The notes under the pieces are model-generated. The model was not told the DNA's origin. It did no database searches and worked only from the letters and a program-made list of their open reading frames with translations. The translations under genes were made by a program, and so were the position numbers. This document shows, one piece after another, positions 1 through 64,000 of a stretch of 64,000 nt of DNA. The first letter of the stretch is position 1. Every line of letters starts with the position of its first letter. The DNA is from Methanosarcina acetivorans C2A. Lineage in GTDB: Archaea; Halobacteriota; Methanosarcinia; Methanosarcinales; Methanosarcinaceae. Location of the stretch: positions 5,332,001 through 5,396,000 of the forward strand of contig NC_003552.1 of the NCBI RefSeq assembly GCF_000007345.1, in the 5' to 3' direction.

Positions 1-693
1 GAAATAAAACATAGGATTATGCACCTTTGCAAGCCTGTAAATGGTAGATCCGATTTTGATCCCGTCTTTTACAGGGTTTAGCTTGGTTGCGCCCTGTTTG
101 CTTCGGGGGAGATAAGTGATAGGAACCTCTTCGACTCTCTGTTTTTTCAGGACGCATTCCACAGAGACCTCGGTCTCAATTTCAAAGCCTGTTTTGTTGA
201 GTTCCAGTTCCCTTATACTTTCGAGAGTAAATGCCCGGTAGCCTGAGAGAATGTCCCTTAACTGTACACTATAAGCGATGTCAAAAAGAATATTTATAAG
301 GCGGTTCCCCACAAGGTTGAGCTTTGTGAAAGCTCCGGGAGAATACTTTTCCAACCGGTTACCTATAACATGGTCAGCTCTACCTTCCAGGATAGGCTCA
401 AGAAGAGAAGGAGCTTCTCTGGCAAGATATGTCCCGTCACCATCGACCATTATTACATAGGGGCTCTCGATAAGCTCGAAAGCCTGGATCATGGCCTGTC
501 CTTTGCCTCTTCCGGTCTGCAGGACAACCTTTGCGCCTTCTGCCTCTGCAATCCGCGCTGTCCCATCCCTGCTGTTTCCATCGATTACGAAAATGTTGGA
601 AAAGCCTTCTTTTTTGAAATCTTTAATGAGCTCCCCTATCGTTGCAGCCTCGTTAAGTGTGGGAATAAGAATACAAACATCTGCGTTGTTCAC
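1..693 (-). CDS. Family 2 glycosyltransferase (dolichol-phosphate-sugar synthase type), C-terminus cut by window edge
   Basis: The reading frame stays open from a GTG at 693 to the window edge (231 codons, no stop). A stop lies two codons upstream of the GTG, so this is the only workable start. The N-terminus has the GT-A nucleotide-binding pattern ILIPTLNEAATIGELI (about residues 8-23), then VIDGNSRDGT (about 37-45) and the metal-binding VDGDGTY around residues 83-89. These are typical of enzymes that move a hexose from a nucleotide sugar to a polyprenyl phosphate at the cytoplasmic membrane face. The later RDILSGYRAF and EIETEV segments also fit this family. Donor and acceptor cannot be told from sequence. 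It lies downstream of tbp on the same strand with a 129-base gap. Confidence 0.85.
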   Translation of the reverse strand, partial: MNNADVCILIPTLNEAATIGELIKDFKKEGFSNIFVIDGNSRDGTARIAEAEGAKVVLQTGRGKGQAMIQAFELIESPYVIMVDGDGTYLAREAPSLLEPILEGRADHVIGNRLEKYSPGAFTKLNLVGNRLINILFDIAYSVQLRDILSGYRAFTLESIRELELNKTGFEIETEVSVECVLKKQRVEEVPITYLPRSKQGATKLNPVKDGIKIGSTIYRLAKVHNPMFYF

Positions 694-822
694 GTTTCAC
701 ACATATCCTTTGTTGGAGCCTCTACGCATATCGCAGAATCCGTTTTTATTCGGGTACTATCCGTGCCCTTTCCGCAGGAGACAGATCACAATTGAGATAA
801 TGGATAGAAAGATTGAGGGTTC

Positions 823-1374
823 TTATAAAAGTCCCATGTTATCAAGCTGCTGACGGACTACTTCCACACCCCTCTCACAGTCTTCGGGGGATTTTCCGCC
901 TGTAACTACCAGTTTTCCGGAACTGAAAATAAGGACAACTACCTTGGGCTCATCGATCCTGTACACAAGCCCCGGGAACTGCTCGGGTTCATATTCGATA
1001 TTTTCAAGCCCAAGCCCGATGGCAATTGCATTGAGGTTAAGGATGGTGTGCAGGTCTGCTGAGGCAACTATATTCTGGACAGTAATCTGCGGGTTTTCCA
1101 TTGTCTTGATCCCGATACTGTTCAACTTTTTTGCCATATTGCCGATAACTGTGTGTACGTCAGCAACATTCTTTGCTCCTGTGCAGACAACCTTTCCGGA
1201 AGTAAAGACCAGGAAAGCAGCTTTGGGGTCCGAAACTCTATAGACGAGCCCCGGGAACTTCTGCTTGTTGTACTCGGCGCCTTCGAACTCGGATTCAATC
1301 ACAGTTAAATCAAACTCTTCAGCGAGTTTGGTGGATGCAACCACGTTTTCAATTTTAATGCTAGATTCGCTCAT
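823..1374 (-). CDS. tbp: TATA-box-binding protein
   Basis: Archaeal TBP of 183 residues, the usual length. It recognises TATA elements and with TFB recruits RNA polymerase. Two imperfect direct repeats are clear, at about residues 10-90 and 100-180: NVVAST...[12 protein letters not shown]...[12 protein letters not shown], then NIVASA...[12 protein letters not shown]...[12 protein letters not shown]. These form the saddle. The FPGLVYR and SGK..TG blocks in both halves are the DNA-contacting strands. The acidic C-terminal tail seen in some archaeal TBPs is absent. The ATG at 1374 is the natural start. Two identical TATA-like sites lie just upstream. Methanosarcina genomes can carry several TBPs, and which paralogue this is cannot be decided here. 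Confidence 0.97.
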
Positions 1375-1385
1375 TCGTCAACCCT

Positions 1386-1430
1386 CAGTATATAAAGCAA
1401 GAGTAATATCCTCTAACCAGTATATAAAGC
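1386..1430 (-). promoter_or_regulatory. Duplicated TATA element upstream of tbp
   Basis: On the minus strand the 13-mer GCTTTATATACTG occurs twice, at 1418-1430 and 1386-1398, 32 bases apart. The distal copy is well placed for initiation near 1398. The proximal copy is only about 12 bases upstream of the tbp start codon, too close to drive full-length tbp, and covers the start site expected from the distal copy. This suggests, but does not prove, autorepression by TBP. More TATA-like runs follow at 1447-1485. Confidence 0.6.
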
Positions 1431-1568
1431 TATAGTTAAATGCCTTGTATACTATATAAATACTATATATAAAGAATATAAATACAACAGAAAAGCTTAA
1501 ATTATGGGCGCCAGTAAATTCAAAAAAATTGGAATCGAATTGGGCCTCCGCATCGGCTTTAAGGCACC

Positions 1569-2693
1569 TTATTCTTCAAAGTTTTTCAAGCCTTCAAGAA
1601 TGGAATCATATTTTTTACAGATTCTTTCGAGAAGGTCTCCCTCTACAGTGCGATGGGTGGGCACCAGGATTTTTGCCCCTTTACCGATGGTCACTCCCTT
1701 ACCTGAAGTCCCGTAGTCCGGAGCAACAAGAACGCCGTCCGTAGAAATCCTTATATTGAGGTCGTTTACGATCCTTGAGACCATATCAGTTGCAGGCTTT
1801 ACCTTCCTCTCTACGAGTAAAGCCGAAGACACATACTTTTCCCGAGTCTCCCTGATCTTTTGTAGAGTTTTTTCCACGGTTTTCGGGTTTACTTCATCGG
1901 GAAGTTCCTCGGCGAGAAGAGAGACGGCTTCGATAAGGTCATCAAAGGTCGTTGACCGCACCTCAAGGATTTCGCCGTCACAGTGCTGTTTCACGGTATC
2001 AAGGTAGCCTGCGGTTACCACAAGCACATCCGCCTCAAGCAGGCGGGAAATTTCCTCTTTGGAGGGGCGGTAGGCATTTGCAACAAAATAGTCCTTAATC
2101 CCGCACATGCCCATAAGGGATTCATACATTGGAGTTACAGCAATGGTCTTTTTCCCTACCCAGAGGTTGATCTCGCTCTGCCCTCCCTGAGACTTTAAGA
2201 GCTCAATTATTTTCTCCTTTATGGCTCCAGGGTCGTTTCTTTTGAGCCCGAAGTAATCCGCAAACAGCGGGGTTGTGGAAAGCTGCCTGCTCCTCCCGCA
2301 GGGCACGGAATCGACAAAACCCCTCTCAATCAGGTCTTTTATGTGGTCATAAGCTCCACTGCCCCTCATTTCTATCAGGTCGGACTGGAGCAGGGGCTGG
2401 TGATAGGCAATCATGGAAAGGGTCCGGAGTTTGGGAGCTGATAGTTCCTTTGGGGCAACCTCCCGCATGAGTTCGGAGTACTCGGGCTTGACCTGCATAA
2501 CATAACGTTCGCCAAGGTCCAGGATTTCGATGCCCGAATCCCGCGAAGAGTAAACCTCCATCAGCTCCTGCACTGCCAGAGAGACATTCTTTTTTGGCTT
2601 TCCGGTAATTTTCATAAGTTTTTCAAGGCTTACTGCCCTGCCCGCAGCAAAAAGAGCCGCTTCGATGATTTCAAGCTCACTCATAAGTTTCAC
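1569..2693 (-). CDS. scpB: Segregation and condensation protein ScpB with long C-terminal extension
   Basis: Kleisin-partner subunit of the SMC-ScpAB condensin complex, which compacts and segregates the chromosome. Residues about 1-185 match ScpB winged-helix domains (EIIEAALFAAGRAVSLEKL, then LRTLSMIAYHQPLLQSDLIE and the RGSGAYDHIKDLIERGFV wing). Bacterial ScpB ends near 190-200 residues, but this protein continues to 374. The extra C-terminal half has no motif I recognise. It contains a VLVVTAGYLD segment and a basic/glycine patch, GTSGKGVTIGKGAK. The frame opens with GTG at 2693, and an internal ATG at 2684 (MSELEIIE) is an equally good start. It lies 36 bases behind scpA and is surely co-transcribed. 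Confidence 0.85.
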   Translation of the reverse strand: MKLMSELEIIEAALFAAGRAVSLEKLMKITGKPKKNVSLAVQELMEVYSSRDSGIEILDLGERYVMQVKPEYSELMREVAPKELSAPKLRTLSMIAYHQPLLQSDLIEMRGSGAYDHIKDLIERGFVDSVPCGRSRQLSTTPLFADYFGLKRNDPGAIKEKIIELLKSQGGQSEINLWVGKKTIAVTPMYESLMGMCGIKDYFVANAYRPSKEEISRLLEADVLVVTAGYLDTVKQHCDGEILEVRSTTFDDLIEAVSLLAEELPDEVNPKTVEKTLQKIRETREKYVSSALLVERKVKPATDMVSRIVNDLNIRISTDGVLVAPDYGTSGKGVTIGKGAKILVPTHRTVEGDLLERICKKYDSILEGLKNFEE

Positions 2694-2729
2694 GACCAGA
2701 AAAGAGGATAAGGTTATACTTCGGTTGGG

Positions 2730-3815
2730 TTAACGTGTTTCTTCAGGAGAGTCTACAGGAGAATTTATATCTATATGTTCCGGTTCAAAAGAAAGAACCT
2801 CAGGATATACGGCTTCATCAGGCGCTCTGTCCATACCCTCAACCTGAGGCTTGCTGCCTGCAAACTTTTCCCTTCGGGAAAGTTCAGGCGCGGAAACATC
2901 TTCTATTAAGCCCTGTTTCATCTGATGGAAGAGAGGAGGGTTGCCTTCAGTAGAAAATCCTGATTCTTCTCCTGGATAAATGTACAGCTCCCCGAACATT
3001 TCACTCTGGAAAAGCCAGACCTTTCTGCTCGAAGCAAGAAAGAGGAGGGAGAGGTAGTCCATGACCCGGTCTTCACTCATCCGAAGGAGTTCGGAAAACT
3101 CAACCACAGGCTGCTTCATAAAGAGTTCAACAAGCCTCGCCCAGATTAGGGCAAGCCTCGAACTTATGGCCTCATCGTGGGCGATCCCGAGCGCATCTCC
3201 GGTAGCCAGGGGAGCATCAGGGATATCAGGTTCTTCTGCAGCCAGCCGGGCTTTCTTTTCATTTTTCCTTGAGAATGTCCTTTCAGCTTTTTTGAGCTCC
3301 AGAATAAGTTCATTCAGGGTGACAGGTCTTGTGGAATGGCGGCGAATAGGCAGCTTCGGGATGGGGAACTCATCAGGTTCGGGGAGATATTCGTCATCAA
3401 AAAAGTCAGGGTCAAAATCCTCGGCTTCCTCTTCTTCCACCTCGAGGATTACTGAAGATTTCATGCGGAGGAGGATAGCGGAATAAAGGAGGGTCCGGGA
3501 AGATATCCTCAGGTCCATTTTCTGGAGCTCTTCTACCCTCTGCAGAAAACTGTCGGTTAGCTGCACAACATCGATATCCCAGGGGTCAATCTTCCCGTCT
3601 TTTGCAAGTTCGACCAGGATACCCAGGGGCTCATAGGTATTAAACTCCGAAAGGTCGAGCAGAGCCCAATCAACGCCGAGGTATGAGAGAGTTGTCGGAA
3701 GCCCGAAAAAGTCGGGGTCTGAAAAAAGAGAGTCCTTTTCCCCGGATTCGCGTGAGGAGGGAAGGCCGGAAATGTTGAGTGCCGCATGATCTGCATGATC
3801 TATAAGTTCAGCCAT
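2730..3815 (-). CDS. scpA: Segregation and condensation protein ScpA (kleisin)
   Basis: Kleisin subunit bridging the SMC heads and binding ScpB. The N-terminal core after about residue 45 carries the ScpA signature (EPLGILVELAKDGKIDPWDIDVVQLTDSFL in overlapping pieces), followed by the SSRTLLYSAILLRMKS helix. An acidic linker (EVEEEEAEDFDPDFFDDE) follows. A C-terminal winged-helix part with VEFSELLRMSEDRVMDYLSLLFL would contact the SMC head. At 361 residues it is longer than bacterial ScpA (about 240-260), owing to the acidic linker, a 40-residue N-terminal lead and a proline/glutamate-rich tail. The ATG at 3815 overlaps the end of smc by 8 bases, which implies translational coupling. Confidence 0.9.
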   Translation of the reverse strand: MAELIDHADHAALNISGLPSSRESGEKDSLFSDPDFFGLPTTLSYLGVDWALLDLSEFNTYEPLGILVELAKDGKIDPWDIDVVQLTDSFLQRVEELQKMDLRISSRTLLYSAILLRMKSSVILEVEEEEAEDFDPDFFDDEYLPEPDEFPIPKLPIRRHSTRPVTLNELILELKKAERTFSRKNEKKARLAAEEPDIPDAPLATGDALGIAHDEAISSRLALIWARLVELFMKQPVVEFSELLRMSEDRVMDYLSLLFLASSRKVWLFQSEMFGELYIYPGEESGFSTEGNPPLFHQMKQGLIEDVSAPELSRREKFAGSKPQVEGMDRAPDEAVYPEVLSFEPEHIDINSPVDSPEETR

Positions 3816-6800
3816 TAAGCTTCACTCCGGTAATACTCGTGATATTATTCTCCTGCATTGTAACCCCTATAGTCCGGCTTGCAGCCTGAATCATGGGTTT
3901 TCTTAGGGAAACAACGATGAACTGGACTTTTGAGCCTGAGGTTTTAACCCTCCTTGAGACCCTCTCTACATTCCAGCCGTCAAGGAACATGTCGATTTCG
4001 TCAAAGGCGTAGAAAGGAGCAGGGCGATATTGCTGGATTGCAAAGATGAAAGCAAGTGCCGTAAGACTCTTTTCTCCTCCGGACATGGCTTCTATGCGCT
4101 GGAGGGTCTTTTCTTTTGGCTGAGCCCTGAGGGTCATTCCTCCTGCAAAGGGGTCGTCGGGGTTTTCCAGCAAGAGTTCGCCCATGCCGTCGGAAAGCTC
4201 GTAAAAAATCTCCTTGAAATTGGAATTTATGCTTATATAAGCCTCCATAAAGGCATCCCGCTTGAGCTGTTCGTACTGGTCAATGCGTTCAAGGAGCTGT
4301 TCCCTTTCGGTAAAGAGCGTATCGCGTTTGCCCTGCAGGTCGGAAAGCCTTAGTTCCACCTCTTTATACTCATCGATTGCCCGCATGTTTACAGGCTCAA
4401 GCCTGCGCATGGCTTCTTCGATTGCCTGAATCCTCATGTAAACGGTTTCGTAACTCGGGACCTCGGAGCTTTCTTCTATGCCTCTCCTCTCTATCTCTTC
4501 AAGCAGCTGCTTTTCCTGGTCGAAAAGGGCACTTTTCGTAGCTGTGAGCGTGAGAACCTGCTGCTTTGCCTTTTCAAGGGTGGTTGAAGCTGTATTGACC
4601 CTGCGCTTTACCGCACTGTATTCAGCCTGAACATTTTCCCTTTCTTTCTGGAGCCCTATTAGCTCATCGGAAAGCTGAAGTTCCCGGTTCTGTTTTTCCT
4701 CAAGCCGTGCTTCAAGTTCCGCTATCTTTGCCTTAAGGGAATCCACTTTTTCCCGCCTTGAAGCTTTCTTTTCATCAAGTTCCCTGATAAGTTCCTTGGC
4801 CTCGGCAATCTTCTGTTCAGCATACTCTTTTTCAAGCTGCAGGGCATTCAGGCTGGCTTCGGTATCCCTGATCCTGCCTTCAAGCCTCCGGATTTCCTCG
4901 TCCACAAACTCGGCTTTTTTGTTGATCTCGGGGAGAGGAGAATCAGCCAGTTTTGCTTCAAGTTCGGCAACCTGATCCTCAAGTTCGGAGGCAACAGCCT
5001 CTTTTTCAGCCTTTTCCGCAATTACCCTGTCCATTTCAGCCCTGAGTTCCGTCCTTGCCTCTTCAATTGCCCTCAGGTCTGCCTGTTTGGCTTCAAGGAG
5101 TTCGGCAAGTTTGGCTTCCCTGCCGGCAATTTCCTGAAGCTCGAGTTCTTTTCTGGAAATACTGGCTTCACAGTCGCGGATTTTCCGGCTCAGCTCAAAA
5201 ACATGGCTTTCAATGCTGTCCTGTTTACTGATCGCTGCATTCCGGCTCGCGTCAAGTGATTTAATCTCTTCTGCAAGTTCAAGAAGTTTGTCTTTTTCTG
5301 CGGCTGCAAAAGAGATCCCCGATTTTGAAGAAAGGGACCCTCCAACCATTGCCCCGCTCTTTTCAAGGAGTTCGCCTTCAAGGGTGACCATTCTTGCCTT
5401 CCCCATCAGGCGGCGGGCACTGGCAAGGTCTTCCATAACAAGGGTGTCCTGAAAAACATACCAGAAAGCGGGTTCGAACTCGGGGTCAAATTCAATAAGA
5501 TCGATTGCGTACCCTATTACACCGTTTTCATAACTGAGGCTTCCAAGCCGCCTTGAATCTCTCATTTTGTTAAGCGGCAGGAAAGTAGCCCTTCCGCCCT
5601 TTCTCCTCTTAAGGAACTCGATTGCTTCGGCAGCATCTCCGTCATTGTCCACAACAACTGCCTGCATCCTGTTCCCTGCAGCGACCTCAAGGGCAGCCGC
5701 ATACCTGCGGTCTACTTTTCCGAGCTGGGCAATCGTCCCGTGAATTCCGAAAAGTTCATTTTGCCCGGAAGCCCCGATTACCATTTCCACAGCCCTTGAA
5801 TATCCGCCTCCCTGTTCCGAAGCCCGAACCCTTGCTTCGGCGATTGCATATTCCTGCTGGAGGCTGTGCAACCTGCTCTCAAGTTTCCTTATGTCTTCCT
5901 TGATCCTGAAATGGCTGCTCTCAATATCATCCCGGTCTTTTATAAGGGACTCCAGATTTCCCGTAAGTTTCTCGATCTCATACCGGACAGAAAGGGTATC
6001 GCTGTCAGAGGCAGTAACTGCAGCTTCGGCATCCTTGATCTGGTTTTCGATATCCCTCAGTTCCGAAGATTTTCTCCTTAAGGTATCAAGAAGCCGATCC
6101 TCATTGCGGATAAGCTCGTTTTTCTCGTTTTTAACGTCCTCAAGTTTCTTGCGGGCAGCCATGAGCTCGTCTCTTGTTGCTGCAAACTTGGCATCCACAT
6201 CCGCAATCCTGCTCTGAAGCAGCATACGCTCGGTTTTTCTCTCGGATAGCTCGGAAGAGATGCTTTCTTTTCTCACGTTTTCAGCTTCGATTTTCTCTTC
6301 TAACTCCGCCACCTTGCCCTTTGTGGCGTCGATATCAACAAACGCTTTTCTGCGCTTTGCATCAGCGTCCTCGAGTTCGGATTCCGAAAGTTCGATGCTG
6401 TCCACACAGCGGGAAATTTCCCCTTTGGTCTCTTCGATTTCCTTTTTGACCTGGAGCTGTTCATCTTCCCCTTTTTTCCTGATTTCAAGGGAAATTTGTT
6501 CAAGGACCTGTTCAAGGGCTTCTAATTCCTTCACCCTCTCGTCCAGCAGAACCTGGACTTTTTCAAGATGCTCTTCTTTGCCTGCAAGTTCTTTGTCCAC
6601 GTTTTCCAGTTCGGTTCTGGCATCCTTGAGCTTGGAGAGCAGGACATAACCTTCAAATTTGATTTTTTCAGTTTTCAGAGCCTGGTATTTCAGAGCCTGG
6701 TCTCGTTCCCCGGAGAGTTTTCCAAGCTGGGTACGTACTTCCTCAAGGATGATGTCTACGCGTTCGACCTGCTGCCGGACGACCTCCAGTTCTCCGAGTG

Positions 6801-7335
6801 CCTTTTGCTTACGTTCGTCAAACTCCGCAACCCCGGCAATCTCGTCAATAATCTTTCGCCTTTCCACCGAGGTCATGGAGATGATCTGGGTGACGTCTCC
6901 CTGCATCACCACATTGTAACCTTCGGGTGTTACACCCGCCTTTGAAAGCTGGGAATGGATTTCTCCCAGACTCACGGCTTTTCCGTTAAAGTAAAAATAG
7001 CTGTAATACGCACTTTTTGTACGCCTGACCTTTCTTGAGACCACAATCTCATCAAGCTCTAACGGCAACTTGCGGTCAGTATTGTCAAAACGGATCGTAA
7101 CCTGGGCAAAATCGGGCTTTTTTGCCTCGTCTCCATTGTAAATGAGGTCCGTGAGTTTTTCAGCCCGGAGGGTTCTGGAGCTTGTAAGCCCGAGTGCAAA
7201 GAGAATCCCGTCTATGATGTTCGACTTCCCACTCCCATTAGGACCGGAAATAGTGGTAAAGTCATTGTAAAAGGAAATCTTTACTTTTTTTCCGAAAGAT
7301 TTGAAATTAACGAACTCAATTTCTTTTATGTACAC
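3808..7335 (-). CDS. smc: Chromosome segregation ATPase SMC
   Basis: Full-length SMC of 1175 residues, the ATPase of the condensin complex. The Walker A GPNGSGKS lies at residues 31-38. Two long coiled-coil arms rich in E, K, L and R flank a hinge at about 510-680 that includes GIHGTIAQLGKVDRRYAAAL. The C-terminal signature MSGGEKS is at about 1084-1090 and the Walker B FYAFDEID at about 1108-1115, with a D-loop following. The final part reads IVVSLRKPMIQAA, as in other SMC proteins. It is second in an apparent four-gene minus-strand operon, 54 bases behind a coiled-coil protein gene and overlapping scpA. Nothing suggests damage. Confidence 0.97.
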   Translation of the reverse strand: MYIKEIEFVNFKSFGKKVKISFYNDFTTISGPNGSGKSNIIDGILFALGLTSSRTLRAEKLTDLIYNGDEAKKPDFAQVTIRFDNTDRKLPLELDEIVVSRKVRRTKSAYYSYFYFNGKAVSLGEIHSQLSKAGVTPEGYNVVMQGDVTQIISMTSVERRKIIDEIAGVAEFDERKQKALGELEVVRQQVERVDIILEEVRTQLGKLSGERDQALKYQALKTEKIKFEGYVLLSKLKDARTELENVDKELAGKEEHLEKVQVLLDERVKELEALEQVLEQISLEIRKKGEDEQLQVKKEIEETKGEISRCVDSIELSESELEDADAKRRKAFVDIDATKGKVAELEEKIEAENVRKESISSELSERKTERMLLQSRIADVDAKFAATRDELMAARKKLEDVKNEKNELIRNEDRLLDTLRRKSSELRDIENQIKDAEAAVTASDSDTLSVRYEIEKLTGNLESLIKDRDDIESSHFRIKEDIRKLESRLHSLQQEYAIAEARVRASEQGGGYSRAVEMVIGASGQNELFGIHGTIAQLGKVDRRYAAALEVAAGNRMQAVVVDNDGDAAEAIEFLKRRKGGRATFLPLNKMRDSRRLGSLSYENGVIGYAIDLIEFDPEFEPAFWYVFQDTLVMEDLASARRLMGKARMVTLEGELLEKSGAMVGGSLSSKSGISFAAAEKDKLLELAEEIKSLDASRNAAISKQDSIESHVFELSRKIRDCEASISRKELELQEIAGREAKLAELLEAKQADLRAIEEARTELRAEMDRVIAEKAEKEAVASELEDQVAELEAKLADSPLPEINKKAEFVDEEIRRLEGRIRDTEASLNALQLEKEYAEQKIAEAKELIRELDEKKASRREKVDSLKAKIAELEARLEEKQNRELQLSDELIGLQKERENVQAEYSAVKRRVNTASTTLEKAKQQVLTLTATKSALFDQEKQLLEEIERRGIEESSEVPSYETVYMRIQAIEEAMRRLEPVNMRAIDEYKEVELRLSDLQGKRDTLFTEREQLLERIDQYEQLKRDAFMEAYISINSNFKEIFYELSDGMGELLLENPDDPFAGGMTLRAQPKEKTLQRIEAMSGGEKSLTALAFIFAIQQYRPAPFYAFDEIDMFLDGWNVERVSRRVKTSGSKVQFIVVSLRKPMIQAASRTIGVTMQENNITSITGVKLNG

Positions 7336-7389
7336 GGAATGCCTCTGAGGTTTTGCGTTTTTGAAGAAGTATTCTTTTTTTCAGCCTCA

Positions 7390-8346
7390 TTACGCCCGGG
7401 GATCTTTCCGGCTGCAGGTTATAAGCTCAGCATCTTCATTATCCCTGACGTCCACGGATTCATCAACTATCTGTTTTTTCGGGACCTTTTCGGCGATTAT
7501 GTACTCGCATTTATAATCTTCAGCAGGCCGGGTTTTTACAGAATCTGCCTTCACAGGAGATTGGGACCTTAGAGAAGATCGCAGGCTTAAAGAGGACGCC
7601 TTTCCGGTCTGGTTTACAGGAGTTGACTGCCTCGGATTGCCTCTAAATCGTTTTCTATCCCCGCTCTCGGCAATGATATATTCACACTTTGTTTCAACAA
7701 TTTCCCGTTCGTCGAGTTCTTTTGGCTCAACTTCCTTGATCTTCAACTGGACTTTTGCATTTGTACCCGGCAGAGAGGCAGGACCTTCCCTGAAACCAAT
7801 CATTTCACGCCCGGCAGGTTTCTCTTTCCTGAACTCAAACCTGCTCTTTGGCTTTCTGGAGAGAGGAGGAAGGTCAAGGGGGTCCTCGAGGACCGGAAGA
7901 GAAACAGGAGGAGGAGCTGGAGATACGGTATTTTGCATGTTTCCCAGAGCCGCCGAGAGCTTTTCAACATCAGATTCCAGCTTTTTTATAAGCACTTTCT
8001 GGTCAAGCAGCTCCCTGACAAGTCCGTCTTGAATTCCTGCCATTTCTTTCAGCCGCCGTTCTGCCATCGTAGAATCATTTTCCTTTCCGGAATTTATTTC
8101 GGCTCGCAATTCGCCGAGGATTGAAGTTTTGAGTGCTGAAGAATCGTGAAGCTCCGTCATTTCGGCCCTGATTTCGGAAAGGATCTGATCCTTAAAAGAG
8201 TCCAGCTCAGAACTGTTTTCCATTTCGGCCTGCAGTTCATTGAGAACCGAAATCTTGATTGATTTTTTGAGAGTCTCGAGCTCCTCATAAGTTATTGACA
8301 GTCGCCTTTTAGGTGTGTTGTGCAAGTCCCTCTGTCCAGTTCTCAT
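7390..8346 (-). CDS. Uncharacterised coiled-coil protein at the head of the smc operon
   Basis: The 318-residue product matches no family I recognise. The ATG at 8346 (MRTGQRDL) is preferred because GAGGT sits about 7 bases upstream; an in-frame TTG at 8364 is the alternative. Residues about 20-140 are strongly helical and charged, with three similar segments of the form KxxILxELRAEM (SVLNELQAEM, QILSEIRAEM, SILGELRAEI), suggesting a repeated coiled coil. A proline-rich linker follows (PAPPPVSLPVLEDPLDLPP). The basic C-terminal half holds the exact heptapeptide CEYIIAE twice, each after K. It has no signal peptide or membrane span. Co-transcription with smc and scpAB makes a chromosome-associated role plausible; that is inference. 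Confidence 0.75.
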   Translation of the reverse strand: MRTGQRDLHNTPKRRLSITYEELETLKKSIKISVLNELQAEMENSSELDSFKDQILSEIRAEMTELHDSSALKTSILGELRAEINSGKENDSTMAERRLKEMAGIQDGLVRELLDQKVLIKKLESDVEKLSAALGNMQNTVSPAPPPVSLPVLEDPLDLPPLSRKPKSRFEFRKEKPAGREMIGFREGPASLPGTNAKVQLKIKEVEPKELDEREIVETKCEYIIAESGDRKRFRGNPRQSTPVNQTGKASSLSLRSSLRSQSPVKADSVKTRPAEDYKCEYIIAEKVPKKQIVDESVDVRDNEDAELITCSRKDPRA

Positions 8347-9150
8347 GAAAAATACCTCTAACAATAAATTTGGGTCCCAGGTATCCTTATGTCTGTAATT
8401 TTGCTAGCATGAAACATCAGTATAATATAATTTGATTTGATTTGACAAATTTAAATAATGTGTATAGAGTACATGTAATCTTACTTTATATATATATGGT
8501 AATCGATAGTATTCAGTCGACTCGAAATAACTTTAGATTATATTATAATAAGATTACTTTATTAACTTTTCTGAAAACAGCCTCAGAAACCATTTAACAT
8601 AACAGAAGAAATTGAATAAAATATGAAATTTCCAAAGGAAGAAGATATAAACGGGAGAAAAGCCTGAAAACGGGGGAGGAAGAGGGAAAAATGCTTTGAG
8701 AAAGCCGGGACTGTTTGCTACAGTTTTCTCTGTAAAGAATTATACGGATGTTAAAATGCCTCACCTCCAGACAGGCAAGACTAAAATCCGGCATTCAGCA
8801 AGCCCCTGAAGACAAGAAAGATCTTGAAGCGCACAGGGACTGAAATATAGGATAAATATTTTTTGGAATTATCGGTATAAAAAAGTTTAAATAAGAGAAT
8901 TGTGCGAAATTCCCCATCCGGAATGAAGCACTCCCTGGAAGCCGGAGAAAAAAACACAAAAAAGGAGCTAAAAATAAGAGAAGAGTCCAGAAAGCCGGAA
9001 GTGTCGATGATAAAGTCTCACATATACAAAACAGCGATTCAACCAGGAATTTTTACAAAATAGATAATGAAACCCAAAAGTTAACTCCAAGGGAAAAGAG
9101 TTAAAAAGTTGGATTTCAATCGAGGGTTGGAAATATTTTAGGGGAAAGTG
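8347..9150. other. Intergenic region upstream of the smc operon
   Basis: About 800 AT-rich bases. A TATA-like run (tatatatatgg) near 8488-8500 could drive the smc operon on the minus strand. The open frames here, for example on the minus strand at 8594-8794, lack credible starts and look unlike neighbouring proteins. I see no RNA gene, repeat or mobile element. Confidence 0.4.
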
Positions 9151-9393
9151 TTACTTAATGGACGGGAGAGACTCATCGAAATTGAGTAGTACACTCTGCC
9201 TTGCCTGAATTTTGGGGGATGTACTACAATCCACCTCCAGAGCGGTCTCGTTAACAATAGAACCATGGGTTCCTGTGCTTTCGAGGAAAAGTTGAACCTC
9301 TTCAACCTCTGGCTCTCGGAAATGATCCATTTCGAAGATATCCATAATAACACTAAACACGTTTTTGTGTAAGTGATCGGTAATCCGAGTCAT
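9151..9393 (-). CDS. Small hypothetical protein (80 residues)
   Basis: No family recognised. The predicted product begins MTRITDHLHKNVF, is acidic, has no membrane segment, and contains the stretch EMDHFREPEVEEVQLF. The minus-strand ATG at 9393 has no clear ribosome-binding site. A strong TATA-like run (TTTATATATTAATA, minus strand) lies near 9475-9490 and could give a leader of about 60 bases. Codon use resembles that of neighbouring real genes, and the frame stands alone in an otherwise gene-poor 1.8-kb region. A longer overlapping frame from 9353 in another phase looks spurious. Moderately supported only. Confidence 0.45.
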   Translation of the reverse strand: MTRITDHLHKNVFSVIMDIFEMDHFREPEVEEVQLFLESTGTHGSIVNETALEVDCSTSPKIQARQSVLLNFDESLPSIK

Positions 9394-10163
9394 CGGGAAT
9401 AAACAGGATGCATGTAGTATTAATAATTTACGGGAACGGAAAAATAAGATGAAAGAGTAGTAAACTAGTTTATTAATATATAAATATTGTGCTCAGCTTA
9501 CAGAACCCGATTTTCCAGGAGAAAGCCAGGCAGAACAAAAAGAAGTTATCTGCTTTTTAATCCAGTGACTAAACAAATAAATAGATTAATTTTCTCCATA
9601 AATACTCATTTTTTACCCCATTTAAAGAAACTCAAGCGTCTCCCCCTTCCTTAATGACCTCAAATGTGTAGTATATAGAAAGAATATAGAAACAGAATGT
9701 CGGTTCCCGATTAATTGAGAAACATATTCCGGAATTCAGGAGAGATTATTTCAGTGATCTTACCCTGCACTGTAAAAGGCTGAGACCGCTATCCACCCAG
9801 ATAAATTATTTCCATAATACAGGGAGCGATATTTAGAATCCATCGAATTAAAACGCTTTCACCAGCCTGTCTTGAAGCCCTGAAAAAAAGACAGAAAAAC
9901 AGACTTGAAAGAGAAATAAAACCAAAGTTTCTGTTTTTTTGCCCGGGTGTGTTCTCTTTTGAACTCACAAGCCCATCAGTTGCCTTCACTTTCGGGTTTT
10001 TCCCTTCCTTTTTGTTTTTGGGAAAGACCGCTCTCCTGCGTCAAGCAGGGCAAAAACGACAAGATACAGCGAATAACGATGTATGGATTAGATAGATCTA
10101 TAATAATTTAGTCCCTTGGTGAAGAGAAGAAATAACGTTACTCACCCATAGATTACATAGATT
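9394..10163. other. Gene-free AT-rich intergenic region
   Basis: About 770 bases between the small hypothetical gene and the 3' end of feoB. Both strands show scattered TATA-like runs (for example 9470-9490 and 9668-9690). No open frame has a convincing start and protein-like composition, and no RNA gene or repeat is evident. Confidence 0.35.
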
Positions 10164-10217
10164 AGTCCTCTTGAGCGAAGCGAAAAGGACTGCGGGCTCC
10201 CGAATCGCAATTCGGGC
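10164..10217 (-). terminator. Two hairpins downstream of feoB
   Basis: Two stem-loops lie side by side just past the feoB stop. At 10164-10189 GTCCT...AGGAC arms enclose a GAGCGAAGCG loop. At 10199-10216 a 7-bp stem CCCGAAT/ATTCGGG has a 4-base loop. They could act as a processing or termination signal for the minus-strand iron operon. No strong T-run follows, so termination is only suggested. Confidence 0.4.
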
Positions 10218-10218
10218 A

Positions 10219-12198
10219 TTACAGGAAGAGAGGCCCGAAAACCCGAATCAAGACCCCGACCACAAGAGCAAGGAGTATTGTAAAGATAACAATTGCAGCA
10301 GTATCCTTCGTTCCGAGCTCGTGTTTAAGTACTGCAATCGTTGCCACGCAAGGGACATAGATAGTTGTAATTACTGCAAACTGGTACATTTGAAGGGGGG
10401 TCATTACGGCTGCGAAGTTGGCTGTACCTGCAAGTACTGCCAGGATCTGGAGGGCCATTTCCTTTCGGAGAATCCCGAAGACCAGAGCTGTTGCGGCAAA
10501 AGCCGGAAGGCCCAGAAGACCGACTGATATGGGTTCCACAAAGTTCTGGAAGATAGAAAGAAGTCCAAGGGCGTCGGCAATTCCCAGGGCTGCGCTCCCT
10601 ACCAGCAGCAGTGGAAAAGCGATGTACAAAAATTCCCGGCTTTTCATCCAGGTTTTTCGGAGGGTGGATTTCAGTTCGGGTTTTCGGAGAGGGGTCATTT
10701 CCATGATAAAGCCGCTCCTCTCGCCCGGAAGGGTTCTTCCAAGAACCCAGCCCATTGCTGCAATGATGAAAACCTCCATCACATAGATTGAGACCGCGGG
10801 CCAGAACCCAACAAACGTCCCCACAAGTCCCAGAATAATAACGGTCCTTGCAGAGCAGGGGATAAGAGAGATGAGAACCGAAGCTATCCGCTTTTCCCTT
10901 CGGGTGCCAAGGGCGTGCACTGCCATAATTGCAGGGACGTTACAGCCAAACCCCAGAACCAGGGGGATAACGGCTCGCCCGTGAAGCCCCAGCTTATGGG
11001 TCAGGTTGTCCAGGAGAAAAGCTGCCCTTGTCAGGTAGCCCGAGTCCTCGAATATGGACAAAATGGCATAGAAAACTGCAATATACGGGATTGCAATTGC
11101 AAATCCGGCTTCCACCCCCCTCAGGGAATAAAGGATCAGGTTTCTGAAGAGAGGGGACATGCCAAGAGTCATTTCTTCGACGGGCTGGATTATATGAGGC
11201 TCAAAAAGGTCGTCCACAATCCAGGTCTCAAGGAAGCCCCCTACCCTGAAGACGAGAAGAAAAGTAAAGAGCAGGGCAGATATGAGTACCAAAATCCCGA
11301 AGTGAGGGGAGGTGAGAACCCTATCCACCCTGTCACGAAACCTTTTTTTCGGCTCAAACGACGAGACCACACTATCCACTATATATCCGGATTCTCCGTA
11401 CAGGTCTCTTGCAACGGTATCCGGGACCGAAATCCCGTGATCAATCTCAAGGTTCTGTCGCAAGCGCCGGGCAGAAGAGAGAATGGCATTGGCTTCAGGA
11501 GGCATGCAGCAGAGTTCCACAAACTCGGCATCGTTCAGTAGAGCTGCAATTTTAACACTCTGGGATGTATCCGGAAAAGCATGGTCAAGACTGGATAGAG
11601 CCTGGAGGATCCACTGGCTGTACTTTACCCTGTGGTGCGCCTGGACTTTTTCTTTCTCTTCGAGCGCCTGGAGTATTACCTCGTCAAGCCCTACCCCCCA
11701 CGTTGCAACGGTGGGGACTACAGGCAGGCCAAGGAGTTCTGAAAGTCTGTCCGCATCAATAAGAATCCCGAGCTCGGCGGCCAGATCCACCTGGTTTAAG
11801 GCAATAACCATAGGGATATCGAGTTCCAGAAGCTGCAGGGTCAGATAGAGGTTTCTCTCAAGCCTGCTTGCATCAAGGATGTTGACTATGACATCCGGCC
11901 GGTCTTCAATAAGAAATCTTTTCGTTACTTTTTCGTCTTCGTTTGCCACCCCGAGAGAATAAATTCCCGGCAGGTCAACTACTTCAACAGTTTTTCCCCT
12001 GGCTTTTACACTTCCTCTTATAAGCGCAACCGTAGTGCCGGGGTAATTGGACACCTCAACCCCGACCCCTGTAAGCCTGCTGAAAAAAACACTTTTTCCG
12101 ACGCTCGGATTACCTATGAAGGCCAGCGTCACATCATAAGGAGAATCTTTTTGACTTTTATTGCCAGGGGTACAGCATGAGCTGGAAATCCCTATCAT
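10219..12198 (-). CDS. feoB: Ferrous iron transporter FeoB
   Basis: Membrane Fe(II) importer with a fused cytoplasmic GTPase, 659 residues. G-domain motifs are G1 GNPSVGKS at residues 29-36, G3 DLPG at 75-78 and G4 NQVD at 135-138, with YPGTT as switch I. A hydrophobic C-terminal half from about residue 290 carries the two Gate-type repeats, including FGCNVPAIMA and IPCSARTVI. The protein is shorter than the E. coli homologue (about 770). No separate FeoA gene is present; instead a FeoA-like domain sits at the end of the upstream DtxR-family regulator. The gap to that regulator is 44 bases, so the two form an iron-responsive operon. Confidence 0.95.
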   Translation of the reverse strand: MIGISSSCCTPGNKSQKDSPYDVTLAFIGNPSVGKSVFFSRLTGVGVEVSNYPGTTVALIRGSVKARGKTVEVVDLPGIYSLGVANEDEKVTKRFLIEDRPDVIVNILDASRLERNLYLTLQLLELDIPMVIALNQVDLAAELGILIDADRLSELLGLPVVPTVATWGVGLDEVILQALEEKEKVQAHHRVKYSQWILQALSSLDHAFPDTSQSVKIAALLNDAEFVELCCMPPEANAILSSARRLRQNLEIDHGISVPDTVARDLYGESGYIVDSVVSSFEPKKRFRDRVDRVLTSPHFGILVLISALLFTFLLVFRVGGFLETWIVDDLFEPHIIQPVEEMTLGMSPLFRNLILYSLRGVEAGFAIAIPYIAVFYAILSIFEDSGYLTRAAFLLDNLTHKLGLHGRAVIPLVLGFGCNVPAIMAVHALGTRREKRIASVLISLIPCSARTVIILGLVGTFVGFWPAVSIYVMEVFIIAAMGWVLGRTLPGERSGFIMEMTPLRKPELKSTLRKTWMKSREFLYIAFPLLLVGSAALGIADALGLLSIFQNFVEPISVGLLGLPAFAATALVFGILRKEMALQILAVLAGTANFAAVMTPLQMYQFAVITTIYVPCVATIAVLKHELGTKDTAAIVIFTILLALVVGVLIRVFGPLFL

Positions 12199-12242
12199 GC
12201 CTCCGTTAGTTTTTCCCGTAAAGTACCATCATTTTCCCGAAT

Positions 12243-12917
12243 TTACGCAACTTTGCCTTTTGGAGTGATGAAAATTTTCTTTGCAATATCCCTTCCAAGA
12301 GCAATCTCAGACCCGACAGCCATTACAGAGATACAACCCTGTTTTTGCTTGCGCCGGACTTCAATATCTTCTCCGGTGAGGATGCCAAGTGAGGTTAAAC
12401 GCTCTTTTGTTTCCCTCGGGAGGGTTACCCTTGCAACCGTGCCCGAACTTCCCTCTTTCATTTCATCGAGAGGGATGAATTTTTCTTCGCGCTGCAGGTT
12501 GCATTTATCGATATTGATCGGGTGCCCGTCAGGGCAGTACTCCGGATTACCCAAAAAATCGTAAAGTCTCTCAAGCACCGAGTCTGAAACCGCATGTTCA
12601 AGCTCGCAGGCCTCCCTGTGAGCTTCCTTTCTGTCAAAATCGAGGACATCAGCCAGGAAAGTCTCAAGCACCTGGTGTTTCCTCTTAATTCGGACAGCTT
12701 CTTCAGCCCCCTTTTCGGTCAATTCGACCCCTTGATAGGGTTTATACTCAACGAACCCCATAGAATGCAACTTTTTGATCATTTCCGTCACACTGGGTGA
12801 AGATACATTCAGTTCTTCCGCAATTTGTTTGGTTTTTGCAGGACCCTGGTTTTTCGTAATAAGATAAAGAATAGTTTCTAAGTACTCTTCAATTCGATCC
12901 GTATGCATTAACACCAT
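12243..12917 (-). CDS. DtxR/MntR-family metal-dependent repressor with C-terminal FeoA domain
   Basis: Metal-sensing transcriptional repressor. Residues about 4-65 form the winged helix (EEYLETILYLI, AKTKQIAEELNVSSPSVTEMIKKLHSMGFVEY). Residues 66-145 form the dimerisation and metal-binding domain with the expected His/Glu/Cys ligands (HQVLETFL, EACELEHAVS). Residues about 150-222 are a FeoA/SH3-like domain (ARVTLPRETKERLTSLGI...IALGRDIAKKIFI). The start may be ATG 12917 or ATG 12908 (MHTDRIEEYL); the latter matches family N-termini. It is immediately upstream of feoB and is the likely iron-dependent repressor of its own operon. Whether Fe(II) or Mn(II) is the effector cannot be seen. Confidence 0.9.
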   Translation of the reverse strand: MVLMHTDRIEEYLETILYLITKNQGPAKTKQIAEELNVSSPSVTEMIKKLHSMGFVEYKPYQGVELTEKGAEEAVRIKRKHQVLETFLADVLDFDRKEAHREACELEHAVSDSVLERLYDFLGNPEYCPDGHPINIDKCNLQREEKFIPLDEMKEGSSGTVARVTLPRETKERLTSLGILTGEDIEVRRKQKQGCISVMAVGSEIALGRDIAKKIFITPKGKVA

Positions 12918-12954
12918 CCCGCTAACACATGCCCGAAACTTTTCAGGACTGATA

Positions 12955-12997
12955 ATTAGGACAACCTAAAAAGAATGATCGATAAATAAATAACTTT
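12955..12997 (-). promoter_or_regulatory. DtxR-type operator and promoter of the dtxR-feoB unit
   Basis: A perfect inverted repeat, TTAGG-N4-CCTAA, occupies 12956-12969. A TATA-like run (TTATTTATTTATC on the minus strand) lies at about 12981-12993. Initiation would be expected about 25 bases downstream, near 12961, in the middle of the palindrome. The half-site resembles the TTAGG of known DtxR/IdeR boxes. Bound repressor would therefore sit on the start site. This is an inference from sequence and position. Confidence 0.7.
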
Positions 12998-13169
12998 TGG
13001 TTTTTACCTGTTTAAATAAAATCAGATTGAAAAAGGTTTAAAAACAGAGGGTTTTCTCCCCCGAATGTCGGCATGAAAAAAATAAAATAACAGATTCGGA
13101 AGCCTTGTAATAAGAGCCTGGGATTCAGGAGTCCTGAAGTCCAGGAAGTCCTGAAGGTTCCTGAAAGGC

Positions 13170-13625
13170 TCAAGTGTCGATAGACCTGAGGACTGCAATC
13201 TCATTACAGTCTGGGAATTTGGGGCATCTGATGCAGCCAGACCAGATTTTCCGGGGAAGGCTGTTTTTATCCACGATATTGAATTCCAGGGTTTCAAAAA
13301 AATCGGGCACGTAAGTAAGAGCAAAGACTTCCTTCATGCCTAGTTCTTTAGCGTCCCCAAGACAGGCTAAAACAAGCTTCGAACCTACTCCTTTTCTTGC
13401 ACAATCGGGCCGGACTGCGAGAGCAAGGATTTCTGCAAGGTCTTCCCAGACCACATGCAGGGCACAACATCCGACAATCTCGCCTTCTATCTCGCAGACA
13501 TAATAGTCCCTTATGTTCTCGTAGATTTCACTCAGGGAACGAGCGAGCATGAGCTCATCCTTAGAGTAGGTGTTGATGATCTGTTTCATCTCAACAACAT
13601 CACTTATCCTGGCTTTTCTGATCAA
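13170..13625 (-). CDS. GNAT-family N-acetyltransferase (short N-acetylglutamate-synthase-like)
   Basis: A 151-residue acetyl-CoA-dependent N-acetyltransferase. It begins MIRKARISDVVEMKQIIN, the usual first strand and helix of the GNAT fold. The acyl-CoA-binding motif is ALAVRPDCARKGVGSKLV at about residues 74-91, containing the R-x-x-G-x-G pyrophosphate loop. The C-terminal WSGCIRCPKFPDCNEIAV is typical of the short ArgA-like group that often makes N-acetylglutamate for arginine synthesis. The start is TTG at 13625, with GAGG about 9 bases upstream. The family and the Cys-rich tail support an amino-acid substrate, but no arginine genes are adjacent, so the substrate is uncertain. Confidence 0.8.
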   Translation of the reverse strand: MIRKARISDVVEMKQIINTYSKDELMLARSLSEIYENIRDYYVCEIEGEIVGCCALHVVWEDLAEILALAVRPDCARKGVGSKLVLACLGDAKELGMKEVFALTYVPDFFETLEFNIVDKNSLPRKIWSGCIRCPKFPDCNEIAVLRSIDT

Positions 13626-13762
13626 TTCCTGTTTCCTCTGAAGCGGTAATTATGTTTTGCAATAGAAATTCTGCGGAATTATAAGCATTTGCCTCATTCC
13701 AACTAGGCAATACTGTACTTCTGGATAAGAAATTATCCATACCTGGGACCTGTCCCATAAGG

Positions 13763-13801
13763 CAAGTTTTCAAAACAAGTTTTCAAAACAAGTTTTCAAA
13801 A
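13763..13801. repeat. Three perfect tandem copies of a 13-bp unit
   Basis: The unit CAAGTTTTCAAAA occurs at 13763-13775, 13776-13788 and 13789-13801 without mismatch. It lies between the GNAT gene and tRNA-Arg and is not in any coding frame. Replication slippage is the simplest origin. Confidence 0.9.
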
Positions 13802-13863
13802 ATTGCAGACAAAACAGGTACAAAACAGGCAGAATAGAACAAATGAAGTGAAACAGAGAAAGT

Positions 13864-13947
13864 GAAGAGGAAAGAATGAAACAGACAAAGTGGAACAGAT
13901 CAGATGAAGAGGAAAGAATGAAACAGACAAAGTGAAACAGATCAAGA
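13864..13947. repeat. 42-bp tandem duplication
   Basis: Two near-identical 42-base units (13864-13905 and 13906-13947), both starting GAAGAGGAAAGAATG, differ at only a few positions. Shorter partial echoes flank them on both sides. The rest of 13626-14019 holds nothing else I can name. No coding potential is seen. Confidence 0.85.
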
Positions 13948-14019
13948 GAAGCGGACAGAATGAAACCGGTAAAATGAAACTTGGATAAAAAGATGCCGTG
14001 AAAAAGAGATAGAAATTGA

Positions 14020-14094
14020 CGGGCGCGAAGGGATTTGAACCCCCGATTTACAGCTTAGGAGGCTGCCGCCATATCCGGGCTAGGCCACGCGCCC
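14020..14094 (-). tRNA. tRNA-Arg (anticodon CCT)
   Basis: On the minus strand the acceptor arms GGGCGCG and CGCGCCC pair fully, with G as discriminator base. The anticodon stem GCAGC/GCTGT encloses the loop CTCCTAA, giving anticodon CCT, which reads AGG. The T-arm GGGGG-TTCAAAT-CCCTT is canonical. CCA is not encoded and no intron is seen. Confidence 0.95.
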
Positions 14095-14257
14095 ACAACG
14101 TAATTTCAGAAATACAGCATGCAACAGTATGCTAAAACCGCATTTCAGGTGAAGTATCCATAATACCGGCATAAGATATATATTTAATTATCGCTCCGGA
14201 GCACAGGAAGCCAGAAAACGCAGATATAAACAGATGCCTCGGGAAAGTTTTAAATTA

Positions 14258-14291
14258 AATGTAAACCATGACTTCAGAGAAGGTTAACAAT
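14258..14291 (+). promoter_or_regulatory. BirA-type biotin operator upstream of bioY
   Basis: AATGTAAACC (14258-14267), a 14-base spacer and GGTTAACAAT (14282-14291) form an inverted repeat matching the published bacterial/archaeal BirA box (TGTAAACC-N14-16-GGTTTACA type). TATA-like runs at 14222-14231 and 14249-14260 lie just upstream, so bound BirA would cover the start site. A further half-site, AGTTAACAAT, lies near 14345. The target is the biotin importer operon starting at 14561. Confidence 0.8.
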
Positions 14292-14361
14292 GAATTTATG
14301 AACATAAGGAGTTACTTCGTCCTCAGAAATTAACTGAAAAAGAAGTTAACAATACACAGGA

Positions 14362-14415
14362 TGCTCTGAATATACCCTCAGAAGCATTTGCTCTGAATAT
14401 ACCCTCAGAAGCATT
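14362..14415. repeat. 27-bp tandem duplication in the bioY leader
   Basis: Two exact 27-base units, at 14362-14388 and 14389-14415, both starting TGCTCTGAATATACC. They lie between the BirA operator and the bioY start. No other feature is seen between 14292 and 14560. The repeat creates a spurious minus-strand reading frame. Confidence 0.9.
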
Positions 14416-14560
14416 GAATTTGCCTAATTCCCATTCGCCCCCGTTAAAAAGGCTACCTGGCGCTTTTTCAGGCAGAAGAATTCGAATAAACAATACCGAT
14501 AAACAATAAAAAGCTGACAGAAACCCGGGTAAAAAGATAAAACCAAAAAAGGAAAAAAGT

Positions 14561-15124
14561 ATGCACATGAGACATGATCATTCTTATCCCTTCCATACTC
14601 CCGAACTCCGAAAAATGGTCTTTGCCTCCCTCTTTGCGGCCCTGACTGCTGTGGGGGCCTATATACAGATTCCCATACCCTTTTCGCCTGTTCCTGTCAC
14701 CCTGCAGGTGTTCTTTGTCCTGCTTGCAGGAAGCCTGTTGAAGAGCAAATGGGGAAGCCTGAGCATGATAGTATATACCCTGCTCGGCGTTGCCGGGCTT
14801 CCGGTCTTTGCAGGGGGCAGTTCCGGAATAGGAGTGCTTCTCGGACCCACCGGAGGGTACATTTTCGGATTCATACTGGCTGCCTACCTTATAGGCAAAT
14901 TTTCCGAAAGGGCGGAGAGTGCCGGAAAATCAGGATTTGCAGTTAACGCCCTTAATATGGGAGCAGGAGTTCTGGTCATATATGCCCTTGGGGTTTCCCA
15001 GCTGATGCTGGTAGCCGAAATGGGACCACGGGCAGCTCTTACCCTCGGAGCCCTTCCCTTCCTGCCGGGAGAAGTGGTAAAAACTGCAGCTGCCGCATAT
15101 ATCGCTTCAAACCATAAAATCTAA
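14561..15124 (+). CDS. bioY: Biotin ECF transporter S component BioY
   Basis: Integral-membrane biotin-binding subunit of an energy-coupling-factor importer, 187 residues with about six membrane segments. Family motifs are ALTAVGAYIQIPIPFSPVPV (about 24-43), the LLGVAGLPVFAGG block (about 75-87) and GPTGGYIFGF (about 95-104). The C-terminal GALPFLPGEVVKTAAAAY helix is conserved in BioY. The start may be ATG 14561 or 14567, with a weak GGA upstream. Two EcfA-type ATPases and EcfT follow on the same strand, so the importer is complete and probably dedicated to biotin. A BirA-type operator upstream fits biotin-repressed expression. Confidence 0.95.
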   Translation: MHMRHDHSYPFHTPELRKMVFASLFAALTAVGAYIQIPIPFSPVPVTLQVFFVLLAGSLLKSKWGSLSMIVYTLLGVAGLPVFAGGSSGIGVLLGPTGGYIFGFILAAYLIGKFSERAESAGKSGFAVNALNMGAGVLVIYALGVSQLMLVAEMGPRAALTLGALPFLPGEVVKTAAAAYIASNHKI

Positions 15125-15196
15125 ATCAGTCATAAGCTTTAAAGCCCCAGACTCTAAAATTTCCATGGAAATTTAAAAAAAAGAATTCGATTCAGC

Positions 15197-16021
15197 ATGA
15201 TAAGGCTCGAAAATGTAAGTTACAATTACCCTGATGGGACCCCTGCCCTCCGAAACATAAATATTGGAATTAAAAAAGGGGAATACATAGGGATAACAGG
15301 CAAAAATGGAAGCGGCAAATCTACGCTTGCCCTTCACCTTAACGGGCTCCTGAGGCCTCAAAAAGGGAAGGTCCTGGTAAGGGGCATGGATACCGGAGAT
15401 TTTTCAAAGCTCCAGGGGATCAGGAAACTTGTAGGAATCGTATTCCAGAACCCTGAAACCCAGTTTGTCGGCAGGACCGTAGAAGAAGACCTTGCATTCG
15501 GGCCCGAAAACCTCTGCCTGCCCCCGATAGAAATCCGTAAGAGGGTGGATAGAGCCCTTGCCGAAATAGGGCTTGGAAAATACAGGTACCGTTCCCCAAA
15601 GACCCTTAGCGGGGGGCAGGGACAGTGTGTGGCTCTTGCAGGGATCCTTACCATGGAGCCCGATTGCCTTATTTTTGATGAAGTAACATCCATGCTTGAC
15701 CCTGATTCTGGAAAAGCTGTCCTCGAACGTGTAAAACGGCTGCATGAAAAAGGAAAAACCATAGTATATATCACACATAACCTTGAAGAGCTTCAAGCCG
15801 CAGATCGAATTATCGTAATGGATAGAGGGAAAATAGTGCTTGAAGGGACACCCGAAAACGTACTTTCGGACCTTTCTCTCAGGTACCTCGGGCTTACTCC
15901 CCCTTCCCTGATAGAACTTGCAGAGCGCCTGAAAAACCACGGAGTTGCGGTTCCCTGGGAAAAGACTTCTTCCCCTTCCAGCTTTGCGGAGGAGATATGC
16001 CGATTATTCTTGAAAACGTGA
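15197..16021 (+). CDS. ECF transporter ATPase (EcfA1-like / BioM-like)
   Basis: ATP-binding subunit of the biotin ECF importer, 274 residues. Walker A is GKNGSGKST at about residues 35-43 and the Q-loop reads VFQNPETQFVGRTVEED, the ECF-specific form. The signature LSGGQGQCVALAG differs slightly from the usual LSGGQKQRVAIAG. Walker B is LIFDEVTSMLD, with Val where Pro is common; the switch His is in ITHNLEE. It lies 72 bases behind bioY and overlaps the next ATPase gene by 25 bases, which points to one transcript and a heterodimeric ATPase pair. Confidence 0.93.
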   Translation: MIRLENVSYNYPDGTPALRNINIGIKKGEYIGITGKNGSGKSTLALHLNGLLRPQKGKVLVRGMDTGDFSKLQGIRKLVGIVFQNPETQFVGRTVEEDLAFGPENLCLPPIEIRKRVDRALAEIGLGKYRYRSPKTLSGGQGQCVALAGILTMEPDCLIFDEVTSMLDPDSGKAVLERVKRLHEKGKTIVYITHNLEELQAADRIIVMDRGKIVLEGTPENVLSDLSLRYLGLTPPSLIELAERLKNHGVAVPWEKTSSPSSFAEEICRLFLKT

Positions 16022-16848
16022 GTTTCTTCTACTCGAAAAATACCCCACTTGAAACAGCGGCCTTAAAAGATGTGAACCTGCGCATCGAAAAAGGGGAATT
16101 CGTAGGGATCCTGGGAGAAAAAGGGGCAGGAAAATCCACGCTTATAAAACTGTTCAACGGGCTTCTGCGCCCGGAATCTGGAAAAGTAACTGTTGACGGG
16201 CTTTCTCCTTTTTCAAAAGAAGTTAAAAGAAAGGTGGGTATGCTTTTTCAGCAGGCTGCAGACCAGCTCTTTTGCAGGACAGTGCATGAGGAGATAGCAT
16301 TCGGACCCAGGAACTTCGGGTACTCGAAAAAAGAAACCGAAGAAAGGGTCTTTGAAGCCCTCGAAGCAGTTTCCTTCGACCGCTCAATGCTGCTTCGAGA
16401 CCCTTTCAGCCTGAGTGGGGGAGAGATGCAACGAGTAGCCCTTGCAGGAGCCCTTGCCCTAAGGCCGGACTACCTTGTGCTGGACGAGCCCATAACAGGG
16501 CTGGACCCTGCCGGGAAAAAAGAAATTCTTGAGACCCTCAAAAAGATAAAAGACCAGGGGACTGCGGTTATAACCGTGACCCACAATCTTAAAGGGTTTT
16601 TTCCTCTTCTGGAGAAGATAGTGCTTGTCCGGGAAGGCAGGATCAGTTTTCAAGGCAGCAGAGAAGAGTACCTTGAAGCCAAGAATGTGCCCCTCCCCCC
16701 AGTCACGTCCATGATGCGGGAGCTTAAAGCAAGGGGCTTGCCGGTAAACCCGGCCATATTCACGGTTGAAGAAGCGCTTGAAGAGATCCTGAGAGTAAAA
16801 TCGAGACTTGAAAAAGAAAAAACTGAAAAATGGTCTGAAACGGACTAA
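15997..16848 (+). CDS. ECF transporter ATPase (EcfA2-like)
   Basis: Second ATPase of the ECF module, 283 residues. Walker A GEKGAGKST lies at about 39-47, the Q-loop is LFQQAADQLFCRTVHEEIAFGP, the signature LSGGEMQRVALAG, and Walker B LVLDEPITGLDP, followed by the switch His in VTHNLKG. The start ATG at 15997 follows a GAGGAG ribosome-binding site placed inside the end of the previous gene. The lysine/glutamate-rich C-terminal tail (SRLEKEKTEKWSETD) grades into an A-rich spacer of about 150 bases before EcfT. It would pair with the upstream ATPase to power BioY. Confidence 0.93.
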   Translation: MPIILENVSFFYSKNTPLETAALKDVNLRIEKGEFVGILGEKGAGKSTLIKLFNGLLRPESGKVTVDGLSPFSKEVKRKVGMLFQQAADQLFCRTVHEEIAFGPRNFGYSKKETEERVFEALEAVSFDRSMLLRDPFSLSGGEMQRVALAGALALRPDYLVLDEPITGLDPAGKKEILETLKKIKDQGTAVITVTHNLKGFFPLLEKIVLVREGRISFQGSREEYLEAKNVPLPPVTSMMRELKARGLPVNPAIFTVEEALEEILRVKSRLEKEKTEKWSETD

Positions 16849-17004
16849 AAAACGTATCGAAAAAAAATGGATTGAGAAAAAAATAGAGTAGAAAAAATAG
16901 AGTGGGAAAAATCTGAAAGATAGATTGAAAAGTTGTCCGGAAAATAGACTAAAAAATCCTGAAAAAATATAAAAATAAAAAAATAGGAGAAACGAGAAAA
17001 AAGC

Positions 17005-17778
17005 ATGCAAGAACCTGTTTTCAGTTACGTTCCAGGGGCTTCCTTTCTGCATAAGCTCGACCCCAGGACAAAACTTGCAGCCGTGATGCTGCTGGGCATT
17101 CTCACCTTCAGGACTGAAAGTTTTTTCGGGTTTGGAATGCTCTTTGCGTTCTTTCTTGCCCTTACATCGTGCTCCGGGCTGCCAGCCATAGTATTTTTCC
17201 GGGCAGTCAGGCCTATGCTACTGTTTATCACGTTTATCTTTCTTGCACAGCTATTCTTCACCGAAGGAAGAGTGCTGGCTTCGTTCTGGGTCCTGCACCC
17301 GAGTCTCGAGGGGCTTCAAGACGGGCTCAGGCTTTCTGCAAGGTTTATACTCCTCCTGCTTTTTGCCGCCCTTATGACAGCCACCACTGACCCCTCGGCA
17401 ATTACCTGCGGAATAGAGAGAATACTGCGCCCTCTGCCCCTCCGCTGGCTGGGAGTAAGTTCCTTTGAGCTTGCGACAATGATGAACCTCTCCATAGCCT
17501 TTCTCCCCCTGCTCTTTGAGAGGGTTGAGCGGACGAAAGCTGCTCAGGCTTCAAGAGGCATGTATTTCGGGAAAAATCCCTTTCACTCAATCCCTGCCCT
17601 TGTCATACCCCTGATAAGGGGAGTGGCAAGAGATGCGGAAGAACTGGCTCTGGCAATGGAAAGCAGAGGATATCAGGGAACTCGCAGGACTTCGATACAT
17701 GAGCTGTCAATGCAGAAAAGAGACTGGACAACCCTTTTAGCTCTTGTATTCTTTGCAGCCTTTATCCTGAAATTTTAA
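17005..17778 (+). CDS. ECF transporter transmembrane subunit EcfT (BioN-like)
   Basis: Transmembrane coupling subunit linking BioY to the two ATPases, 257 residues. It starts with SYVPGASFLHKLDPRTKLAAV, the typical EcfT N-terminus, and has about five to six membrane helices. The two coupling-helix motifs of the family are seen as RTKAAQASRGM (about 175-185) and ALAMESRGYQG (about 214-224), both of the A-x-x-x-R-G type. An AGGAG ribosome-binding site lies upstream. It is the last gene of the biotin importer unit; no bio biosynthesis gene is nearby. Confidence 0.93.
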   Translation: MQEPVFSYVPGASFLHKLDPRTKLAAVMLLGILTFRTESFFGFGMLFAFFLALTSCSGLPAIVFFRAVRPMLLFITFIFLAQLFFTEGRVLASFWVLHPSLEGLQDGLRLSARFILLLLFAALMTATTDPSAITCGIERILRPLPLRWLGVSSFELATMMNLSIAFLPLLFERVERTKAAQASRGMYFGKNPFHSIPALVIPLIRGVARDAEELALAMESRGYQGTRRTSIHELSMQKRDWTTLLALVFFAAFILKF

Positions 17779-17930
17779 AGACCGAAAATAAAGACATAAT
17801 CAAAGGCATAAATTAAAGGCTAAAGTAGAGACATAGAAAATATTTTTCAAACAATTTTTCTCTGCAGATGTCCGAAGCTCATTTTTCTGTTTATTTTTTT
17901 GCACTTTTCCGCTTTCTACCTCTTTTTTTA

Positions 17931-18014
17931 TCCTGCTAACCTTACGCTGCGAACTTTGTCCCGCTAATCTTACCCTGCTAACTTTATTCTGCTAACTTCA
18001 TCCTGCTATTATCT
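17931..18014. repeat. Six degenerate tandem copies of a 14-bp unit
   Basis: Six consecutive 14-base units related to TCCTGCTAACTTTA occupy 17931-18014. The GCTAAC core is kept in most units. The array lies between ecfT and the inverted-repeat element. No CRISPR-like spacer structure is present. Nothing else is seen in 17779-17930. Confidence 0.8.
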
Positions 18015-18053
18015 TTCATATTTCGCCATTGCAGACCAGAGCAGTTCTCAGAG

Positions 18054-18179
18054 CCTATCCGAAAAGTGTTGTGACCTGCTGTAACTTTTACAATTGGCAA
18101 TATGCACAACTTAACTGATACTCGATATTATGACCTATTGTAACTTCTACAACATGACATTATTGACTTTTCGGATAGG
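18054..18179. mobile_element. 126-bp element with 14-bp perfect terminal inverted repeats (MITE-like)
   Basis: The ends are CCTATCCGAAAAGT (18054-18067) and its exact reverse complement (18166-18179). Inside, a 22-base sequence beginning TGACCTGCTGTAAC (18072-18093) is repeated directly at 18131-18152 with three mismatches. The element has no coding frame, and flanking target-site duplications are not clear. It could be a non-autonomous transposon derivative or a long-stem regulatory element, placed just upstream of the arsR promoter. Confidence 0.5.
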
Positions 18180-18193
18180 TCTTTAGAAAGAGA

Positions 18194-18222
18194 TTAATAT
18201 ATGAACAACTGTTCATACATTA
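18194..18222 (+). promoter_or_regulatory. ArsR/SmtB-type operator overlapping a leaderless promoter
   Basis: TATGAAC-N4-GTTCATA (18200-18217) is a perfect 7-bp palindrome of the TGAACA-N-TGTTCA kind bound by ArsR/SmtB repressors. A TATA-like run TTAATATAT (18194-18202) overlaps its left arm. Initiation about 25 bases downstream would fall at the arsR ATG (18223), so the transcript is probably leaderless. Repressor and TBP would compete for the same site. Confidence 0.75.
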
Positions 18223-18570
18223 ATGCAAGAAAAATGCGATCGTGTCAACCCCGAGCAGATCGAAAACCTGCTGCAGAAAGTCCCTGATCCCGAATATATT
18301 ACCCGGATGTCTGCAGTTTTTCAGGCGCTGCAATCGGATACCCGTCTGAAAATCCTTTTTTTGCTGAGGCAAAAAGAGATGTGCGTCTGCGAACTCGAGC
18401 AGGCCCTTGAAGTCACGCAGTCTGCAGTTTCGCATGGGCTTCGAACCCTCAGGCAGCTTGACCTCGTGAGAGTCAGGCGGGAAGGAAAATTTACGGTTTA
18501 CTATATCGCAGACGAACATGTGCGCACCCTCATCGAGATGTGCCTTGAACATGTGGAGGAAAAAATATGA
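18223..18570 (+). CDS. ArsR/SmtB-family metalloregulator
   Basis: Metal- or metalloid-responsive repressor of 115 residues. A winged helix spans about residues 25-110 (VFQALQSDTRLKILFLLRQKEMCVCELEQALEVTQSAVSHGLRTL in overlapping pieces). The MCVCEL motif at about 53-58 is the CxC ligand pair used by As(III)/Cd(II)/Pb(II)-sensing members. A palindromic operator lies directly upstream. The gene overlaps the permease gene by 4 bases, so it almost certainly controls that exporter. The exact inducer cannot be read from sequence. Confidence 0.92.
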   Translation: MQEKCDRVNPEQIENLLQKVPDPEYITRMSAVFQALQSDTRLKILFLLRQKEMCVCELEQALEVTQSAVSHGLRTLRQLDLVRVRREGKFTVYYIADEHVRTLIEMCLEHVEEKI

Positions 18571-19934
18571 GCTTCGAATTCCTCAACGTCATCCCTACCC
18601 TTTTTTCGGGAATTCTCATAGCCTCCTGGAAAATTTTTGTGGAAGCTGCCCCTTACCTCATTTTCGGTTTCGGCGCTGCAGGAGTCCTCAATGTAATTGT
18701 GCCTGACCAGAAAATTGTGGACTACCTCGGAAGCTCGGCAGGAAAAGTCCGTTCCGTTATCAACGCCTCCCTGGCAGGGTTACCCCTTCCCCTCTGTTCC
18801 TGCGGGGTGATCCCTGCAGCCATGTCGATAAGGAAAAGGGGAGCAAACAGAGGCGCAACCCTGTCCTTTCTGATTTCGACTCCTCAGACCGGAGTGGATT
18901 CCATTGCGATCACCTATGCTCTCCTCGACCCTCTGATGACTATTTTTCGTCCGCTTGCAACTCTTATAACTGCCCTTCTTGCAGGACTTGCCGACAATCT
19001 CCTGATAGGTGAAGAAATCGAGAAAAAAGGAAGCAAAAAACAGGAAAATGCTGGAAAAAAAACAGAAATAGTTGCAGTTTCGACCCTCGTGGGGGTATCG
19101 GCAGCCGGAAGCAAATGCAGCTCCTCTTCCTGTGGCTGTAACGCAGCTGAAGCCCCGGTAACAGGAAAAAAAGAGCTGTCTGCCCTGAATACTGTGCCTT
19201 CAAAAGCCATGCCTCTGGAATTGAAGGCAGAATCTGTGAAGGGTGCCCTACCTCTCACCCCCTCCCCGGCAACACAGGCACCTGAAAGTAAAACTTCTTT
19301 ATGCAGCTGCGGACACTGCGGGCAGGAGAAAAAGGAAACAGGCTCTGAGGGAAGAAGTAAAAGGTCATTAAAAGAGCATGTTCTGAGAGGGCTGAAATAT
19401 GCCTACATCGAACTTCCCGGAGACATCGCGAAGTGGATGCTGATTGGAATCCTGCTTGCAGGGACAATTTCCTATGCTGTCCCGGAAACCCTGATTCAGG
19501 AATACCTGGGGGGAGGGCTAGGGTCAATGCTGGTCATGCTTGTAGTGGGCATTCCACTTTATATCTGCGCTACAGCTTCGACCCCTCTTGCCGCAAGCCT
19601 CGTAGCCAAAGGGATGAGCCCTGGCACAGCTTTTGTTTTCCTCCTTGCAGGCCCTGCAACCAATGCGGCAACCATAACCATGGTCGTCCGGTTCCTCGGA
19701 AAACGCTCGGCAGCCCTCTACCTCGGAGTGATCTCCCTGTGCGCCCTTGGAGCAGGAATCCTGCTTGACTGGCTTTACCTTAAGCTGGGAGTCAGTGCAA
19801 CTGCAACGCTGGGAAGTGCAGGAGAATTACTTCCTGAAGGCATCAAGATCGGTTTTGCAGCCTTCCTGCTCCCTCTAATGCTGTACGGAAGCTTCCGCAG
19901 GGGGCAAGAGTGCGGCTGTACAGAATGCCATTAA
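18567..19934 (+). CDS. Cysteine-rich PF03773 (ArsP/DUF318-type) metal(loid) efflux permease
   Basis: Membrane permease of 455 residues with two blocks of helices separated by a long hydrophilic loop. The first block carries AGLPLPLCSCGVIPAA (about 72-87), the hallmark CSCGVIP of the group that includes proposed Cu/Zn efflux members and, more distantly, ArsP. The second block has the matching ICATASTPLAASLVAKGMSP. The loop, about residues 150-270, contains two cysteine clusters, KCSSSSCGCN and SLCSCGHCGQ, which look like metal-binding sites; the protein ends ECGCTECH. It is co-transcribed with the ArsR repressor. Substrate is unknown; soft metals or arsenicals are likely. Confidence 0.85.
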   Translation: MSFEFLNVIPTLFSGILIASWKIFVEAAPYLIFGFGAAGVLNVIVPDQKIVDYLGSSAGKVRSVINASLAGLPLPLCSCGVIPAAMSIRKRGANRGATLSFLISTPQTGVDSIAITYALLDPLMTIFRPLATLITALLAGLADNLLIGEEIEKKGSKKQENAGKKTEIVAVSTLVGVSAAGSKCSSSSCGCNAAEAPVTGKKELSALNTVPSKAMPLELKAESVKGALPLTPSPATQAPESKTSLCSCGHCGQEKKETGSEGRSKRSLKEHVLRGLKYAYIELPGDIAKWMLIGILLAGTISYAVPETLIQEYLGGGLGSMLVMLVVGIPLYICATASTPLAASLVAKGMSPGTAFVFLLAGPATNAATITMVVRFLGKRSAALYLGVISLCALGAGILLDWLYLKLGVSATATLGSAGELLPEGIKIGFAAFLLPLMLYGSFRRGQECGCTECH

Positions 19935-20028
19935 AAGGAGATAACGGAAAGAAATCGAAGAGAAAATAATGAAAAATGCAGGATAAGTACCAGAATAATA
20001 TAAATCCTCAGAAATAGAATATATCATT

Positions 20029-20580
20029 ATGCAGGAAAATCCCGAGTTTGAGGAAAAAAAGGAACCGAAAGAGAGTGATTTCAAGGCCCCAGGGGAACTT
20101 GAAACCGGCTATACGGAGAAATCATGGGAAAAACCTGAAAAAACAATGGAAGAAAAAGAAGCCGGCATAGAGCCTACTCCCCAGGAAAGAATAGAACCGA
20201 AAGAAAGCGATTTCAAGGCTCCGGGAGAACTTGAAACCGGCTATACGGAGAAATCATGGGAAAAACCTGAGAAAACAGAGGAAGAAAAAGAAGCAGGAAA
20301 AGAGACTGGAGAAGAAGCAGGAAAAGAGACCGGCGAGGAAGAACGCACGGTTTATACAATGAAAAAGCGCCTGACAAAAAGTAAGAGCGACCGCATGCTC
20401 TTTGGAGTCTGCGGCGGGCTTGGGAAGTACTTCGGGATTGACCCGACTTTTGTAAGGCTACTCTTTGTGCTCCTTGCCTTTGTAAACGGGATCGGAATCG
20501 TCCTATATATTATTCTGGCAATAATCATGCCCTCGGAAGAGAGCGTTCAGATGGTGCCCGAAACTCGGAAGAGCAGCTAA
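20029..20580 (+). CDS. PspC-domain membrane protein with duplicated acidic N-terminal repeat
   Basis: A 183-residue protein. Residues about 1-115 are hydrophilic and hold two near-identical copies of a roughly 28-residue unit (EPKESDFKAPGELETGYTEK and following, at about 12-39 and 57-84), then two short KETGEE units. The C-terminal part, about 120-172, is a PspC domain: RMLFGVCGGLGKYFGIDP followed by a strongly hydrophobic span ending AIIMPSEE. PspC proteins sit in the cytoplasmic membrane and in bacteria link to membrane-stress responses; the archaeal role is not established. It is a monocistronic gene downstream of the metal permease. The DNA repeats also match closely, indicating recent duplication. 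Confidence 0.8.
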   Translation: MQENPEFEEKKEPKESDFKAPGELETGYTEKSWEKPEKTMEEKEAGIEPTPQERIEPKESDFKAPGELETGYTEKSWEKPEKTEEEKEAGKETGEEAGKETGEEERTVYTMKKRLTKSKSDRMLFGVCGGLGKYFGIDPTFVRLLFVLLAFVNGIGIVLYIILAIIMPSEESVQMVPETRKSS

Positions 20581-20666
20581 GGAAAAGACTCAGACAAAAG
20601 AATGGAAAACAGCATTTTGAGAGACTACATTATGCCGGGAATTTATATATCTTCAGTTCCGGCAGA

Positions 20667-21314
20667 TTATTTTTTCTTTGTCTTAAATCTGACAGTATAG
20701 TGCCAGAGGTTTCCTTCAACTTTATCCAGGATAAGGCCAGCTTCTTCGCCTAACCTGATAGTAGTAGACTTTAAAGGGTAATCAGGATCAGGTAAAAATT
20801 CAGTTACTGCAAGAATTCCACCAGGTTTCAGAACTCTTTTTATCTCCTTTAAAACCTTATTCTTATCAGGAATTTCCTGAATAACTGTTATTGCATATAC
20901 CAGATCGAATGAGTTATCATCAAAAGGCAGATTATGCGCATCTCCTTTTATAAGCTTGATGTTCCTGATATCTCTGTTTTCTGGTCTTGATAGTTTCTCC
21001 TTTAACTGCATTAACATTCCTGGTTGAATATCAAGAGCATATACTTCTCCTTTAATTCCAACAGTCCTTGCAACGAAAGTTGTAAACGCTCCACTTCCGC
21101 ATCCAACCTCCAGAACATGCATTCCTTCTTTTATCCCACTTCGATCTATCAATTTATCAGGGGACTGCAATTTTCGTCTAAAATCGCTATCTAAGAAACG
21201 TCCCATAAATGGTGGGGGTGAAAGTTTATAAAATCTTTTTATAATTCTTATTGCAATTTGCAATAAAACAAAAAGACCTGAAATTATCAGTAAAATCCTC
21301 GTAAATACCCGCAT
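20667..21314 (-). CDS. Class I SAM-dependent methyltransferase with N-terminal membrane anchor
   Basis: Methyltransferase of 215 residues in the UbiE/COG2226-like group. Residues about 3-24 form a hydrophobic anchor (ILLIISGLFVLLQIAI). The SAM-binding motif I is VLEVGCGSGAFTT at about 68-80; motif II is YALDIQPGML; the post-motif KGDAHNLPFDDNSFDLVYA is typical. The substrate is unknown; a membrane lipid or quinone-like compound is possible given the anchor, but this is inference. It is convergent with the PspC gene and next to a decayed exporter. Base composition is a little more AT-rich than the core genes. Confidence 0.85.
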   Translation of the reverse strand: MRVFTRILLIISGLFVLLQIAIRIIKRFYKLSPPPFMGRFLDSDFRRKLQSPDKLIDRSGIKEGMHVLEVGCGSGAFTTFVARTVGIKGEVYALDIQPGMLMQLKEKLSRPENRDIRNIKLIKGDAHNLPFDDNSFDLVYAITVIQEIPDKNKVLKEIKRVLKPGGILAVTEFLPDPDYPLKSTTIRLGEEAGLILDKVEGNLWHYTVRFKTKKK

Positions 21315-21599
21315 ATTTAACCACCTTTATAGTATCAGCAGTCGCGATTTTCCTTACTTCTGAAACCCGTTTTTAAAACCGTTTTTTACAATGAAGTATA
21401 ATCAAAAAAGACATTGAAGATTATGGAATCGGCTTATTATGCAACCAAAAGTGACTCCATGTTTGATTTGAAAACGGCCGGGTTGTTGGGTACGCCTTGA
21501 TAATTTAGCGTCATTATCATAATAACTTTACCTGCTATCCGAATTTCAGAATATAACCAAAAAATCATGAAATTGGCTGTAATGAAGGCTTTTCCTGTG

Positions 21600-21880
21600 A
21601 ATTATTAACAAAAGGAATTGTAGAATCAGGAACATTAGAAGATTTACGGCATTTAACCCGAACTACGGTTACTGCAGATTTTGCTAATTAAAATATTGAT
21701 TTGTATATGCCGCCTGATGTATACGATATATAAGAAAGGAGAAAAATGGAGATTTTCAGTGGGCGCCAGTGCTATGGAGAAGGTTATACGCACCCTGACC
21801 CCTTTGATCTGAAATCCCTGAAAGCGGAGCCAGCTACCCTGGAAGAATTGTCTATGCGTCATTACGGCGATGAATCAAAG
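21600..21880 (+). pseudogene. Remnant of an ABC drug-exporter ATPase (C-terminal part)
   Basis: Short in-frame pieces match the C-terminal end of daunorubicin-type ABC ATPases. GIVESGTLEDLRHLTRTTVTADFAN (in overlapping parts, about 21615-21690) is followed after stops by LKAEPATLEELSMRHYGDE (about 21825-21875), the conserved end of that family. No Walker motifs survive upstream. Several stops and frame changes lie between the pieces, so this is a dead gene. Confidence 0.65.
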
Positions 21881-21888
21881 GAAGCACT

Positions 21889-22340
21889 TCAAGGTGAAGA
21901 TGAAAGAAAGCAACTTCACTGGTATGGGAGTTGTTCTCCGTATGTTACTGCGCCGGGATCGTTTTGTATTGCCCGTCTGAACACTGCTTCCTCTGCTGAT
22001 TTATGCCGGGTTGCTTGTTTCCTTTTTGTGAATAAGTAGAGGTTTCGACACTGCCGGGTTCTTGGATGGTGAGATTAACCATTGCGGTCGCAGTTGGTTT
22101 TTTGTGGGAATCGGCTTATTAGCGGCATAACTTTATGAAGATACCGGAAGCACCCTGGAGGTTGTGTTTGTTTATTATTTGCCAGTCTTATTCCCATGGT
22201 ATTGAGTAATTTCCCATCGGTTTATCGTATGCTATTTCACCCCGCCGGGATTTAGAGGCAGGACTGTTCCAATCTAAGCCTTGCCCGGCTGAAGCAGCTC
22301 CTTGTCTGAGCAGCCCACCTGGGTTGACCTGGCGACAGCA
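21889..22340 (+). pseudogene. Remnant of an ABC-2 exporter permease (N-terminal part)
   Basis: An ATG at about 21900 opens MKESNFTGMGVVLRMLLRRD and continues as a membrane-entry segment like the N-terminus of polyketide-antibiotic exporter permeases. It is broken by a stop after FVLPV; the frame resumes as TLLPLLIYAGLLVSFL. Further degraded fragments such as FPSVYRMLFHPAGI are seen to about 22250. It follows the ATPase remnant in the expected order, so a whole exporter operon has decayed here. Confidence 0.55.
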
Positions 22341-22605
22341 TAAAAATACGAGAATAAGCCGGACTATAGGTATGATTTTCGTTGGCGGTTCAGTAAGGCA
22401 TACGTTGTTTAAAGAGACATTATTTTAAAGAGAAGTGCAGCACAGACTTCGGGAAAAAGCGGTAGCGACGAAGGGAACAATTGCTGAAAAAGGAACAAAT
22501 ATGATTGAAAGTTGTGGGAATTTCAATAAAAAGTACAGGAACTTTAGGAAGAAAGTCAGGATTAATTTACCAAAGATTAGTCAAAAGTAGGCAAGAGGAA
22601 TAAAG

Positions 22606-22680
22606 CGGGCTCGAAGGGATTTGAACCCCCGACGTCTGGGTTAGAAGCCCAGCGCTATATCCTGGCTAAGCCACGAGCCC
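22606..22680 (-). tRNA. tRNA-Arg (anticodon TCT)
   Basis: On the minus strand the acceptor arms GGGCTCG and CGAGCCC pair, with discriminator G. The anticodon stem CTGGG/CCCAG encloses loop CTTCTAA, giving anticodon TCT, which reads AGA. The T-arm GGGGG-TTCAAAT-CCCTT is shared with the tRNA-Arg at 14020. CCA is not encoded. Confidence 0.95.
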
Positions 22681-23027
22681 TGGTTGCTTATTCTACTGCG
22701 GAATACGAAATGCGTCTTCTAAGATAAAAGCCTTTTGTATGAACGTATTACTTGGGGCGGTATAAAATCTTAAAATATTTATGTGGAAGCGGAATTGTAA
22801 TATATATTCAATACCTACCCGCTTTACTTGGAGTGTTTTTTAAAAATCTCAGTATGGCAACTCTCCCTGAGTTAGGAGTATATTTAAATGCTCTGTATAG
22901 AGCTTACATACCGCGAAGAGTGAAAAAGTAAAATGGGCTATTCGCTTGTAGATTAAAGACTGTACTGGATCGAAAGCGCCAGTTAAGTATTCAACAGGCA
23001 ATCAAAAATTGAAAGGATGATTTGCAA
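22681..23027. other. Intergenic region upstream of ilvE
   Basis: About 350 bases between tRNA-Arg and ilvE. It contains a TATA-like run at about 22797-22812 and a short palindrome GCTCTGTATAGAGC near 22890-22903 that may fold in the leader. No reading frame or RNA gene is recognised. Confidence 0.35.
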
Positions 23028-23906
23028 ATGAGTGATTTACTGATTTATTTAAACGGGAAATTTGTCCCCAAAGACGAAGCCAAAGTTTCGGTCTATGACC
23101 ACGGCTTCCTTTACGGAGACGGTGTGTTCGAAGGCATAAGGGCATACAACGGACGTGTCTTCAAGTTAAAGGAGCACGTTGACAGGCTTTATGACTCGGC
23201 AAAAGCAATCGCAATGGACATACCCGTCACAAGAGAGGAAATGACCGAAATAATCCTTGAGGCCCTCAGGAAAAACAACCTCAAAGATGCTTACATCCGT
23301 CCCATCGTCTCAAGAGGAATCGGCGACCTCGGGCTTGACCCCCGTAAGTGCGGGAAACCAAGTGTCATCGTTATTGCCCAGGGCTGGGGGGCCATGTACG
23401 GAGACCTTTACGAAGTAGGGCTTACCGGAGTTAGCGTCTGTGTCCGGAGAAATGCCCCGGATGCCCTGTCCCCGAACATCAAGTCCCTGAACTATCTCAA
23501 CAACATCCTCGCAAAGATAGAAGCCAACGAGAAGGGAGGAGACGAAGCTATTTTCCTTGACCATAACGGGTTTGTCTGCGAGGGCTCGGGAGACAACATC
23601 TTCGTCGTCAAGGACGACAGGGTCCTGACCCCCTTCACAATAAGCAACCTGAAAGGTATAACAAGGGCCACAGCCATCGAACTTCTGGACGAAATGGGAT
23701 ACAAGGTTATCGAATCAAACCTCGGCCTGTTTGACCTTTACACAGCAGATGAGATCTTTGTCACAGGAACTGCAGCCGAATCGGCCCCCGTGACCAGACT
23801 TGACGGAAGAGTCATAGGTACAGGCAAACCCGGGCCTCTCACAATGAAAATGGTTGAAGCCTTTGCGAAAATAACCCAGAGCACGGGAACACAAATTTAT
23901 AAATAA
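23028..23906 (+). CDS. ilvE: Branched-chain amino acid aminotransferase
   Basis: PLP-dependent class IV transaminase converting 2-oxo acids to Val, Leu and Ile with glutamate as donor. About 292 residues. The N-terminal [18 protein letters not shown] is diagnostic. The catalytic lysine lies in [11 protein letters not shown] at about residue 156. [10 protein letters not shown] and the phosphate-binding [11 protein letters not shown] complete the fold-type IV motif set. The ATG at 23028 is preferred over an in-frame TTG at 23022 because AAAGGATG lies about 9 bases upstream. It stands alone, with a hairpin terminator just past its end. Other family members (D-amino-acid transaminase, ADC lyase) are less likely given length and motifs. 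Confidence 0.95.
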
Positions 23907-23955
23907 AAGTGTCTGCTCAAGAAAAGAGCGCAACCCAAGGTAAAAAACGAAAACT

Positions 23956-23985
23956 GCGGGATTTCCCGCCAAAATCTTTTTTGAC
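23956..23985 (+). terminator. Hairpin and T-run after ilvE
   Basis: A perfect 6-bp stem GCGGGA/TCCCGC with a 2-base loop (23956-23969) is followed by CAAAATCTTTTTT. It lies 50 bases past the ilvE stop and is a likely transcription end. The rest of the gap to 24224 shows no gene. Confidence 0.65.
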
Positions 23986-24224
23986 CAGAACCTTTCTCAA
24001 TCAGCCCCACCGGGATCTATTTCTTTCGAGGACCATGGTCCATTATTTCGATGTTTCAGGCCAAACCTTTCGGTCAACCACGTACACTTTTCTCCTGCAC
24101 TCTCCGGCAAAAATTCAGACTGTGAGAGTGATTGCGGATGCAAGAACAGATTGATATGCACCGGAAAATTCTATTAAGGGGAAAATTCCATCTGAAAACC
24201 GATAAGATTACAGGTTTGACTCTC

Positions 24225-26165
24225 ATGAAACGCAAAGAATTTCGGGAACTTGTCCCTGTGGAGGAGGCGCGGAGAATAATAAACCGCCTTCAGATCCGGC
24301 CTGAGAAAGAAAACTCGGCCCTTGAAAACGCTTATGGAAAAATCCTTGCAGAGGATATTGTTACCGAAATTAATGTCCCCCCCTTCTCCAGGGCAACAAT
24401 GGATGGCTATGCGGTCCGGGCAGAAGATACGTATGCCTGCAGTGAAACGGAGCCTGTAAAGCTGAAACTGCTTGGAAATATCCCTGCGGGCTCGGACGTC
24501 AGCTTCAAGGTCTCGGCAGGAGAAATTGTAGAAATTGCGACAGGAGCCCCGATCCCTGAAGGGGCTGATGCTGTGGTTATGGTCGAGTACAGCTCCGAAG
24601 AAAACGGGACTGTGCTCATCTTCAGACCTGTAGCCGGGGGCGAAAATGTCATGAAAGCAGGCTCAGATATCCTGAAAGGAGGAAGAGTGCTGCGCAGGGG
24701 AAGGAAACTGGGCACAAGAGAAATAGGTGTCCTAGCCTCCATAGGAAAAAAAGAAGTCCCCGTACTCAGGCTGCCTGTCGGGATAATTTCAACGGGGAAC
24801 GAGCTCGTCAGTCCTGGAGGAAATCTGGCTCCAGGAAAAGTATACGACGCAAATTCTTATACCCTCTACACAGGAGTTCAGGAATGCGGAGCTTTCTCCC
24901 TGCTTTACGGGGTCGTGAAGGACGACGAAACCGGGATAAGGAAGGCACTTGAAACTGCAGTTTCGGAGTGTGCCCTGATCCTGACTTCAGGCAGCACGTC
25001 CTCCGGGACAGGGGATGTGATGTACCGGATAATAGACGAAGTCGGAGAAACCCTTGCTCACGGGATCAACATAAAACCGGGAAAACCCGTGGTCATAGGC
25101 ATTATAAAAGGAGTCCCGATTATCGGGCTTCCCGGAAACCCTTCATCTGCCTTAATGATCTTCAATGAATTTGTGGCACCTTTTCTGAGAAAAGCCCTCG
25201 GAGCAGAGGCAGGAGTACGAAGAACGGAAACTGGGATTCTGGGTACGGTCCTCCGCTCCGAAGGGAGGCAGCAGCTCCTTCCCGTAGGCCTGGTCCGGGG
25301 ACGGGTTTATCCTGCAGACCGGGGTTCAGGGGCCATAACCTCTCTTTCCGAAGCCGACGGCTTTATAGAAATCCCACCTGAGACCGAGTATATGGAAGCC
25401 GGAACGGCCGTGGAAGTGACCCTTTTTGGAGAGGTTGAAAAGCCAGACCTGCTCATAGCAGGAGGGTTCTGCCCAGGGCTTGACGTCCTGGAAGACCTTA
25501 GCGGACTTCGGTTCAGGACCCTTTACACCGGCTCAAGCGGGGGTTTCAGTGCAATTGCCGCAGGCACGGCAGATATCGCAGGCGTGAATATGCCCTCAAA
25601 GCGCCCGGAAAACCGGAGAGAAAGCCTTCCAGGTGAAATCCGGTACAATGCTCCGACGATAGAGAATATGGGGCTTTCGGAAGTCGTGCTTGTCAAAGGA
25701 TACAGGCGAGAAATGGGGCTCCTTGTTCAGCAGGACAGCCCGGTTTCCGGACTTGAAGCCCTGCCCGGCAAAAGGCTGATCAATCGAAATAGGGGTTCGG
25801 GCACAAGAGCTCTTCTTGAGCTGAAAATAGAGGAACTGGCAGAGAAAAAAGGGATAAGCAAAAAGGAGTTTACGGACTCAATCCCTGGATACGGTTCCGG
25901 AGCGAAATCCGAAGTTTCGGTCTGCGAGGCTGTGCTTTCAGGAAAGGTTGATGCCGGAGTGGGCTTAAGGAACTGTGCGGAAAGAAACGGCCTGAAATTC
26001 GTGAAATTTGCAGAAGAAGAATACGACTTCCTTATCAGAAAAGAGGTTCTTGACGTCCCTGAAGTGCGAAAATTCCTGAAAACTCTCAGCTCCGCAGAAT
26101 TTGCCTCAAAGCTTCCGGCAGGGCTGCAGGTCTATGAGAGAACCGGGGAGATTATTTCCTACTGA
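24225..26165 (+). CDS. MoeA-type molybdopterin molybdenumtransferase fused to a PBP-like domain
   Basis: Inserts molybdenum or tungsten into adenylylated molybdopterin during cofactor synthesis. The start at ATG 24225 (MKRKEFRELVPVEEA) matches MoeA N-termini; the frame is open further upstream to 24132 but that extension is not family-like. Residues 1-400 are MoeA: NVPPFSRATMDGYAVRAEDT, IATGAPIPEGADAVVMVE, ISTGNEL, TSGSTSSGTGDV and GLPGNPSSA. Residues about 420-640 form a periplasmic-binding-protein-like domain (DLLIAGGFCPGLDVLEDL... GTADIAGVNMP... NRNRGSGTRALL), as in archaeal MoeA fusions with the ModA/PBP_like fold, perhaps sensing molybdate. No other molybdopterin gene is adjacent. Confidence 0.9.
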   Translation: MKRKEFRELVPVEEARRIINRLQIRPEKENSALENAYGKILAEDIVTEINVPPFSRATMDGYAVRAEDTYACSETEPVKLKLLGNIPAGSDVSFKVSAGEIVEIATGAPIPEGADAVVMVEYSSEENGTVLIFRPVAGGENVMKAGSDILKGGRVLRRGRKLGTREIGVLASIGKKEVPVLRLPVGIISTGNELVSPGGNLAPGKVYDANSYTLYTGVQECGAFSLLYGVVKDDETGIRKALETAVSECALILTSGSTSSGTGDVMYRIIDEVGETLAHGINIKPGKPVVIGIIKGVPIIGLPGNPSSALMIFNEFVAPFLRKALGAEAGVRRTETGILGTVLRSEGRQQLLPVGLVRGRVYPADRGSGAITSLSEADGFIEIPPETEYMEAGTAVEVTLFGEVEKPDLLIAGGFCPGLDVLEDLSGLRFRTLYTGSSGGFSAIAAGTADIAGVNMPSKRPENRRESLPGEIRYNAPTIENMGLSEVVLVKGYRREMGLLVQQDSPVSGLEALPGKRLINRNRGSGTRALLELKIEELAEKKGISKKEFTDSIPGYGSGAKSEVSVCEAVLSGKVDAGVGLRNCAERNGLKFVKFAEEEYDFLIRKEVLDVPEVRKFLKTLSSAEFASKLPAGLQVYERTGEIISY

Positions 26166-26674
26166 GGGAACTGTCTGCCAAATCTAAAAATTAAACGGGC
26201 TTCCCGGTTCATTCCTTTCTTTTTTGAGAACATACTCCCATGTTCTTCCTTGCATTCCAGAGGTATCATAATTCCGGCAGGCTGTCAGAACTTCAAAGAA
26301 AATAAAACTGCCCTGGAGCAAAACCCGGTTATGGTAAACCTTTTCTCAGAAACTTAATTTCCAAAAATATATCCGTCTTTTTATTCATTGAATTTATAAA
26401 AAAATATTGCGGAAAAAGCTCCGGAATTTTAATTAGCAGGATTCAGGAGTTGTATCCAAGAAAAACAATCGAGTACAGGCTTTTCCGAAGGATACCGGAC
26501 ACTGACTTTACAGGGAAGTACTGCCCGGTTATAGGGTTAAGTCACAAATACAGCCAGAGGAATGAAAAAGTTCAGAAAACAGTAAAAAAGAAGAAAGACA
26601 GCAAAAAAGAGAACTAAGAATCGAGAAAGGGAACCAAAAATCGAGAAAAGAATTTGATAAGGGGGACTCGATAT
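26166..26674. other. Intergenic region, no gene seen
   Basis: About 500 bases between the MoeA fusion and the next small gene. The stretch is AT-rich, with A-rich runs at 26570-26650. No convincing frame, repeat or RNA structure was found. Confidence 0.4.
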
Positions 26675-26866
26675 ATGGACAGTGTTAAAGTAAATGTTAG
26701 GTGGATCGATGGTTATTATGAGTCATTCGATTGTACAGAAGTTAGATTTGGTCTGGACCTTCTGTGGATGGAATTGACCGATGGAAGAAACCGACATATT
26801 CCACTTCGAAGCGTACGCTGGTTTTCCGTTACACCGGCAAGCCGTGAAACTAAAGTGACAACATAA
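26675..26866 (+). CDS. Small hypothetical protein (63 residues)
   Basis: The ATG at 26675 opens MDSVKVNVRWIDGYYESFDC; a longer frame starts at 26654, but GGGGG about 10 bases upstream of 26675 favours the later start. The predicted fold is all-beta: alternating hydrophobic strands such as KVNVRWIDGYYESF, WMELTDGRNRHIPL and VRWFSV. No signal peptide or membrane span. The regular strand pattern and the ribosome-binding site support a real gene. It resembles small SH3-like domains in length, but I do not recognise the family. Confidence 0.65.
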   Translation: MDSVKVNVRWIDGYYESFDCTEVRFGLDLLWMELTDGRNRHIPLRSVRWFSVTPASRETKVTT

Positions 26867-27323
26867 AGTAGACTATATAAATGGAAACAACCGGAGTGAA
26901 TTCACTGCTATGCACGGACTTTGCCCATCAATAGTTCCTACCATAGATTTTTGATTCCATGGTTTGCATGGGAGCGATTATTCAGAGAGATTATTCAGAG
27001 AGATTATTCATTCTTAATTCGATCACGTAAGTCCTGCTTGCGATACTCATGAGGAACTCTTTTTCAACAACCTTTAAATATTATTATAATTATAAAGACA
27101 TACAAATATATAAGGATATTTCTACCGGAATATTTTTCCGATTCCCGAACCAGTAAATAAAACCATTCCATAGTTATATATATTCCATCCAACTATTCAG
27201 GATAAAATATCCAGATAACGGATCTGTTTTGGATCAAAAAAGGTTTGTAGAGACCGTTTGGGTGCGGTTTATTTTTCACATACAAAAGATCATTTCTTCA
27301 GTCCCGAAATCGGCAGGTTCCAG
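26867..27323. other. Intergenic region upstream of the DRG GTPase gene
   Basis: About 460 bases. A 13-base unit ATTATTCAGAGAG is repeated at 26977-26989 and 26990-27002, followed by a partial third copy. AT-rich promoter-like sequence with several TATA-like runs occupies 27070-27190. No gene seen. Confidence 0.5.
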
Positions 27324-28418
27324 ATGAGCAGCATACAGGAGCAAATACAGGAAGTAGAAGACGAAATCCGAAAGACCCAGTACAACAAGGCAACTTCTCA
27401 CCATATAGGTAGGCTGAAAGCCAAGATAGCCCGTATGCGGGACGAAATTGAGAAGAAAGCCTCTTCAAAGGGTGGAGGAGAAGGGTACTCGGTCAAGAAA
27501 TCGGGAGACGGTACCGTAACTCTCGTGGGCTTCCCCTCGGTAGGGAAATCTACCCTTCTGAATAAGGTTACGGGAGCAAAATCAGAGGTAGGAGCATACG
27601 AATTCACCACCCTTACCGTCGTGCCTGGCGTGCTTGAACACAAAGGCGCAACCATCCAGTTCCTCGACGTTCCAGGACTTGTAAAAGGCGCATCGTCCGG
27701 GCGCGGCCGCGGGAAAGAAGTAATTTCGGTCATAAGAAACTCCGACATGGTTATCTTTTTGCTCGATGTTTTCCAGCCCAAGCACTATGAAGTGCTCATG
27801 GACGAACTTTATCAGGCAGGAATCCGGGTGGATGAGGTGCCCCCTGACGTCACCATCAAGAGAAAGGACAGGGGAGGAATCGAGATAAACTCGACAATCG
27901 ACCTTGACCTCGATGAAGAAACCATAAAAGCCGTGCTGGACGAATACAAAATCCACAATGCCCATGTCCTTATAAGGGAAAATATCACTGTGGACCAGCT
28001 TATCGATGTAGTCCTGGGCAACAGAAGTTATGTCCGCTCCCTGACAGTGGTCAACAAAGTAGACCTTGCCTACCCTCAACTGATAGAAGAATGCCGGAAA
28101 TTGTATCCCAAGTCGATTTTTATCTCGGCTCATGAAGGCATTAATATCGAGAATCTCAAGGACTCAATCTACGACTGCCTGGGTTTTATCCGGGTCTACC
28201 TCAAACCTCAGGGACAACCCGCAGATATGGAAGAGCCTCTTATAGTAATGAGCGGGACAAACATAGGCCAGATTTGCGACCGCCTGCACCGTGATTTCCG
28301 CAGGAAGTTCCGTTATGCTCAGGTCTGGGGCCCGTCTGCAAAACACCCCGGGCAGAGAGTAGGACTTGAGCATATCATGGAGGATGAAGACATCCTTATG
28401 ATAATTATCCAGAAATAA
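27324..28418 (+). CDS. DRG-family GTP-binding protein
   Basis: Developmentally-regulated-GTPase family member of about 364 residues, conserved in archaea and eukaryotes and linked to translation. The start at ATG 27324 (MSSIQEQIQEVEDEI) matches the family; the in-frame extension to 27258 does not. The N-terminal helical segment contains ATSHHIGRLKAKIARMRDE. G1 is GFPSVGKST, G3 DVPGL, G4 NKVD. The C-terminal TGS domain (about residues 285-364) includes RVYLKPQGQPADMEEPLIV and the final HIMEDEDILMIIIQK. All nucleotide-binding motifs are intact. It converges with the methyltransferase/ATP-grasp gene. Confidence 0.95.
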   Translation: MSSIQEQIQEVEDEIRKTQYNKATSHHIGRLKAKIARMRDEIEKKASSKGGGEGYSVKKSGDGTVTLVGFPSVGKSTLLNKVTGAKSEVGAYEFTTLTVVPGVLEHKGATIQFLDVPGLVKGASSGRGRGKEVISVIRNSDMVIFLLDVFQPKHYEVLMDELYQAGIRVDEVPPDVTIKRKDRGGIEINSTIDLDLDEETIKAVLDEYKIHNAHVLIRENITVDQLIDVVLGNRSYVRSLTVVNKVDLAYPQLIEECRKLYPKSIFISAHEGINIENLKDSIYDCLGFIRVYLKPQGQPADMEEPLIVMSGTNIGQICDRLHRDFRRKFRYAQVWGPSAKHPGQRVGLEHIMEDEDILMIIIQK

Positions 28419-28421
28419 ATG

Positions 28422-28545
28422 GTCGCCAGAAGTAAAGTAATCACCAGAAGTAAGTAATCACCAGAAGTAAGTAATCACCAGAAGTAAAAGAAAAAGAAAA
28501 GCGAAAGGAAAGAAAAAGGAAAGCGAAAGGAAAGAAAAAGGAAGA
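28422..28545. repeat. Two adjacent short tandem-repeat tracts in a convergent intergenic region
   Basis: Copies of a 16-17-base unit GTAATCACCAGAAGTAA run from about 28422 to 28488. They are followed by a purine-rich tract built on two copies of GCGAAAGGAAAGAAAAAGGAA (28501-28545, approximate). T-rich tracts to 28680 may end both converging transcripts. Confidence 0.75.
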
Positions 28546-28711
28546 AATCAAGCTTTCGCGTACTATGGTTTTTTGAACACGATTTTTTGAATACTATTTT
28601 ATTCAAATGATTTTTTCGAACTATTTTTTTTCAAATCTAACCTATTTTTAACTGATCTTTTTAATTTTGCCAATTTTTTGATTTTGCCGATCTTTTCGAG
28701 TTTATACACTC

Positions 28712-30823
28712 TTAAAGAGCCTGCATTGTTTGCGAATTGCCGGAAAAAACATTTCTCTTTCTGTCGTTCTCGGATTCAATCGGACCCTTAGCTTCGACTT
28801 CCTCCTCGAATTCCGCAGCATATTCATCCGGGCTTTTCCTTGGGGACCGTTCAGAGGCTTTTCTTTGAAGCTCAATCTTTACACTCGTTCCGATACCACA
28901 CCTTTTCTTTGCAGCTTCAAGAATAGCTGCCAGCATTCCGGAGTAAGAAATATTCGCATAAGCTGCCATTTTTGCGAGGTGCCCATCCCAGCACCAGCCG
29001 GGGTTCGGGTTTACTTCAAGCAGTTTTGGCCTGCCTTCGGCGTCAAGCCTCCAGTCAAAGCGGGCATAGTCACGGCAGCCCAGCCTTGTGAAGAGAGCAA
29101 GACAGCACCTCACAATTTCCTTTTCGGTCTTTTCAGGAAGGCCGGCCGGCACTGATTTGATTTTCCAGTAGGGAGAGTCAGGGAGCCATTTGGCTTCGTA
29201 CCCGCAGATCCTGGGGAGGTCTTCAGGGACTGCAGAATAGTCTTCTTCCGTGATAGGCAGCACGGTACAGAAAGGCGGGTTTCCGATGATTCCGACACTG
29301 ATGTCTTTCCCGGGAAGGAACTCTTCCAGCAGGAAAGGCTTGTCTGCCCCTATTTTTTCCCTCGTCTCCTTCATAATATCGAATATTTCTTCCCTGCTGT
29401 GGACAATGCTTTTCTGTGTGATCCCGTAACTTGAGTCTCCTGAGTTGGGTTTTACCAGCAAGGGAAAAGAGAGGGAAAAACTCGAAACATCAGAATCCCC
29501 GGTAACGAGAACTCCTTTTGCCACAGGAATCCGCATTTCTCGGGCGGCTCCCCTTACAAGAGACTTATCATAGCAGAAAGAAAGGCACTGAGGCCCCGCC
29601 CCCGTATAAGGGATGTTGAACTGCTCAAGCAGGGCAGGAACATGGAGCTCTTTTATGGGGTCGTTGTTAAAACCTTCATCGCAGAGGTTGAGTACAAGGT
29701 CAGTTTTTCCTGCCCTCTTTTTGAGGTCTTCGAGCAGGGTCTCGTGCCTGTCCAGGAAAGTGAATTTCATGTAAGGAATCTCGGAAAGTGCCTGTTTCAT
29801 CCTGTTAACGGTTTCTAAATCGTCATCGTCAAATACGCACGCAGGCTTGACCTGGTCTTCCTTTCTCGGGTCTCCGAGCACCACAACAACATTAAGGGGC
29901 TTTTTACTCTCAGCATTCTGAAGAGAAGAAGATAGCGACGGCCAGGCTTTCTCAACAGTTGCCGAAAGCAGGATTCTCTGTCCCATCATTCCTGCATCCT
30001 GGGTCCCTGTTGATACCGGGCTGAAGGTTGTGTGAAAGGTCGGGATGCTAAAACCTGATGCGGTAAGCAGCTCAAAAAGGCTTTCCCTGTTGTACAGCCT
30101 CTCAGCATAAAACTGATCCGCAATTATTCCCCGGTCGTTGCGACATATAACCTCCCTGCATATAAGGCGGTCACCATCAGAAGAAAGGGCTCTTTCCCTG
30201 CATACGAAGTACTTCCTATCCAGCCATTCCCATGATCTTGGCTGGAAATTCTTTTTCATATGGTCCCCATCTACGGCATCAATAAAAACCCTGCCCCCGG
30301 ACTTCAGTACTCTGAAAACCTCCTCAAGCACTTTTCGGTCATGCAGAGTGGAATCGAAATATCCGAAGCTGTTTCCAAGGATGGTTACCACAGAGAAAGT
30401 ATCAGATGGGTAAGGCAGTTTTCTGGCGTCCCCTTCCCTGAACCTGACCTGCAGGTTTTCCTTCTGAGCCCTTGTTCGGGCTTTCCGGATAAGGTACTGG
30501 GACCTGTCATAGCCTTCAACGTTTGAAAACCCCCTTCTTGCCAGTTCCAGGACATGCCTGCCCTGGCCGCAGCAAAGGTCAAGAACCATGTCTTCAGGGT
30601 CTAGTCCGAGAATGGAGACAAGAAGATCCGCCTCTTTCCTTGTAACTTCCATATCATCCAGAAGATCAGCATCGGTCTTGAGGTAAAGTGAGTTAAAAAG
30701 AGTCTGCCACCAGTCGGATCGGACATGAGGTTCAAGGTCATCAACGGGACCGAGGGTTTTCGTCTGTACGGTACCTTTAGCGCGTTTGCGCCTGGGATTT
30801 GAATCGGTAGTATTCTGGGTCAT
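28712..30823 (-). CDS. Fusion of class I methyltransferase and D-Ala-D-Ala-ligase-like ATP-grasp enzyme
   Basis: A 703-residue two-enzyme fusion. Residues about 35-295 are a SAM-dependent methyltransferase: motif I LDLCCGQGRHVLELA at about 81-95, EGYDRSQYLI, and REGDARKLPYPSDTFSVVT. Residues about 305-650 are an ATP-grasp ligase of the D-alanine-D-alanine ligase type: YDKSLVRGAA, PLLVKPNSGDSSYGI, LLEEFLPGKDISVGIIG and LLEVNPNPGW, the last holding Mg-binding Glu and Asn. The C-terminal 50 residues are charged. Archaea of this genus lack peptidoglycan, so a peptide-bond-forming step in a small-molecule or peptide product is a reasonable inference. It is a single gene with no obvious partners and no sign of damage. 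Confidence 0.85.
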   Translation of the reverse strand: MTQNTTDSNPRRKRAKGTVQTKTLGPVDDLEPHVRSDWWQTLFNSLYLKTDADLLDDMEVTRKEADLLVSILGLDPEDMVLDLCCGQGRHVLELARRGFSNVEGYDRSQYLIRKARTRAQKENLQVRFREGDARKLPYPSDTFSVVTILGNSFGYFDSTLHDRKVLEEVFRVLKSGGRVFIDAVDGDHMKKNFQPRSWEWLDRKYFVCRERALSSDGDRLICREVICRNDRGIIADQFYAERLYNRESLFELLTASGFSIPTFHTTFSPVSTGTQDAGMMGQRILLSATVEKAWPSLSSSLQNAESKKPLNVVVVLGDPRKEDQVKPACVFDDDDLETVNRMKQALSEIPYMKFTFLDRHETLLEDLKKRAGKTDLVLNLCDEGFNNDPIKELHVPALLEQFNIPYTGAGPQCLSFCYDKSLVRGAAREMRIPVAKGVLVTGDSDVSSFSLSFPLLVKPNSGDSSYGITQKSIVHSREEIFDIMKETREKIGADKPFLLEEFLPGKDISVGIIGNPPFCTVLPITEEDYSAVPEDLPRICGYEAKWLPDSPYWKIKSVPAGLPEKTEKEIVRCCLALFTRLGCRDYARFDWRLDAEGRPKLLEVNPNPGWCWDGHLAKMAAYANISYSGMLAAILEAAKKRCGIGTSVKIELQRKASERSPRKSPDEYAAEFEEEVEAKGPIESENDRKRNVFSGNSQTMQAL

Positions 30824-31063
30824 GATCTGATATCTTCCAGAAAAAAGTGTATGTGCTTTCAGTATATCAAGTTTATCTGAGGGTTGAATACCCTTTATAT
30901 ACTGATAGAGTTATCGAACTGGATTTATTTAAGGATTAATAGGATTTGAAAGGATATTTAGAGATATAATAGGTGTTTTATCTTTATTTGGAGAAATATT
31001 ATTGTTTTTAAAGGTTAAAAGAATATAAAGTAAATAATAAGATCTGAAAATTAAATTAAAAGG

Positions 31064-32327
31064 CTAATTCTGGCGAATTTGATAAAAAAATGTTTCACCT
31101 TCTTTCTCAGCATTCTGAAGAATTATAACATTGCTTGCAACGCCCAGGATTAGAAGATTCCCCGCAATTGTACTTCCAGCGGCAAGTGCCATCAGCTGCC
31201 CCTGAGAGACCCCGGTTCCCATTGCAGGAAGATAGAGCGCAACAAAGGGTACATTAGAAATAAGCTGGCTGAGTCCTATGCTGAGAGCCAGGATCATAAG
31301 AACCGAGCCTAATTGCGGGGACATTCTGCCGAGAAGTTCCTGGCAGGTTCCGGAAATCCAAACACTTTCCATAAGCACGAACATCGAAACAAAGAAGACC
31401 AGAGTTGTCCAGTCAATGTTCTTTACAACTTCGGTTCGCCTTTTACTGAGCAGCAATGGAGAAGCTGAAAGAAGGGCAATCCAGCTCAAACTGAAATCCC
31501 GGGAAGGCAAAAATTCCACAAGCAGGATACTACAGGCAATAAGAGCCAGCAGGAGGGAAAGAGCTTTTTTTGAGATTTCGGCAAGTTCGGGATCGAAAAT
31601 GACCACTTCAGAATGGACCAGGGAAGGTTTTCCGAATTCCCGGCTGAAAAAAAACCTGAGTACTGCGTAAGCAAGTGCAAGGTTTATAAGAGTAGGCAGA
31701 GCAAGTGAGCTCAAAAAAGCCACAAAGGAGATTCCAGATTTCCGTCAATTGCGATCAGAAGGTTCTGCGGGTTTCCGATAGGGCTCATGACGCTTCCAGT
31801 GGTTATTCCGAAATCCAGGGCAAAGATCATGAGTTTGGGAGAGACCTCGTATTTCCGGGAAAAACATAGAACAAGCGGGGTACCCATAATAGCAAGGGTG
31901 TCATTCATGAGGACTGCGGAGAGCAGCCCTGTAGAAAATATCACAAGCAGGGTCAGTTGATCCGTATTCTTCGCCCTTGAAACAATCCGGCTCCCAGGCC
32001 AGGCAAGATATCCGCTCCTGTTAAGCGCTTCCCCCACACAAAAGGCCCCGAATAAAAAGAGGAGCACGTCCAGGTTAATTGATGGAGAGCTTCCTGAGGC
32101 GAGATTTCTCCGAGCAATAGCACCAGGAGAGCCCCGAGGGTCATAACCTGCCAGGTCTGCAGCCTTAAAGACCCGACCTGCAGAAGAGCGGTAAGGGAGA
32201 GGACACCAAGGAGGACGAGCACCGAAAGGTCGGGTGAAGACACAAAGAGGATATCAAAGACTCTGCTGCCATAAATCCCGCAAGCTGATCGACATAAGTT
32301 TCGAAATTCTATTTGTATAAACTTCAA
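31064..32327 (-). pseudogene. Frameshifted anion permease (ArsB/SLC13-like)
   Basis: Three overlapping minus-strand frames together read as one permease of about 400 residues. The first (32327 to about 32080) ends its sense part at GEISPQEAL; the second (about 32080-31725) continues with LLFLFGAFCVGEALNRSGYL, LLSAVLMNDTLAIMGTP and SPIGNPQNLLIA; the third (31723-31064) runs from VAFLSSLALPTLINLALAY to the end, with LISNVPFVALYLPA and ASNVIILQNAEKEG. Breaks lie near 32070 and 31725, each consistent with a single-base change. Motifs such as NDTLAIMGTP and NVPFVAL are typical of Na+/H+ or anion antiporters of this fold. Either a true pseudogene or two sequencing errors. Confidence 0.75.
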
Positions 32328-32475
32328 ATGTGATATATTTGCAAGTATTAATTACCTGCGCTCGCACATGCAGGCTCATGAAAAAGTAGTTCATGGGAGC
32401 AAGGGAGAGTACATTCCTGACAGGCAGCTAGCGGGATACGAAACGCTTAAAATGGACTGAACAATATTTCAGAAT

Positions 32476-32667
32476 ATGACGATATGGTTTCCGTTCTCTG
32501 CAACCATCCGGGAGGAAGAGAATTCTTATGTTTCAATCTGCCCCGAAGCGGATGTAATCTGTAGAGGAGAAACTGTAGAAGAAGCCGTTGAAAACCTGAA
32601 AAAAGAGGTTGAAAAATTCCTGGGAGAAGAACTTCCCCAGGGCTTTTCGAAAATTGTGTATTACTGA
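32476..32667 (+). CDS. HicB-family antitoxin-like protein
   Basis: A 63-residue protein with the HicB fold: FPFSATIREEENSYVSICPE (first strands) and RGETVEEAVENLKKEVEKFL (helix), matching the usual xGxTxEEAxxNLKEA pattern. HicB proteins normally neutralise an adjacent HicA RNase. No HicA gene (a small basic protein with a conserved His) is visible next to it, so this is an orphan or solo member. ATG at 32476; no strong ribosome-binding site. Related sequences occur at 34751 and 36814 in the same region. It converges with the alkaline phosphatase gene. Confidence 0.8.
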   Translation: MTIWFPFSATIREEENSYVSICPEADVICRGETVEEAVENLKKEVEKFLGEELPQGFSKIVYY

Positions 32668-32708
32668 TTTTTGTGGGTTTTCATATTATCAGACAGCTTC
32701 TGATACCC

Positions 32709-34466
32709 TTACCTGCGGTCATATTTTGACTTTCCATTACTGTCATATTTTAATTTTCCATTAATTTTTGTCTCATTTATCAGCGAAAGCGCTTCAGTGG
32801 GAATATAGACCTTATCAGTTGCTGGAGCGTAGACAACTATTCCCTCGAGCTCATGGGTTACGCCGCCCTTGACAAGAATATTCTTGTTTACCGGAAGTTC
32901 GGCATCTCCGATCTTGAGCACAGGGTTTTCAGGGTCGATTGTGTTAAGCTGGTACTCATCTGCGGAGAATACATTTCCAACCTCAACAAAGAGTTGCTCA
33001 TTTGTCTCGGCCAGGTCGAATCTAAGTTTGTCAGCAATATATTCAGCAATTTCGGTATTATCCATGTACCCTGCAGGGGAATCGGGACCATAAGCCCAGA
33101 GAGGGACGTCTTCTCCGCAGTGCCCGTGGGTTGTCCAGCCGATTACGGTGTAATTCCGGCTAATGACCTCGCTGATTGCGTAGTCAAGAGAGGTCCCGTT
33201 GTTTTTGAGGGAAAGGATTTCGTCTACGTCCTCATCTGTGGCATCAATGCCCCACCAGGTTTTCAACTGGGATTTGATGTTATCGGAAGAAAGATCCTCT
33301 CCGATTTTATTAGCCACTCCCGCCGCAGTGATATTCATGCCTTCAAGAGGGTTTACCACGTCTTCTACGCTAGTATCATCATATTCCGAGTCATAATAAC
33401 TCCCTATGGTCATCCCGCCGGTATTGTGGTCAGGGAATATAATAACAAGGGTGTGCCCGTCTGCTTCGGCGAAGTCGACCGCGACTTTGACAGCTTCGTC
33501 AAAGGCCAGGAAATCGGTTACTTCGTAAATCGGATCGTTGGCATGCCCTGCCCAGTCTACCTGGCTGCCTTCCACCATCAGGAAAAAGCCATCTTTGTCC
33601 TCAGATAGAAGTTCGATGGCTTTTTCAGTCATATTGCAAAGAGAAGGTTCCTCCGGGGCAAACTCAGCGCGGTCGATGTCCGGCTGCATATGGCTGCCGG
33701 CGAAGAGCCCCCATGCCTTCCCGGAACTCAGGGCGAGCATCTCGGTCTCGTTGTCAACGTACTGGTAACCTCTGCCGAGAAGGACTTCAGTAAGGTTTTC
33801 CCCGTCAGTCCTCTTGCCGCCGTCGGCTTTTGGGAGGAGGTACTGCGAACCGCCGCCGAAGACCACATCGATGTCTTCGTACACCATCTGTTCCATAATT
33901 TCGCTTTCATTGTTCCTGTTATCAACGTGGGATGCAAAAGCGGCAGGTGTTGCATGAGTCACCCTGGAGGTCGCAACAAGCCCGGTAGCTTTGCCTTCTA
34001 GTTTTGAGCCCTCAAGGACTGTTGCGAGCGGGCTGTAAGGTGCAACCATTGACTCCTCATCCAGTGTAGTCAGAAGAGTATCGTTTCTGGGACCAACACT
34101 TACGAAACCGTTAGTTGTCTTGAACCCGGTAGCAAATGCCGTTGCGGCAGAAGAAGAGTCCGTAATTACCGAGTCGGCGCTGTAAGTGGATACCGCTCCT
34201 GCTAACATTTCATCAAGCTGCAGGGGTTCTCCGCTATACCACCTGGCAAGAGTCTCTACACTCTGAGAGCACCCGTCGGGGACCATGACAATAACGTTTT
34301 TTACTTTGGCTTCCGACCCTGCAACAGGTTTGCAGTTAACGGAATCGTTGAAATCGGCATTGTTATTCAAATTGCCTTTCACAGCTACTGCAGAACCGAC
34401 GTTTCCAAGCAGCAGAAGCCCTATGATGGAAAAAGTTAGCAAAATATTTGTTTCCTTGCTTTCCAT
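32709..34466 (-). CDS. Secreted alkaline phosphatase (PhoA family)
   Basis: Phosphomonoester hydrolase exported across the membrane, 585 residues. An N-terminal signal (about residues 8-28, ILLTFSIIGLLLLGNVGSAVA) precedes the mature enzyme. Metal and catalytic motifs: MVPDG at about 61-65, ITDSSSAATAF with the likely nucleophile Ser104, THATPAAFASH, EGSQVDWAGHAND, PDHNTGG, and GWTTHGHCGED for the last metal His. PDHNTGG replaces the more common ADHETGG. The C-terminal roughly 100 residues form an added domain (DPENPVLKIGDAELPVNKN...). N-x-S/T sites are frequent, as in archaeal surface proteins. The gene converges with the hicB-like gene, and a decayed second copy lies near 36.3 kb. Confidence 0.9.
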   Translation of the reverse strand: MESKETNILLTFSIIGLLLLGNVGSAVAVKGNLNNNADFNDSVNCKPVAGSEAKVKNVIVMVPDGCSQSVETLARWYSGEPLQLDEMLAGAVSTYSADSVITDSSSAATAFATGFKTTNGFVSVGPRNDTLLTTLDEESMVAPYSPLATVLEGSKLEGKATGLVATSRVTHATPAAFASHVDNRNNESEIMEQMVYEDIDVVFGGGSQYLLPKADGGKRTDGENLTEVLLGRGYQYVDNETEMLALSSGKAWGLFAGSHMQPDIDRAEFAPEEPSLCNMTEKAIELLSEDKDGFFLMVEGSQVDWAGHANDPIYEVTDFLAFDEAVKVAVDFAEADGHTLVIIFPDHNTGGMTIGSYYDSEYDDTSVEDVVNPLEGMNITAAGVANKIGEDLSSDNIKSQLKTWWGIDATDEDVDEILSLKNNGTSLDYAISEVISRNYTVIGWTTHGHCGEDVPLWAYGPDSPAGYMDNTEIAEYIADKLRFDLAETNEQLFVEVGNVFSADEYQLNTIDPENPVLKIGDAELPVNKNILVKGGVTHELEGIVVYAPATDKVYIPTEALSLINETKINGKLKYDSNGKSKYDRR

Positions 34467-34750
34467 GAAAATTCCTCGAACTGAGAGCAGATTTTAAAGA
34501 GCAGGCTTGCATGTCAGGCCATACTCAGAATTTAGATCTCATATTTGAGGAGGAAGCCAGCTGTATTTGAATTTTTCACATATAAAATATATATTGGACG
34601 ATAGACAATGCTGGAAAAGTACAGCTATATAACCCTATTTTGCAGTATCTTGAATCTGGCAAAATACCCGTCTATATCCCTCCCCTCATCTATCATTAGA
34701 ATTAATAAGTGAAAAAAGTAAATAAGTCATTGAAAACGGGGAAAAAATAG

Positions 34751-34805
34751 AATGAAAAATTCCGAGAAGAACTTTCCCGGAGCTTTTTAAAAACTGTGCA
34801 ACACC
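34751..34805 (+). pseudogene. Remnant of a HicB-like gene 3' end
   Basis: About 50 bases here align with the last part of the hicB-like gene at 32610-32665: GAAAAATTCC, GAAGAACTTTCCC, GGAGCTTTTTAAAAACTGTG all have close counterparts in the same order. The reading frame is broken. Other parts of 34467-34947 match the region upstream of 36.7 kb, supporting a duplicated cassette. A small direct repeat built on GGATAACCGTG follows. Confidence 0.5.
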
Positions 34806-34947
34806 GGATAACCGTGTAGTACTGGACAACCGTGTTGCTGAATTAATCCTGTTATTAATAATTGCGTACTACGGAATAACTTAACTTTTGTGCCGCTAAG
34901 GCTTATTTTTCGGAAAAATTCTGAAAACAAAAGCCTGAAAAAAGGCT

Positions 34948-36060
34948 TCAAATCCCGGCTTTTACCGCATCCCAGAGCATTTCCATCTTTTCAAGCGGCG
35001 TGTTCAGAGGGATTTCACAGCCTGTAGCAAGGATAAAACCTTTTTCCGGGGCTGCGGAGAGGCAGCTTTTTACTTCGTGCTCGATCTCAGCCCTTGAACC
35101 GGTGAGAGGGGCATCCGGGATAATGTTTCCCATAAGGCAGATACCGGCATCGGAGAATTCCTTAAACTCCTTGAAGCAGTGCCTCGGCCCGCACCCGATG
35201 TTGTTGTGGTTATGGAGCTTTTTACATTCGACCCCGTACTTCTTGCCGAGCAGCCTGACATCCCCGAAGGAAAAGTTAAGGGCATGGGGTTCAAGTTTCA
35301 TTTCAAGGTCATAAAAGGCATGAGCTGCGCAGTTATGGGATATTACGTATCCTCCTTCGGCTTTGATATGGTCATAGAGTTCCTTCGTATAGGGCAGCAT
35401 GAATTCTTCAGCCATTTGAGGACTGAAAAGATCCCCTGTACTCTCCCCGTTTTCAACAAAAATACCGTCTGCTCCGGCTTCAAGCAGGGTATCGGCAAAA
35501 AGGATGCAGCTTTCAGTGAGTTTTTCCAGCAGGGAATGGAAACTGTCCCTGTCCTTCAGCATGTCAATGCAGAGCCTGCTCCCACCCATGACCTGAGATG
35601 CGAGCATCAGGGGAGACATGGTTGCCCCAATGATAAGTGCCTCATCCCCGATTTCCTTCAAGAGAATTTCAACCGATCCGGCAATGGTCTTCACTCTCCC
35701 GGACCTCTCGATATTATCGGGGTTTATCAGTTCATGCTCGGCTGCGGATTTGAGAGCATATTTCTCAACCGCAGGATAGGCATTTTCCTTTATAGTTACC
35801 TTCGTCCCGAGTGCCTCGGCTTCCACCAGAAGGCAGCCCCAGGGAGACATCACATTGTCGTGGTGGTACATCTCCCGGGCAAGGATCTGCGCCTTTGCAA
35901 TTCCCTCTGCAGAACCGTAAGCATCCCTGAGGCTTGTGCCCATCCGCTCCAGTACCTCATGCCCGGCCCCGAACCACAGGTAGCCGTATGGGACTCTGTC
36001 AACACCTTTTCCTTCGAGTGCGTTAATAAAACGCTCCCTTGAGGTCATTTCCGCTTCCAT
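34948..36060 (-). CDS. MtaA/MtbA-type methylcobamide:coenzyme M methyltransferase homologue
   Basis: Member of the uroporphyrinogen-decarboxylase superfamily branch that moves methyl groups from a corrinoid protein to coenzyme M in methylotrophic methanogenesis; 370 residues, a normal length. The zinc-binding H-x-C...C pattern of this branch is present as His242 and Cys244 (in SHNCAAHAF) and Cys348 (in LATGCEIPLNTP). The N-terminus SRERFINALEGKGVDRVPYG is typical. ATG at 36060 or an internal ATG at 36048 (MTSRERF). No corrinoid protein or methyltransferase partner gene is adjacent, so the methyl donor (methanol, methylamine, methyl sulfide or an O-demethylation route) is open. Confidence 0.85.
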   Translation of the reverse strand: MEAEMTSRERFINALEGKGVDRVPYGYLWFGAGHEVLERMGTSLRDAYGSAEGIAKAQILAREMYHHDNVMSPWGCLLVEAEALGTKVTIKENAYPAVEKYALKSAAEHELINPDNIERSGRVKTIAGSVEILLKEIGDEALIIGATMSPLMLASQVMGGSRLCIDMLKDRDSFHSLLEKLTESCILFADTLLEAGADGIFVENGESTGDLFSPQMAEEFMLPYTKELYDHIKAEGGYVISHNCAAHAFYDLEMKLEPHALNFSFGDVRLLGKKYGVECKKLHNHNNIGCGPRHCFKEFKEFSDAGICLMGNIIPDAPLTGSRAEIEHEVKSCLSAAPEKGFILATGCEIPLNTPLEKMEMLWDAVKAGI

Positions 36061-36279
36061 AAGAGATCTCCTTTTTTTAAGCTTCCAGATATCACTATAA
36101 AAGTAGTTTTATAAATACCACCCAGATATCATGAAAAAGAAAAAACCAGAGGAGAGAAATTCGACCATATTCAGCCCATAAAGAGGGCAAGAAGAGTAAA
36201 ATGAATAAAAAAATGAATAAAAAAGAAGTAAAAGAAAAAAATTCGTTTTTTCAGGGTTCCTGAAATTTCAATACGGCTT

Positions 36280-36480
36280 TTTCACCCGTTTGGAGACTTC
36301 ATTGATGAGACAACCCCATAAAATAGCCCCGATTCTCAGTACAGGGTTTGAAGAATCGGTCATATCCAGCAAATACTTGTTTTCAGTTTGAAGAATCGGT
36401 CATATCCAGCAAATACTTGTTTTCATCGAGTTGCCCGTCTCCGTTGTCTCCGGAGAAATTCTCAGACAATACTCAGAATT
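36280..36480 (-). pseudogene. Remnant of an alkaline phosphatase C-terminal region
   Basis: On the minus strand the segment reads ENKYLLDMTDSSNPVLRIG, which aligns with DEYQLNTIDPENPVLKIG of the phosphatase at 32.7 kb (about half identical). It contains stops and an internal 40-bp duplication. Sequence upstream (36440-36720) also shares ordered blocks with the region upstream of the intact phosphatase. Best read as the decayed second copy of that gene. Confidence 0.45.
36346..36425. repeat. Perfect 40-bp tandem duplication
   Basis: Two identical 40-base units, 36346-36385 and 36386-36425, each starting GTTTGAAGAATCGG. Forty is not a multiple of three, so the duplication itself would break any coding frame through it, which fits the pseudogene reading of this stretch. 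Confidence 0.95.
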
Positions 36481-36813
36481 TTAGATTTTAAGCCTGAAAT
36501 AGGAGCCAGGAGTATTTTAAAACAGCATCTTCAAAAAATATAAAAAAATACATAAGAAATGAGAAAATACGTCTACTTAACCATATTTTAAGTCCGGCCA
36601 TATGCCGAAATATTTACCTTATGTTATTTCCTTCAGATCCCATTAGAATCATGCAGGATTAAGAATCAATGGACGAAATAAAGGAAGACTGAAAGAAAGT
36701 CAGAATGAATGAGATCCGTTCTTACCTGGAAATCCTGTAAACTTTCGAGTTAAAAAGTAATAGCTGCGAAGTATTGGACTAAAATGAGACAAAAACCTGG
36801 GGTATTACAAAAA

Positions 36814-37053
36814 ATGACAAAAATGTTTACATTTTCTGCAATGGTAAAAAAAGAGAATGAGCAGTACGTATCTTCATGCCTGGAACTGGAAATATCAAGT
36901 TAGGGTAAAACGATTGAAGAAGCGGTTTCGAACCTGAAAGAAGCAGTTGAACTTCATATAGAAAAAGAGAACATCGACCTTCCGATCAAACGCCCGTTTC
37001 TGACAACTTTTAAAGTGGCAGGAAAAGATTTCCGAGAGAAAAAAATGCCGTGA
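36814..37053 (+). pseudogene. HicB-like gene with in-frame TAG codon (possible pyrrolysine readthrough)
   Basis: From ATG 36814 to TGA 37051 the frame is open for 79 codons except one TAG at 36901-36903 (codon 30). Both sides are clearly HicB-like: FSAMVKKENEQYVSSCLELE before it and GKTIEEAVSNLKEAVELHIE after it. The TAG falls where the family usually has Gln or a similar residue just before the G-x-T turn. In Methanosarcina UAG can be decoded as pyrrolysine, so readthrough to a full-length protein is possible. A simple CAG to TAG mutation is the more cautious reading. No HicA partner is seen. Confidence 0.7.
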
Positions 37054-37066
37054 AAACATTGTGAGA

Positions 37067-37259
37067 AGAAGCCCGGAGGCACTGATATCCACTTTTGCTG
37101 AGTCCCCCAACACAGCAAGCCCTGAAGATATGCTCCCCCAAGCATATTGATCCAGAGCAGGATCAATGGCCCCCAAGCATTTCTGTTTATATTATACCCT
37201 ACTCACTTCCCAACTCCACGAATATAACATTATACCATTGGCTATTTTAAATTAATTAT
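37067..37259 (-). ncRNA. Candidate structured RNA gene, copy A, with promoter
   Basis: First of three related units. On the minus strand: a 14-mer ATAATTAATTTAAA (37246-37259), about 18 bases on a TATA-like GTTATATT (37220-37227), then a transcript ending near CCGGGCTTCTTC. Three hairpins are predicted: TTGATCC/GGATCAA around TGCTCT; TATGCT/AGCATA around a G-rich loop; TTGCTG/CAGCAA around TGTTGGGGGACT. T-runs follow. Indels between copies are not multiples of three, so it is not coding. Strand is inferred from the conserved upstream box. Confidence 0.6.
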
Positions 37260-37479
37260 CCAAAATTTTGTTTTTAAACAAAAATTAATTTAGCTTTGAA
37301 ATATTCAAAGTAAAATAAAGATTTAAGGAGAAAAATTCAGCTGTCAGACTCTGTGCTTCACCCTTCAAAATCAGTAGACTGCGACAAAGAACAAGAAAAT
37401 AGAGAAACAAAGAGTATAAAAAAAGTGAAAAAATGAAGTAGAGAACAGAGGAAAAAGACGGAAGAAAAAATAGTTTCAG

Positions 37480-37681
37480 AGAAGCCCGGAGATGCTGCGT
37501 CCGTTTGCTGCTCCCTCAACACAGCAACCCTGAAGATATGTTCCCCCAAACATAACTGTTCAGAGCAGAACCAACGCCTCCAGGCGGTTTTTTTAGGTGG
37601 CAGATTGTATCGGTAGATTATCCCATCTTACTTCCAAACTCCAGTATATACTAATAGCGGAAATTATTTTAAATTAATTAT
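37480..37681 (-). ncRNA. Candidate structured RNA gene, copy B, with promoter
   Basis: Second unit. The same 14-mer lies at 37668-37681, a TATA-like GTATATAC at 37644-37651, and the conserved 3' half ends at CCGGGCTTCT (37480). Hairpin 2 is ATGTT-TGGGGG-AACAT, where copy A has a C-G pair in place of a T-A pair, a compensatory change. Hairpin 3 is TTGCTG/CAGCAA. A GC stem plus T7 (about 37576-37593) would look like a terminator on the plus strand, the one point against the minus-strand reading. Confidence 0.6.
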
Positions 37682-37931
37682 ATCAAAAATTGTTCTGTTA
37701 CAAAGTATTTTGTGTTATAAAAAGTTTCAAAGCCAGCATAAATTATTCTCTAATTCTAATTTTTAACCAGAAATACTCAGCAAAAGTGTTCGTAGAAAAG
37801 CAAATGAGTATTGACAATAGCAAAAACAGATTGAAAGTATGCAAAAATAGGAAGAAAGCGACCAAAAATTGAATACAAAAATAGAACATAAACATGTTCG
37901 AAAGCACTGAAAACAAATATTGAACATAAGA

Positions 37932-38137
37932 AGAAGCCCGGTGTCCCATTTATCCCTTACCGCATCCCCCAACACAGCAGCTCTGAAAATATATTCCCAT
38001 CAAACATACTACCAGAGCAGGAACAGGCAACTCCGGGCAATTCTTTAACAATCCGCCTAATACTTCGCTATTCGATCGTCCCTATGTCTTCCAGCTCCAC
38101 TTATAACTAAGAATGTAAGATACTTTAAATTAATTAT
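37932..38137 (-). ncRNA. Candidate structured RNA gene, copy C, with promoter
   Basis: Third and most diverged unit. The 14-mer is at 38124-38137 and a TATA-like TTATAAG lies 17 bases downstream. The conserved blocks CCTGCTCTGG, TTTTCAGAGCTGCTGTGTTGGGGGA (in pieces) and CCGGGCTTCT are present in the same order. Hairpins 2 and 3 remain possible through G-T pairs. Similarity to the other copies continues about 50 bases upstream of the 14-mer. tRNA-Gln follows at 38305. Confidence 0.55.
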
Positions 38138-38304
38138 ATGAAAAATTCTTCTCAAACAAAAAATAGAGGCAGGCAAAATTTTTCAATGCCAACAAACTAC
38201 ATTTTAAATAATTGAAAGTAGAACTATAAATACCACAAAAAAGTCCGAAAATGGCACAAAAATTAAGTACATGAATTAAGCTATAAGTAAAAGCTTTCAC
38301 GTGC

Positions 38305-38377
38305 AGTCCTGTAGGGTAGTGGTCAATCCTTCGGGCCTTTGGAGCCCGGGACAGCGGTTCGAATCCGCTCAGGACTA
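38305..38377 (+). tRNA. tRNA-Gln (anticodon TTG)
   Basis: Acceptor arms AGTCCTG and CAGGACT pair, with discriminator A. The anticodon stem CGGGC/GCCCG encloses loop CTTTGGA, giving anticodon TTG, which reads CAA. The T-arm GCGG-TTCGAAT-CCGC is canonical. No intron and no encoded CCA. Confidence 0.95.
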
Positions 38378-38425
38378 TACTACTTTTTTGAATTGGTCAA
38401 CTAAGACGTAGAAAAGACTTATTTT

Positions 38426-39216
38426 TTACATTTCAGCCAGTTCCTTTCGCATTTTTCTTCTGAATATCTGTTCATACATCCAGCCGATAGCACTGTAAAC
38501 AGGATTTACCGGCATATCCACGTAATATTTTGTTCCCGGACTAAGCCAGCCTCTCTCTTTCCAGTATGTATAATCAGCAGGGGAAATCTGGGAAAGTTCA
38601 CCAAAGTTTGCCTTCTGAGTACGGAAAATCAGTATATCCTGAAGTCCCGGGAATCGGCGCTCTTTCTTGAGGGAATTATAAAAAAGAGATGCAGCTTCCT
38701 CAAGCTTCCGGTTATTCTCCTGTTTCTTCTTTTTGGAAATTGGTTCTCGAGTTACTATACCAACACTTGAAGATACCTCAAAACCCCATAACCCAGCTAC
38801 CAGTTCCAGGTAATCGAGAACCTCCTTAAGGATAATAACTCCGGCAGTAGAGAGAAGAGGGATTTTTTATAGAAGAAACGCGGGCGATGAAAAATATATG
38901 AGAAACGATCGATGAATGTTTTCATGAGCGCAGAAACATTCATGCCATATACAGGCGTAGCAAAGATTACTCCGTCAGCTGCATGCATTTTCTGTTCAAT
39001 AATAGGAGTGTCGTCTTTACATGGACAATGATCCTCGCCTTCAGAAAAACAGACAAGGCAACCACGACATTGGGAAAAAATTGCATCTTTGAGCATCAGA
39101 TACTCGAATTCAACGCCACCCATAGGCTGCATGAACTCTTCTATCTTTTTTGCCGCCTGATAAGTATTGCATTTTCGAGGGCTACCCATGATAACCAGAA
39201 CTTTCATGATTTGCAA
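38426..39216 (-). pseudogene. Frameshifted flavodoxin-fold NAD(P)H-dependent oxidoreductase (iron-sulfur flavoprotein type)
   Basis: From 39216 the frame reads MKVLVIMGSPRKCNTYQAAKK (start probably ATG at 39207), the FMN-phosphate-binding loop. It continues with CRGCLVCFSEGEDHCPCKDD, a compact cysteine motif as in iron-sulfur flavoproteins, and FATPVYGMNVSALMKTFIDRFSY, the second flavin loop. After FFYKK it shifts frame at a run of six A on the coding strand (T run at 38863-38868). In the shifted frame sense resumes as PLLSTAGVIILKEVLDYLE and runs to RRKMRKELAEM at 38426. One added A would restore about 263 residues. Slippage, real inactivation or a sequencing error are all possible. Confidence 0.75.
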
Positions 39217-39269
39217 TCACCCAATTTTTCCAACAATATACAAATTTCAAACTTTGCTATTGTTCAAGT

Positions 39270-39992
39270 TTATTCAATAATTATTACCTTATTAGTATTA
39301 CCATAAGGTTTTCTTATAAGGAGCGATTTGTTTTCCAGTTTTTGTAACAATCTGCTTACCTTTACTTTTGAAAGACCGGACTCAAGTACAAGTTCGCTTT
39401 GCAGTATCTGTTTTTTTTCGTAAACGATTAAATATATTTTTTTTTCATCTCCTTCAAGAAGGTCAGACGCAATTTTCCTTTTGTGTTCGGCTTTATTGAA
39501 CGAGAACTGGCCGGTTTCATGAAATGGAAATTTATCAGCTTTATATGTCAATGATACTGCCTTTTCAAAGTCAAGTTCTGATTCTTCAGGAGTTTCAATT
39601 TCTTCTTGAGCAATATCATTACCAACTGCATTGTTACAGTTCACTTTGTTATAGTCTACTCTGTTAGAGTCTACTTTATTTGCATAATCTTCATCATGAT
39701 AAAGTGAAATTTGGTTTCCGATTACTGTTTCTGTAACTTCCGGGGTTGTTATTTTTTGAGCTACTTCCATGCTTGTAGTGAGCATGGTCAGGCTATAAGT
39801 TCCCATAGAAGTTAGAACAAGCATAATAATTACTTTATTCATCGTGAACATTTTTGGGACAGCAACGGCAAAAGGCTGTTCATCGCTCAGAGAAACAGAA
39901 AGACTTGTGATTCCCTGGGAAAAAAGAAGTAAAGATAGAGAAAACAATGAAGCTGCAAGAATTATTGCATATGCCAGTTCTTTCTTATTCAC
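39270..39992 (-). CDS. Membrane-anchored winged-helix regulator
   Basis: About 240 residues. Two N-terminal membrane spans (about 6-28 and 50-72: AIILAASLFSLSLLLFS and VIIMLVLTSMGTYSLTML) are followed by an acidic, Asn-rich linker. The C-terminal winged helix of the MarR/archaeal type starts at about residue 175 (GDEKKIYLIVYEKKQILQSELVLESGLSKVKVSRLLQKLENK in pieces). The GTG at 39992 is preferred over a TTG at 40013, with GGGGA about 7 bases upstream; it overlaps the previous gene by 8 bases. Such proteins may sense the envelope and bind DNA from the membrane. It is probably the last gene of an exporter cluster; targets unknown. Confidence 0.75.
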   Translation of the reverse strand: MNKKELAYAIILAASLFSLSLLLFSQGITSLSVSLSDEQPFAVAVPKMFTMNKVIIMLVLTSMGTYSLTMLTTSMEVAQKITTPEVTETVIGNQISLYHDEDYANKVDSNRVDYNKVNCNNAVGNDIAQEEIETPEESELDFEKAVSLTYKADKFPFHETGQFSFNKAEHKRKIASDLLEGDEKKIYLIVYEKKQILQSELVLESGLSKVKVSRLLQKLENKSLLIRKPYGNTNKVIIIE

Positions 39993-40614
39993 TGTAATTC
40001 CCCGATGAACCAATGGCTATAACTCCGCGATGCCGGAGAGATGAATTATCTTTATCCGTTATGACTACAGAGAGTACGGAAGCATTCTCGCCTTCTACAC
40101 AAATACTGTATTCGCTGTTATTTTCACGGTTACTGTTATTCAAAAGTTCTCTGTAGTATGAAACCGTTTCATTGTCGCCGTTTAATATCTTTTCCAGTTC
40201 ATCATACGAGATAGTTACCGAATTAGATGATGCTGAAGAGTATACTATATAGGGACCAGGCGTAACAAGCGAGGCTTCTAGCTGATAGAATGGATATACG
40301 GAAGTCCAATCAAAATCGATGTTGTTTTCATTTATGGAATTTTCAAAGGAATCTACTGTTTCGGAACCTATCAGTGTTACCTCATCATCAAATAAAACAT
40401 TGTCAGGATATTCACGCTTAATCTCCGACAATACATTTTCCACTTCATCGGTGATGAGATACCGTGGAATAATCATTCCAGTAGGGTTTGCTTCTATCAC
40501 AACAAACGTACTGTTTTCCTCAGGAAGGCTTTTACTACCTGCATAACCAAGTGCAATAGCAATTATGCATATTGCCAGCAAAAAGACTACCGCACTAGTT
40601 TTATATGCTTTCAT
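39985..40614 (-). CDS. Secreted or membrane-anchored hypothetical protein
   Basis: A 209-residue protein with an N-terminal signal or anchor (about residues 8-26, AVVFLLAICIIAIALGYAG) and a long extracytoplasmic part rich in Asn, Ser, Glu and Asp. It has many N-x-S/T sites (for example NNSNRENNS and DNSSL), as in glycosylated archaeal surface proteins. No domain recognised. It overlaps the downstream winged-helix regulator by 8 bases, so the pair is translationally coupled; a function as sensor or ligand-binding partner of that regulator is only a guess from position. Confidence 0.7.
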   Translation of the reverse strand: MKAYKTSAVVFLLAICIIAIALGYAGSKSLPEENSTFVVIEANPTGMIIPRYLITDEVENVLSEIKREYPDNVLFDDEVTLIGSETVDSFENSINENNIDFDWTSVYPFYQLEASLVTPGPYIVYSSASSNSVTISYDELEKILNGDNETVSYYRELLNNSNRENNSEYSICVEGENASVLSVVITDKDNSSLRHRGVIAIGSSGNYSE

Positions 40615-40835
40615 AACGAAATCATCTCTCAGGTTTTAAATGTCGTAACGGTTTATAAACAAGCTCAACTCTTATAATTATATACATCAGTTAAAAATAT
40701 ATATCTGCCCGATAAGAAATATCAAAAAAATACCTGTGTATATTTCGCCATTAATCACCTCCTTAAAAGATATAATAATTCTGCAAAGTTTGAATAGTTC
40801 CAGAGCCTGCAGTGCCATTCATTTTTGTATTAAAC

Positions 40836-41828
40836 TCATCTGATATCCTGTCTCATGAAAAACAGATATGTTGCTACAAGCGAAACTATCGCCCACACAA
40901 GCATTGAGATAATATTGCTTATCTTGCCCGATAGAATTTCGAACATATCGGTTTCACCCTGGGGATCGTCTCCTAAAATGGCGCTGGAAATCTGTTCATA
41001 ATTTTGAGTCGGTGATAGGAAAGATTCTATCGTATTTTGGATCTTCCATTTTTTTTGATATTTAGCAAATGAGCTTTCTTCTTCGCTAACTACAACGGTG
41101 AAAGAATCGGAAGTAACTGTGTTACCGTAAAACACCGCATCGTCTATTGGAACCATTGCATCTGAAACTATGCCTGCAAAGGAAGTTATTATCATTGTAC
41201 TTAAGACCCAGAACATGAATGAGTAAAGTATAGAGTTTGTTCCGTTTTCAGAAACAGTTGAGAAGAATATGCTTATTCCTAAAAAAGTAATGAGATAGAG
41301 CATTGATATTATCATAAATAAGATTACAGCAACAAAGTCAGATCCGGTTAAGGTCACTCCCATAATTAGTGCGCAGGCGATTAAAAGTATGGATGTGATG
41401 GCAAGTGTTAATACTAATACCCCAATCTTCCCAAGAAATTTACCGTTAATAACATCTTCCCGGTACAGAGGATAGGACAAAAGTAATTTCAAGTTACCTC
41501 TTTCTTTTTCTCCTGAAACTGTATTATATCCGAGGATTATCGCCATTATTGCCCCTATTATCCCTATATTTGACACCATTTCCCGAAATACTACTGCTGT
41601 CAGCTTAGGTTCGGGGAAATAAGTGAAAACATCGTTTTCTTCGAGACCCTGAGTGTCAGCCTGAAGTTTTTGATACCTGTCAAGTTGTTTGTCATAATTA
41701 TTGATGCCCGTAATAGAAGATACCAGCATCAGCACCAAAAATATTCCGAATATAATCAGGAATGTTTTACTCTTTAAACTATCAAAAAACTCCTTTTTTG
41801 CAATTACAGCGATTTTATTATTTACCAT
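40836..41828 (-). CDS. ABC-2-type transporter permease
   Basis: Membrane subunit of an ABC exporter, 330 residues and about six membrane segments. It begins NKIAVIAKKEFFDSLKSKTFL, typical of ABC-2 permeases, followed by a first span and an extracytoplasmic loop rich in charged residues (about 45-90). The cytoplasmic motif SGEKERGNLKLLLSYPLYRED (about 125-145) is the coupling region that contacts the ATPase. A second extracytoplasmic segment lies at about 235-290. The gene starts one base after the ATPase gene ends, so they form one transcript. Substrate unknown. Confidence 0.88.
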   Translation of the reverse strand: MVNNKIAVIAKKEFFDSLKSKTFLIIFGIFLVLMLVSSITGINNYDKQLDRYQKLQADTQGLEENDVFTYFPEPKLTAVVFREMVSNIGIIGAIMAIILGYNTVSGEKERGNLKLLLSYPLYREDVINGKFLGKIGVLVLTLAITSILLIACALIMGVTLTGSDFVAVILFMIISMLYLITFLGISIFFSTVSENGTNSILYSFMFWVLSTMIITSFAGIVSDAMVPIDDAVFYGNTVTSDSFTVVVSEEESSFAKYQKKWKIQNTIESFLSPTQNYEQISSAILGDDPQGETDMFEILSGKISNIISMLVWAIVSLVATYLFFMRQDIR

Positions 41829-42731
41829 TTAAGCCACCTGGTAATATTTCTCAAAAATATCGTACAGATCTTCCTTCTCATACTCAAGAGTCAGAACAGG
41901 AACATTATTTTCATTCATCATAGAATCAAGAGATTCCCTGATGTCTGTATCAGACGTGATTTTAAACACACTACCCTGTTGAAAAAATGAGATCTCTTTT
42001 CTTGATTTGAGAATTGATGCTGTTTTTTCAACGTTTTTAGTCTCAAGGAGTATGCAATTACTTTTTTCTTGCTTGCAAAGGTTCTCAAATGTGTCATATG
42101 CTGCTAATTTCCCCTGCTTCATAATAGCAATTTTCGAGCAGATACCTTTAATCTCGGACAAAACATGAGAAGAGATTACTATTGCAATTCCCCTGTCGTT
42201 TAAGCTTTTTAAAAGCATGTTCATCTCTATTCGGGCTTTGGGGTCGAGCCCTGATGTAGGCTCGTCAAGAAAGATTACTTTGGGGTCTTTAACAAGAGCC
42301 TGTGCAAAACCTATTCTTTGTATCATTCCTTTGGAGAATTCACCAACCTTCTTATCTGCCCATTTGCCCATACCGACAAGTTCAAGAAGTTCCGGCACTT
42401 TGGATTTATCGGCATCCGCAAGCTCAGAAAAATATTCGAGGTTTTGTTTTGCGGTTAAATTTTCATAATAAACAGTGTTGTCCGGAAGAAAACTTATATT
42501 CTTTTTTAAATCCATCATATTTTTTTCAATATCCTTACCACAAATTTTTATACTTCCCGAGGTCTGCATAGTCAGCCCTGCAAGCATTACAAGAAGCGTT
42601 GTTTTACCTGCCCCGTTATGGCCTAAAAGCCCGATCAGGTCACCTTCGTAAATATCAAGTGATACGTTGTCCACCGCCGTCAGGTCCCCATATCTCTTGG
42701 TGAGATTGTCGATCTCAAGAACTTTCTCCAT
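41829..42731 (-). CDS. ABC-2-type transporter ATP-binding protein
   Basis: ATPase of the exporter, 300 residues. Walker A GHNGAGKTT lies at about 37-45, the signature region EFSKGMIQRIGFAQAL at about 137-152 (FSKG where LSGG is usual, common in this drug/peptide-export class), and Walker B VIFLDEPTSGLDP at about 158-170, with a switch His in SSHVLSE. The last 80 residues form the variable C-terminal domain of this class. It is sandwiched between the NEW3-domain protein gene (2-base gap) and the permease gene (no gap). Confidence 0.93.
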   Translation of the reverse strand: MEKVLEIDNLTKRYGDLTAVDNVSLDIYEGDLIGLLGHNGAGKTTLLVMLAGLTMQTSGSIKICGKDIEKNMMDLKKNISFLPDNTVYYENLTAKQNLEYFSELADADKSKVPELLELVGMGKWADKKVGEFSKGMIQRIGFAQALVKDPKVIFLDEPTSGLDPKARIEMNMLLKSLNDRGIAIVISSHVLSEIKGICSKIAIMKQGKLAAYDTFENLCKQEKSNCILLETKNVEKTASILKSRKEISFFQQGSVFKITSDTDIRESLDSMMNENNVPVLTLEYEKEDLYDIFEKYYQVA

Positions 42732-42733
42732 GT

Positions 42734-43972
42734 TTATCTTCTCCCATACTTTTTGAATACGAAAAACAAACCTGCGATTACTAAAACAATGATTATTATT
42801 CCAATCCAGGCTGAATTTGATTGCGATTTTACGTTAACTCTTAACTTCGTTTCTTCAGTCTCTACATTATCAGCCACTCCTTTTAGATCCACAAAATAAT
42901 CCCCGTTTTCGGTTTCGGAGGGTATACGGATTGTCAGGTCTACGGTCTCATATTCTTTTGACTTTATGAGATCGATTTTTTTCTCTGAAACATGGATTTC
43001 CCAGCTATCCATTGGGGATTTGATATCAAGTCCGATATCCTTCAGGTCCACATCACCGGAATTGAAGATCCTTACAGGTATGACAATTTCAGATCCGCTC
43101 TTGCCTGAAACATAGATTTTAGATAACTGGATAGCAAGCTTTTCAATGGATTTGCTGGAATTCTCTTCCACAATGAAAGGGAAAATTAAAACAGCTGATG
43201 ACCTGCCGGAAGCATTTACAGAAAAATTATATTCTCCCGGAGTGCAATCTTTATCGATTCTTAGCTCAATATTAACATCTTTTGTTTCTTTTGGATTCAA
43301 TTTTATTTTATTAATTCGATAATCTCCGTAAGTAAACTTATGCGTATAAAACTCAGATTCGCTTGCTTCCAGGCAAACTGTCTCACCTATACAGCCATTG
43401 TTGTTGATTTTTAAAGGAATATTAACAGTCTCGCTCTGAGATATAAGTAGAAATTCAGGGGCAGTTGTTGACATATTAATTTCTGAAAAAAGATCCTTTT
43501 TTGACCAGACTTTTAGTTTGAGTTTCCCAAGCCCTGTATCATTGACACTGATGGCAATTGACGAATTTAAAAAAATGATCTTATCTTTAAGTTCTCTAAT
43601 TTCTTTAGACCCGCTAAAGGATCTTAGTTGGTAAAACTTTTCTGAACTTTCAAAACCGACTTTTTTATCAAATGTTACCAGTTCAATAAAACCGGTTCCG
43701 TTTTCCTGGAAGTTACGGCTATAGCTTATAGCATAACTTCCCAGTTCTATTTTTTCATTTGCAGATAAGTTGATGTTTTCTTCAAGCCACTCATTGTCAT
43801 TAAATTCACCTGTATTAAATTCATTAATGTTTATAATTTCAATTGATTTAGCAGTAGCTAAAAAGGTAAACGTAACAAGCACGGAAATAAATAAAAGTAA
43901 AGATAACAATGCAGTTACTTTATTTTGTATTTTCAAAATTTTACATCTCATGTTATAATATCCATGACCCAT
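42734..43972 (-). CDS. NEW3-domain surface protein of the ABC exporter operon
   Basis: A 412-residue protein exported to the cell surface. The N-terminal signal or anchor lies at about 20-42 (LLSLLLFISVLVTFTFLATA); ATG 43948 (MRCKILK) is a more likely start than 43972. The extracytoplasmic part has beta-rich repeats of the NPCBM-associated NEW3 type at about 180-270 and 290-380, seen in NIPLKINNNGCIGETVCL and VIPVRIFNSGDVDLKDIGLD. A C-terminal membrane span (IGIIIIVLVIAGLFFVFKKYG) is followed by GRR. Together with the ATPase and permease it forms an operon found in archaea, in which the NEW3 protein may bind the exported substrate or cell envelope. Confidence 0.8.
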   Translation of the reverse strand: MGHGYYNMRCKILKIQNKVTALLSLLLFISVLVTFTFLATAKSIEIININEFNTGEFNDNEWLEENINLSANEKIELGSYAISYSRNFQENGTGFIELVTFDKKVGFESSEKFYQLRSFSGSKEIRELKDKIIFLNSSIAISVNDTGLGKLKLKVWSKKDLFSEINMSTTAPEFLLISQSETVNIPLKINNNGCIGETVCLEASESEFYTHKFTYGDYRINKIKLNPKETKDVNIELRIDKDCTPGEYNFSVNASGRSSAVLIFPFIVEENSSKSIEKLAIQLSKIYVSGKSGSEIVIPVRIFNSGDVDLKDIGLDIKSPMDSWEIHVSEKKIDLIKSKEYETVDLTIRIPSETENGDYFVDLKGVADNVETEETKLRVNVKSQSNSAWIGIIIIVLVIAGLFFVFKKYGRR

Positions 43973-44448
43973 TTTTTAAGTTCGGCAATATCTAGGTTGA
44001 AACAGTATTTTGATTTAACCTGAAACCAGTTGCAGAAACGTGAAACTCGTTGATACAGCATTTAACTGCAGAATTATTTTCAAAAAATAGAACTGGTTTT
44101 ACGGAGAATTGCTCACCTGAAAACCAGCATATTCAAATTTTTAAGCCATAACCCAAAAGCCGGCAGAGAAATAAAATTATTGCAGGGCCAATAGAGTAAC
44201 TTTGATTTATAGCAGGAACAAAAACCAGAGAAAAGCAGTTTCTTGGCGACTGGAAATCTGAAAATTCAAAGAAAATTTCAATTATAGAAACCAAGAGTAA
44301 TTATATAACCATTAAAAAGGTACTGAAATAAGGAAAAAATAAAGCGGAAAAAGGAATTCAGTTCTTAATTTTTTCTTGCTGAAACGCTTTCCACCTTTTT
44401 AATTTTAGGAAATGTCAGAATCTTTCTGGGGGTTAAAGAATTACTTCT
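43973..44448. other. Divergent intergenic region
   Basis: About 475 AT-rich bases between the ABC operon (minus) and the PAS sensor gene (plus). Promoters for both must lie here; TATA-like runs near 44290-44310 are candidates for the sensor gene. No repeat, RNA gene or reading frame recognised. Confidence 0.4.
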
Positions 44449-46020
44449 GTGATATCTGAAGATGCAGGACCTGAGGAACTTGAGGCAATCGCAATTGCAG
44501 TACATTCCCTTGTAGGGCTTCCGACCACCATCCGCAGCCTCAATAAAAAGGGACTTCGCCTGGAAAAAGGGGAAATAATTGATAGGGAATATACGGGACC
44601 CGTACTTGAAGAGGTGCTCAAGACCGGAAAGACTGTGCATGGTGTCCCTAAGGGTGGCACATACCTCGGCAGGAACGTGGTAGTTTGCCCTATCCTCTCA
44701 AAGGATGGAAAGGTTGTTGCAGCGATAGGAATCGTGGATCTGTTATCGATCTTAAAAATGCAGGAAATAATCAAGACCGTTGTAAACAATAGCCCTGCAG
44801 TGGTTTTCCTGTGGAGAAACGAGGAGAAGTGGCCGTCGGAGTTTGTTTCCGAAAACGTTGTCCATTTTGGGTATACGGTTGAGGACTTTATTTCGGGCAG
44901 GGTCCTTTACGGAGATATCATCCACCCCGATGACCTGAAAAAAGTTGAAGAAACACTTGAAAAGCGCATCCGGAGAGGTGAAGTTGACTTCAATGCGGAG
45001 TACAGGATATTCACAAAAGCCGGAGACCTTCGCTGGGTCAACGAAAGGACATTTATCCAGCGAAGCGAAGAAGGAGAAGTAACCTACTTACAGGGGCTTG
45101 TCCTGGATGTAACTGAAAGGAAAGAAAACGAAGAAGCTCTCAGGAAATCTTTTGAAATGCAGAGGCTGCTGAGAACTATAATCAACAACAGCCAAGCAGT
45201 AGCTTTTCTATGGGAAAACAAAGAAAACCTGCCTGCCGAATATGTTTCGGAAAATGTGACCCAGTTAGGCTACACAGTAGAAGATTTCACATCAGGAAAG
45301 ATCCTTTACGGAAGCATCATCCACAGGGATGACATTGGGAAGGTTGTTGAAACCCTCAAACGCAACATCTCAGAAGGGCAGGATTCTTTCGGTATTGAGT
45401 ACAGGATCTTCACAGGAGACGGAAAAATGCTCTGGGTGGATGAAAAAACCTTTATCCAGAGGGACGAAGAAGGCAGAGCAACTCATCTCCAGGGCCTTGT
45501 TGTAGATATCACCGAGCGAAAAGAAGCCCAGAAAATGCTCGAAATCCAGCGGGAACTGTCAACGAACCTTAATACTACCTGGAACCTCCATGCTATTCTT
45601 AACCTGGTACTTGACGCCTGCCTGCAGATAGACGGGATAGATGCTGGAGGCGTGTACATTAAGGACGAACTTCTGGACCAGATAAATCTTGTTGAAGCCC
45701 GGGGAATTCCCCCTGAATTCAAAGAAAAGGTCTCAAAATATAAGGCAGACTCAAACGAAGCAAAACAGGTTTGGGCTGAAAAGCCTATCTACTCGATGGA
45801 TTTTTACTCCGAAAACATGGCCGAAGCAGTAAACAAAGAAGGGATTAAAGCAGTTGCGGTAATTCCTCTAAAATATAGCAACGAAATCATAGGCAGCCTT
45901 AATTTTGCCTCCCATACCCTTGATAAGATCCCCTGGAGTATCCGCAACTTCCTTGAAAGCATTGCCCTCCAGGTGGTATCCCATATCGCTCCTGTCTGTA
46001 TCCAGGCAGATCTGTCATAA
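44449..46020 (+). CDS. DUF2111-PAS-PAS-GAF sensory protein without output domain
   Basis: A 523-residue soluble sensor. Residues 1-105 match DUF2111 (AIAIAVHSLVGLPTTIRSLNKKG, GEIIDREYTGPVLEEVLKTGK in pieces). Two PAS domains with PAC motifs follow, at about 110-225 and 240-355, with near-duplicate sequence (SEFVSENVVHFGYTVEDF / AEYVSENVTQLGYTVEDF), indicating internal duplication. A GAF domain occupies about 365-515. There is no histidine kinase, receiver or DNA-binding domain, so it must signal through a partner. The start is GTG at 44449; an in-frame TAA lies 15 bases upstream, leaving no earlier ATG/GTG. Confidence 0.85.
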   Translation: MISEDAGPEELEAIAIAVHSLVGLPTTIRSLNKKGLRLEKGEIIDREYTGPVLEEVLKTGKTVHGVPKGGTYLGRNVVVCPILSKDGKVVAAIGIVDLLSILKMQEIIKTVVNNSPAVVFLWRNEEKWPSEFVSENVVHFGYTVEDFISGRVLYGDIIHPDDLKKVEETLEKRIRRGEVDFNAEYRIFTKAGDLRWVNERTFIQRSEEGEVTYLQGLVLDVTERKENEEALRKSFEMQRLLRTIINNSQAVAFLWENKENLPAEYVSENVTQLGYTVEDFTSGKILYGSIIHRDDIGKVVETLKRNISEGQDSFGIEYRIFTGDGKMLWVDEKTFIQRDEEGRATHLQGLVVDITERKEAQKMLEIQRELSTNLNTTWNLHAILNLVLDACLQIDGIDAGGVYIKDELLDQINLVEARGIPPEFKEKVSKYKADSNEAKQVWAEKPIYSMDFYSENMAEAVNKEGIKAVAVIPLKYSNEIIGSLNFASHTLDKIPWSIRNFLESIALQVVSHIAPVCIQADLS

Positions 46021-46383
46021 AAATTTCACGAAAATGGACTGCAGAGGAAATGGACTACAGAGTTTCGGTTCTTACTCTGTAAGTCCCAATTAGCAGTAAA
46101 AGGAAACAATTATTACCCAGATAATCAGGGCTAAATAGTAGAATTAAAACTCTTTTTTTTGCAACAGATCGAAACCCCATTTAAGGCTCGGTTTTAGGTA
46201 AACTGGACGCGGGTCCTTCTGAACTGGTTACCCGACAGATTCTAAATATTTGCCCATTAGGGCAGCTTTTGGAGTTTGCCCAAACCTCAGGGTTTACCAA
46301 AAAAAGCCTTCTCCAGCCTTTTTTAGACCTCATGAGCAAAGACCGAACCTGGGGGTTTACTTACAAGAGGAAGATGATAACTA
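46021..46383. other. Intergenic region, no gene seen
   Basis: About 360 bases between the PAS sensor and the beta-helix protein. It is AT-rich with promoter-like runs. A plus-strand frame from 46269 overlaps the next gene out of phase and is a shadow. Short direct echoes of CAAACCTCAGGGTTT and similar words occur but no array. Confidence 0.35.
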
Positions 46384-48321
46384 TTGAACGGGAAGAGAAT
46401 ACTTATATTAACCACTGTTTTCATACTGCTTATCTTTCTATCAGGTTCCGCCTCCGCAGCTACTTTTCATGTAAAGGTAGGAGGAGGGACAGAATCATAC
46501 GGGAGCCTTCAGGAAGCTGTAAATGCCGCTTCCGATGGAGACCTGATCCTTGTAGGAGAGGGGAGATACAGCGAAAATGTACTTGTAAATAAATCTCTGG
46601 AGATCGTCTCCGAAAGCTCGAATCCTAAAAAAACCGTAATCACTGCTCCGGACCCCGAACTCCCTGTGTTACACATAACCTCCGATTCCGTAAATATCGG
46701 CGGATTTTCTTTGAAAGGAGCAAATTCCTCATACGGAATATACCTTGAAGGGGTTTCGGGAAACAATATTTACAATAACTATTTTTCGGGAAACTGGAGA
46801 AGCATAATGCTTAGAGATTCGCACACGAACTCTCTGGAAAACAACCGCTTATCTGACAGTGATGACGGAATCTGGCTTGAGCATTCGGAACAGAATTTAA
46901 TAAAAAATAACAGGGCGACCCGTAACCGACATTATGGTTTTTACCTGAATGCATCCGAAAATAATACCCTTCAAAAGAACCGTGCATCCGGAGGAGCGGT
47001 TGGAATTTACATGGAAAATTCTTCCGGCTGCTGTGTGCTTTCTTCGAAAACATCAAACAACTTTTACGGGATATACCTCGTAGACTCGGGAGGAAGCCTG
47101 CTTGAAAAGAACACCGCAAACTCAAACAAGATGTACGGGATATACCTCGGGAGCTCGAACGGAAGTACCCTGAGAGGAAACAAAGCAAATTCAAACCAGT
47201 GGGGAATCTATCTCGACTCAAACTCCAACATACTTCGAAAAAATAAAATGTCCTGCAACAGCAGGAATTTCGGGGCTTACACCTATCATTACACGGGGGA
47301 AATGAACAATACCATTGATACAAGCAATACCGTAGACGGAAAACCGATATACTATCTCGTGGGGGTTTCAGACCGGACCCTTGATTCCGATTCCAACGCA
47401 GGTGTTGTCTACTGCATTAATTGTGAAAACATCACCCTTAAAGACCTGGCCCTTGAAAACAACAGCTTTGGGATTTACCTGTACAATACTCAAAATTCAA
47501 GGATTGAAGGAAACTGCATCTCAAATTGCGAACATGGGATTTACCTCGGGAACTGTGCTCTGACAGCTCTCAGGGGCAATGCTGTTAATTCTAACGAAGG
47601 AGACGCCTTCATCTTAAGCAGTTGCAGAAACTGCCTTGTGGAAGAAAACAACGCCTTGGACAATATGGCAGGGATCTGGCTCTGTGATACCAGCGTAGAC
47701 AATCTCCTGAAAGAAAATATAATTACTTCAAACAGCTGGTGCTGCATAGACCTCGGGGATACAAGTTGCAATAATACTCTTGAAGGGAATATCCTTTCGG
47801 AAGCCTATGAAGGAATCTATCTCTACGGAGCCTGTGAAGAAAATATTTTGAACAACAACACAATCACAGCCAGCTCTTACGGATTATACACGGAAGGCTG
47901 CGGCAACAATACAATCTCAGGAAATAGAATTTCAGGAAACGATGTAGGCATATCTCTTAACCTGAACTGGACCGACGGGACGAGTTCGGACTACAATATC
48001 ATCTACAACAACTACCTGAATAACACTCAGAACGCCGAAGACTACGGAACTAACACCTGGAACACCTCAAAAACCACTGGTGTGAATATTGCAGGTGGGC
48101 CTTACCTGGGGGGAAATTTATGGGCTTCTCCGGAAGGGGACGGTTTTTCAGAAACAGCCTCAGATGAAGATGGAGATCTGATTGCGGATCTTCCGTACAA
48201 CATAACGGAAACGGCATATGACTATCTCCCCCTCATATTCAAGGAACCTGAAGAAAAAACCGAAACTGAAGGCGGGAAAAACTGTGGTAAGAGCAAATCA
48301 GCCTGGAGAAAGAGTGAATGA
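46384..48321 (+). CDS. Secreted right-handed beta-helix (NosD/PbH1-repeat) surface protein
   Basis: A 645-residue exported protein. The signal peptide is at about residues 5-26 (ILILTTVFILLIFLSGSASA). From about 50 to 600 it has over twenty parallel-beta-helix turns recognisable by GIYL, GIWL, NTLxxN and xxNN words. These form a right-handed beta-helix as in NosD/CASH and archaeal S-layer-associated proteins. N-x-S/T sites are abundant. The start is a TTG at 46384 with GAGG about 12 bases upstream. The final stop overlaps the next gene as ATGA, showing translational coupling to the B12-binding-fold protein. A role in surface carbohydrate or adhesin binding is inferred. Confidence 0.85.
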   Translation: MNGKRILILTTVFILLIFLSGSASAATFHVKVGGGTESYGSLQEAVNAASDGDLILVGEGRYSENVLVNKSLEIVSESSNPKKTVITAPDPELPVLHITSDSVNIGGFSLKGANSSYGIYLEGVSGNNIYNNYFSGNWRSIMLRDSHTNSLENNRLSDSDDGIWLEHSEQNLIKNNRATRNRHYGFYLNASENNTLQKNRASGGAVGIYMENSSGCCVLSSKTSNNFYGIYLVDSGGSLLEKNTANSNKMYGIYLGSSNGSTLRGNKANSNQWGIYLDSNSNILRKNKMSCNSRNFGAYTYHYTGEMNNTIDTSNTVDGKPIYYLVGVSDRTLDSDSNAGVVYCINCENITLKDLALENNSFGIYLYNTQNSRIEGNCISNCEHGIYLGNCALTALRGNAVNSNEGDAFILSSCRNCLVEENNALDNMAGIWLCDTSVDNLLKENIITSNSWCCIDLGDTSCNNTLEGNILSEAYEGIYLYGACEENILNNNTITASSYGLYTEGCGNNTISGNRISGNDVGISLNLNWTDGTSSDYNIIYNNYLNNTQNAEDYGTNTWNTSKTTGVNIAGGPYLGGNLWASPEGDGFSETASDEDGDLIADLPYNITETAYDYLPLIFKEPEEKTETEGGKNCGKSKSAWRKSE

Positions 48322-48962
48322 AGAAAGGAGAGAAAAATATGCGTGCAAATATTTTGAATTTACTGGTTCTGTTAGTCCTGAGCATGATCGTTTCTCAATT
48401 AGTTTTTCCGGTATCAGCCGGGGATTCATGGGGGCAGGAAAACGAAAGTTTGGAAAATGAAAGCGTGAGTAATGAAAGCGTGAGTAATGTAAGTGTGGGT
48501 AATGAAAACGTGAGTAATGAAAGTGTGGGAACTGTCATAATCGCCACAGTTGCAGGAGATTCTCACACTTATGGAAAAGACAGTATTGCGGCTGCGTTTG
48601 AGGAAGAAGGTTTTGAAGTAATTAACCTTGGTTCTGGAATTTCAGCTGAAACCTTTGCCACGACCGCGAAAGAAAAGGAAGCTGATTTTGTATTCAGTTC
48701 CGCTTCCATGAGTACCACCATGATCCAGCAAATCCAGATTGAGGAACAGCTTAAAGCCGCAGGAATCCGGAATAAGGTGATAACAGGCGTGGGAGGATCG
48801 CTGGTCACCCAGACCTGGGCTGACCAGATAGGAGCTGACATCTATGCTGTAGGCCCGGAAGACGCTGTTTTCAAGGCAAAATCGGCTCTTTTAAACGGCA
48901 GTATTCCCGAAACCCATATTTCGGCTAATGAAAGTACCAGTTGCGGGAGCTGCCACGGATAA
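48318..48962 (+). CDS. Exported B12-binding-fold protein with C-terminal CxxCH
   Basis: A 214-residue protein. The better start is ATG 48339 (MRANILNLLVLL) behind AAAGGAG (48324-48330); ATG 48318 forms the ATGA overlap with the previous gene. A signal peptide (residues about 8-35) is followed by an Asn/Ser/Glu-rich stretch with repeated NESVSNESVS-like N-glycosylation sites. Residues about 72-195 have the Rossmann-like cobalamin-binding fold: TVAGDSHTYGKD corresponds to the GDxHxxGKN lower-ligand loop with the key His, and later GVGGSLVTQTWADQIGADIYAVGPEDA matches the corrinoid-protein GG...GAD block. The last residues are CGSCHG, a CxxCH heme-c attachment motif. An exported corrinoid or heme protein would be unusual; cofactor binding is inferred. 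Confidence 0.75.
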   Translation: MKKGEKNMRANILNLLVLLVLSMIVSQLVFPVSAGDSWGQENESLENESVSNESVSNVSVGNENVSNESVGTVIIATVAGDSHTYGKDSIAAAFEEEGFEVINLGSGISAETFATTAKEKEADFVFSSASMSTTMIQQIQIEEQLKAAGIRNKVITGVGGSLVTQTWADQIGADIYAVGPEDAVFKAKSALLNGSIPETHISANESTSCGSCHG

Positions 48963-49171
48963 ATTTGGTACACCCATCAACAGAGGTAAAAGAAAAATTT
49001 GAGAATGCAGCTATTACGCAAGAAGTCAGCCTCTGAAATGACAGAAATTCACAGCAGGAACGAAAAGCTGAGAAAAAGCGGTAAAAGATGAAAAAACAGT
49101 AGCTTAAAACAGTAGTTTGAGCAACATTACAGAGTAGAAAGGTAGTCAGGTGGTTCACAAGGTTTGGCCCG

Positions 49172-49446
49172 CATCAATGAAGTAGGTTTCTGGATCGGTT
49201 TTCAAGCCGTCCTGAATTTGCTTCATCTTGCAGCTTGCGCATCAATGAAGTAGGTTTCGGGATCAGTATTCAGACTGTCCTGAATTTACCCCACCTTTGC
49301 AGCTTACACGTCAATGAAGTAAGGTTTCTGGATCGGTTTTCAAGCCGTCCTGAATTTGCTTCATCTTGCAGCTTACACATCAATGAAGTAGATTTCGGGA
49401 TCAGTTTTCAGACTGTCCTGAATTTGCTCCATCTTATAGCTTATCC
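49172..49446. repeat. Four tandem copies of a 68-69-bp repeat with A-B-A-B pattern
   Basis: Units start at 49172, 49240, 49309 and 49378, each beginning C(A/G)TCAATGAAGTA. Units 1 and 3 share GGATCGGTTTTCAAGCCGTC; units 2 and 4 share GGGATCAG and CAGACTGTCC. So a two-unit block was itself duplicated. The spacing is not constant enough and the units too similar to be CRISPR. The repeated frames created on the plus strand are not protein-like. The rest of 48963-49638 shows no gene. Confidence 0.92.
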
Positions 49447-49638
49447 CCTCATGAACCAATTAATACTATAAAATTAATATTATAAAATCATAACGATGGA
49501 ATTTAAATATATTAAACCAGTTCCCATATTAACAGAGAATGAATGCTTTTTATTAAACGAGTAGACCTCTTTTATCTTAAACGGGGGTTCTGGTTTGTCC
49601 AAAATTAACACGTCATAGAATCGTTTTTTAACTATCCC

Positions 49639-50892
49639 TCACCTGCCGGCTTCCCGGATATTCTTCCAGATTTCCTTAATCCCGGGTCTTTTCCCATACA
49701 TGAGCAGATAGGTCCTGAAAAGCCGGGTGGAAAGTAAGAGAACCCCATGAATTGAGACAAAGAGGATGAAAAAGCTGAGGAGTATCTGATAGATAGGCAC
49801 TTCCGAAGTCCCCATCCTGGCAAGCATGGACGCAGGAGAAGTGAAAGGAAAGAGGGAAAGAAAAACTGCGACCGGACTGTCAGGGTTTGTAAGGATCAAC
49901 TGCATGAATATGAGGGGAAATACGGCTACAAACGTGAAGATTCCTGCTACCTGCTGGCTTTCTTGAAGGGAACCGGTTACTGCCCCGATTCCTGCCATCA
50001 TACTGGCAAAGAAGAGAAAGCCGAGAAGGAAATAGATAAGAGCAATAAAAAGGAGCATCGGCTCGATATCCACAGGCAGGGCGTAGCCGCCGCCCAGAAA
50101 GATTACTGAGAGCCACACAACAATCTGCAGGAGACCGACTGCCCCGAGCCCCACGACCTTGCCGGTAAGAAGTTCGGAAGGGGTTACGGAAGAAAGAAGG
50201 ACTTCCATAATCCTGTTTTCCTTTTCTTCGGCAACTCCGCGGAGGAGATATCCTGATGCCGAAAATATGCTGAAAAAGAGGAGAAAAGCCATAAGAAAAG
50301 GCAGCCCGAAGCTGGTCAGTATCTCAGCCAGGCCCTTCTCGGAAGACTCACCGTTATCCCCTACATTATAGAGTTTCAGGTTAATCGGGTCTTTGACCCT
50401 CTGGAGTACGGTCTCGTTCACCTGGTCTTCCAGAATAGAATTGATCGCTATATTAGAAAGTTCAGCCGAGAGTTCAGTCCCAGGGACCGACATTTCCTTT
50501 TCGGAAGCATAAAGTTCTATCACACCGGTCTCAAGGAAATCTGCAGGTACTATAATGTAAGAAGAAATCTGTCCTGACTGCAGGGCTTCCCCGGCTTCGG
50601 CACTCCCTTCATACTCTACAAACTCTATAGTTGAGGGCTTTGCCCCCAGCGGTCCTACAGAAAAACCTTCACTGGTAAAAGATTCCGGAAAGTCGAAGGA
50701 ACCGGTCATGTCAATGTAGCCTACCCTCTGGTCTTCTGCAGAGGTGGTACTGGCAAGCAGAGAGGGAATAATAGCAATCCCGGCAAGGAGAAGAGGAAAA
50801 GCAAAGGTCATGAAGAGAAACTCTTTACGCCTTATGGTTTTCAGGAACTCGTGCCTGGCAACGATAAAGGTTTTTCCGGAAAATTTACTCAC
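49639..50892 (-). CDS. NatB-like ABC-2 exporter permease
   Basis: Membrane subunit of an ABC exporter, about 417 residues. The N-terminus KFSGKTFIVARHEFLKTIRRKEF and first span are typical of the NatB/YhaP group. A large extracytoplasmic domain at about 45-185 is followed by five spans at about 190-400 (for example FLLFFSIFSASGYLLRGVAEEKENRIMEVLLSSV, in pieces). The GTG at 50892 (VSKFSGK) is preferred, with GGAG upstream, and overlaps the ATPase gene stop by 8 bases. NatAB exports Na+ in Bacillus; homologues export other substrates, so the cargo is unknown. Confidence 0.88.
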   Translation of the reverse strand: MSKFSGKTFIVARHEFLKTIRRKEFLFMTFAFPLLLAGIAIIPSLLASTTSAEDQRVGYIDMTGSFDFPESFTSEGFSVGPLGAKPSTIEFVEYEGSAEAGEALQSGQISSYIIVPADFLETGVIELYASEKEMSVPGTELSAELSNIAINSILEDQVNETVLQRVKDPINLKLYNVGDNGESSEKGLAEILTSFGLPFLMAFLLFFSIFSASGYLLRGVAEEKENRIMEVLLSSVTPSELLTGKVVGLGAVGLLQIVVWLSVIFLGGGYALPVDIEPMLLFIALIYFLLGFLFFASMMAGIGAVTGSLQESQQVAGIFTFVAVFPLIFMQLILTNPDSPVAVFLSLFPFTSPASMLARMGTSEVPIYQILLSFFILFVSIHGVLLLSTRLFRTYLLMYGKRPGIKEIWKNIREAGR

Positions 50893-51796
50893 CAGAAACA
50901 CTCTCCACAGTCTCAATAAAAATTTCGTTCAGGGAAGGAAGTGCCTGCTCAAAACGCAGGATTTCGGCTCTCCGTACAAGTTCCTGCAGAATTGCCTGTG
51001 CATTTGTGCTTTCTTCAGGTAAGATCTCAACTGCCCCTTCACGCCAGGTAATTTTTCTGATGCCCGGAATTTCGTGAAGAATGCTCAAACTCCTTTTTTC
51101 GGCAAACTCCACAAGCAGAGAGTTTTTTCCGTGTTCTTTTCGGATCCCTGCAACGGTGCCGTAAAGCACCCTCTCGCCTTTATTTAGCATAAGGATCCTG
51201 TCACAGAGCTTCTGCGCCTGTTCCATCATGTGTGTGGAGAGGATTACGGTCTTTCCTTCGTTTCTGTACTCGAGAATTTTGTCTTTAACGGCCTTCGTGC
51301 TCACGGGGTCGAGCCCTGAAAAAGGTTCGTCAAGGATGATAAGTTCGGGTTCGTGAACGACAGCAGAAAGGAACTGAATTTTTTGCTGCATCCCTTTTGA
51401 AAGCTCTTCTACCTTTTTCCCCCTGTGTTCATACAGGTCAAGGGACTTCAGGAGAGCCTCTGCTTTTGTCTGAGCCTCTTTCAGGGGGACGTTTTTAAGC
51501 CGGGCGAGGTAGACAAGCGTATCAAGAAGCTTTGTTTTCCTGTACAGCCCTCTTTCTTCAGGGAGGTAGCCGATCCTGTCTTTTGCAGCAGCGCTCAGAG
51601 AACCCCCAAAGATCCGAATTTCTCCCGAATCCGGTTTTATAATGTCAAGAAGCAACCTTATAAGGGTGGTTTTTCCTGCCCCGTTCGGGCCAAGCAGTCC
51701 GAAGATCTCGCCCTGCTCGACTGAAAAAGAGATATCTCTTATAACATTTTTTTCTGCGAAAGACTTTGATATGCCTTCAAATTCCAGAGCATGCAT
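50885..51796 (-). CDS. NatA-like ABC exporter ATPase
   Basis: ATP-binding subunit of 303 residues. Walker A GPNGAGKTT at about 35-43, the signature ELSKGMQQKIQFLSAVVHEP at about 128-147, and Walker B LIILDEPFSGLDP at about 149-161, with switch His in LSTHMMEQ. The C-terminal 80 residues are the regulatory domain usual in NatA-type ATPases. It is translationally coupled to the permease gene. The upstream region (51797-51910) is shared with a divergent gene. Confidence 0.93.
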   Translation of the reverse strand: MHALEFEGISKSFAEKNVIRDISFSVEQGEIFGLLGPNGAGKTTLIRLLLDIIKPDSGEIRIFGGSLSAAAKDRIGYLPEERGLYRKTKLLDTLVYLARLKNVPLKEAQTKAEALLKSLDLYEHRGKKVEELSKGMQQKIQFLSAVVHEPELIILDEPFSGLDPVSTKAVKDKILEYRNEGKTVILSTHMMEQAQKLCDRILMLNKGERVLYGTVAGIRKEHGKNSLLVEFAEKRSLSILHEIPGIRKITWREGAVEILPEESTNAQAILQELVRRAEILRFEQALPSLNEIFIETVESVSGE

Positions 51797-51910
51797 CCAG
51801 ATTAAATATATTCCAATATAGAATAACTTTATTGAATGTTGGAGTTAAGTTAATAAGCGACTCTAATTTGAGTAAATAGCTGATTTTAATTTTGGGGAAT
51901 AGGTGACAAT

Positions 51911-52582
51911 ATGCTACCTAAACTGGTTATACACAACACCATAAGTCTTGACGGCTCAACTATCGGCTTTTCGGCAAACCTTGATGTTCATTATGGAATC
52001 CTGGGCAGTTACGAGCCCGATGCCATGATAGTCGGCTCAAACACCGCAAAGACGGGCACACAATTTTTTTGCGAAAAAATCCCTCCGGAAGAGGAAGCGG
52101 ACTTCAAAAAACCCGAAATTCTGCCTGAAGACACTAGGGCATACTGGATGATCGCGGATTCCCGGGGAATTCTTGAAGGGATGATGCACGTTTTCAGGCG
52201 TTCTGAGTATTGTAAAGATGTGATCGTCCTTGTCTCGGAAAAGACTCCTGAGCCTTACCTCAACTACCTGAAGGAAAGGAACTACGACTTTATCCAGGCA
52301 GGAGCCGAACGCGTGGATGTCAGGCAAGCCCTTGAAATTGCAAATGAAAAATATGGGTTTAAACTTGTAGTCTCGGATAGTGGGGGAATCCTGAATAGCA
52401 TTCTGCTCGAACAGGGGATTGTTGAGGAAATAAGCCTGGTCCTGACTCCGGAAATCGTGGGGAAAAACGGGACAAACCTTTTCAGAGGCGTTGAGAAAGC
52501 TGGGATTCAACTCGAACTCATAAGAAATGAAATTGTGGAAAAGAAGTACGTGCATCTGGTGTACAGGGTTTTAAAGGCTTAA
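51911..52582 (+). CDS. RibD C-terminal / dihydrofolate-reductase-fold pyrimidine reductase
   Basis: NADPH-dependent reductase of 223 residues. It begins LPKLVIHNTISLDGSTIGF, the substrate/NADPH-binding strand of the RibD_C family; MIVGSNTAKTG and LVVSDSGGILNSILLEQGIVEEISLVLTPEIVGKNG (in pieces) complete the core, ending with the strand KYVHLVYRVLKA. In archaea the best-known member reduces the pyrimidine intermediate in riboflavin/F420 synthesis. No riboflavin gene is adjacent, so another DHFR-like substrate is possible. ATG at 51911 follows GGTGA. Confidence 0.82.
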   Translation: MLPKLVIHNTISLDGSTIGFSANLDVHYGILGSYEPDAMIVGSNTAKTGTQFFCEKIPPEEEADFKKPEILPEDTRAYWMIADSRGILEGMMHVFRRSEYCKDVIVLVSEKTPEPYLNYLKERNYDFIQAGAERVDVRQALEIANEKYGFKLVVSDSGGILNSILLEQGIVEEISLVLTPEIVGKNGTNLFRGVEKAGIQLELIRNEIVEKKYVHLVYRVLKA

Positions 52583-53317
52583 ACCGCAGCAGGGAAACAA
52601 AAGATAAATCTTCCCGGATCTACGGATATGTTTCAGGAAGGGAAAGCACCGGCACGTGTAAGTATTCAACTCTAGGAATGGAAATAAGTAAGTAGTTGGA
52701 CATCCAGGTACTGGCATGTGTAAGTGCTCAACCTGCAAGGACAGGAGAGGAACTCACCAGGAACTAACGATACCTTAGAAATTTTTTGAGTTTAACTTAA
52801 ATTTCTGACAAAGTAGAAAACCTTAAAACAGCCCTTCCAAAAGTAACCATAATATTAATATTAAACCATTATAATTTAGAGTATTTCGAGGATATTTTTA
52901 TAAATCGGAGAAATAAGAGAGATTTTCTTCAAAAATGAAGAAATAAACCCTTCCATTACTCCGAAATAAGTTACCATCTCTTTTTCAGAGTTTTGTCGAT
53001 TTTTTCCAGATAAAATATATATCACGATTAATAATTATCAATCTGTACAATAAACTTTATAATGTAAACCTATATAATATTAGGGAGTATTAGGCAGAAG
53101 CATTCCCGGGGAAGCAACCCCAGGATTAAATTTACGGTGGAATGTCAATACGATCAATACGAATTATAGAATTAACCCTATCATCTACACAGAGGACAGT
53201 TTCGAAAGTCTCGTTTTAAGCGAAAGAGGGGCTGGAAAGCCAGAACTCTCTACCCGGACTGAAAAACTGTTTTCAGCTTTTTTTAGCTGCCGGATTACGG
53301 TTTGAGGAGTGAATATA
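52583..53317. promoter_or_regulatory. Long leader and promoter region of the hydrogenase-like operon
   Basis: About 735 bases with no gene. A TATA-like CCTATATAATAT lies at 53069-53080, giving a leader of about 210 bases before the first gene. The leader can form small stems (CTGG-AAAG-CCAG near 53232-53243 and CAGCT-TTTTTT-AGCTG near 53274-53289). Two diverged copies of a roughly 30-base word (containing GGCACGTGTAAG / GGCATGTGTAAG) lie at about 52650 and 52712. No known riboswitch recognised. Confidence 0.45.
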
Positions 53318-55255
53318 TTGCTCGAAACCTTAGTGTACGGCGCAATTGCCGCTCTTGTATCCGGAACTGTCCTTCCTCTCCTGTACCGCAGTAAAAACAC
53401 AAGAAAGACTGCTTTTGGCCTTTCTCTTATCTCATCAATCCTGCTCCTGGTTTTTGCAGGTACGGTCCTTTATACAGGGAAAGAGCCCGTATTTCCGGCC
53501 ATCGGATTCCTGCCGGGCCTGGACTTCACCCTGGCTGCAGACCGGCTTTCAGCCGGGTTTATCCTCTTAATTGCAGCAGTCGTGCCCGGAGTTTCAATAT
53601 ATTCGGTCGAATATGTAGAACACGCAAAAAGCGAGGACGGGAAAAACCTGCAGGCAGCCCTGACAAATCTCTTTATCCTTGCCATGCTGATGGTCGTACT
53701 TGCAGGCAATATGGTAGGCTTCCTGATTTTCTGGGAAATAATGTCCCTTTCCTCGCTCCTACTGGTGCTGCATAACTATTCCTCGGAGGAGAACAAAAAA
53801 GCCGGCTTTTTCTACTTCGTGATGACAAATATCAGCACAGCTTTTCTCTTCCTGGGCTTCATAAGCCTCTTCAGGCTTACAGGCTCTACGGAGTTCGGAC
53901 CGCTTGAATACGCTGCAGGTGAGCTGACTCTTCCCTTCCTCTCCCTTTTTGTCGGCTTTGGGGTCAAGGCAGGACTTGTGCCTTTCCACAAGTGGCTGCC
54001 CTATGCCCACCCTGCAGCGCCGTCAAGTGTCTCGGCCCTGATGTCCGGAGTTATGCTGAAGGTTGCAGTCTACGGTTTCCTGCGTTTCCTGCTCTCAATC
54101 TCCACGCCTGAACTCTGGTGGGGAGTGCTTATCCTTACAGCAGGCAGCCTTTCAGCTCTCTTCGGGGTAATTTACGCCCTGAAAGAAAACGACATAAAAA
54201 GGCTCCTTGCCTACAGCAGCATTGAAAACATAGGGATCATTTTCACGGGAATCGGGCTATATGTCATCTTTGGGGTTGAAGGACTTGAAACCCTTGCCCT
54301 GTTAAGCCTTGTAGGAGCCTGTTTCCACTCCTTTAACCATGCCCTCTTCAAAAGCCTGCTTTTCCTCTGTGCAGGCTCGGTGGTTCATGCCACAGGCACA
54401 CGGAAAATCGAAGCCCTCGGGGGACTTGTAAAAAGCATGCCTGCGACCTCAGCCCTTTTCATGATAGGCTCGGTCTCGATTGCAGCCCTGCCCCCAACAA
54501 ACGGTTTTGCCGGCGAGCTCCTGCTCTACCAGGCTTTCTTCCAGTCCTTTGCCGTAACCGACCCCCTTCTTACCGTATTTCTAATAATTGCCCTCTCAAG
54601 CTTTGCTCTGACCGGAGCGCTGGCAGCTGCCCTTTTCGTAAAACTTTTCGGGATCACCTGCCTTGCCATGCCACGTTCGGAAAAGAGCCGCCTTGCAGAA
54701 GAAGTCCGGAAACCCATGCTGATAGGCCCCGCAGTGCCGGCAGCCTTCTGCATACTTGGAGGGCTTTTCTCAAAGCAGCTCCTTTCTCTTGCAGGCTGGA
54801 AGATTGAGTTTCCGGACCTGCTTTTGCTAGGATTTCTACTCGGGTTGATATATGCAGCCCTTTTCGTGCTGATCCGTACCCGTACAAAAGAAACGAACCC
54901 TTCAAGGATCAGCGAGACCTGGAGATGCGGAATTCCGACCGTTGCCCCTTACATGGAATACAGTTCTGCAGGCTTTTCCGAGCCTCTTGTGATGATCTTC
55001 AAAAGCGTTTATAGGACAAAGATCGTGCACAGAGCCGAGTACCTCGACAGGCAGGAAAGTCTCGTTAAGAATGGGAATGTGGAAATCCGCCTGGTCCGCT
55101 TCTTTGAAGAATACCTTTACATCCCTCCTGCACGGGCAATCGAGGGCTTTTCGAAATACGTTTCAAAACTGCAGAACGGAAAACTTGACAGTTACGTCCT
55201 TTACGCCTTTCTGGCAGTCATTGTATTGACAATAGCAACAGGAGGCTTTGTATGA
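53318..55255 (+). CDS. Hydrogenase-4/complex I-like membrane subunit, HyfB/HycC type (NuoL/MrpA family)
   Basis: First gene of a six-gene unit. About 645 residues and fifteen or so membrane helices of the ion-translocating antiporter family. Conserved blocks are present: GFLIFWEIMSLSSLLLVLHNY with the key Glu, FGVKAGLVPFHKWLPYAHPAAPSSVSALMSGVMLKVAVYG (in pieces) with the channel Lys and His, and LLAYSSIENIGII. These channel residues are intact, unlike the redox residues of the peripheral subunits. GTG 53309 is possible, but TTG 53318 has GAGGAG at ideal spacing. The C-terminal hydrophilic part (about 530-620) is typical of HyfB. It ends as GTATGA, overlapping the next gene. Confidence 0.9.
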   Translation: MLETLVYGAIAALVSGTVLPLLYRSKNTRKTAFGLSLISSILLLVFAGTVLYTGKEPVFPAIGFLPGLDFTLAADRLSAGFILLIAAVVPGVSIYSVEYVEHAKSEDGKNLQAALTNLFILAMLMVVLAGNMVGFLIFWEIMSLSSLLLVLHNYSSEENKKAGFFYFVMTNISTAFLFLGFISLFRLTGSTEFGPLEYAAGELTLPFLSLFVGFGVKAGLVPFHKWLPYAHPAAPSSVSALMSGVMLKVAVYGFLRFLLSISTPELWWGVLILTAGSLSALFGVIYALKENDIKRLLAYSSIENIGIIFTGIGLYVIFGVEGLETLALLSLVGACFHSFNHALFKSLLFLCAGSVVHATGTRKIEALGGLVKSMPATSALFMIGSVSIAALPPTNGFAGELLLYQAFFQSFAVTDPLLTVFLIIALSSFALTGALAAALFVKLFGITCLAMPRSEKSRLAEEVRKPMLIGPAVPAAFCILGGLFSKQLLSLAGWKIEFPDLLLLGFLLGLIYAALFVLIRTRTKETNPSRISETWRCGIPTVAPYMEYSSAGFSEPLVMIFKSVYRTKIVHRAEYLDRQESLVKNGNVEIRLVRFFEEYLYIPPARAIEGFSKYVSKLQNGKLDSYVLYAFLAVIVLTIATGGFV

Positions 55256-56193
55256 ACACCTCGTTCCTGCTCTTTGCCCTCTTAAATCCGCTTTTTGCCC
55301 TGCTGGCAGCTCCTCTGTACATGGCTCTGATCCGGAAGGTAAAGGCATATGCCCAGTGGAGAAAAGGCCCGAGGCTCTTTCAGGTCTATTACGACTTAAA
55401 AAAACTCATGCAAAAGGAAGCTGTCTATTCTCCGACTTCGTCATGGGTCATGCGCTTTACCCCATACCTCAACCTTTCGACCCTGCTCGTCTGTTCCCTC
55501 TTCGTACCCCTGATCTTTGTCCCGGAACCTGCAGGAGGGCTCGGAAACATTATTGTCTTCCTGTACCTCCTGGCGCTTGAAAGGTTCTTTACCGCCCTGG
55601 GAGGACTTGACGCCGGGAGTGCTTTCGGAGGCATGGGCAGTTCAAGGTCGATGAGCCTTGCAGCCGTAATCGAACCGACAATGGTGGTCTCTTTTGCAGC
55701 TCTTGCCTTTGTGCTGAAAAGCCTTAACCTGCACCGGATGTTTGCCCTTACTGCAGGCACGGTCCTTCCCATAAGCCCGACCCTTGTCCTGGTCTCAATC
55801 TCGCTTTTCATTATCCTTATAGTGGAAACCGGCAGGCTACCTGTGGACAACCCGGCGACTCACCTTGAACTTACCATGATTAATGAAGCAATGATCCTCG
55901 AACAGACAGGAAAGAACCTTGCCCTGCTGGAACTTGCCCATGCCCTTAAACAGTTCCTGTTGATGGGGATATTGATCAACACGATCCTTCCGGTAGGGCT
56001 CAGCACGGAAATCGATGCCGGAAAAATTGCGGTTTCAGCCCTTCTCTTCCTCCTGAAGGCAGGGCTGCTTGCAGTAATAATCGGGCTCTTTGAATCATCC
56101 GTTGCAAAGATGAGGCTCTTCAGGCTTCCTGCATTTTATGTGATGGCATTTTTCTTTTCAGCCCTTACCATCCTTATCGAGGTGTTTGCATGA
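55252..56193 (+). CDS. Hydrogenase-4/complex I-like membrane subunit, HyfC/HycD type (NuoH family)
   Basis: A 313-residue membrane protein with about eight helices, corresponding to NuoH, which links the peripheral redox arm to the membrane arm. Recognisable blocks: LIRKVKAYAQWRKGPRLFQVYYDLKKLMQKE (in pieces), GGLDAGSAFGGMGSSRSMSLA, and ETGRLPVDNPATHLELTMINEAM. The conserved acidic residues on the peripheral-facing loops (E and D in ETGRLPVDNP and EL..I.EAM) are kept. It overlaps both neighbours by 4 bases, so translation is coupled along the unit. Confidence 0.92.
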   Translation: MNTSFLLFALLNPLFALLAAPLYMALIRKVKAYAQWRKGPRLFQVYYDLKKLMQKEAVYSPTSSWVMRFTPYLNLSTLLVCSLFVPLIFVPEPAGGLGNIIVFLYLLALERFFTALGGLDAGSAFGGMGSSRSMSLAAVIEPTMVVSFAALAFVLKSLNLHRMFALTAGTVLPISPTLVLVSISLFIILIVETGRLPVDNPATHLELTMINEAMILEQTGKNLALLELAHALKQFLLMGILINTILPVGLSTEIDAGKIAVSALLFLLKAGLLAVIIGLFESSVAKMRLFRLPAFYVMAFFFSALTILIEVFA

Positions 56194-56876
56194 TTGACCC
56201 GCTCTTCCTTGAAGGCATAATAAAGATCCTTTTCGTCTTTGTCCTTATCAGTGCAGGGCTGATCATCTCAACCCGCAACCTGAGTTCGGTCCTTACAACT
56301 TATACCGTCCAGTCTTTCCTGCTGGCTGCTGTATCCTTCCTCCTCTACCTGATAGACGGGAAAGGGGAGCTTCTGCTGCTGGCAGGCCTGACCCTGGCAA
56401 GCAAAGTAATCCTGATCCCTTACTTTATCTCCAGGATAGAAGAAAAAATCAAAATCGGAAGAGACCTCCACTTTGCATATCTGGAGCCAACGACCTCCCT
56501 CCTTCTGAGCATAGGGATTATCCTCCTCTCCTATACCTTCCTTTCAAAGGTCTTCGAAGACCTGCCCCTCTCGAAACTCTTCTTCTTCGGGGCTGTTATC
56601 GGGCTTTCCCTGACCCTGATGGGCATGCTTGTGATGTTCAGCAGAAAAAAGGTCGTCACAAAAGCACTTGGCTACCTCAGCATGGAAAACGGAGTCCTGA
56701 TGTTCGGCCTCTTTGTTACCGAACTTCCCTTTATCATCGAAGTCCTGATCATAATCGACCTTATCATCCTGGTCATGCTGACCACGATTCTGGCTGTGGG
56801 GATGGATTCGAGCATTGAGGAGTACCGGCAGAAATTCCGGAAACTGCAGGTCTGGACAGGAGTTGAGTCCCAGTGA
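56190..56876 (+). CDS. Hydrogenase-4 subunit HyfE-like membrane protein (NuoK-related)
   Basis: A 228-residue membrane protein with six or seven helices. The central SAGLIISTRNLSSVLTTYTVQSF and the Glu-containing GYLSMENGVLMFGLF resemble HyfE, which holds a NuoK-like core. The C-terminal tail is hydrophilic (SSIEEYRQKFRKLQVW). HyfE subunits are found in hydrogenase-4 and in Ehr-type complexes but not in the short Ech hydrogenases, which helps place this unit. It overlaps both neighbouring genes by 4 bases. Confidence 0.88.
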   Translation: MIDPLFLEGIIKILFVFVLISAGLIISTRNLSSVLTTYTVQSFLLAAVSFLLYLIDGKGELLLLAGLTLASKVILIPYFISRIEEKIKIGRDLHFAYLEPTTSLLLSIGIILLSYTFLSKVFEDLPLSKLFFFGAVIGLSLTLMGMLVMFSRKKVVTKALGYLSMENGVLMFGLFVTELPFIIEVLIIIDLIILVMLTTILAVGMDSSIEEYRQKFRKLQVWTGVESQ

Positions 56877-58423
56877 TTCGGTATTATCTCCTGGTAATGG
56901 GACTGTTCCTGACACTCGGCCTGATTCCGAAGTCCCACAGGTTAATGAATGCTCTTGCCGCAGGAAACGGCCTCCTGCACCTTGCCATGAGCTGCGTTGC
57001 CCTGCTTATCTTTGACCTGCCCGGAAGGCTCGGAGAAACCCTCTATCTTGACCACCTCAACATTTACGTGGAACTAATAACAGCCCTGGGCTTTTCCGCA
57101 GCGGCCTTCTATGCCAGAGGATATACAGACAGCCTTATGGAAGCCGGAGAGCTTGACCCCAAAAATCTGAAGACCTTCTACCTTGCCTTCAACCTCCTGC
57201 TCATTACAGCCACTGTTGCGCTCTTTTCGGACAATCTGGCGCTATTCTGGATCTTTGCAGAACTCACAACGGTCTGCGCTGCCATGCTTGTTGCAATCCT
57301 TTCTGCGAGGGAGAATATCGATGCCGCCTTAAAGTACGTCTTCATAGTCTCCGGATCCATGCTCTTTGCTTTCCTCGGGCTGATTTTCCTCTTCACCCTC
57401 TCGGAACAGGCCCTAGGGGAAGGTACCCTTGACTGGACGGAGCTGGCAGTCCATGCCTCGGAGTTTTCACCTGCCCTCCTCCTTGCAAGCTTTAGCTTCA
57501 TGTTCATAGGCTTCGGGGCAAAAGCAGGAGTGGCTCCTTTCCACACCTGGCTCCCGGACGCCTATGCAAGAGCTCCATCGGTTAGTGCAATTCTCTCAGG
57601 GCTGATGCAGAACCTGGGGATCTACGGCATAATAAGGATATACGCCCTGCTCAAGGAAAACGGTGCTGCCTCCCAGGCATCTTTGATCCTGATAGCAGCC
57701 GGGGTTTTCTCAATTGCACTTGCGTCCTTCAGCATGTTCCAGCAGAGGAACTTAAAGCGACTGATAGCCTTTTCAAGCGTTGAGCACATGGGTCTGCTCC
57801 TCATAGGGATAGGGATAGGGACGCCTCTTGCCCTTTTCTGGACTTTGTTTTACATGCTCGTCCATGTCCTAGTAAAGGAAACTCTCCTGTTTTCCGCAGG
57901 CATCCTGCACAGGCAGTACAGGAGCAACATGCGCGAAGACATGAAAGACGTCTTTAAACTCCAGCCAAGAGCTGCCTGGGGCCTTATCCTCGGGAGCATT
58001 GCAATCATAGGAATGCCGCCTTTCCCCCTCTTTCCGGCAAAATTCTTCATCCTGCTGGAAAGCGCGGAGATTTCGCCCTACCTGACCCTTGCGGTGCTGC
58101 TGATGCTCATCCTTGCAGCCGCTTCCTTTGCAAACTTCCTCCTGAAAGCTTTCTCAAAGGTGACTATCGAGGGAGAAAATAGAAAAGAAGAGCACAGCCA
58201 CACAACAGGGGCTCCTGAAGGAAAAGGAGGAGCCGTAAAGGAAAGCTCCGCAGGAAAAGCAGGAAATGAGGAAAGAAGGCTTCCAACCAGGTATATGGTG
58301 AGGGAAGGGATGAGGGTCCCGGTGGTTTTCATGCTGGCTCTGGCCCTTGTCCTCGGCTTCTATTTCCCGGACGCGCTTAAGAACCTGCTTGATGCGATAA
58401 TTCTTGAACTCGGGTATGTGTAA
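56873..58423 (+). CDS. Hydrogenase-4/complex I-like membrane subunit, HyfF type (NuoN/NuoM family)
   Basis: Second antiporter-like subunit, 516 residues and about fourteen helices. Conserved blocks: LALFWIFAELTTVCAAMLVAI with the membrane Glu, FGAKAGVAPFHTWLPDAYARAPSVSAILSGLMQNLGIYG (in pieces) with Lys and His, and LIAFSSVEHMGLLLIG. The second channel Lys of many NuoN/NuoM proteins is Gln/Asn here (LMQNLG), as in several HyfF proteins. A hydrophilic insertion of about 45 residues with a His-rich start (EEHSHTTGAPEGKGG) interrupts the last helices at about 433-478. The start is GTG 56873, overlapping the previous stop. Confidence 0.9.
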   Translation: MIRYYLLVMGLFLTLGLIPKSHRLMNALAAGNGLLHLAMSCVALLIFDLPGRLGETLYLDHLNIYVELITALGFSAAAFYARGYTDSLMEAGELDPKNLKTFYLAFNLLLITATVALFSDNLALFWIFAELTTVCAAMLVAILSARENIDAALKYVFIVSGSMLFAFLGLIFLFTLSEQALGEGTLDWTELAVHASEFSPALLLASFSFMFIGFGAKAGVAPFHTWLPDAYARAPSVSAILSGLMQNLGIYGIIRIYALLKENGAASQASLILIAAGVFSIALASFSMFQQRNLKRLIAFSSVEHMGLLLIGIGIGTPLALFWTLFYMLVHVLVKETLLFSAGILHRQYRSNMREDMKDVFKLQPRAAWGLILGSIAIIGMPPFPLFPAKFFILLESAEISPYLTLAVLLMLILAAASFANFLLKAFSKVTIEGENRKEEHSHTTGAPEGKGGAVKESSAGKAGNEERRLPTRYMVREGMRVPVVFMLALALVLGFYFPDALKNLLDAIILELGYV

Positions 58424-58435
58424 GGAGCGGTAGAT

Positions 58436-60073
58436 ATGGATGTCAAAATGAATGAGGATACAAAGGAATTGCTTTCAACGATTTCGGGCATTGCGGAAGA
58501 AGAGCCCGAACTGCTCAGTGCCCGGGAAAACGAAATATACCTGAAAATTTCGGAAGCAGGGTTTGAAGATATAACCCCTGCACTTGCGGAAAGGAAGTTC
58601 AGCCTAATAGGCCTCTTCTGTGCGGAAGTTTTTGAAAATACTGACGGTTTTACTCTCTTTTATGCTTTCAAACAGGCAGGAAAAGCCTCTGTCCTTGTAC
58701 TTGTCCGGGAGCCGGGAAAAGAAAAAAGAGTCAGCTCGGTTGCAGGAATTTTCCCTTCAGCCTCCTGGTTTGAGCGGGAAATAAGGGACGGATTCGGGCT
58801 GGACTTCGCCGGAGCCCTTGATAATAGAAGACTTTTCCTGCACGAGTGCTATCACGAAGGTTTCCATCCCCTGCAAAAGGCTTTCAAAAACGGGCCGGTT
58901 CATCCGGTTGAAACTCCTAGCAAGGAATACAAATTCAGACAGGTTAAAGGCGAAGGTGTGTACCAGATCCCTGTCGGGCCCGTGCATGCCGGAATAATCG
59001 AACCCGGGCATTTCAGATTCAGCGTGATAGGAGAGCCCATATTCAGCCTTGAAATCCGGCTTTTTTACAAGCACAGGGGCATAGAAAAACTGGCTGAAGG
59101 AAAAAGCCCCTCGGAATGCGTCGCTCTTGCCGAAGCCGTGAGCGGGGATGAGAGCATGGCAAATGCAACAGGGTTCTGCATGGCAGTGGAGCAGGCCTGC
59201 GGAATAAGCGTGCCTGAAAGGGCTGAACGCTTGCGAGCAATAATGCTTGAGCTCGAACGTATCTATTCCCTGTTAGGAGACCTTGCCGGAATGGCTGTTG
59301 ATGTTGGTTTCGCGCTTGTTGCAAGCCCCTTCTCCATATTGAGGGAAGAGGTATTCAGGCAGAACGAAAAACTGACCGGCTCAAGATTCCTGCGCGGGAT
59401 TACCGTTTTAGGAGGGCTGAAAAAAGATATTCCCGATTCGGCTTTGAAAGAGCTTCCAGCCTTCCTTGAGAAATTTTCGCGGGCATTTGAATCGGCTTAT
59501 GACAGAGCGATGTCTTCATCTTCCCTTATCGACAGGTTTGCAACGACAGGTGTGATAAAAAAGGAACTTGTCTCCCCACTTAACCTTACAGGTCCCCTTG
59601 CCAGGGCTTCAGGCTGCCCTGCCGACACCCGGATTGACAGGCCCTATGGAGCCTACAGGGACTTTGCCCCGGAACCTTCAGTCAGGAAAAGAGGGGATGT
59701 GCTCTCACGCTTTGAGATAAAAGCCGATGAGATCCGGGCATCAGTGAACCTGATCCTTCGACTTACAGAAAACCTTCCGCAGGAACCCGTATTTGCTGAA
59801 AACAGGGAGGAAGCTGAAAATATAGGGCAGAACTCAGGGAAAAACGGCAGCTCAGGAGTCACAGGATATTCACTTGCCCTCGTAGAAGCTGCGAGAGGAC
59901 AGAACCTGCACTGGGTCTACCTGAAAAACGGGCTTATTGACAGGTATAAGGTCAGGACCGCATCTTACTGCAACTGGCAGGCTATAGAACATGCAGTAAT
60001 CGGAAACATTGTTCCTGATTTCCCCCTGATAAACAAGAGCCTTAACCTTTCATACGCTGGGACCGACCTTTGA
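58436..60073 (+). CDS. Hydrogenase large-subunit-like protein (HyfG/HycE, NuoCD fusion) lacking both [NiFe] cysteine pairs
   Basis: A 545-residue peripheral subunit. Residues about 1-160 are NuoC-like (ASWFEREIRDGFGLDF); about 175-545 are NuoD/hydrogenase large-subunit-like (VGPVHAGIIEPGHFRF, EIRLFYKHRGIEKL). In [NiFe] hydrogenases the first cysteine pair sits in RICGxC-type sequence; here the site reads AVSGDESMANATGFC (SGDES about 236-240) with no CxxC. The second pair should be DPCxxC near the C-terminus; here the protein ends SLNLSYAGTDL. No [NiFe] site can form. This is the defining trait of energy-converting-hydrogenase-related (Ehr) complexes. It starts 12 bases after the previous gene, with AAGGAG. 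Confidence 0.92.
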   Translation: MDVKMNEDTKELLSTISGIAEEEPELLSARENEIYLKISEAGFEDITPALAERKFSLIGLFCAEVFENTDGFTLFYAFKQAGKASVLVLVREPGKEKRVSSVAGIFPSASWFEREIRDGFGLDFAGALDNRRLFLHECYHEGFHPLQKAFKNGPVHPVETPSKEYKFRQVKGEGVYQIPVGPVHAGIIEPGHFRFSVIGEPIFSLEIRLFYKHRGIEKLAEGKSPSECVALAEAVSGDESMANATGFCMAVEQACGISVPERAERLRAIMLELERIYSLLGDLAGMAVDVGFALVASPFSILREEVFRQNEKLTGSRFLRGITVLGGLKKDIPDSALKELPAFLEKFSRAFESAYDRAMSSSSLIDRFATTGVIKKELVSPLNLTGPLARASGCPADTRIDRPYGAYRDFAPEPSVRKRGDVLSRFEIKADEIRASVNLILRLTENLPQEPVFAENREEAENIGQNSGKNGSSGVTGYSLALVEAARGQNLHWVYLKNGLIDRYKVRTASYCNWQAIEHAVIGNIVPDFPLINKSLNLSYAGTDL

Positions 60074-60119
60074 ACCAGGAGTAATAAAGAGTAATAAAGA
60101 AACACATTGAGGTCTGATT

Positions 60120-60632
60120 ATGGTAAACCCTCTTTCCCTCTTTCTCCGCCCTAAAGTTACGGAGACCTTTAAATTCCGGGATGAAGAACTCGAAGCACTT
60201 GGAGAAGAAATCAAAAAAGAGATCCCGAAAGTTTTCGGGCACAGCCTTGCCATCCGCGAACTGGATTCAGGCAGTGACAACTCCACCGAGATTGAGATCT
60301 CAAACCTCGGGAACCCTCATTATGATGTTGAGAGGTTCGGGATCTCTTTTGTGGCTTCCCCGAGGCATGCTGACATCCTGCTAGTAACAGGAGCTGTCAC
60401 CCTTAACATGGCGGAAGCCGTGAAAAAAACCTATGAAGCCATGCCCTCCCCTAAGTTTGTGGTAGCAGTCGGAGACGACGCTTGTGACGGCGGGATTTAT
60501 AAGGATTCTTATGCCGTACTCAGCGGGGTTGACAAAATCCTGCCCGTGGATATGAAAATTCCCGGGAACCCGCCCTCTCCGAAAGAGATTTTGAAAGGGA
60601 TTTTAGCCCTTGTAAAAAAAGCCTCTAAATAA
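60120..60632 (+). CDS. Hydrogenase small-subunit-like protein (HyfI/HycG, NuoB family) lacking all iron-sulfur ligands
   Basis: A 170-residue NuoB-fold protein, clearly homologous over its length: FVASPRHADILLVTGAVTLNM, VVAVGDDACDGG and MKIPGNPPSP. The four cysteines that bind the proximal [4Fe-4S] cluster are all changed. GSCNGCEIEI-type sequence is GSDNSTEIEI (Asp53, Thr56), the GDC Cys is Asp120 (with a Cys two positions later at 122), and PGCPPSP is PGNPPSP (Asn150). No cluster could be held in the usual way. The gene follows the large-subunit gene by 46 bases and is followed by a hairpin terminator, so it ends the operon. Confidence 0.92.
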   Translation: MVNPLSLFLRPKVTETFKFRDEELEALGEEIKKEIPKVFGHSLAIRELDSGSDNSTEIEISNLGNPHYDVERFGISFVASPRHADILLVTGAVTLNMAEAVKKTYEAMPSPKFVVAVGDDACDGGIYKDSYAVLSGVDKILPVDMKIPGNPPSPKEILKGILALVKKASK

Positions 60633-60653
60633 AAGTATCCAATAATTGTGGAA

Positions 60654-60690
60654 CTCCTTCTGCTTCGAGCAGAGGAGACTTCTTTTTTAA
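60654..60690 (+). terminator. Hairpin terminator of the hydrogenase-like operon
   Basis: CTCC-TTCTGC-TTCG-AGCAGA-GGAG arms (60654-60677) pair around a short loop, followed by ACTTCTTTTTT. It lies 22 bases past the small-subunit stop. Confidence 0.75.
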
Positions 60691-60759
60691 TGTTGAGAAT
60701 TATTATTTTTATTATCGAAACTTCACTTTAGCGTTTAAACTTACTTTTGATTCCTTCCT

Positions 60760-61707
60760 ATGAAGAAAAACTCCCAGAACAGCGTAGGCTCGGATGGAAA
60801 AAGCATGTCTGAAAGTTCGGGAAATCAAGATGCACAAACAGGAAAGGAAGTAGCTGCCACCAAAAAGTGGCTTTCAGTTAAAGAAGCCGAAGCTCTCGGC
60901 TATTACGATTTTATGAGTTACCTGGGAGTGCCCTACTACCATACAGGCGGTCTCGTATCCACCGGAAAACTTGCTGAGTTATGCCGGATCGACTCAAATA
61001 AAAAAGTCCTGATGGTAGGCTGTGGGACCGGTTTTTCTGCCTGCTACCTTGCCCGAAAAATAGGCTGTGAGGTTGTGGGAATTGATATTGCGGAAGTTTC
61101 AATCGAGGAAGCAAAAGAAAGAGCCAGAAGGCAGAGAGTTTCGGATAAGGCAAAATTCAGGGTGGGAGACGCCTATGCCCTGCCCTTTGAAGCCGGGACA
61201 TTTGACGCAGTGGTAACTGAGTCTGTTTCCCAGTTCCTGGACAGGAAAAAGGCCTTCAAAGAATTCTCACGGGTCCTGAAACCGGGAGGCTATATAGGAA
61301 TCAACGAAATGTATAAAGAGGAGAAGATTCCCCCGAAAACCGCTGAAGAAATCGCTCACGCAGAAGAAGTATTCAGGGAAATTACAGGGCTTCCCTTTTC
61401 CCTTCCCACACCAGAAGAATGGAAAAAAGGACTTGAAGAAGTGGGACTGAAAGAAATAAATGTCCGAAAGTTCAGACCTTCCCCGAGTCTCGGAGAAATA
61501 AAAACGTTTATAGAGGGAATGGAAGGAATCTGGAACTTTACCTTCCACTTTGCAGAGCTGATGTTGAAAATAGGAAAGTACTCCCTGTTCAGCAGAAAGA
61601 TCCGTTACCGGTTCAAAAGGCTGGGAGAAGGTAAAAAAATCCTGCTCCGAAAAAAGTCAACCTCAAAATATGCAGGTTACGTCCTCGCTACCGGAATAAA
61701 GGAATAG
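60760..61707 (+). CDS. Class I SAM-dependent methyltransferase
   Basis: A 315-residue methyltransferase. Residues 1-35 are hydrophilic and Ser/Lys-rich. The catalytic fold follows: motif I VLMVGCGTGFSACYLARKIG at about 84-103, acidic motif II VVGIDIAEVS, and FRVGDAYALPFEAGTFDAVV; the post-motif VLKPGGYIGINEMYKEE is present. The C-terminal part (about 225-315) is basic. It resembles sterol/gamma-tocopherol-type or UbiE-like enzymes but the substrate is not evident. It lies 127 bases after the hydrogenase-like operon behind a terminator, so co-regulation is uncertain. Confidence 0.85.
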   Translation: MKKNSQNSVGSDGKSMSESSGNQDAQTGKEVAATKKWLSVKEAEALGYYDFMSYLGVPYYHTGGLVSTGKLAELCRIDSNKKVLMVGCGTGFSACYLARKIGCEVVGIDIAEVSIEEAKERARRQRVSDKAKFRVGDAYALPFEAGTFDAVVTESVSQFLDRKKAFKEFSRVLKPGGYIGINEMYKEEKIPPKTAEEIAHAEEVFREITGLPFSLPTPEEWKKGLEEVGLKEINVRKFRPSPSLGEIKTFIEGMEGIWNFTFHFAELMLKIGKYSLFSRKIRYRFKRLGEGKKILLRKKSTSKYAGYVLATGIKE

Positions 61708-62083
61708 AGAAAAATATGAAACAGGCAGGCAGAAAAGAAAAAAGGGAAGGTGAGGAGTGAAAAGAAGGATAGTAAGTAAAAAAAGACAGATAAAAAGGAA
61801 AAAAAGGAAAAAAGGAAAGAAAAAAGGGAAAAAGGGAGGAAAAAATAGACAGAGGAAAAAAGAGGCAGAAAGAAAAAAGGAGTTTAACTTTAAGAATGGG
61901 AGGGATTTTTGGAAAAAAATATAAGGTATCAACTGAAAAGTAGCGCATGAGTGTTGCATTAAGTCCCCCTCACGGTTATCTCCTGGGAGAAAAAAAGGAC
62001 TTTTGCCAATAAGGTTGCTTCCAGAAAAATGAAGGAGAAATTCTCCGGCATACTGAAGAAGCTTCAAGGGGAGATGGAATGAA
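61708..62083. repeat. Purine-rich low-complexity tract in an intergenic region
   Basis: The strand shown is almost only A and G from about 61730 to 61880, built from variants of AAAAAGGAAA. The opposite strand gives long Phe/Leu/Ser frames that are artefacts of this composition. The remainder to 62083 holds the leader of the next gene, including GGGGAGATGGA just before its start. No gene seen. Confidence 0.8.
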
Positions 62084-62869
62084 ATGAAAATATCACTTAT
62101 TGACCTGGCGTTTCTATCTGAAAAAAGGAAGGATTTGTTGCTCCTTCTGGAAGAAGGGCCCAAGACAGGCGACGAAATAAAAACGGCCCTTAACGTAAAC
62201 TCGACTTCGATTATGCCCCAGATAAAGAAGTTAAAGGAAGGGCGTCTGATCGTTCAGGATGAAAAAAGTGCCTACAAGCTCTCGGACATGGGAGAAATAG
62301 TTGTCGAGAAGATGGAGCCTCTGCTGGACACGGTCAGGGTCTTTGAGGAAAACTACGATTACTGGATTAACCACGACTTTAGTGCAATTCCCGAGCACCT
62401 TCTTAACCGGATTGACGAACTAGGGAATTACTTCATGCTTGAAGCCGACCTTAACCGGCTTTTTGAGGTTCCCGAGGACTTTAGAAAGAACCTTCTTGAG
62501 TCAAAACATATAAAAATGTTCCTTTCATACTTCAATCCCCTCCATATTGAACTCTATGCCGAGATAGTACGAAAAGAAGCGGAAATGTCCCTTATCCTGA
62601 CAAAACCGGTCTTTGACAGAATGAAAAATGATTATTTTGAAGACCTGAAAATGCTTGTGGAATCAAAGAACACGGAAGTATATATCTGCGACAAAAATGT
62701 GACGCTTAAAGACGTCGTAACGGAACGCTTCTGCTCTCTTGTACTCTTTGATAAAAAAGGAAAGTTTGACCATCAGCGCTTGATGAGCTTCGATGAAAGC
62801 GCACTAAAATGGTGCGAAGAGCTCTTTTTATATTATAAAGATATGTCCAGGCGGCTGGACAAAATATAA
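62084..62869 (+). CDS. Winged-helix regulator of the FilR1/Msr type
   Basis: A 261-residue transcription factor. Residues about 8-75 form an ArsR-like winged helix (EKRKDLLLLLEEGPKTGDEIKTALNVNSTSIMPQIKKLKEGRLI in pieces). Residues about 130-255 match the FilR1 middle domain (DUF1724), with NPLHIELYAEIVRKEAEMSLILTKPVFDRM. In Methanosarcina, related Msr proteins control methanol- and methyl-sulfide-specific methyltransferase genes. The target here is unknown; the MtaA-like gene of this window is 26 kb away. ATG at 62084 follows GGAGATGGAATGAA. Confidence 0.88.
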   Translation: MKISLIDLAFLSEKRKDLLLLLEEGPKTGDEIKTALNVNSTSIMPQIKKLKEGRLIVQDEKSAYKLSDMGEIVVEKMEPLLDTVRVFEENYDYWINHDFSAIPEHLLNRIDELGNYFMLEADLNRLFEVPEDFRKNLLESKHIKMFLSYFNPLHIELYAEIVRKEAEMSLILTKPVFDRMKNDYFEDLKMLVESKNTEVYICDKNVTLKDVVTERFCSLVLFDKKGKFDHQRLMSFDESALKWCEELFLYYKDMSRRLDKI

Positions 62870-63127
62870 TTTTCCACAGGTAGTGCAAGCACATGTTTAA
62901 GACAGAGGCGGCATCTGTTTAAAACATAAGACTTTAGCCGGATAGACGAAATCGAATCTGGATGAAAACGGGAATGGGGGATACTCAACTCGAAATAGAA
63001 AAATGTCTTTCCGACCGCAATAATTTTCCAATGTTGGTTTACTTTCCCTAATTTTTTATTTTCTCCAGATTTTAAAGCTCTTTAGATTGAAAATATGGTT
63101 TCCGATCGCGGTTCTGTACCCTTCCCT

Positions 63128-63499
63128 TTATTCTCCCAGATATTTATCGATCAGGGATCTGAACCTGTGGATGTCTATGGGTTTTGAGATATAATCCACG
63201 CATCCCATTTCGATAAAGTGTTCTTCGCTTCCTTTCATGGCATGGGCTGTGACAGCTATCACAGGAATATCCGCAGTCGCAGGGTTCTTTTTTATTCTGT
63301 CCAGAACCTCAAGCCCGTCCATTTTAGGAAGTTGCATATCGAGGAGGATAATATCGAACTTTTTCTCAGCAAGGCGCTCAAGAGCCTTTATCCCGTCCTC
63401 TGCTTCGGTTACACGGTGTCCGTAAAACTCCAGAAGGTCCAGGATCAATTCCATGTTCATAGGGTTATCTTCGACAATAAGAATTTCTTTCATCTTCAC
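63128..63499 (-). CDS. Stand-alone response-regulator receiver protein
   Basis: CheY-like receiver of 123 residues. Acidic pocket at Glu10/Asp11, phosphoacceptor Asp54 in IILLDMQLPKMDG, and Lys106 in DYISKPID; Thr in AVTAHAM is the switch residue. No output domain. It begins within the last 35 bases of the upstream hybrid-kinase-like gene, on the same strand, so the two are coupled and the protein probably receives phosphate from that system. Confidence 0.93.
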   Translation of the reverse strand: MKMKEILIVEDNPMNMELILDLLEFYGHRVTEAEDGIKALERLAEKKFDIILLDMQLPKMDGLEVLDRIKKNPATADIPVIAVTAHAMKGSEEHFIEMGCVDYISKPIDIHRFRSLIDKYLGE

Positions 63500-64000
63500 G
63501 CCTCTTCAGCATAGCTAATTGTTTTATCCTATTAATTAACTCTTTTCTTCCGAAAGTGCCCTTTTTCATAATAGAAATAAGATGACCCTTAAGTTCGCCG
63601 TTCAGTTTTTCAATATTCTTCTCGGTAAACTCGCCTGCAGTACAGACAATTAAAGGAATATCTTTTGTCTGTTCCCCGTCTCTCAGACGGGAAATGATCT
63701 CAAATCCACTTATCTCCGGCATCAGCAGGTCGAGGATGAGGATATCCGGCTGCTGCTCGGAAAAGAGCTTGTCCAGACCTGCCTGCCCACTGTAAGCCTT
63801 TACTATCTCAAAGCCCTCGGATTCAATCATTGAACTCAGCAGTTCCACCGCGTTCTCATCGTCGTCAATGATAAGAACCTTTGGTTCGTCGAAACTGAAC
63901 TTACCTGTGATTTCTCTTAAGGAGTCCAGTAGTTCGACTCTTCTTACCGGTTTTGTAAAGGAATAAGTTGCCCCGAGGGCAACTCCCAGCTCGTTGTTAT
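63465..64000 (-). CDS. C-terminal part of a protein with tandem receiver domains (hybrid kinase or multi-receiver), cut by window edge
   Basis: The frame is open to the window edge (64000). The visible part starts with the end of one receiver (LGATYSFTKPVRRVELLDSL, with the conserved Lys-Pro) and then a full second receiver: VLIIDDDENAVELLSSM, phosphoacceptor Asp in ILILDLLMPEISG, and the switch residue in LIVCTAG. The conserved Lys seems to lie in IMKKGTFGRKEL. A histidine kinase probably lies upstream outside the window. An internal GTG at 63848 is not a real start. It overlaps the stand-alone receiver gene. Confidence 0.85.
   Translation of the reverse strand, partial: NNELGVALGATYSFTKPVRRVELLDSLREITGKFSFDEPKVLIIDDDENAVELLSSMIESEGFEIVKAYSGQAGLDKLFSEQQPDILILDLLMPEISGFEIISRLRDGEQTKDIPLIVCTAGEFTEKNIEKLNGELKGHLISIMKKGTFGRKELINRIKQLAMLKRREDERNSYCRR

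Follow-up and report, generated by a model that had tools for sequence, protein, structure and literature searches.

What are the three repeated minus-strand units that lie in tandem from 37.06 to 38.14 kb of this stretch of the Methanosarcina acetivorans C2A chromosome? The window, by which we mean the whole 64,000-nucleotide stretch analysed, corresponds to positions 5332001-5396000 of a host genome consisting of one contig of 5,751,492 bp. An initial annotation had read the units as copies of an undescribed structured RNA element, each opening with a strict 14-mer. We recovered U1, U2 and U3 where it had placed them, all on the minus strand and spaced by 422 and 456 bases, and the 14-mer ATAATTAATTTAAA is exact in each (Table 1). 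The boundaries first drawn do span promoter and RNA, but conserved upstream promoter sequence runs about 30 nt further. In every unit the 14-mer is followed about 30 bases on by a conserved GGAG; a variable stretch then leads into the conserved body, about 115 bases long, and the 3' halves of U1-U3 align in long invariant blocks. We consider it nearly certain that the repeats represent a real structured RNA gene family, and their sequences assign them to a family of ~160-letter RNA genes not described before. The reading that we favor, with a probability of roughly 60%, is that these are independently transcribed, trans-acting 'sibling' small non-coding RNAs. The analysis establishes the gene family, its structure, the promoter sequence, orthology by array position and the lack of a coding signal; we infer transcription, start and end points, regulation by base pairing, and targets.

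Table 1. Features of the array and its syntenic neighbors, in window coordinates.
Feature	Position	Strand	Remarks
Promoter box U1 (array type D), ATAATTAATTTAAA, putative BRE/TATA region	37246..37259	-	exact in three units; consensus of 159 copies
Predicted transcript U1: GGAG start 37217, leader, body, 3' end CUUCUUCUC	37062..37217	-	predicted; start ~27 nt downstream of TATA centre
Structured body U1: P1/P1b, P2 with inner hairpin P2b, P3	37065..37185	-	CM 103.7 bits; pairs counted on 53 homologues
Promoter box U2 (array type B)	37668..37681	-	exact 19-mer
Predicted transcript U2 (start 37642)	37475..37642	-	predicted
Structured body U2	37478..37592	-	CM 97.4 bits
Promoter box U3 (array type A)	38124..38137	-	exact 14-mer; 19-mer search
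Predicted transcript U3 (start 38098)	37927..38098	-	predicted
Structured body U3	37930..38045	-	CM 93.2 bits
tRNA-Gln(UUG), divergent neighbor marking the syntenic array	38305..38377	+	
URO-D family gene, syntenic neighbor on the downstream side of the array	34948..36060	-	

A covarying three-way junction

Folded as minus-strand RNA, the three bodies reach -53.9, -46.8 and -50.6 kcal/mol (z -4.1, -3.1 and -5.1), better than almost all shuffles, and their plus-strand folds are weaker by 18-25 kcal/mol (-33.6, -28.9 and -25.5 kcal/mol). Because the minus-strand bodies fold so much better, we take the RNA to be read from that strand. Across the family alignment the body consists of a long closing helix, a three-way junction and two hairpins with UGGGGG loops. 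The closing helix P1 (GCCUGGAGG/CCUCCGGGC) continues into P1b (CUGAUCC/GGAU-CAG), the weakest helix at 79% paired; P2 is GCUCUG/CAGGGC in the window units and CUUCGAA/UUCGAAG elsewhere in the family; and P2b and P3 are each capped by a UGGGGG loop. The hairpin with loop TGCTCT that had been proposed did not survive the family alignment and is replaced by P2: its GCTCTG is the 5' strand of that helix and pairs with CAGGGC or CAGAGC, with family variants such as CTTCGAA...TTCGAAG. The loop guanines are among the best conserved positions, the stems vary freely, and at least two GGGG runs are present in 136 of 175 copies.

RNAalifold, applied to 53 homologues aligned by sequence alone, predicts 22 pairs, 19 of which carry two-sided changes that keep the pair. 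In the named structure, with 35 pairs in five helices, 89.7% of cells are paired, and 30 of the 35 pairs have changed on both sides with pairing kept, in 151 cells that represent all five helices. The shuffle control gave 21 pairs and 59 cells, and 0 of 500 shuffles came up to the real values; when one strand was slid by 1-3 columns, pairing dropped to 34-49%. Covariation between copies had been suggested from the three units, with neutral repeats named as the outcome that would count against it, and the two-sided changes speak clearly for the former.

Distribution, promoter and predicted ends

With unit 2 as a DNA query, matches appear in 28 of 30 Methanosarcina genomes. A covariance model search across the genus, as the initial annotation had proposed, used a model built from 21 sequences and found at least one match in all 30 genomes, 250 in total and 1-22 per genome. 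In a 264 kb search the window units score E 2.5e-24 to 1.4e-21, partly by construction, the seed alignment having taken in all three. The locus had been described as three copies; the model places 11 in the genome, 8 of them outside the window. One sister genus carries four to six copies per genome in 4 of 4 genomes (~20 in total). The rest of the order (185 genomes) yields a single weak match (E 0.003), and a class-wide sample of 237 genomes has no match outside Methanosarcina and the sister genus at E 0.001. A scan for the loop pattern retrieved 25 contigs, nearly all from Methanosarcina, plus one Methanosarcinaceae and one Euryarchaeota archaeon. Within the window genome, the copies at 2250439, 2465292, 4107264 and 2482841 stand apart as a divergent subfamily: their start region (TATATTATAACGGGAG) is shifted and their G loops are weaker.

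Of 175 copies, 159 have an ATTTAA motif at a distance of 58-98 bases upstream of the body, and alignment on it yields the promoter consensus AAtTTTT..tatAATTaATTTAAaaTAattta...tatta.t.tat..tggag, with the 19-mer TATAATTAATTTAAAATAA as its core between AATTTTT and TGGAG. By eye, 10 of the 11 window-genome copies have the promoter upstream of the body, the exception being the weakest, shortened copy. Allowing up to one mismatch, the 19-mer matches the window genome four times, each time before a family member; at up to two mismatches 9 of 14 matches belong to the family, against 2 in the control; and in an M. mazei-like genome 5 of 6 matches fall at family members, judged by position. The element thus appears to have its own promoter box, as had been claimed, and the 19-mer seems almost exclusive to the family, in both cases by sequence and not by activity.

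About 27 bases from GGAG to the centre of the TATA box is the usual archaeal spacing. Since a conserved GGAG start lies ~27 nt downstream of the centre of TTTAAAAT, which overlaps the 14-mer, this motif is likely the TATA box, and the 14-mer would therefore contain the BRE and most of that box. The TATA-like site originally proposed 17-18 bases beyond the 14-mer, TATATAC, instead sits just upstream of the GGAG start. Further upstream of the promoter, a TTGTTT-N-AAACAA dyad occurs in strict form in 31 of 159 copies, compared with 0.8 in shuffles, which hints at a regulator site.

Predicted transcripts are 144-200 nt long (median 163). Runs of at least five Ts are found within 60 bases downstream of the body in 128 of 175 copies, compared with 43 of 174 control stretches, and the probable end of transcription is a U-rich tract that follows the conserved CUUCUUCU tail. 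ORFs in family copies are no longer than in shuffled sequence, so that the earlier view that the units share no common reading frame stands. Judged by sequence and not by activity, the copies are homologous RNA genes that each have a promoter of their own, as sibling sRNAs would. They show no excess of ORFs and, given the U-rich 3' flank, may be non-coding and independently terminated.

Genomic setting, leaders and proposed role

Gene order around the array, with tRNA-Gln(UUG) and a URO-D gene as neighbors, is shared with other Methanosarcina and extends to the sister genus; the tRNA is retained at 11 of 13 other loci. Arrays comprise three to six tandem copies, each preceded by a promoter. 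In a tree of 47 array copies the branches follow position and not species: type A, which includes U3, is supported at 100/100, type B at 98/86, type C at 99/98, and type D, which includes U1, moderately at 93/78. U2 is assigned to type B by position and leader; the tree does not place it there. Copy number varies from 1 to 22 and sites are dispersed, as might be expected if the copies were left over from a mobile or selfish repeat and had no cellular function, but compensatory changes in all helices, synteny and position orthology that are stable across species, and the lack of any match to the loop pattern in viral contigs make this origin very hard to credit.

The dispersed copies include recurring fixed sites, such as that between DUF711 and a TPP-enzyme (2-oxoacid oxidoreductase beta-like) gene at 9-11 loci. 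The copy at 4092446 sits just before a small zinc-ribbon gene (MKHLKICPKC...), and in genome G004 the promoter and leader lie directly before this same gene, with the RNA body mostly missing. Sensor histidine kinase genes often adjoin dispersed copies: a single protein cluster accounts for 20 such neighbors, of which 15 lie upstream in the same orientation. The DUF711/TPP-enzyme and zinc-ribbon sites, where a same-strand gene follows the RNA, could be taken to indicate a cis-acting leader or riboswitch-like element controlling downstream genes. Some copies do stand in tandem with the gene that follows, and 10 of 68 same-strand downstream ORFs have their start no more than 150 nt away. However, the commonest layout is a convergent downstream gene (51 copies), and downstream genes differ between copies; the array in the window has no credible minus-strand gene over ~1 kb downstream; and three to six copies occur in tandem with a promoter each. 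We therefore regard a cis role as distinctly improbable for the family, though a minority of copies may have one.

The trans-acting reading draws on the leaders. Leader identity is 80% within an array position and 57% between positions, and the corresponding values for the body are 84% and 72%. Leaders are 68% purine with less than 10% C and unstructured (no alifold structure, mean z 0.3); on this result we rejected a leader 5' hairpin, GGGGUA...UACC. An NrpR operator, GGTA-N6-TACC, was likewise set aside, as only N5 spacing could be read from the sequence, and only in some leaders. The division into a variable 5' and a conserved 3' part, first seen among the three units, takes on a sharper form across species: the 5' part is kept between orthologues and not between paralogues, which is what a family with different targets would be expected to show.

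Past the 3' end of the body, orthologues of types A and B are about as similar as shuffled sequences; those of type D remain similar there, probably owing to a HicB-like gene on the other strand. In the window this HicB-like frame (36800-37053, plus strand), convergent with U1, has an in-frame TAG (ELEISS*GKTIEEAV) where a related locus has Q; it may be either a pseudogene or a gene in which UAG is read as pyrrolysine. A tandem direct duplication of ~40 bases (GTTTGAAGAATCGGTCATATCCAGCAAATACTTGTTTTCA) is found at 36345-36426.

In the mechanism that we propose, the shared and almost private promoter would turn the copies on together. Each RNA would open with a purine-rich, unstructured 5' leader that differs by array position and would continue into a rigid body shared by all copies. 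The leader would direct each sibling to its own mRNA targets, and the body would stabilize the RNA and, through the three-way junction, present the twin UGGGGG loops, which may contact a partner common to all siblings, either a pyrimidine-rich RNA or a protein. The more specific suggestion of pairing between the G loops and C-rich sites in mRNAs finds no enrichment to build on: a genome-wide count gives 33 occurrences of CTCCCCCAA, which include the antisense strand of the family itself, versus 30 for the reversed control. Pairing of the G loop with the 16S tail (taken from general knowledge) was also considered and is not compelling, at -8.4 versus -16.3 kcal/mol for a full SD.

More tentatively, and with doubts of our own, we envisage a genus-wide Methanosarcina network of up to 22 siblings with a dedicated promoter, probably a dedicated activator, a twin-G-loop scaffold with one RNA-binding partner, and paralogue-specific leaders directed at different mRNAs. 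If true, it would be the first modular multicopy sRNA system of its kind in archaea, where few sRNAs have an established mechanism. The family is large, its structure is well defined by covariation, it occurs in model methanogens that are tractable to genetics, and its members follow a near-private promoter, so that its regulator, RNA partner and targets can be searched for directly. In M. acetivorans, wide degradation control of metabolic mRNAs has been described that RNases did not explain, and its authors suggested unidentified sRNAs (PMC5112694).

Comparison with known RNAs

Rfam 15 has no match at the gathering cut-off over the window except three tRNAs, and none at E up to 1 over 36950-38250, so that the element, called undescribed from the outset, corresponds to no named RNA family there. 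In the open literature we found no paper describing such a family, the 2009 M. mazei catalogue and the sRNA154 and sRNA41 papers lying outside this comparison. It is nevertheless quite possible, if not the outcome we would bet on, that some copies already figure among the catalogued sRNAs of M. mazei, perhaps as sRNA41 or as other entries of the ~240 in the 2009 list, and that their family nature went unnoticed: the catalogue is large and the M. mazei-like genome G008 holds 10 copies. Such an identity would confirm expression, and would make individual members less novel while leaving the novelty of the family intact. sRNA154 is, like the family, a structured sRNA conserved in Methanosarcina, and is itself regulatory, but it has an NrpR operator and a leaderless sORF and lies at another locus without a model match; its published qPCR primer matches G008:1649805 only, a position away from all ten family copies in that genome. 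sRNA162 and sRNA171 of M. mazei are intergenic Methanosarcina sRNAs of similar length (191 nt) (PMC3510493). sRNA162 has three stem-loops, SL1-SL3, a 39-nt single-stranded linker and a single copy in M. acetivorans (PMC3510493); set against this published description, not against its sequence, the family differs in having a closed three-way junction without the 39-nt linker and 11 copies in the genome. sRNA41 of M. mazei, another intergenic Methanosarcina sRNA, is reported to mask ribosome-binding sites, and is placed beside the family by description, not by sequence.

Outside archaea, two bacterial systems invite comparison. RNAs of the CsrB/RsmZ type are multicopy, as documented for csrB (PMC6262261), and carry repeated G-rich hairpin loops. 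The family could analogously titrate a protein, its twin UGGGGG hairpins sequestering an RNA-binding protein as CsrB/RsmZ does CsrA, with copy number setting the dose. The same G loops do stand on two hairpins in most copies, on freely covarying stems, and many copies share one promoter. Yet the window genome encodes no CsrA/RsmA homologue (PF02599; three control genomes respond), no candidate protein is known, the family loops are UGGGGG and not a GGA motif in its usual context, and titration would not require position-specific leader conservation. We therefore consider titration unlikely. For the trans-acting sibling RNAs that we favor, LhrC of Listeria may be the nearest functional analogue, in mirror image. 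LhrC1-5 of Listeria monocytogenes are likewise several copies under common control that repeat the same short loop motif (PMC4132741); their loops carry UCCC and bind G-rich Shine-Dalgarno sites, whereas the archaeal family displays UGGGGG loops on a covarying three-way junction.

Follow-up and report, generated by a model that had tools for sequence, protein, structure and literature searches.

A redox-ligand-free, Ehr-like operon of Methanosarcina acetivorans as a candidate for an ion-motive-force-coupled machine

How complex I links its redox chemistry to ion pumping, which takes place a long distance away, is still disputed. What might a relative do whose membrane arm is kept and whose redox sites are gone? 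This question is raised by an operon of M. acetivorans C2A at positions 53309-60632 on the + strand of the window, i.e., the whole stretch of 64,000 nucleotides analyzed here (NC_003552.1, 5,332,001 to 5,396,000). Its six ORFs are overlapping or closely spaced and, together with their family matches, they bear out the initial annotation, which had proposed six coupled HyfB-, C-, E-, F-, G- and I-like genes (Table 1). Of the operon limits given there, the end at 60632 was retained, whereas the start was moved from 53318, an in-frame TTG, to the GTG at 53309. We propose, with a probability of roughly 0.6, that the operon encodes a six-subunit, Ehr-derived and redox-free machine coupled to ion-motive force.

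Table 1. Subunits and key residues of the operon (positions in the window)
Feature	Positions	Strand	Description
B subunit	53309..55255	+	GTG start; 648 aa; HyfB/HycC/NuoL-like, antiporter-type membrane subunit; probably MA4368
C subunit	55252..56193	+	313 aa; HyfC/HycD/NuoH-like; joins membrane and peripheral arms
E subunit	56190..56876	+	228 aa; HyfE-like, membrane
F subunit	56873..58423	+	516 aa; HyfF/NuoM/N-like, antiporter-type membrane subunit
F Lys390	58040..58042	+	TM12 position; by motif that of NuoM Glu407
G subunit	58436..60073	+	545 aa; fused 30 kDa + 49 kDa; HyfG/HycE-like large subunit
G Ser236-Gly-Asp-Glu239	59141..59152	+	At first [NiFe] CxxC (S236/E239)
G Ser539-Tyr-Ala-Gly542	60050..60061	+	At second [NiFe] CxxC (S539/G542); three residues before protein end
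I subunit	60120..60632	+	170 aa; HyfI/HycG/MbhJ/NuoB-like small subunit without cluster ligands
I Asp53	60276..60278	+	At cluster ligand Cys 1
I Thr56	60285..60287	+	At cluster ligand Cys 2; T/A/V/P across clade
I Asp120	60477..60479	+	At cluster ligand Cys 3; Asp or Glu across clade
I Asn150	60567..60569	+	At cluster ligand Cys 4; Asn or Asp across clade

Family matches were found to Proton_antipo_M (B and F), NADHdh (C), Complex1_30kDa and 49kDa (G) and Oxidored_q6 (I). B reached 1066.8 bits with NCBIfam NF006418 (cut-off 794) and F 792.1 bits with NF006427 (cut-off 511), and E matched the hydrogenase-4 membrane subunit model with a score under that model's cut-off. Among solved structures, HycC (7z0s_C) was the top match of B; relatives of C were HycD (7z0s_D) and MbhM (6cfw_M), and those of F were Mbs/Mbh antiporter subunits, while a search of the solved sequences with E gave no relative at E 1. 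No known RNA element was found in the 5' leader of the operon with Rfam at the gathering score.

For G and I, metal-site positions were mapped by alignment with solved HycE (7z0s_E) and MbhJ (6cfw_J) as well as with cysteine-bearing relatives. As previously claimed, the large subunit lacks both [NiFe] cysteine pairs and the small subunit all four cluster ligands, and in all orthologs the six metal-site positions that were tested by alignment are replaced. I contains a single cysteine, C122, and G contains seven, with no CxxC pattern. Both peripheral subunits are confidently predicted to keep Mbh/FHL/complex I folds: the AlphaFold model of G (pLDDT 90.7) had HycE as its top match (TM 0.89/0.91), and that of I (pLDDT 93.2) aligned with MbhJ at 1.8 Å across 133 columns. 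The claim that a ferredoxin-like subunit is missing was likewise substantiated. In the Methanosarcina loci, the operon region gave no ORF bearing a CxxCxxCxxxC signature, so that a ferredoxin gene concealed within the operon was rejected; in Methanoperedens-type relatives, such an ORF lies between G and I or is fused to I. Nor does any electron-input gene accompany the operon, within it or adjacent to it, throughout the lineages.

Ehr complexes are relatives of group 4 hydrogenases without conserved Ni- and Fe-coordinating residues (PMC6349859, PMC10284858). The operon has their six-subunit, antiporter-type set and has lost the Ni/Fe-coordinating residues; the proximal [4Fe-4S] ligands of the small subunit, whose presence is not given as defining for Ehr (PMC6349859, PMC10284858), are missing as well. 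The reading of an Ehr-like complex that is also minus its small-subunit cluster, with no visible redox center, thus survived our tests. No earlier report of a cluster-less Ehr was found in a search of open-access full text.

Is the operon simply decaying? It is missing from 12/31 Methanosarcina genomes, one of which (L057) keeps a short remnant of I; one of the 19 copies present is fragmentary, and frameshifts occur in L054 and L056, two incomplete assemblies. However, most orthologs have intact frames, median dN/dS, the check suggested at the outset, lies between 0.05 and 0.12 for the six genes, and the metal-site replacements are fixed across genera and phyla. The operon is under purifying selection, and on these three grounds we reject a decaying, non-functional operon as extremely improbable. 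Nor does a decaying copy stand beside close relatives that keep the cysteines, since the keepers form separate clades on the tree. As roughly one in three Methanosarcina genomes has lost the operon, its function must be dispensable, a point against the proposed machine.

The losses in G and I are shared by one clade of Methanosarcinaceae, Methanoregula and other Halobacteriota, Altiarchaeales and Dehalococcoidales. The F tree gives the same clade, which argues that the complex was inherited as a unit. Related ligand losses are seen in Micrarchaeota and Patescibacteria-type genomes; a loss confined to one lineage was rejected, as it is found in several archaeal and bacterial groups. A single origin for all Ehr-type ligand losses is not favored by the best tree, yet it is not rejected either (AU p 0.256). 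Direct descent from Methanoperedens-type Ehr, hinted at by pairwise comparison within the order, finds no support in the tree.

Within this clade, C122 of I is invariant (58/58 rows) and has D53, D/E120 and N/D150 as conserved neighbors, which together could form a mononuclear metal site. The complex might hence still be a redox enzyme, its lost centers being replaced by such a metal, by a flavin or by the cluster of an unlinked partner. However, the quartet is missing from the Patescibacteria-type and Micrarchaeota forms, the six genes matched no flavin or ferredoxin family, and no redox partner gene is conserved; we regard a redox enzyme as unlikely.

In the membrane arm, the antiporter Lys, Glu and His residues of B and F and the interface Glu of C vary little or not at all across 42-44 clade rows. 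Their retention, as initially described, therefore holds for B, C and F, with one qualification: at the TM8 position where Lys is found in many antiporter subunits, F has N247, and Asn is also the most frequent residue there in cysteine-bearing Ehr. Conservation of the proton-path Lys, Glu and His is nearly complete in all groups, cysteine-bearing Ehr included. Position 390 of F is Lys in 42/44 rows of the clade but Glu in 64/66 cysteine-bearing Ehr rows; clade-specific changes occur both in the G/I pocket and in F. One form of the proposed ion-motive-force-coupled machine would be an Mrp-like cation/proton antiporter, in which the G/I arm would be left over in a structural or gating role. Apart from the retained antiporter residues, this is suggested by the solved Mrp A and D subunits, which are also relatives of B and F, and by the occurrence, in two Patescibacteria-type subgroups, of ATP synthase beta homologues close to the operon. 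However, the peripheral arm is conserved as strongly as the membrane arm, which would be needless for a mere remnant, and the Mrp-specific small subunits are missing from the operon; we hold this form to be rather doubtful. A mere passive channel would hardly conserve the entire peripheral arm and is therefore unlikely.

Neighboring genes point to a different form of the machine, vectorial carbon handling. Here, much as in DAB2, the rebuilt G/I pocket would use ion-motive force to hydrate CO2 and accumulate bicarbonate, or to move formate. Beta-carbonic anhydrase homologues lie up to about 1.3 kb away in 5/20 cluster-less loci (20-kb loci, with layouts that differ among the cases) versus 0/36 cysteine-bearing loci, although the Fisher p of 0.004 ignores kinship and compares two unevenly sampled sets of loci. 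All cases come from Methanomicrobia-type genomes, one anhydrase is frameshifted, and none is found beside the operon in M. acetivorans. In two genera the operon is flanked by formate dehydrogenase and FdhC homologues, and the anhydrase may go with formate genes instead. Carbon handling as such is improbable in our estimate, and we take the anhydrase, formate and ATP synthase genes that lie close to certain copies as leads only. In Methanosarcina, a FilR1/Msr-type regulator and a histidine-kinase locus come after the operon, which could hint at a sensory or regulatory role, with the complex I fold serving as a conformational switch. Such neighbors are restricted to Methanosarcinaceae, and a switch would not require the proton-path conservation seen here. 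Because these residues are nearly invariant and no partner gene conserved across lineages was found near the operon, a pure regulator appears less likely; we judge it very improbable.

Among motor, channel and regulator, the readings offered initially, the evidence hence leans toward a machine coupled to ion-motive force. At the level of sequence, known redox ligands and the ferredoxin subunit are lost and proton-path residues are kept, in an operon under purifying selection that is spread over archaea and bacteria. As archaeal and bacterial relatives have the replacements in common, the complex probably transports ions or a small solute but no electrons. An Ehr-family ancestor would have given up electron transfer, with B, C, E and F remaining as a complex I-type path for protons or sodium. 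The former G/I redox pocket would have turned into a polar site rich in carboxylates, provided that I D53, D120 and N150 and G E239 and N243 indeed come together in one pocket. We infer that the six subunits assemble and that ions flow through them down the membrane potential, which would drive a conformational or acid-base event at the pocket via the C/G/I junction. The outcome would be a redox-free transporter or vectorial enzyme, in principle DAB2-like, coupled to a putative solute or reaction. The odds seem about even that a complete complex I-type machine without electron transfer exists in several archaeal and bacterial phyla and that ion flow through its intact membrane arm is linked to a carboxylate-rich site, where a non-redox reaction would run or a ligand would bind, CO2/bicarbonate and formate being candidates.

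If true, a coupling apparatus without redox chemistry would split the complex I problem, and the membrane arm could be studied without electron transfer. Annotation would also have to be corrected, as NCBIfam calls NF006418 and NF006427 'hydrogenase membrane subunit'. The Dehalococcoides Hyc complex, classed in papers as a [NiFe] hydrogenase, probably belongs to the redox-free kind, an identity that we infer from matching annotation names.

Of the known systems, Ehr complexes (Nitrospira, Geobacter and Methanoperedens-type) share six subunit types and mostly the gene order with the Methanosarcina operon, and both [NiFe] CxxC pairs are lost in either. In contrast, the sampled Ehr members, Methanoperedens included, keep the four small-subunit cysteines, and the Methanoperedens-type operon carries a ferredoxin subunit. 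Hyc, Hyf (formate hydrogenlyase/hydrogenase-4) and Mbh provide the nearest solved structures for all matched subunits and the same folds as predicted for G and I, but the two CxxC pairs, proximal [4Fe-4S] cluster ligands and ferredoxin subunits of group 4 [NiFe] hydrogenases are missing. Complex I (Nuo, Fpo) is homologous in its membrane arm and Q-module core (NuoB, C, D, H and L/M/N types), whereas the operon is devoid of N2 cluster ligands, of an electron-input module and of an N-module or F420 module. At the position aligned with the quinone-site Tyr of complex I, the operon has Gly, as do hydrogenases. The Mrp cation/proton antiporter has antiporter-type subunits homologous to B and F and likewise no redox center; it is not known to have a G/I-type peripheral arm or a NuoH-like subunit, and the operon consists of six Ehr-type genes only instead of the MrpA-G set. 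DAB2 (DabA/DabB) differs in its cytoplasmic beta-carbonic-anhydrase-like protein, which is unrelated to G and I and has no counterpart in the operon; no DabA-type family (PF10070) was found among the six proteins. Nevertheless, DAB2 is powered by membrane potential and uses its NuoL-type membrane subunit without any redox chemistry, and it thus sets a precedent for chemistry driven in this way (PMC13144422).

The two subunits that would carry the redox centres of a related hydrogenase have lost their ligands, as the initial annotation had claimed. In alignments with HycE, MbhL, Nqo4 and the family, the large subunit G features SGDE and SYAG in place of the two [NiFe] CxxC pairs. Aligned to MbhJ and to energy-converting-hydrogenase-related (Ehr) complexes that keep four small-subunit cysteines, the small subunit I shows Asp53, Thr56, Asp120 and Asn150 at the cluster-ligand positions, and C122 is its sole cysteine. 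In AlphaFold predictions, I (pLDDT 93.2) matched MbhJ with 1.8 Å over 133 columns, and G (pLDDT 90.7) matched HycE with TM 0.89/0.91. Also in agreement with the annotation, which had noted that a ferredoxin-like subunit is absent, no ferredoxin-signature ORF was seen in Methanosarcina operon regions; in contrast, Methanoperedens-type operons carry one, either located between the G and I genes or as a fusion to I. Because the cofactor ligands are absent, electron transfer through G and I would be unlikely.

Pfam and NCBIfam assignments, together with stop and start codons that overlap between most neighbors, confirm six coupled Hyf-like genes. Counting from MA4376/MA4377 (PMC11784639), these correspond to MA4368 to MA4373. 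MA4368, named 'NADH dehydrogenase subunit N', is among the transcripts lowered upon HdrED repression (PMC11619418); by this count, at least this gene therefore is expressed. The 5' leader is kept between Methanosarcina species and partly in a neighboring genus, with a sharp conserved block ACGGTGGAATG...TCAATACGA, and an Rfam search of it gave no family at gathering score.

Coordinates of the operon and of features at related loci (L-prefixed; other positions refer to the window)
Feature	Coordinates	Strand	Context
HyfB-, C-, E-, F-, G- and I-like genes	53309-60632	+	M. acetivorans
Operon 5' leader	53055-53308		M. acetivorans
32-residue remnant of I	L057:9007-9102		Operon-less Methanosarcina genome, between conserved flanking genes
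Second B-C-E-F membrane-arm gene set	L111:14817-19522		Altiarchaeales, ~3.7 kb downstream of first operon
Two tandem B-type antiporter genes	L100:637-4774		Ehr operon
Two tandem B-type antiporter genes	L102:713-4903		Ehr operon
GC[AS]DAR-motif protein	L138:2362-3582		Micrarchaeota, one side of operon
GC[AS]DAR-motif protein	L138:10979-12235		Micrarchaeota, other side of operon
CxDxR...HxxC-pattern protein	L265:12840-13427		Patescibacteria-type operon, directly upstream of small subunit

Counting that of the window, 19 of the 31 Methanosarcina genomes have the small subunit, with 82-95% identity among complete copies; one carrier is a fragmentary assembly with a stop, and two incomplete assemblies (L054, L056) contain frameshifts. 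Gene order was identical in the 18 fetched Methanosarcina loci, mostly with the same flanks. Median Nei-Gojobori dN/dS was 0.05-0.12 over the six genes (small subunit, 0.06-0.08), similar to two neighboring genes. Both the dN/dS values and the common gene order reject decay of the operon. Nevertheless, it can be lost, since one genome retains a remnant of I between the same neighbors, which marks a deletion.

A genome-collection scan and phylum searches, with ligand positions read from alignments, revealed three kinds of ligand loss. The first, that of the window's clade, has D53, one of T/A/V/P at position 56, an acidic residue (D or E) at 120 and either N or D at 150. It occurs in Methanosarcinaceae, Methanoregula and other Halobacteriota, in one Altiarchaeales and one Dehalococcoidales MAG, and in further Chloroflexota genomes, these of 1.4-2.1 Mb. 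For MAGs, membership of single loci depends on others' binning. Two Micrarchaeota (PVGN, SVGN) form the sister group on the tree. The second, with TCDD, TEGD and variants, is found in Patescibacteria-type genomes (matches in 9 of 380 genomes); the third occurs in complexes of Chloroflexota (L260-L263, L271) whose [NiFe] cysteines are intact. SH-aLRT on the G tree was 99 for the window's clade and 96 with Micrarchaeota included, and the F tree also recovered the clade (support 100). The losses require three changes on the G tree; a single origin of the first two kinds was not rejected (AU p 0.256).

The third kind are group 4-type hydrogenases that have both CxxC pairs and a small subunit with a fused ferredoxin domain, but miss three or four proximal-cluster ligands (DADD, DCED, DCES). 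A hydrogenase without proximal cluster would be strange. The tandem antiporter genes belong to order-level relatives (Methanoperedens-type and another family).

As annotated, the membrane arm is kept: across 42-44 clade rows, the antiporter residues in both B and F, like the interface glutamates in C, are (nearly) invariant, as in the other groups, with some loci fetched twice in these and the following row counts. Compared with cysteine-bearing Ehr, few small-subunit positions are fixed differently (D53, N62, D120, K146, N150). In G, the changes include E239, which sits where a [NiFe] ligand used to be, and Asn243 in place of His; in E, Lys158 replaces Gln. F390 is Lys in 42/44 clade rows, but Glu in 64/66 cysteine-bearing rows. 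Matched by motif, this TM12 position is that of the E407K exchange in E. coli NuoM, a variant that is still assembled and pumps at a reduced stoichiometry (PMC9271201). Read from the alignments, the pattern points to a rebuilt pocket and an adjusted membrane arm, not relaxed constraint. The main redox alternative is a non-cysteine metal or flavin site. D53, D/E120, C122 and N/D150 could form a mononuclear site in the window's clade; the forms from Micrarchaeota and Patescibacteria-type genomes could not.

At the compared loci, no partner gene outside the six was common to all lineages. Beta-carbonic anhydrases, one frameshifted, lie within ~1.3 kb in 5/20 cluster-less 20-kb loci versus 0/36 cysteine-bearing ones (Fisher p 0.004, ignoring relatedness and sampling). 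Formate dehydrogenase and FdhC homologs adjoin the operon in two genera, and ATP synthase beta homologs are close in two Patescibacteria-type subgroups. A Geobacter Ehr, which may or may not keep its cluster, is abundant on formate (PMC7894505). All of this gives leads rather than proof. The motif of the related L138 proteins is reminiscent of the beta-carbonic anhydrase Cys-x-Asp-x-Arg, and the L265 pattern resembles the zinc site of that enzyme; Pfam searches gave no anhydrase match for the former and no match for the latter.

Since the membrane arm is conserved, the complex probably translocates ions through it, coupled to some event at the pocket between G and I. The missing ligands, the conserved arm and the precedent of DAB2, in which a NuoL-type subunit powers chemistry by membrane potential alone (PMC13144422), favor a redox-free machine coupled to ion-motive force, to which we assign a probability of about 0.6; leading specific forms would be ion antiport and the handling of inorganic carbon or formate. 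Within the literature searched, we found no report of combined [NiFe] and small-subunit ligand loss. Absence of the [NiFe] ligands is a known feature of Ehr complexes (PMC6349859, PMC10284858), but the other ones in our sample, unlike the window's clade, keep the small-subunit cysteines. By mechanism, the complex could form a new category.
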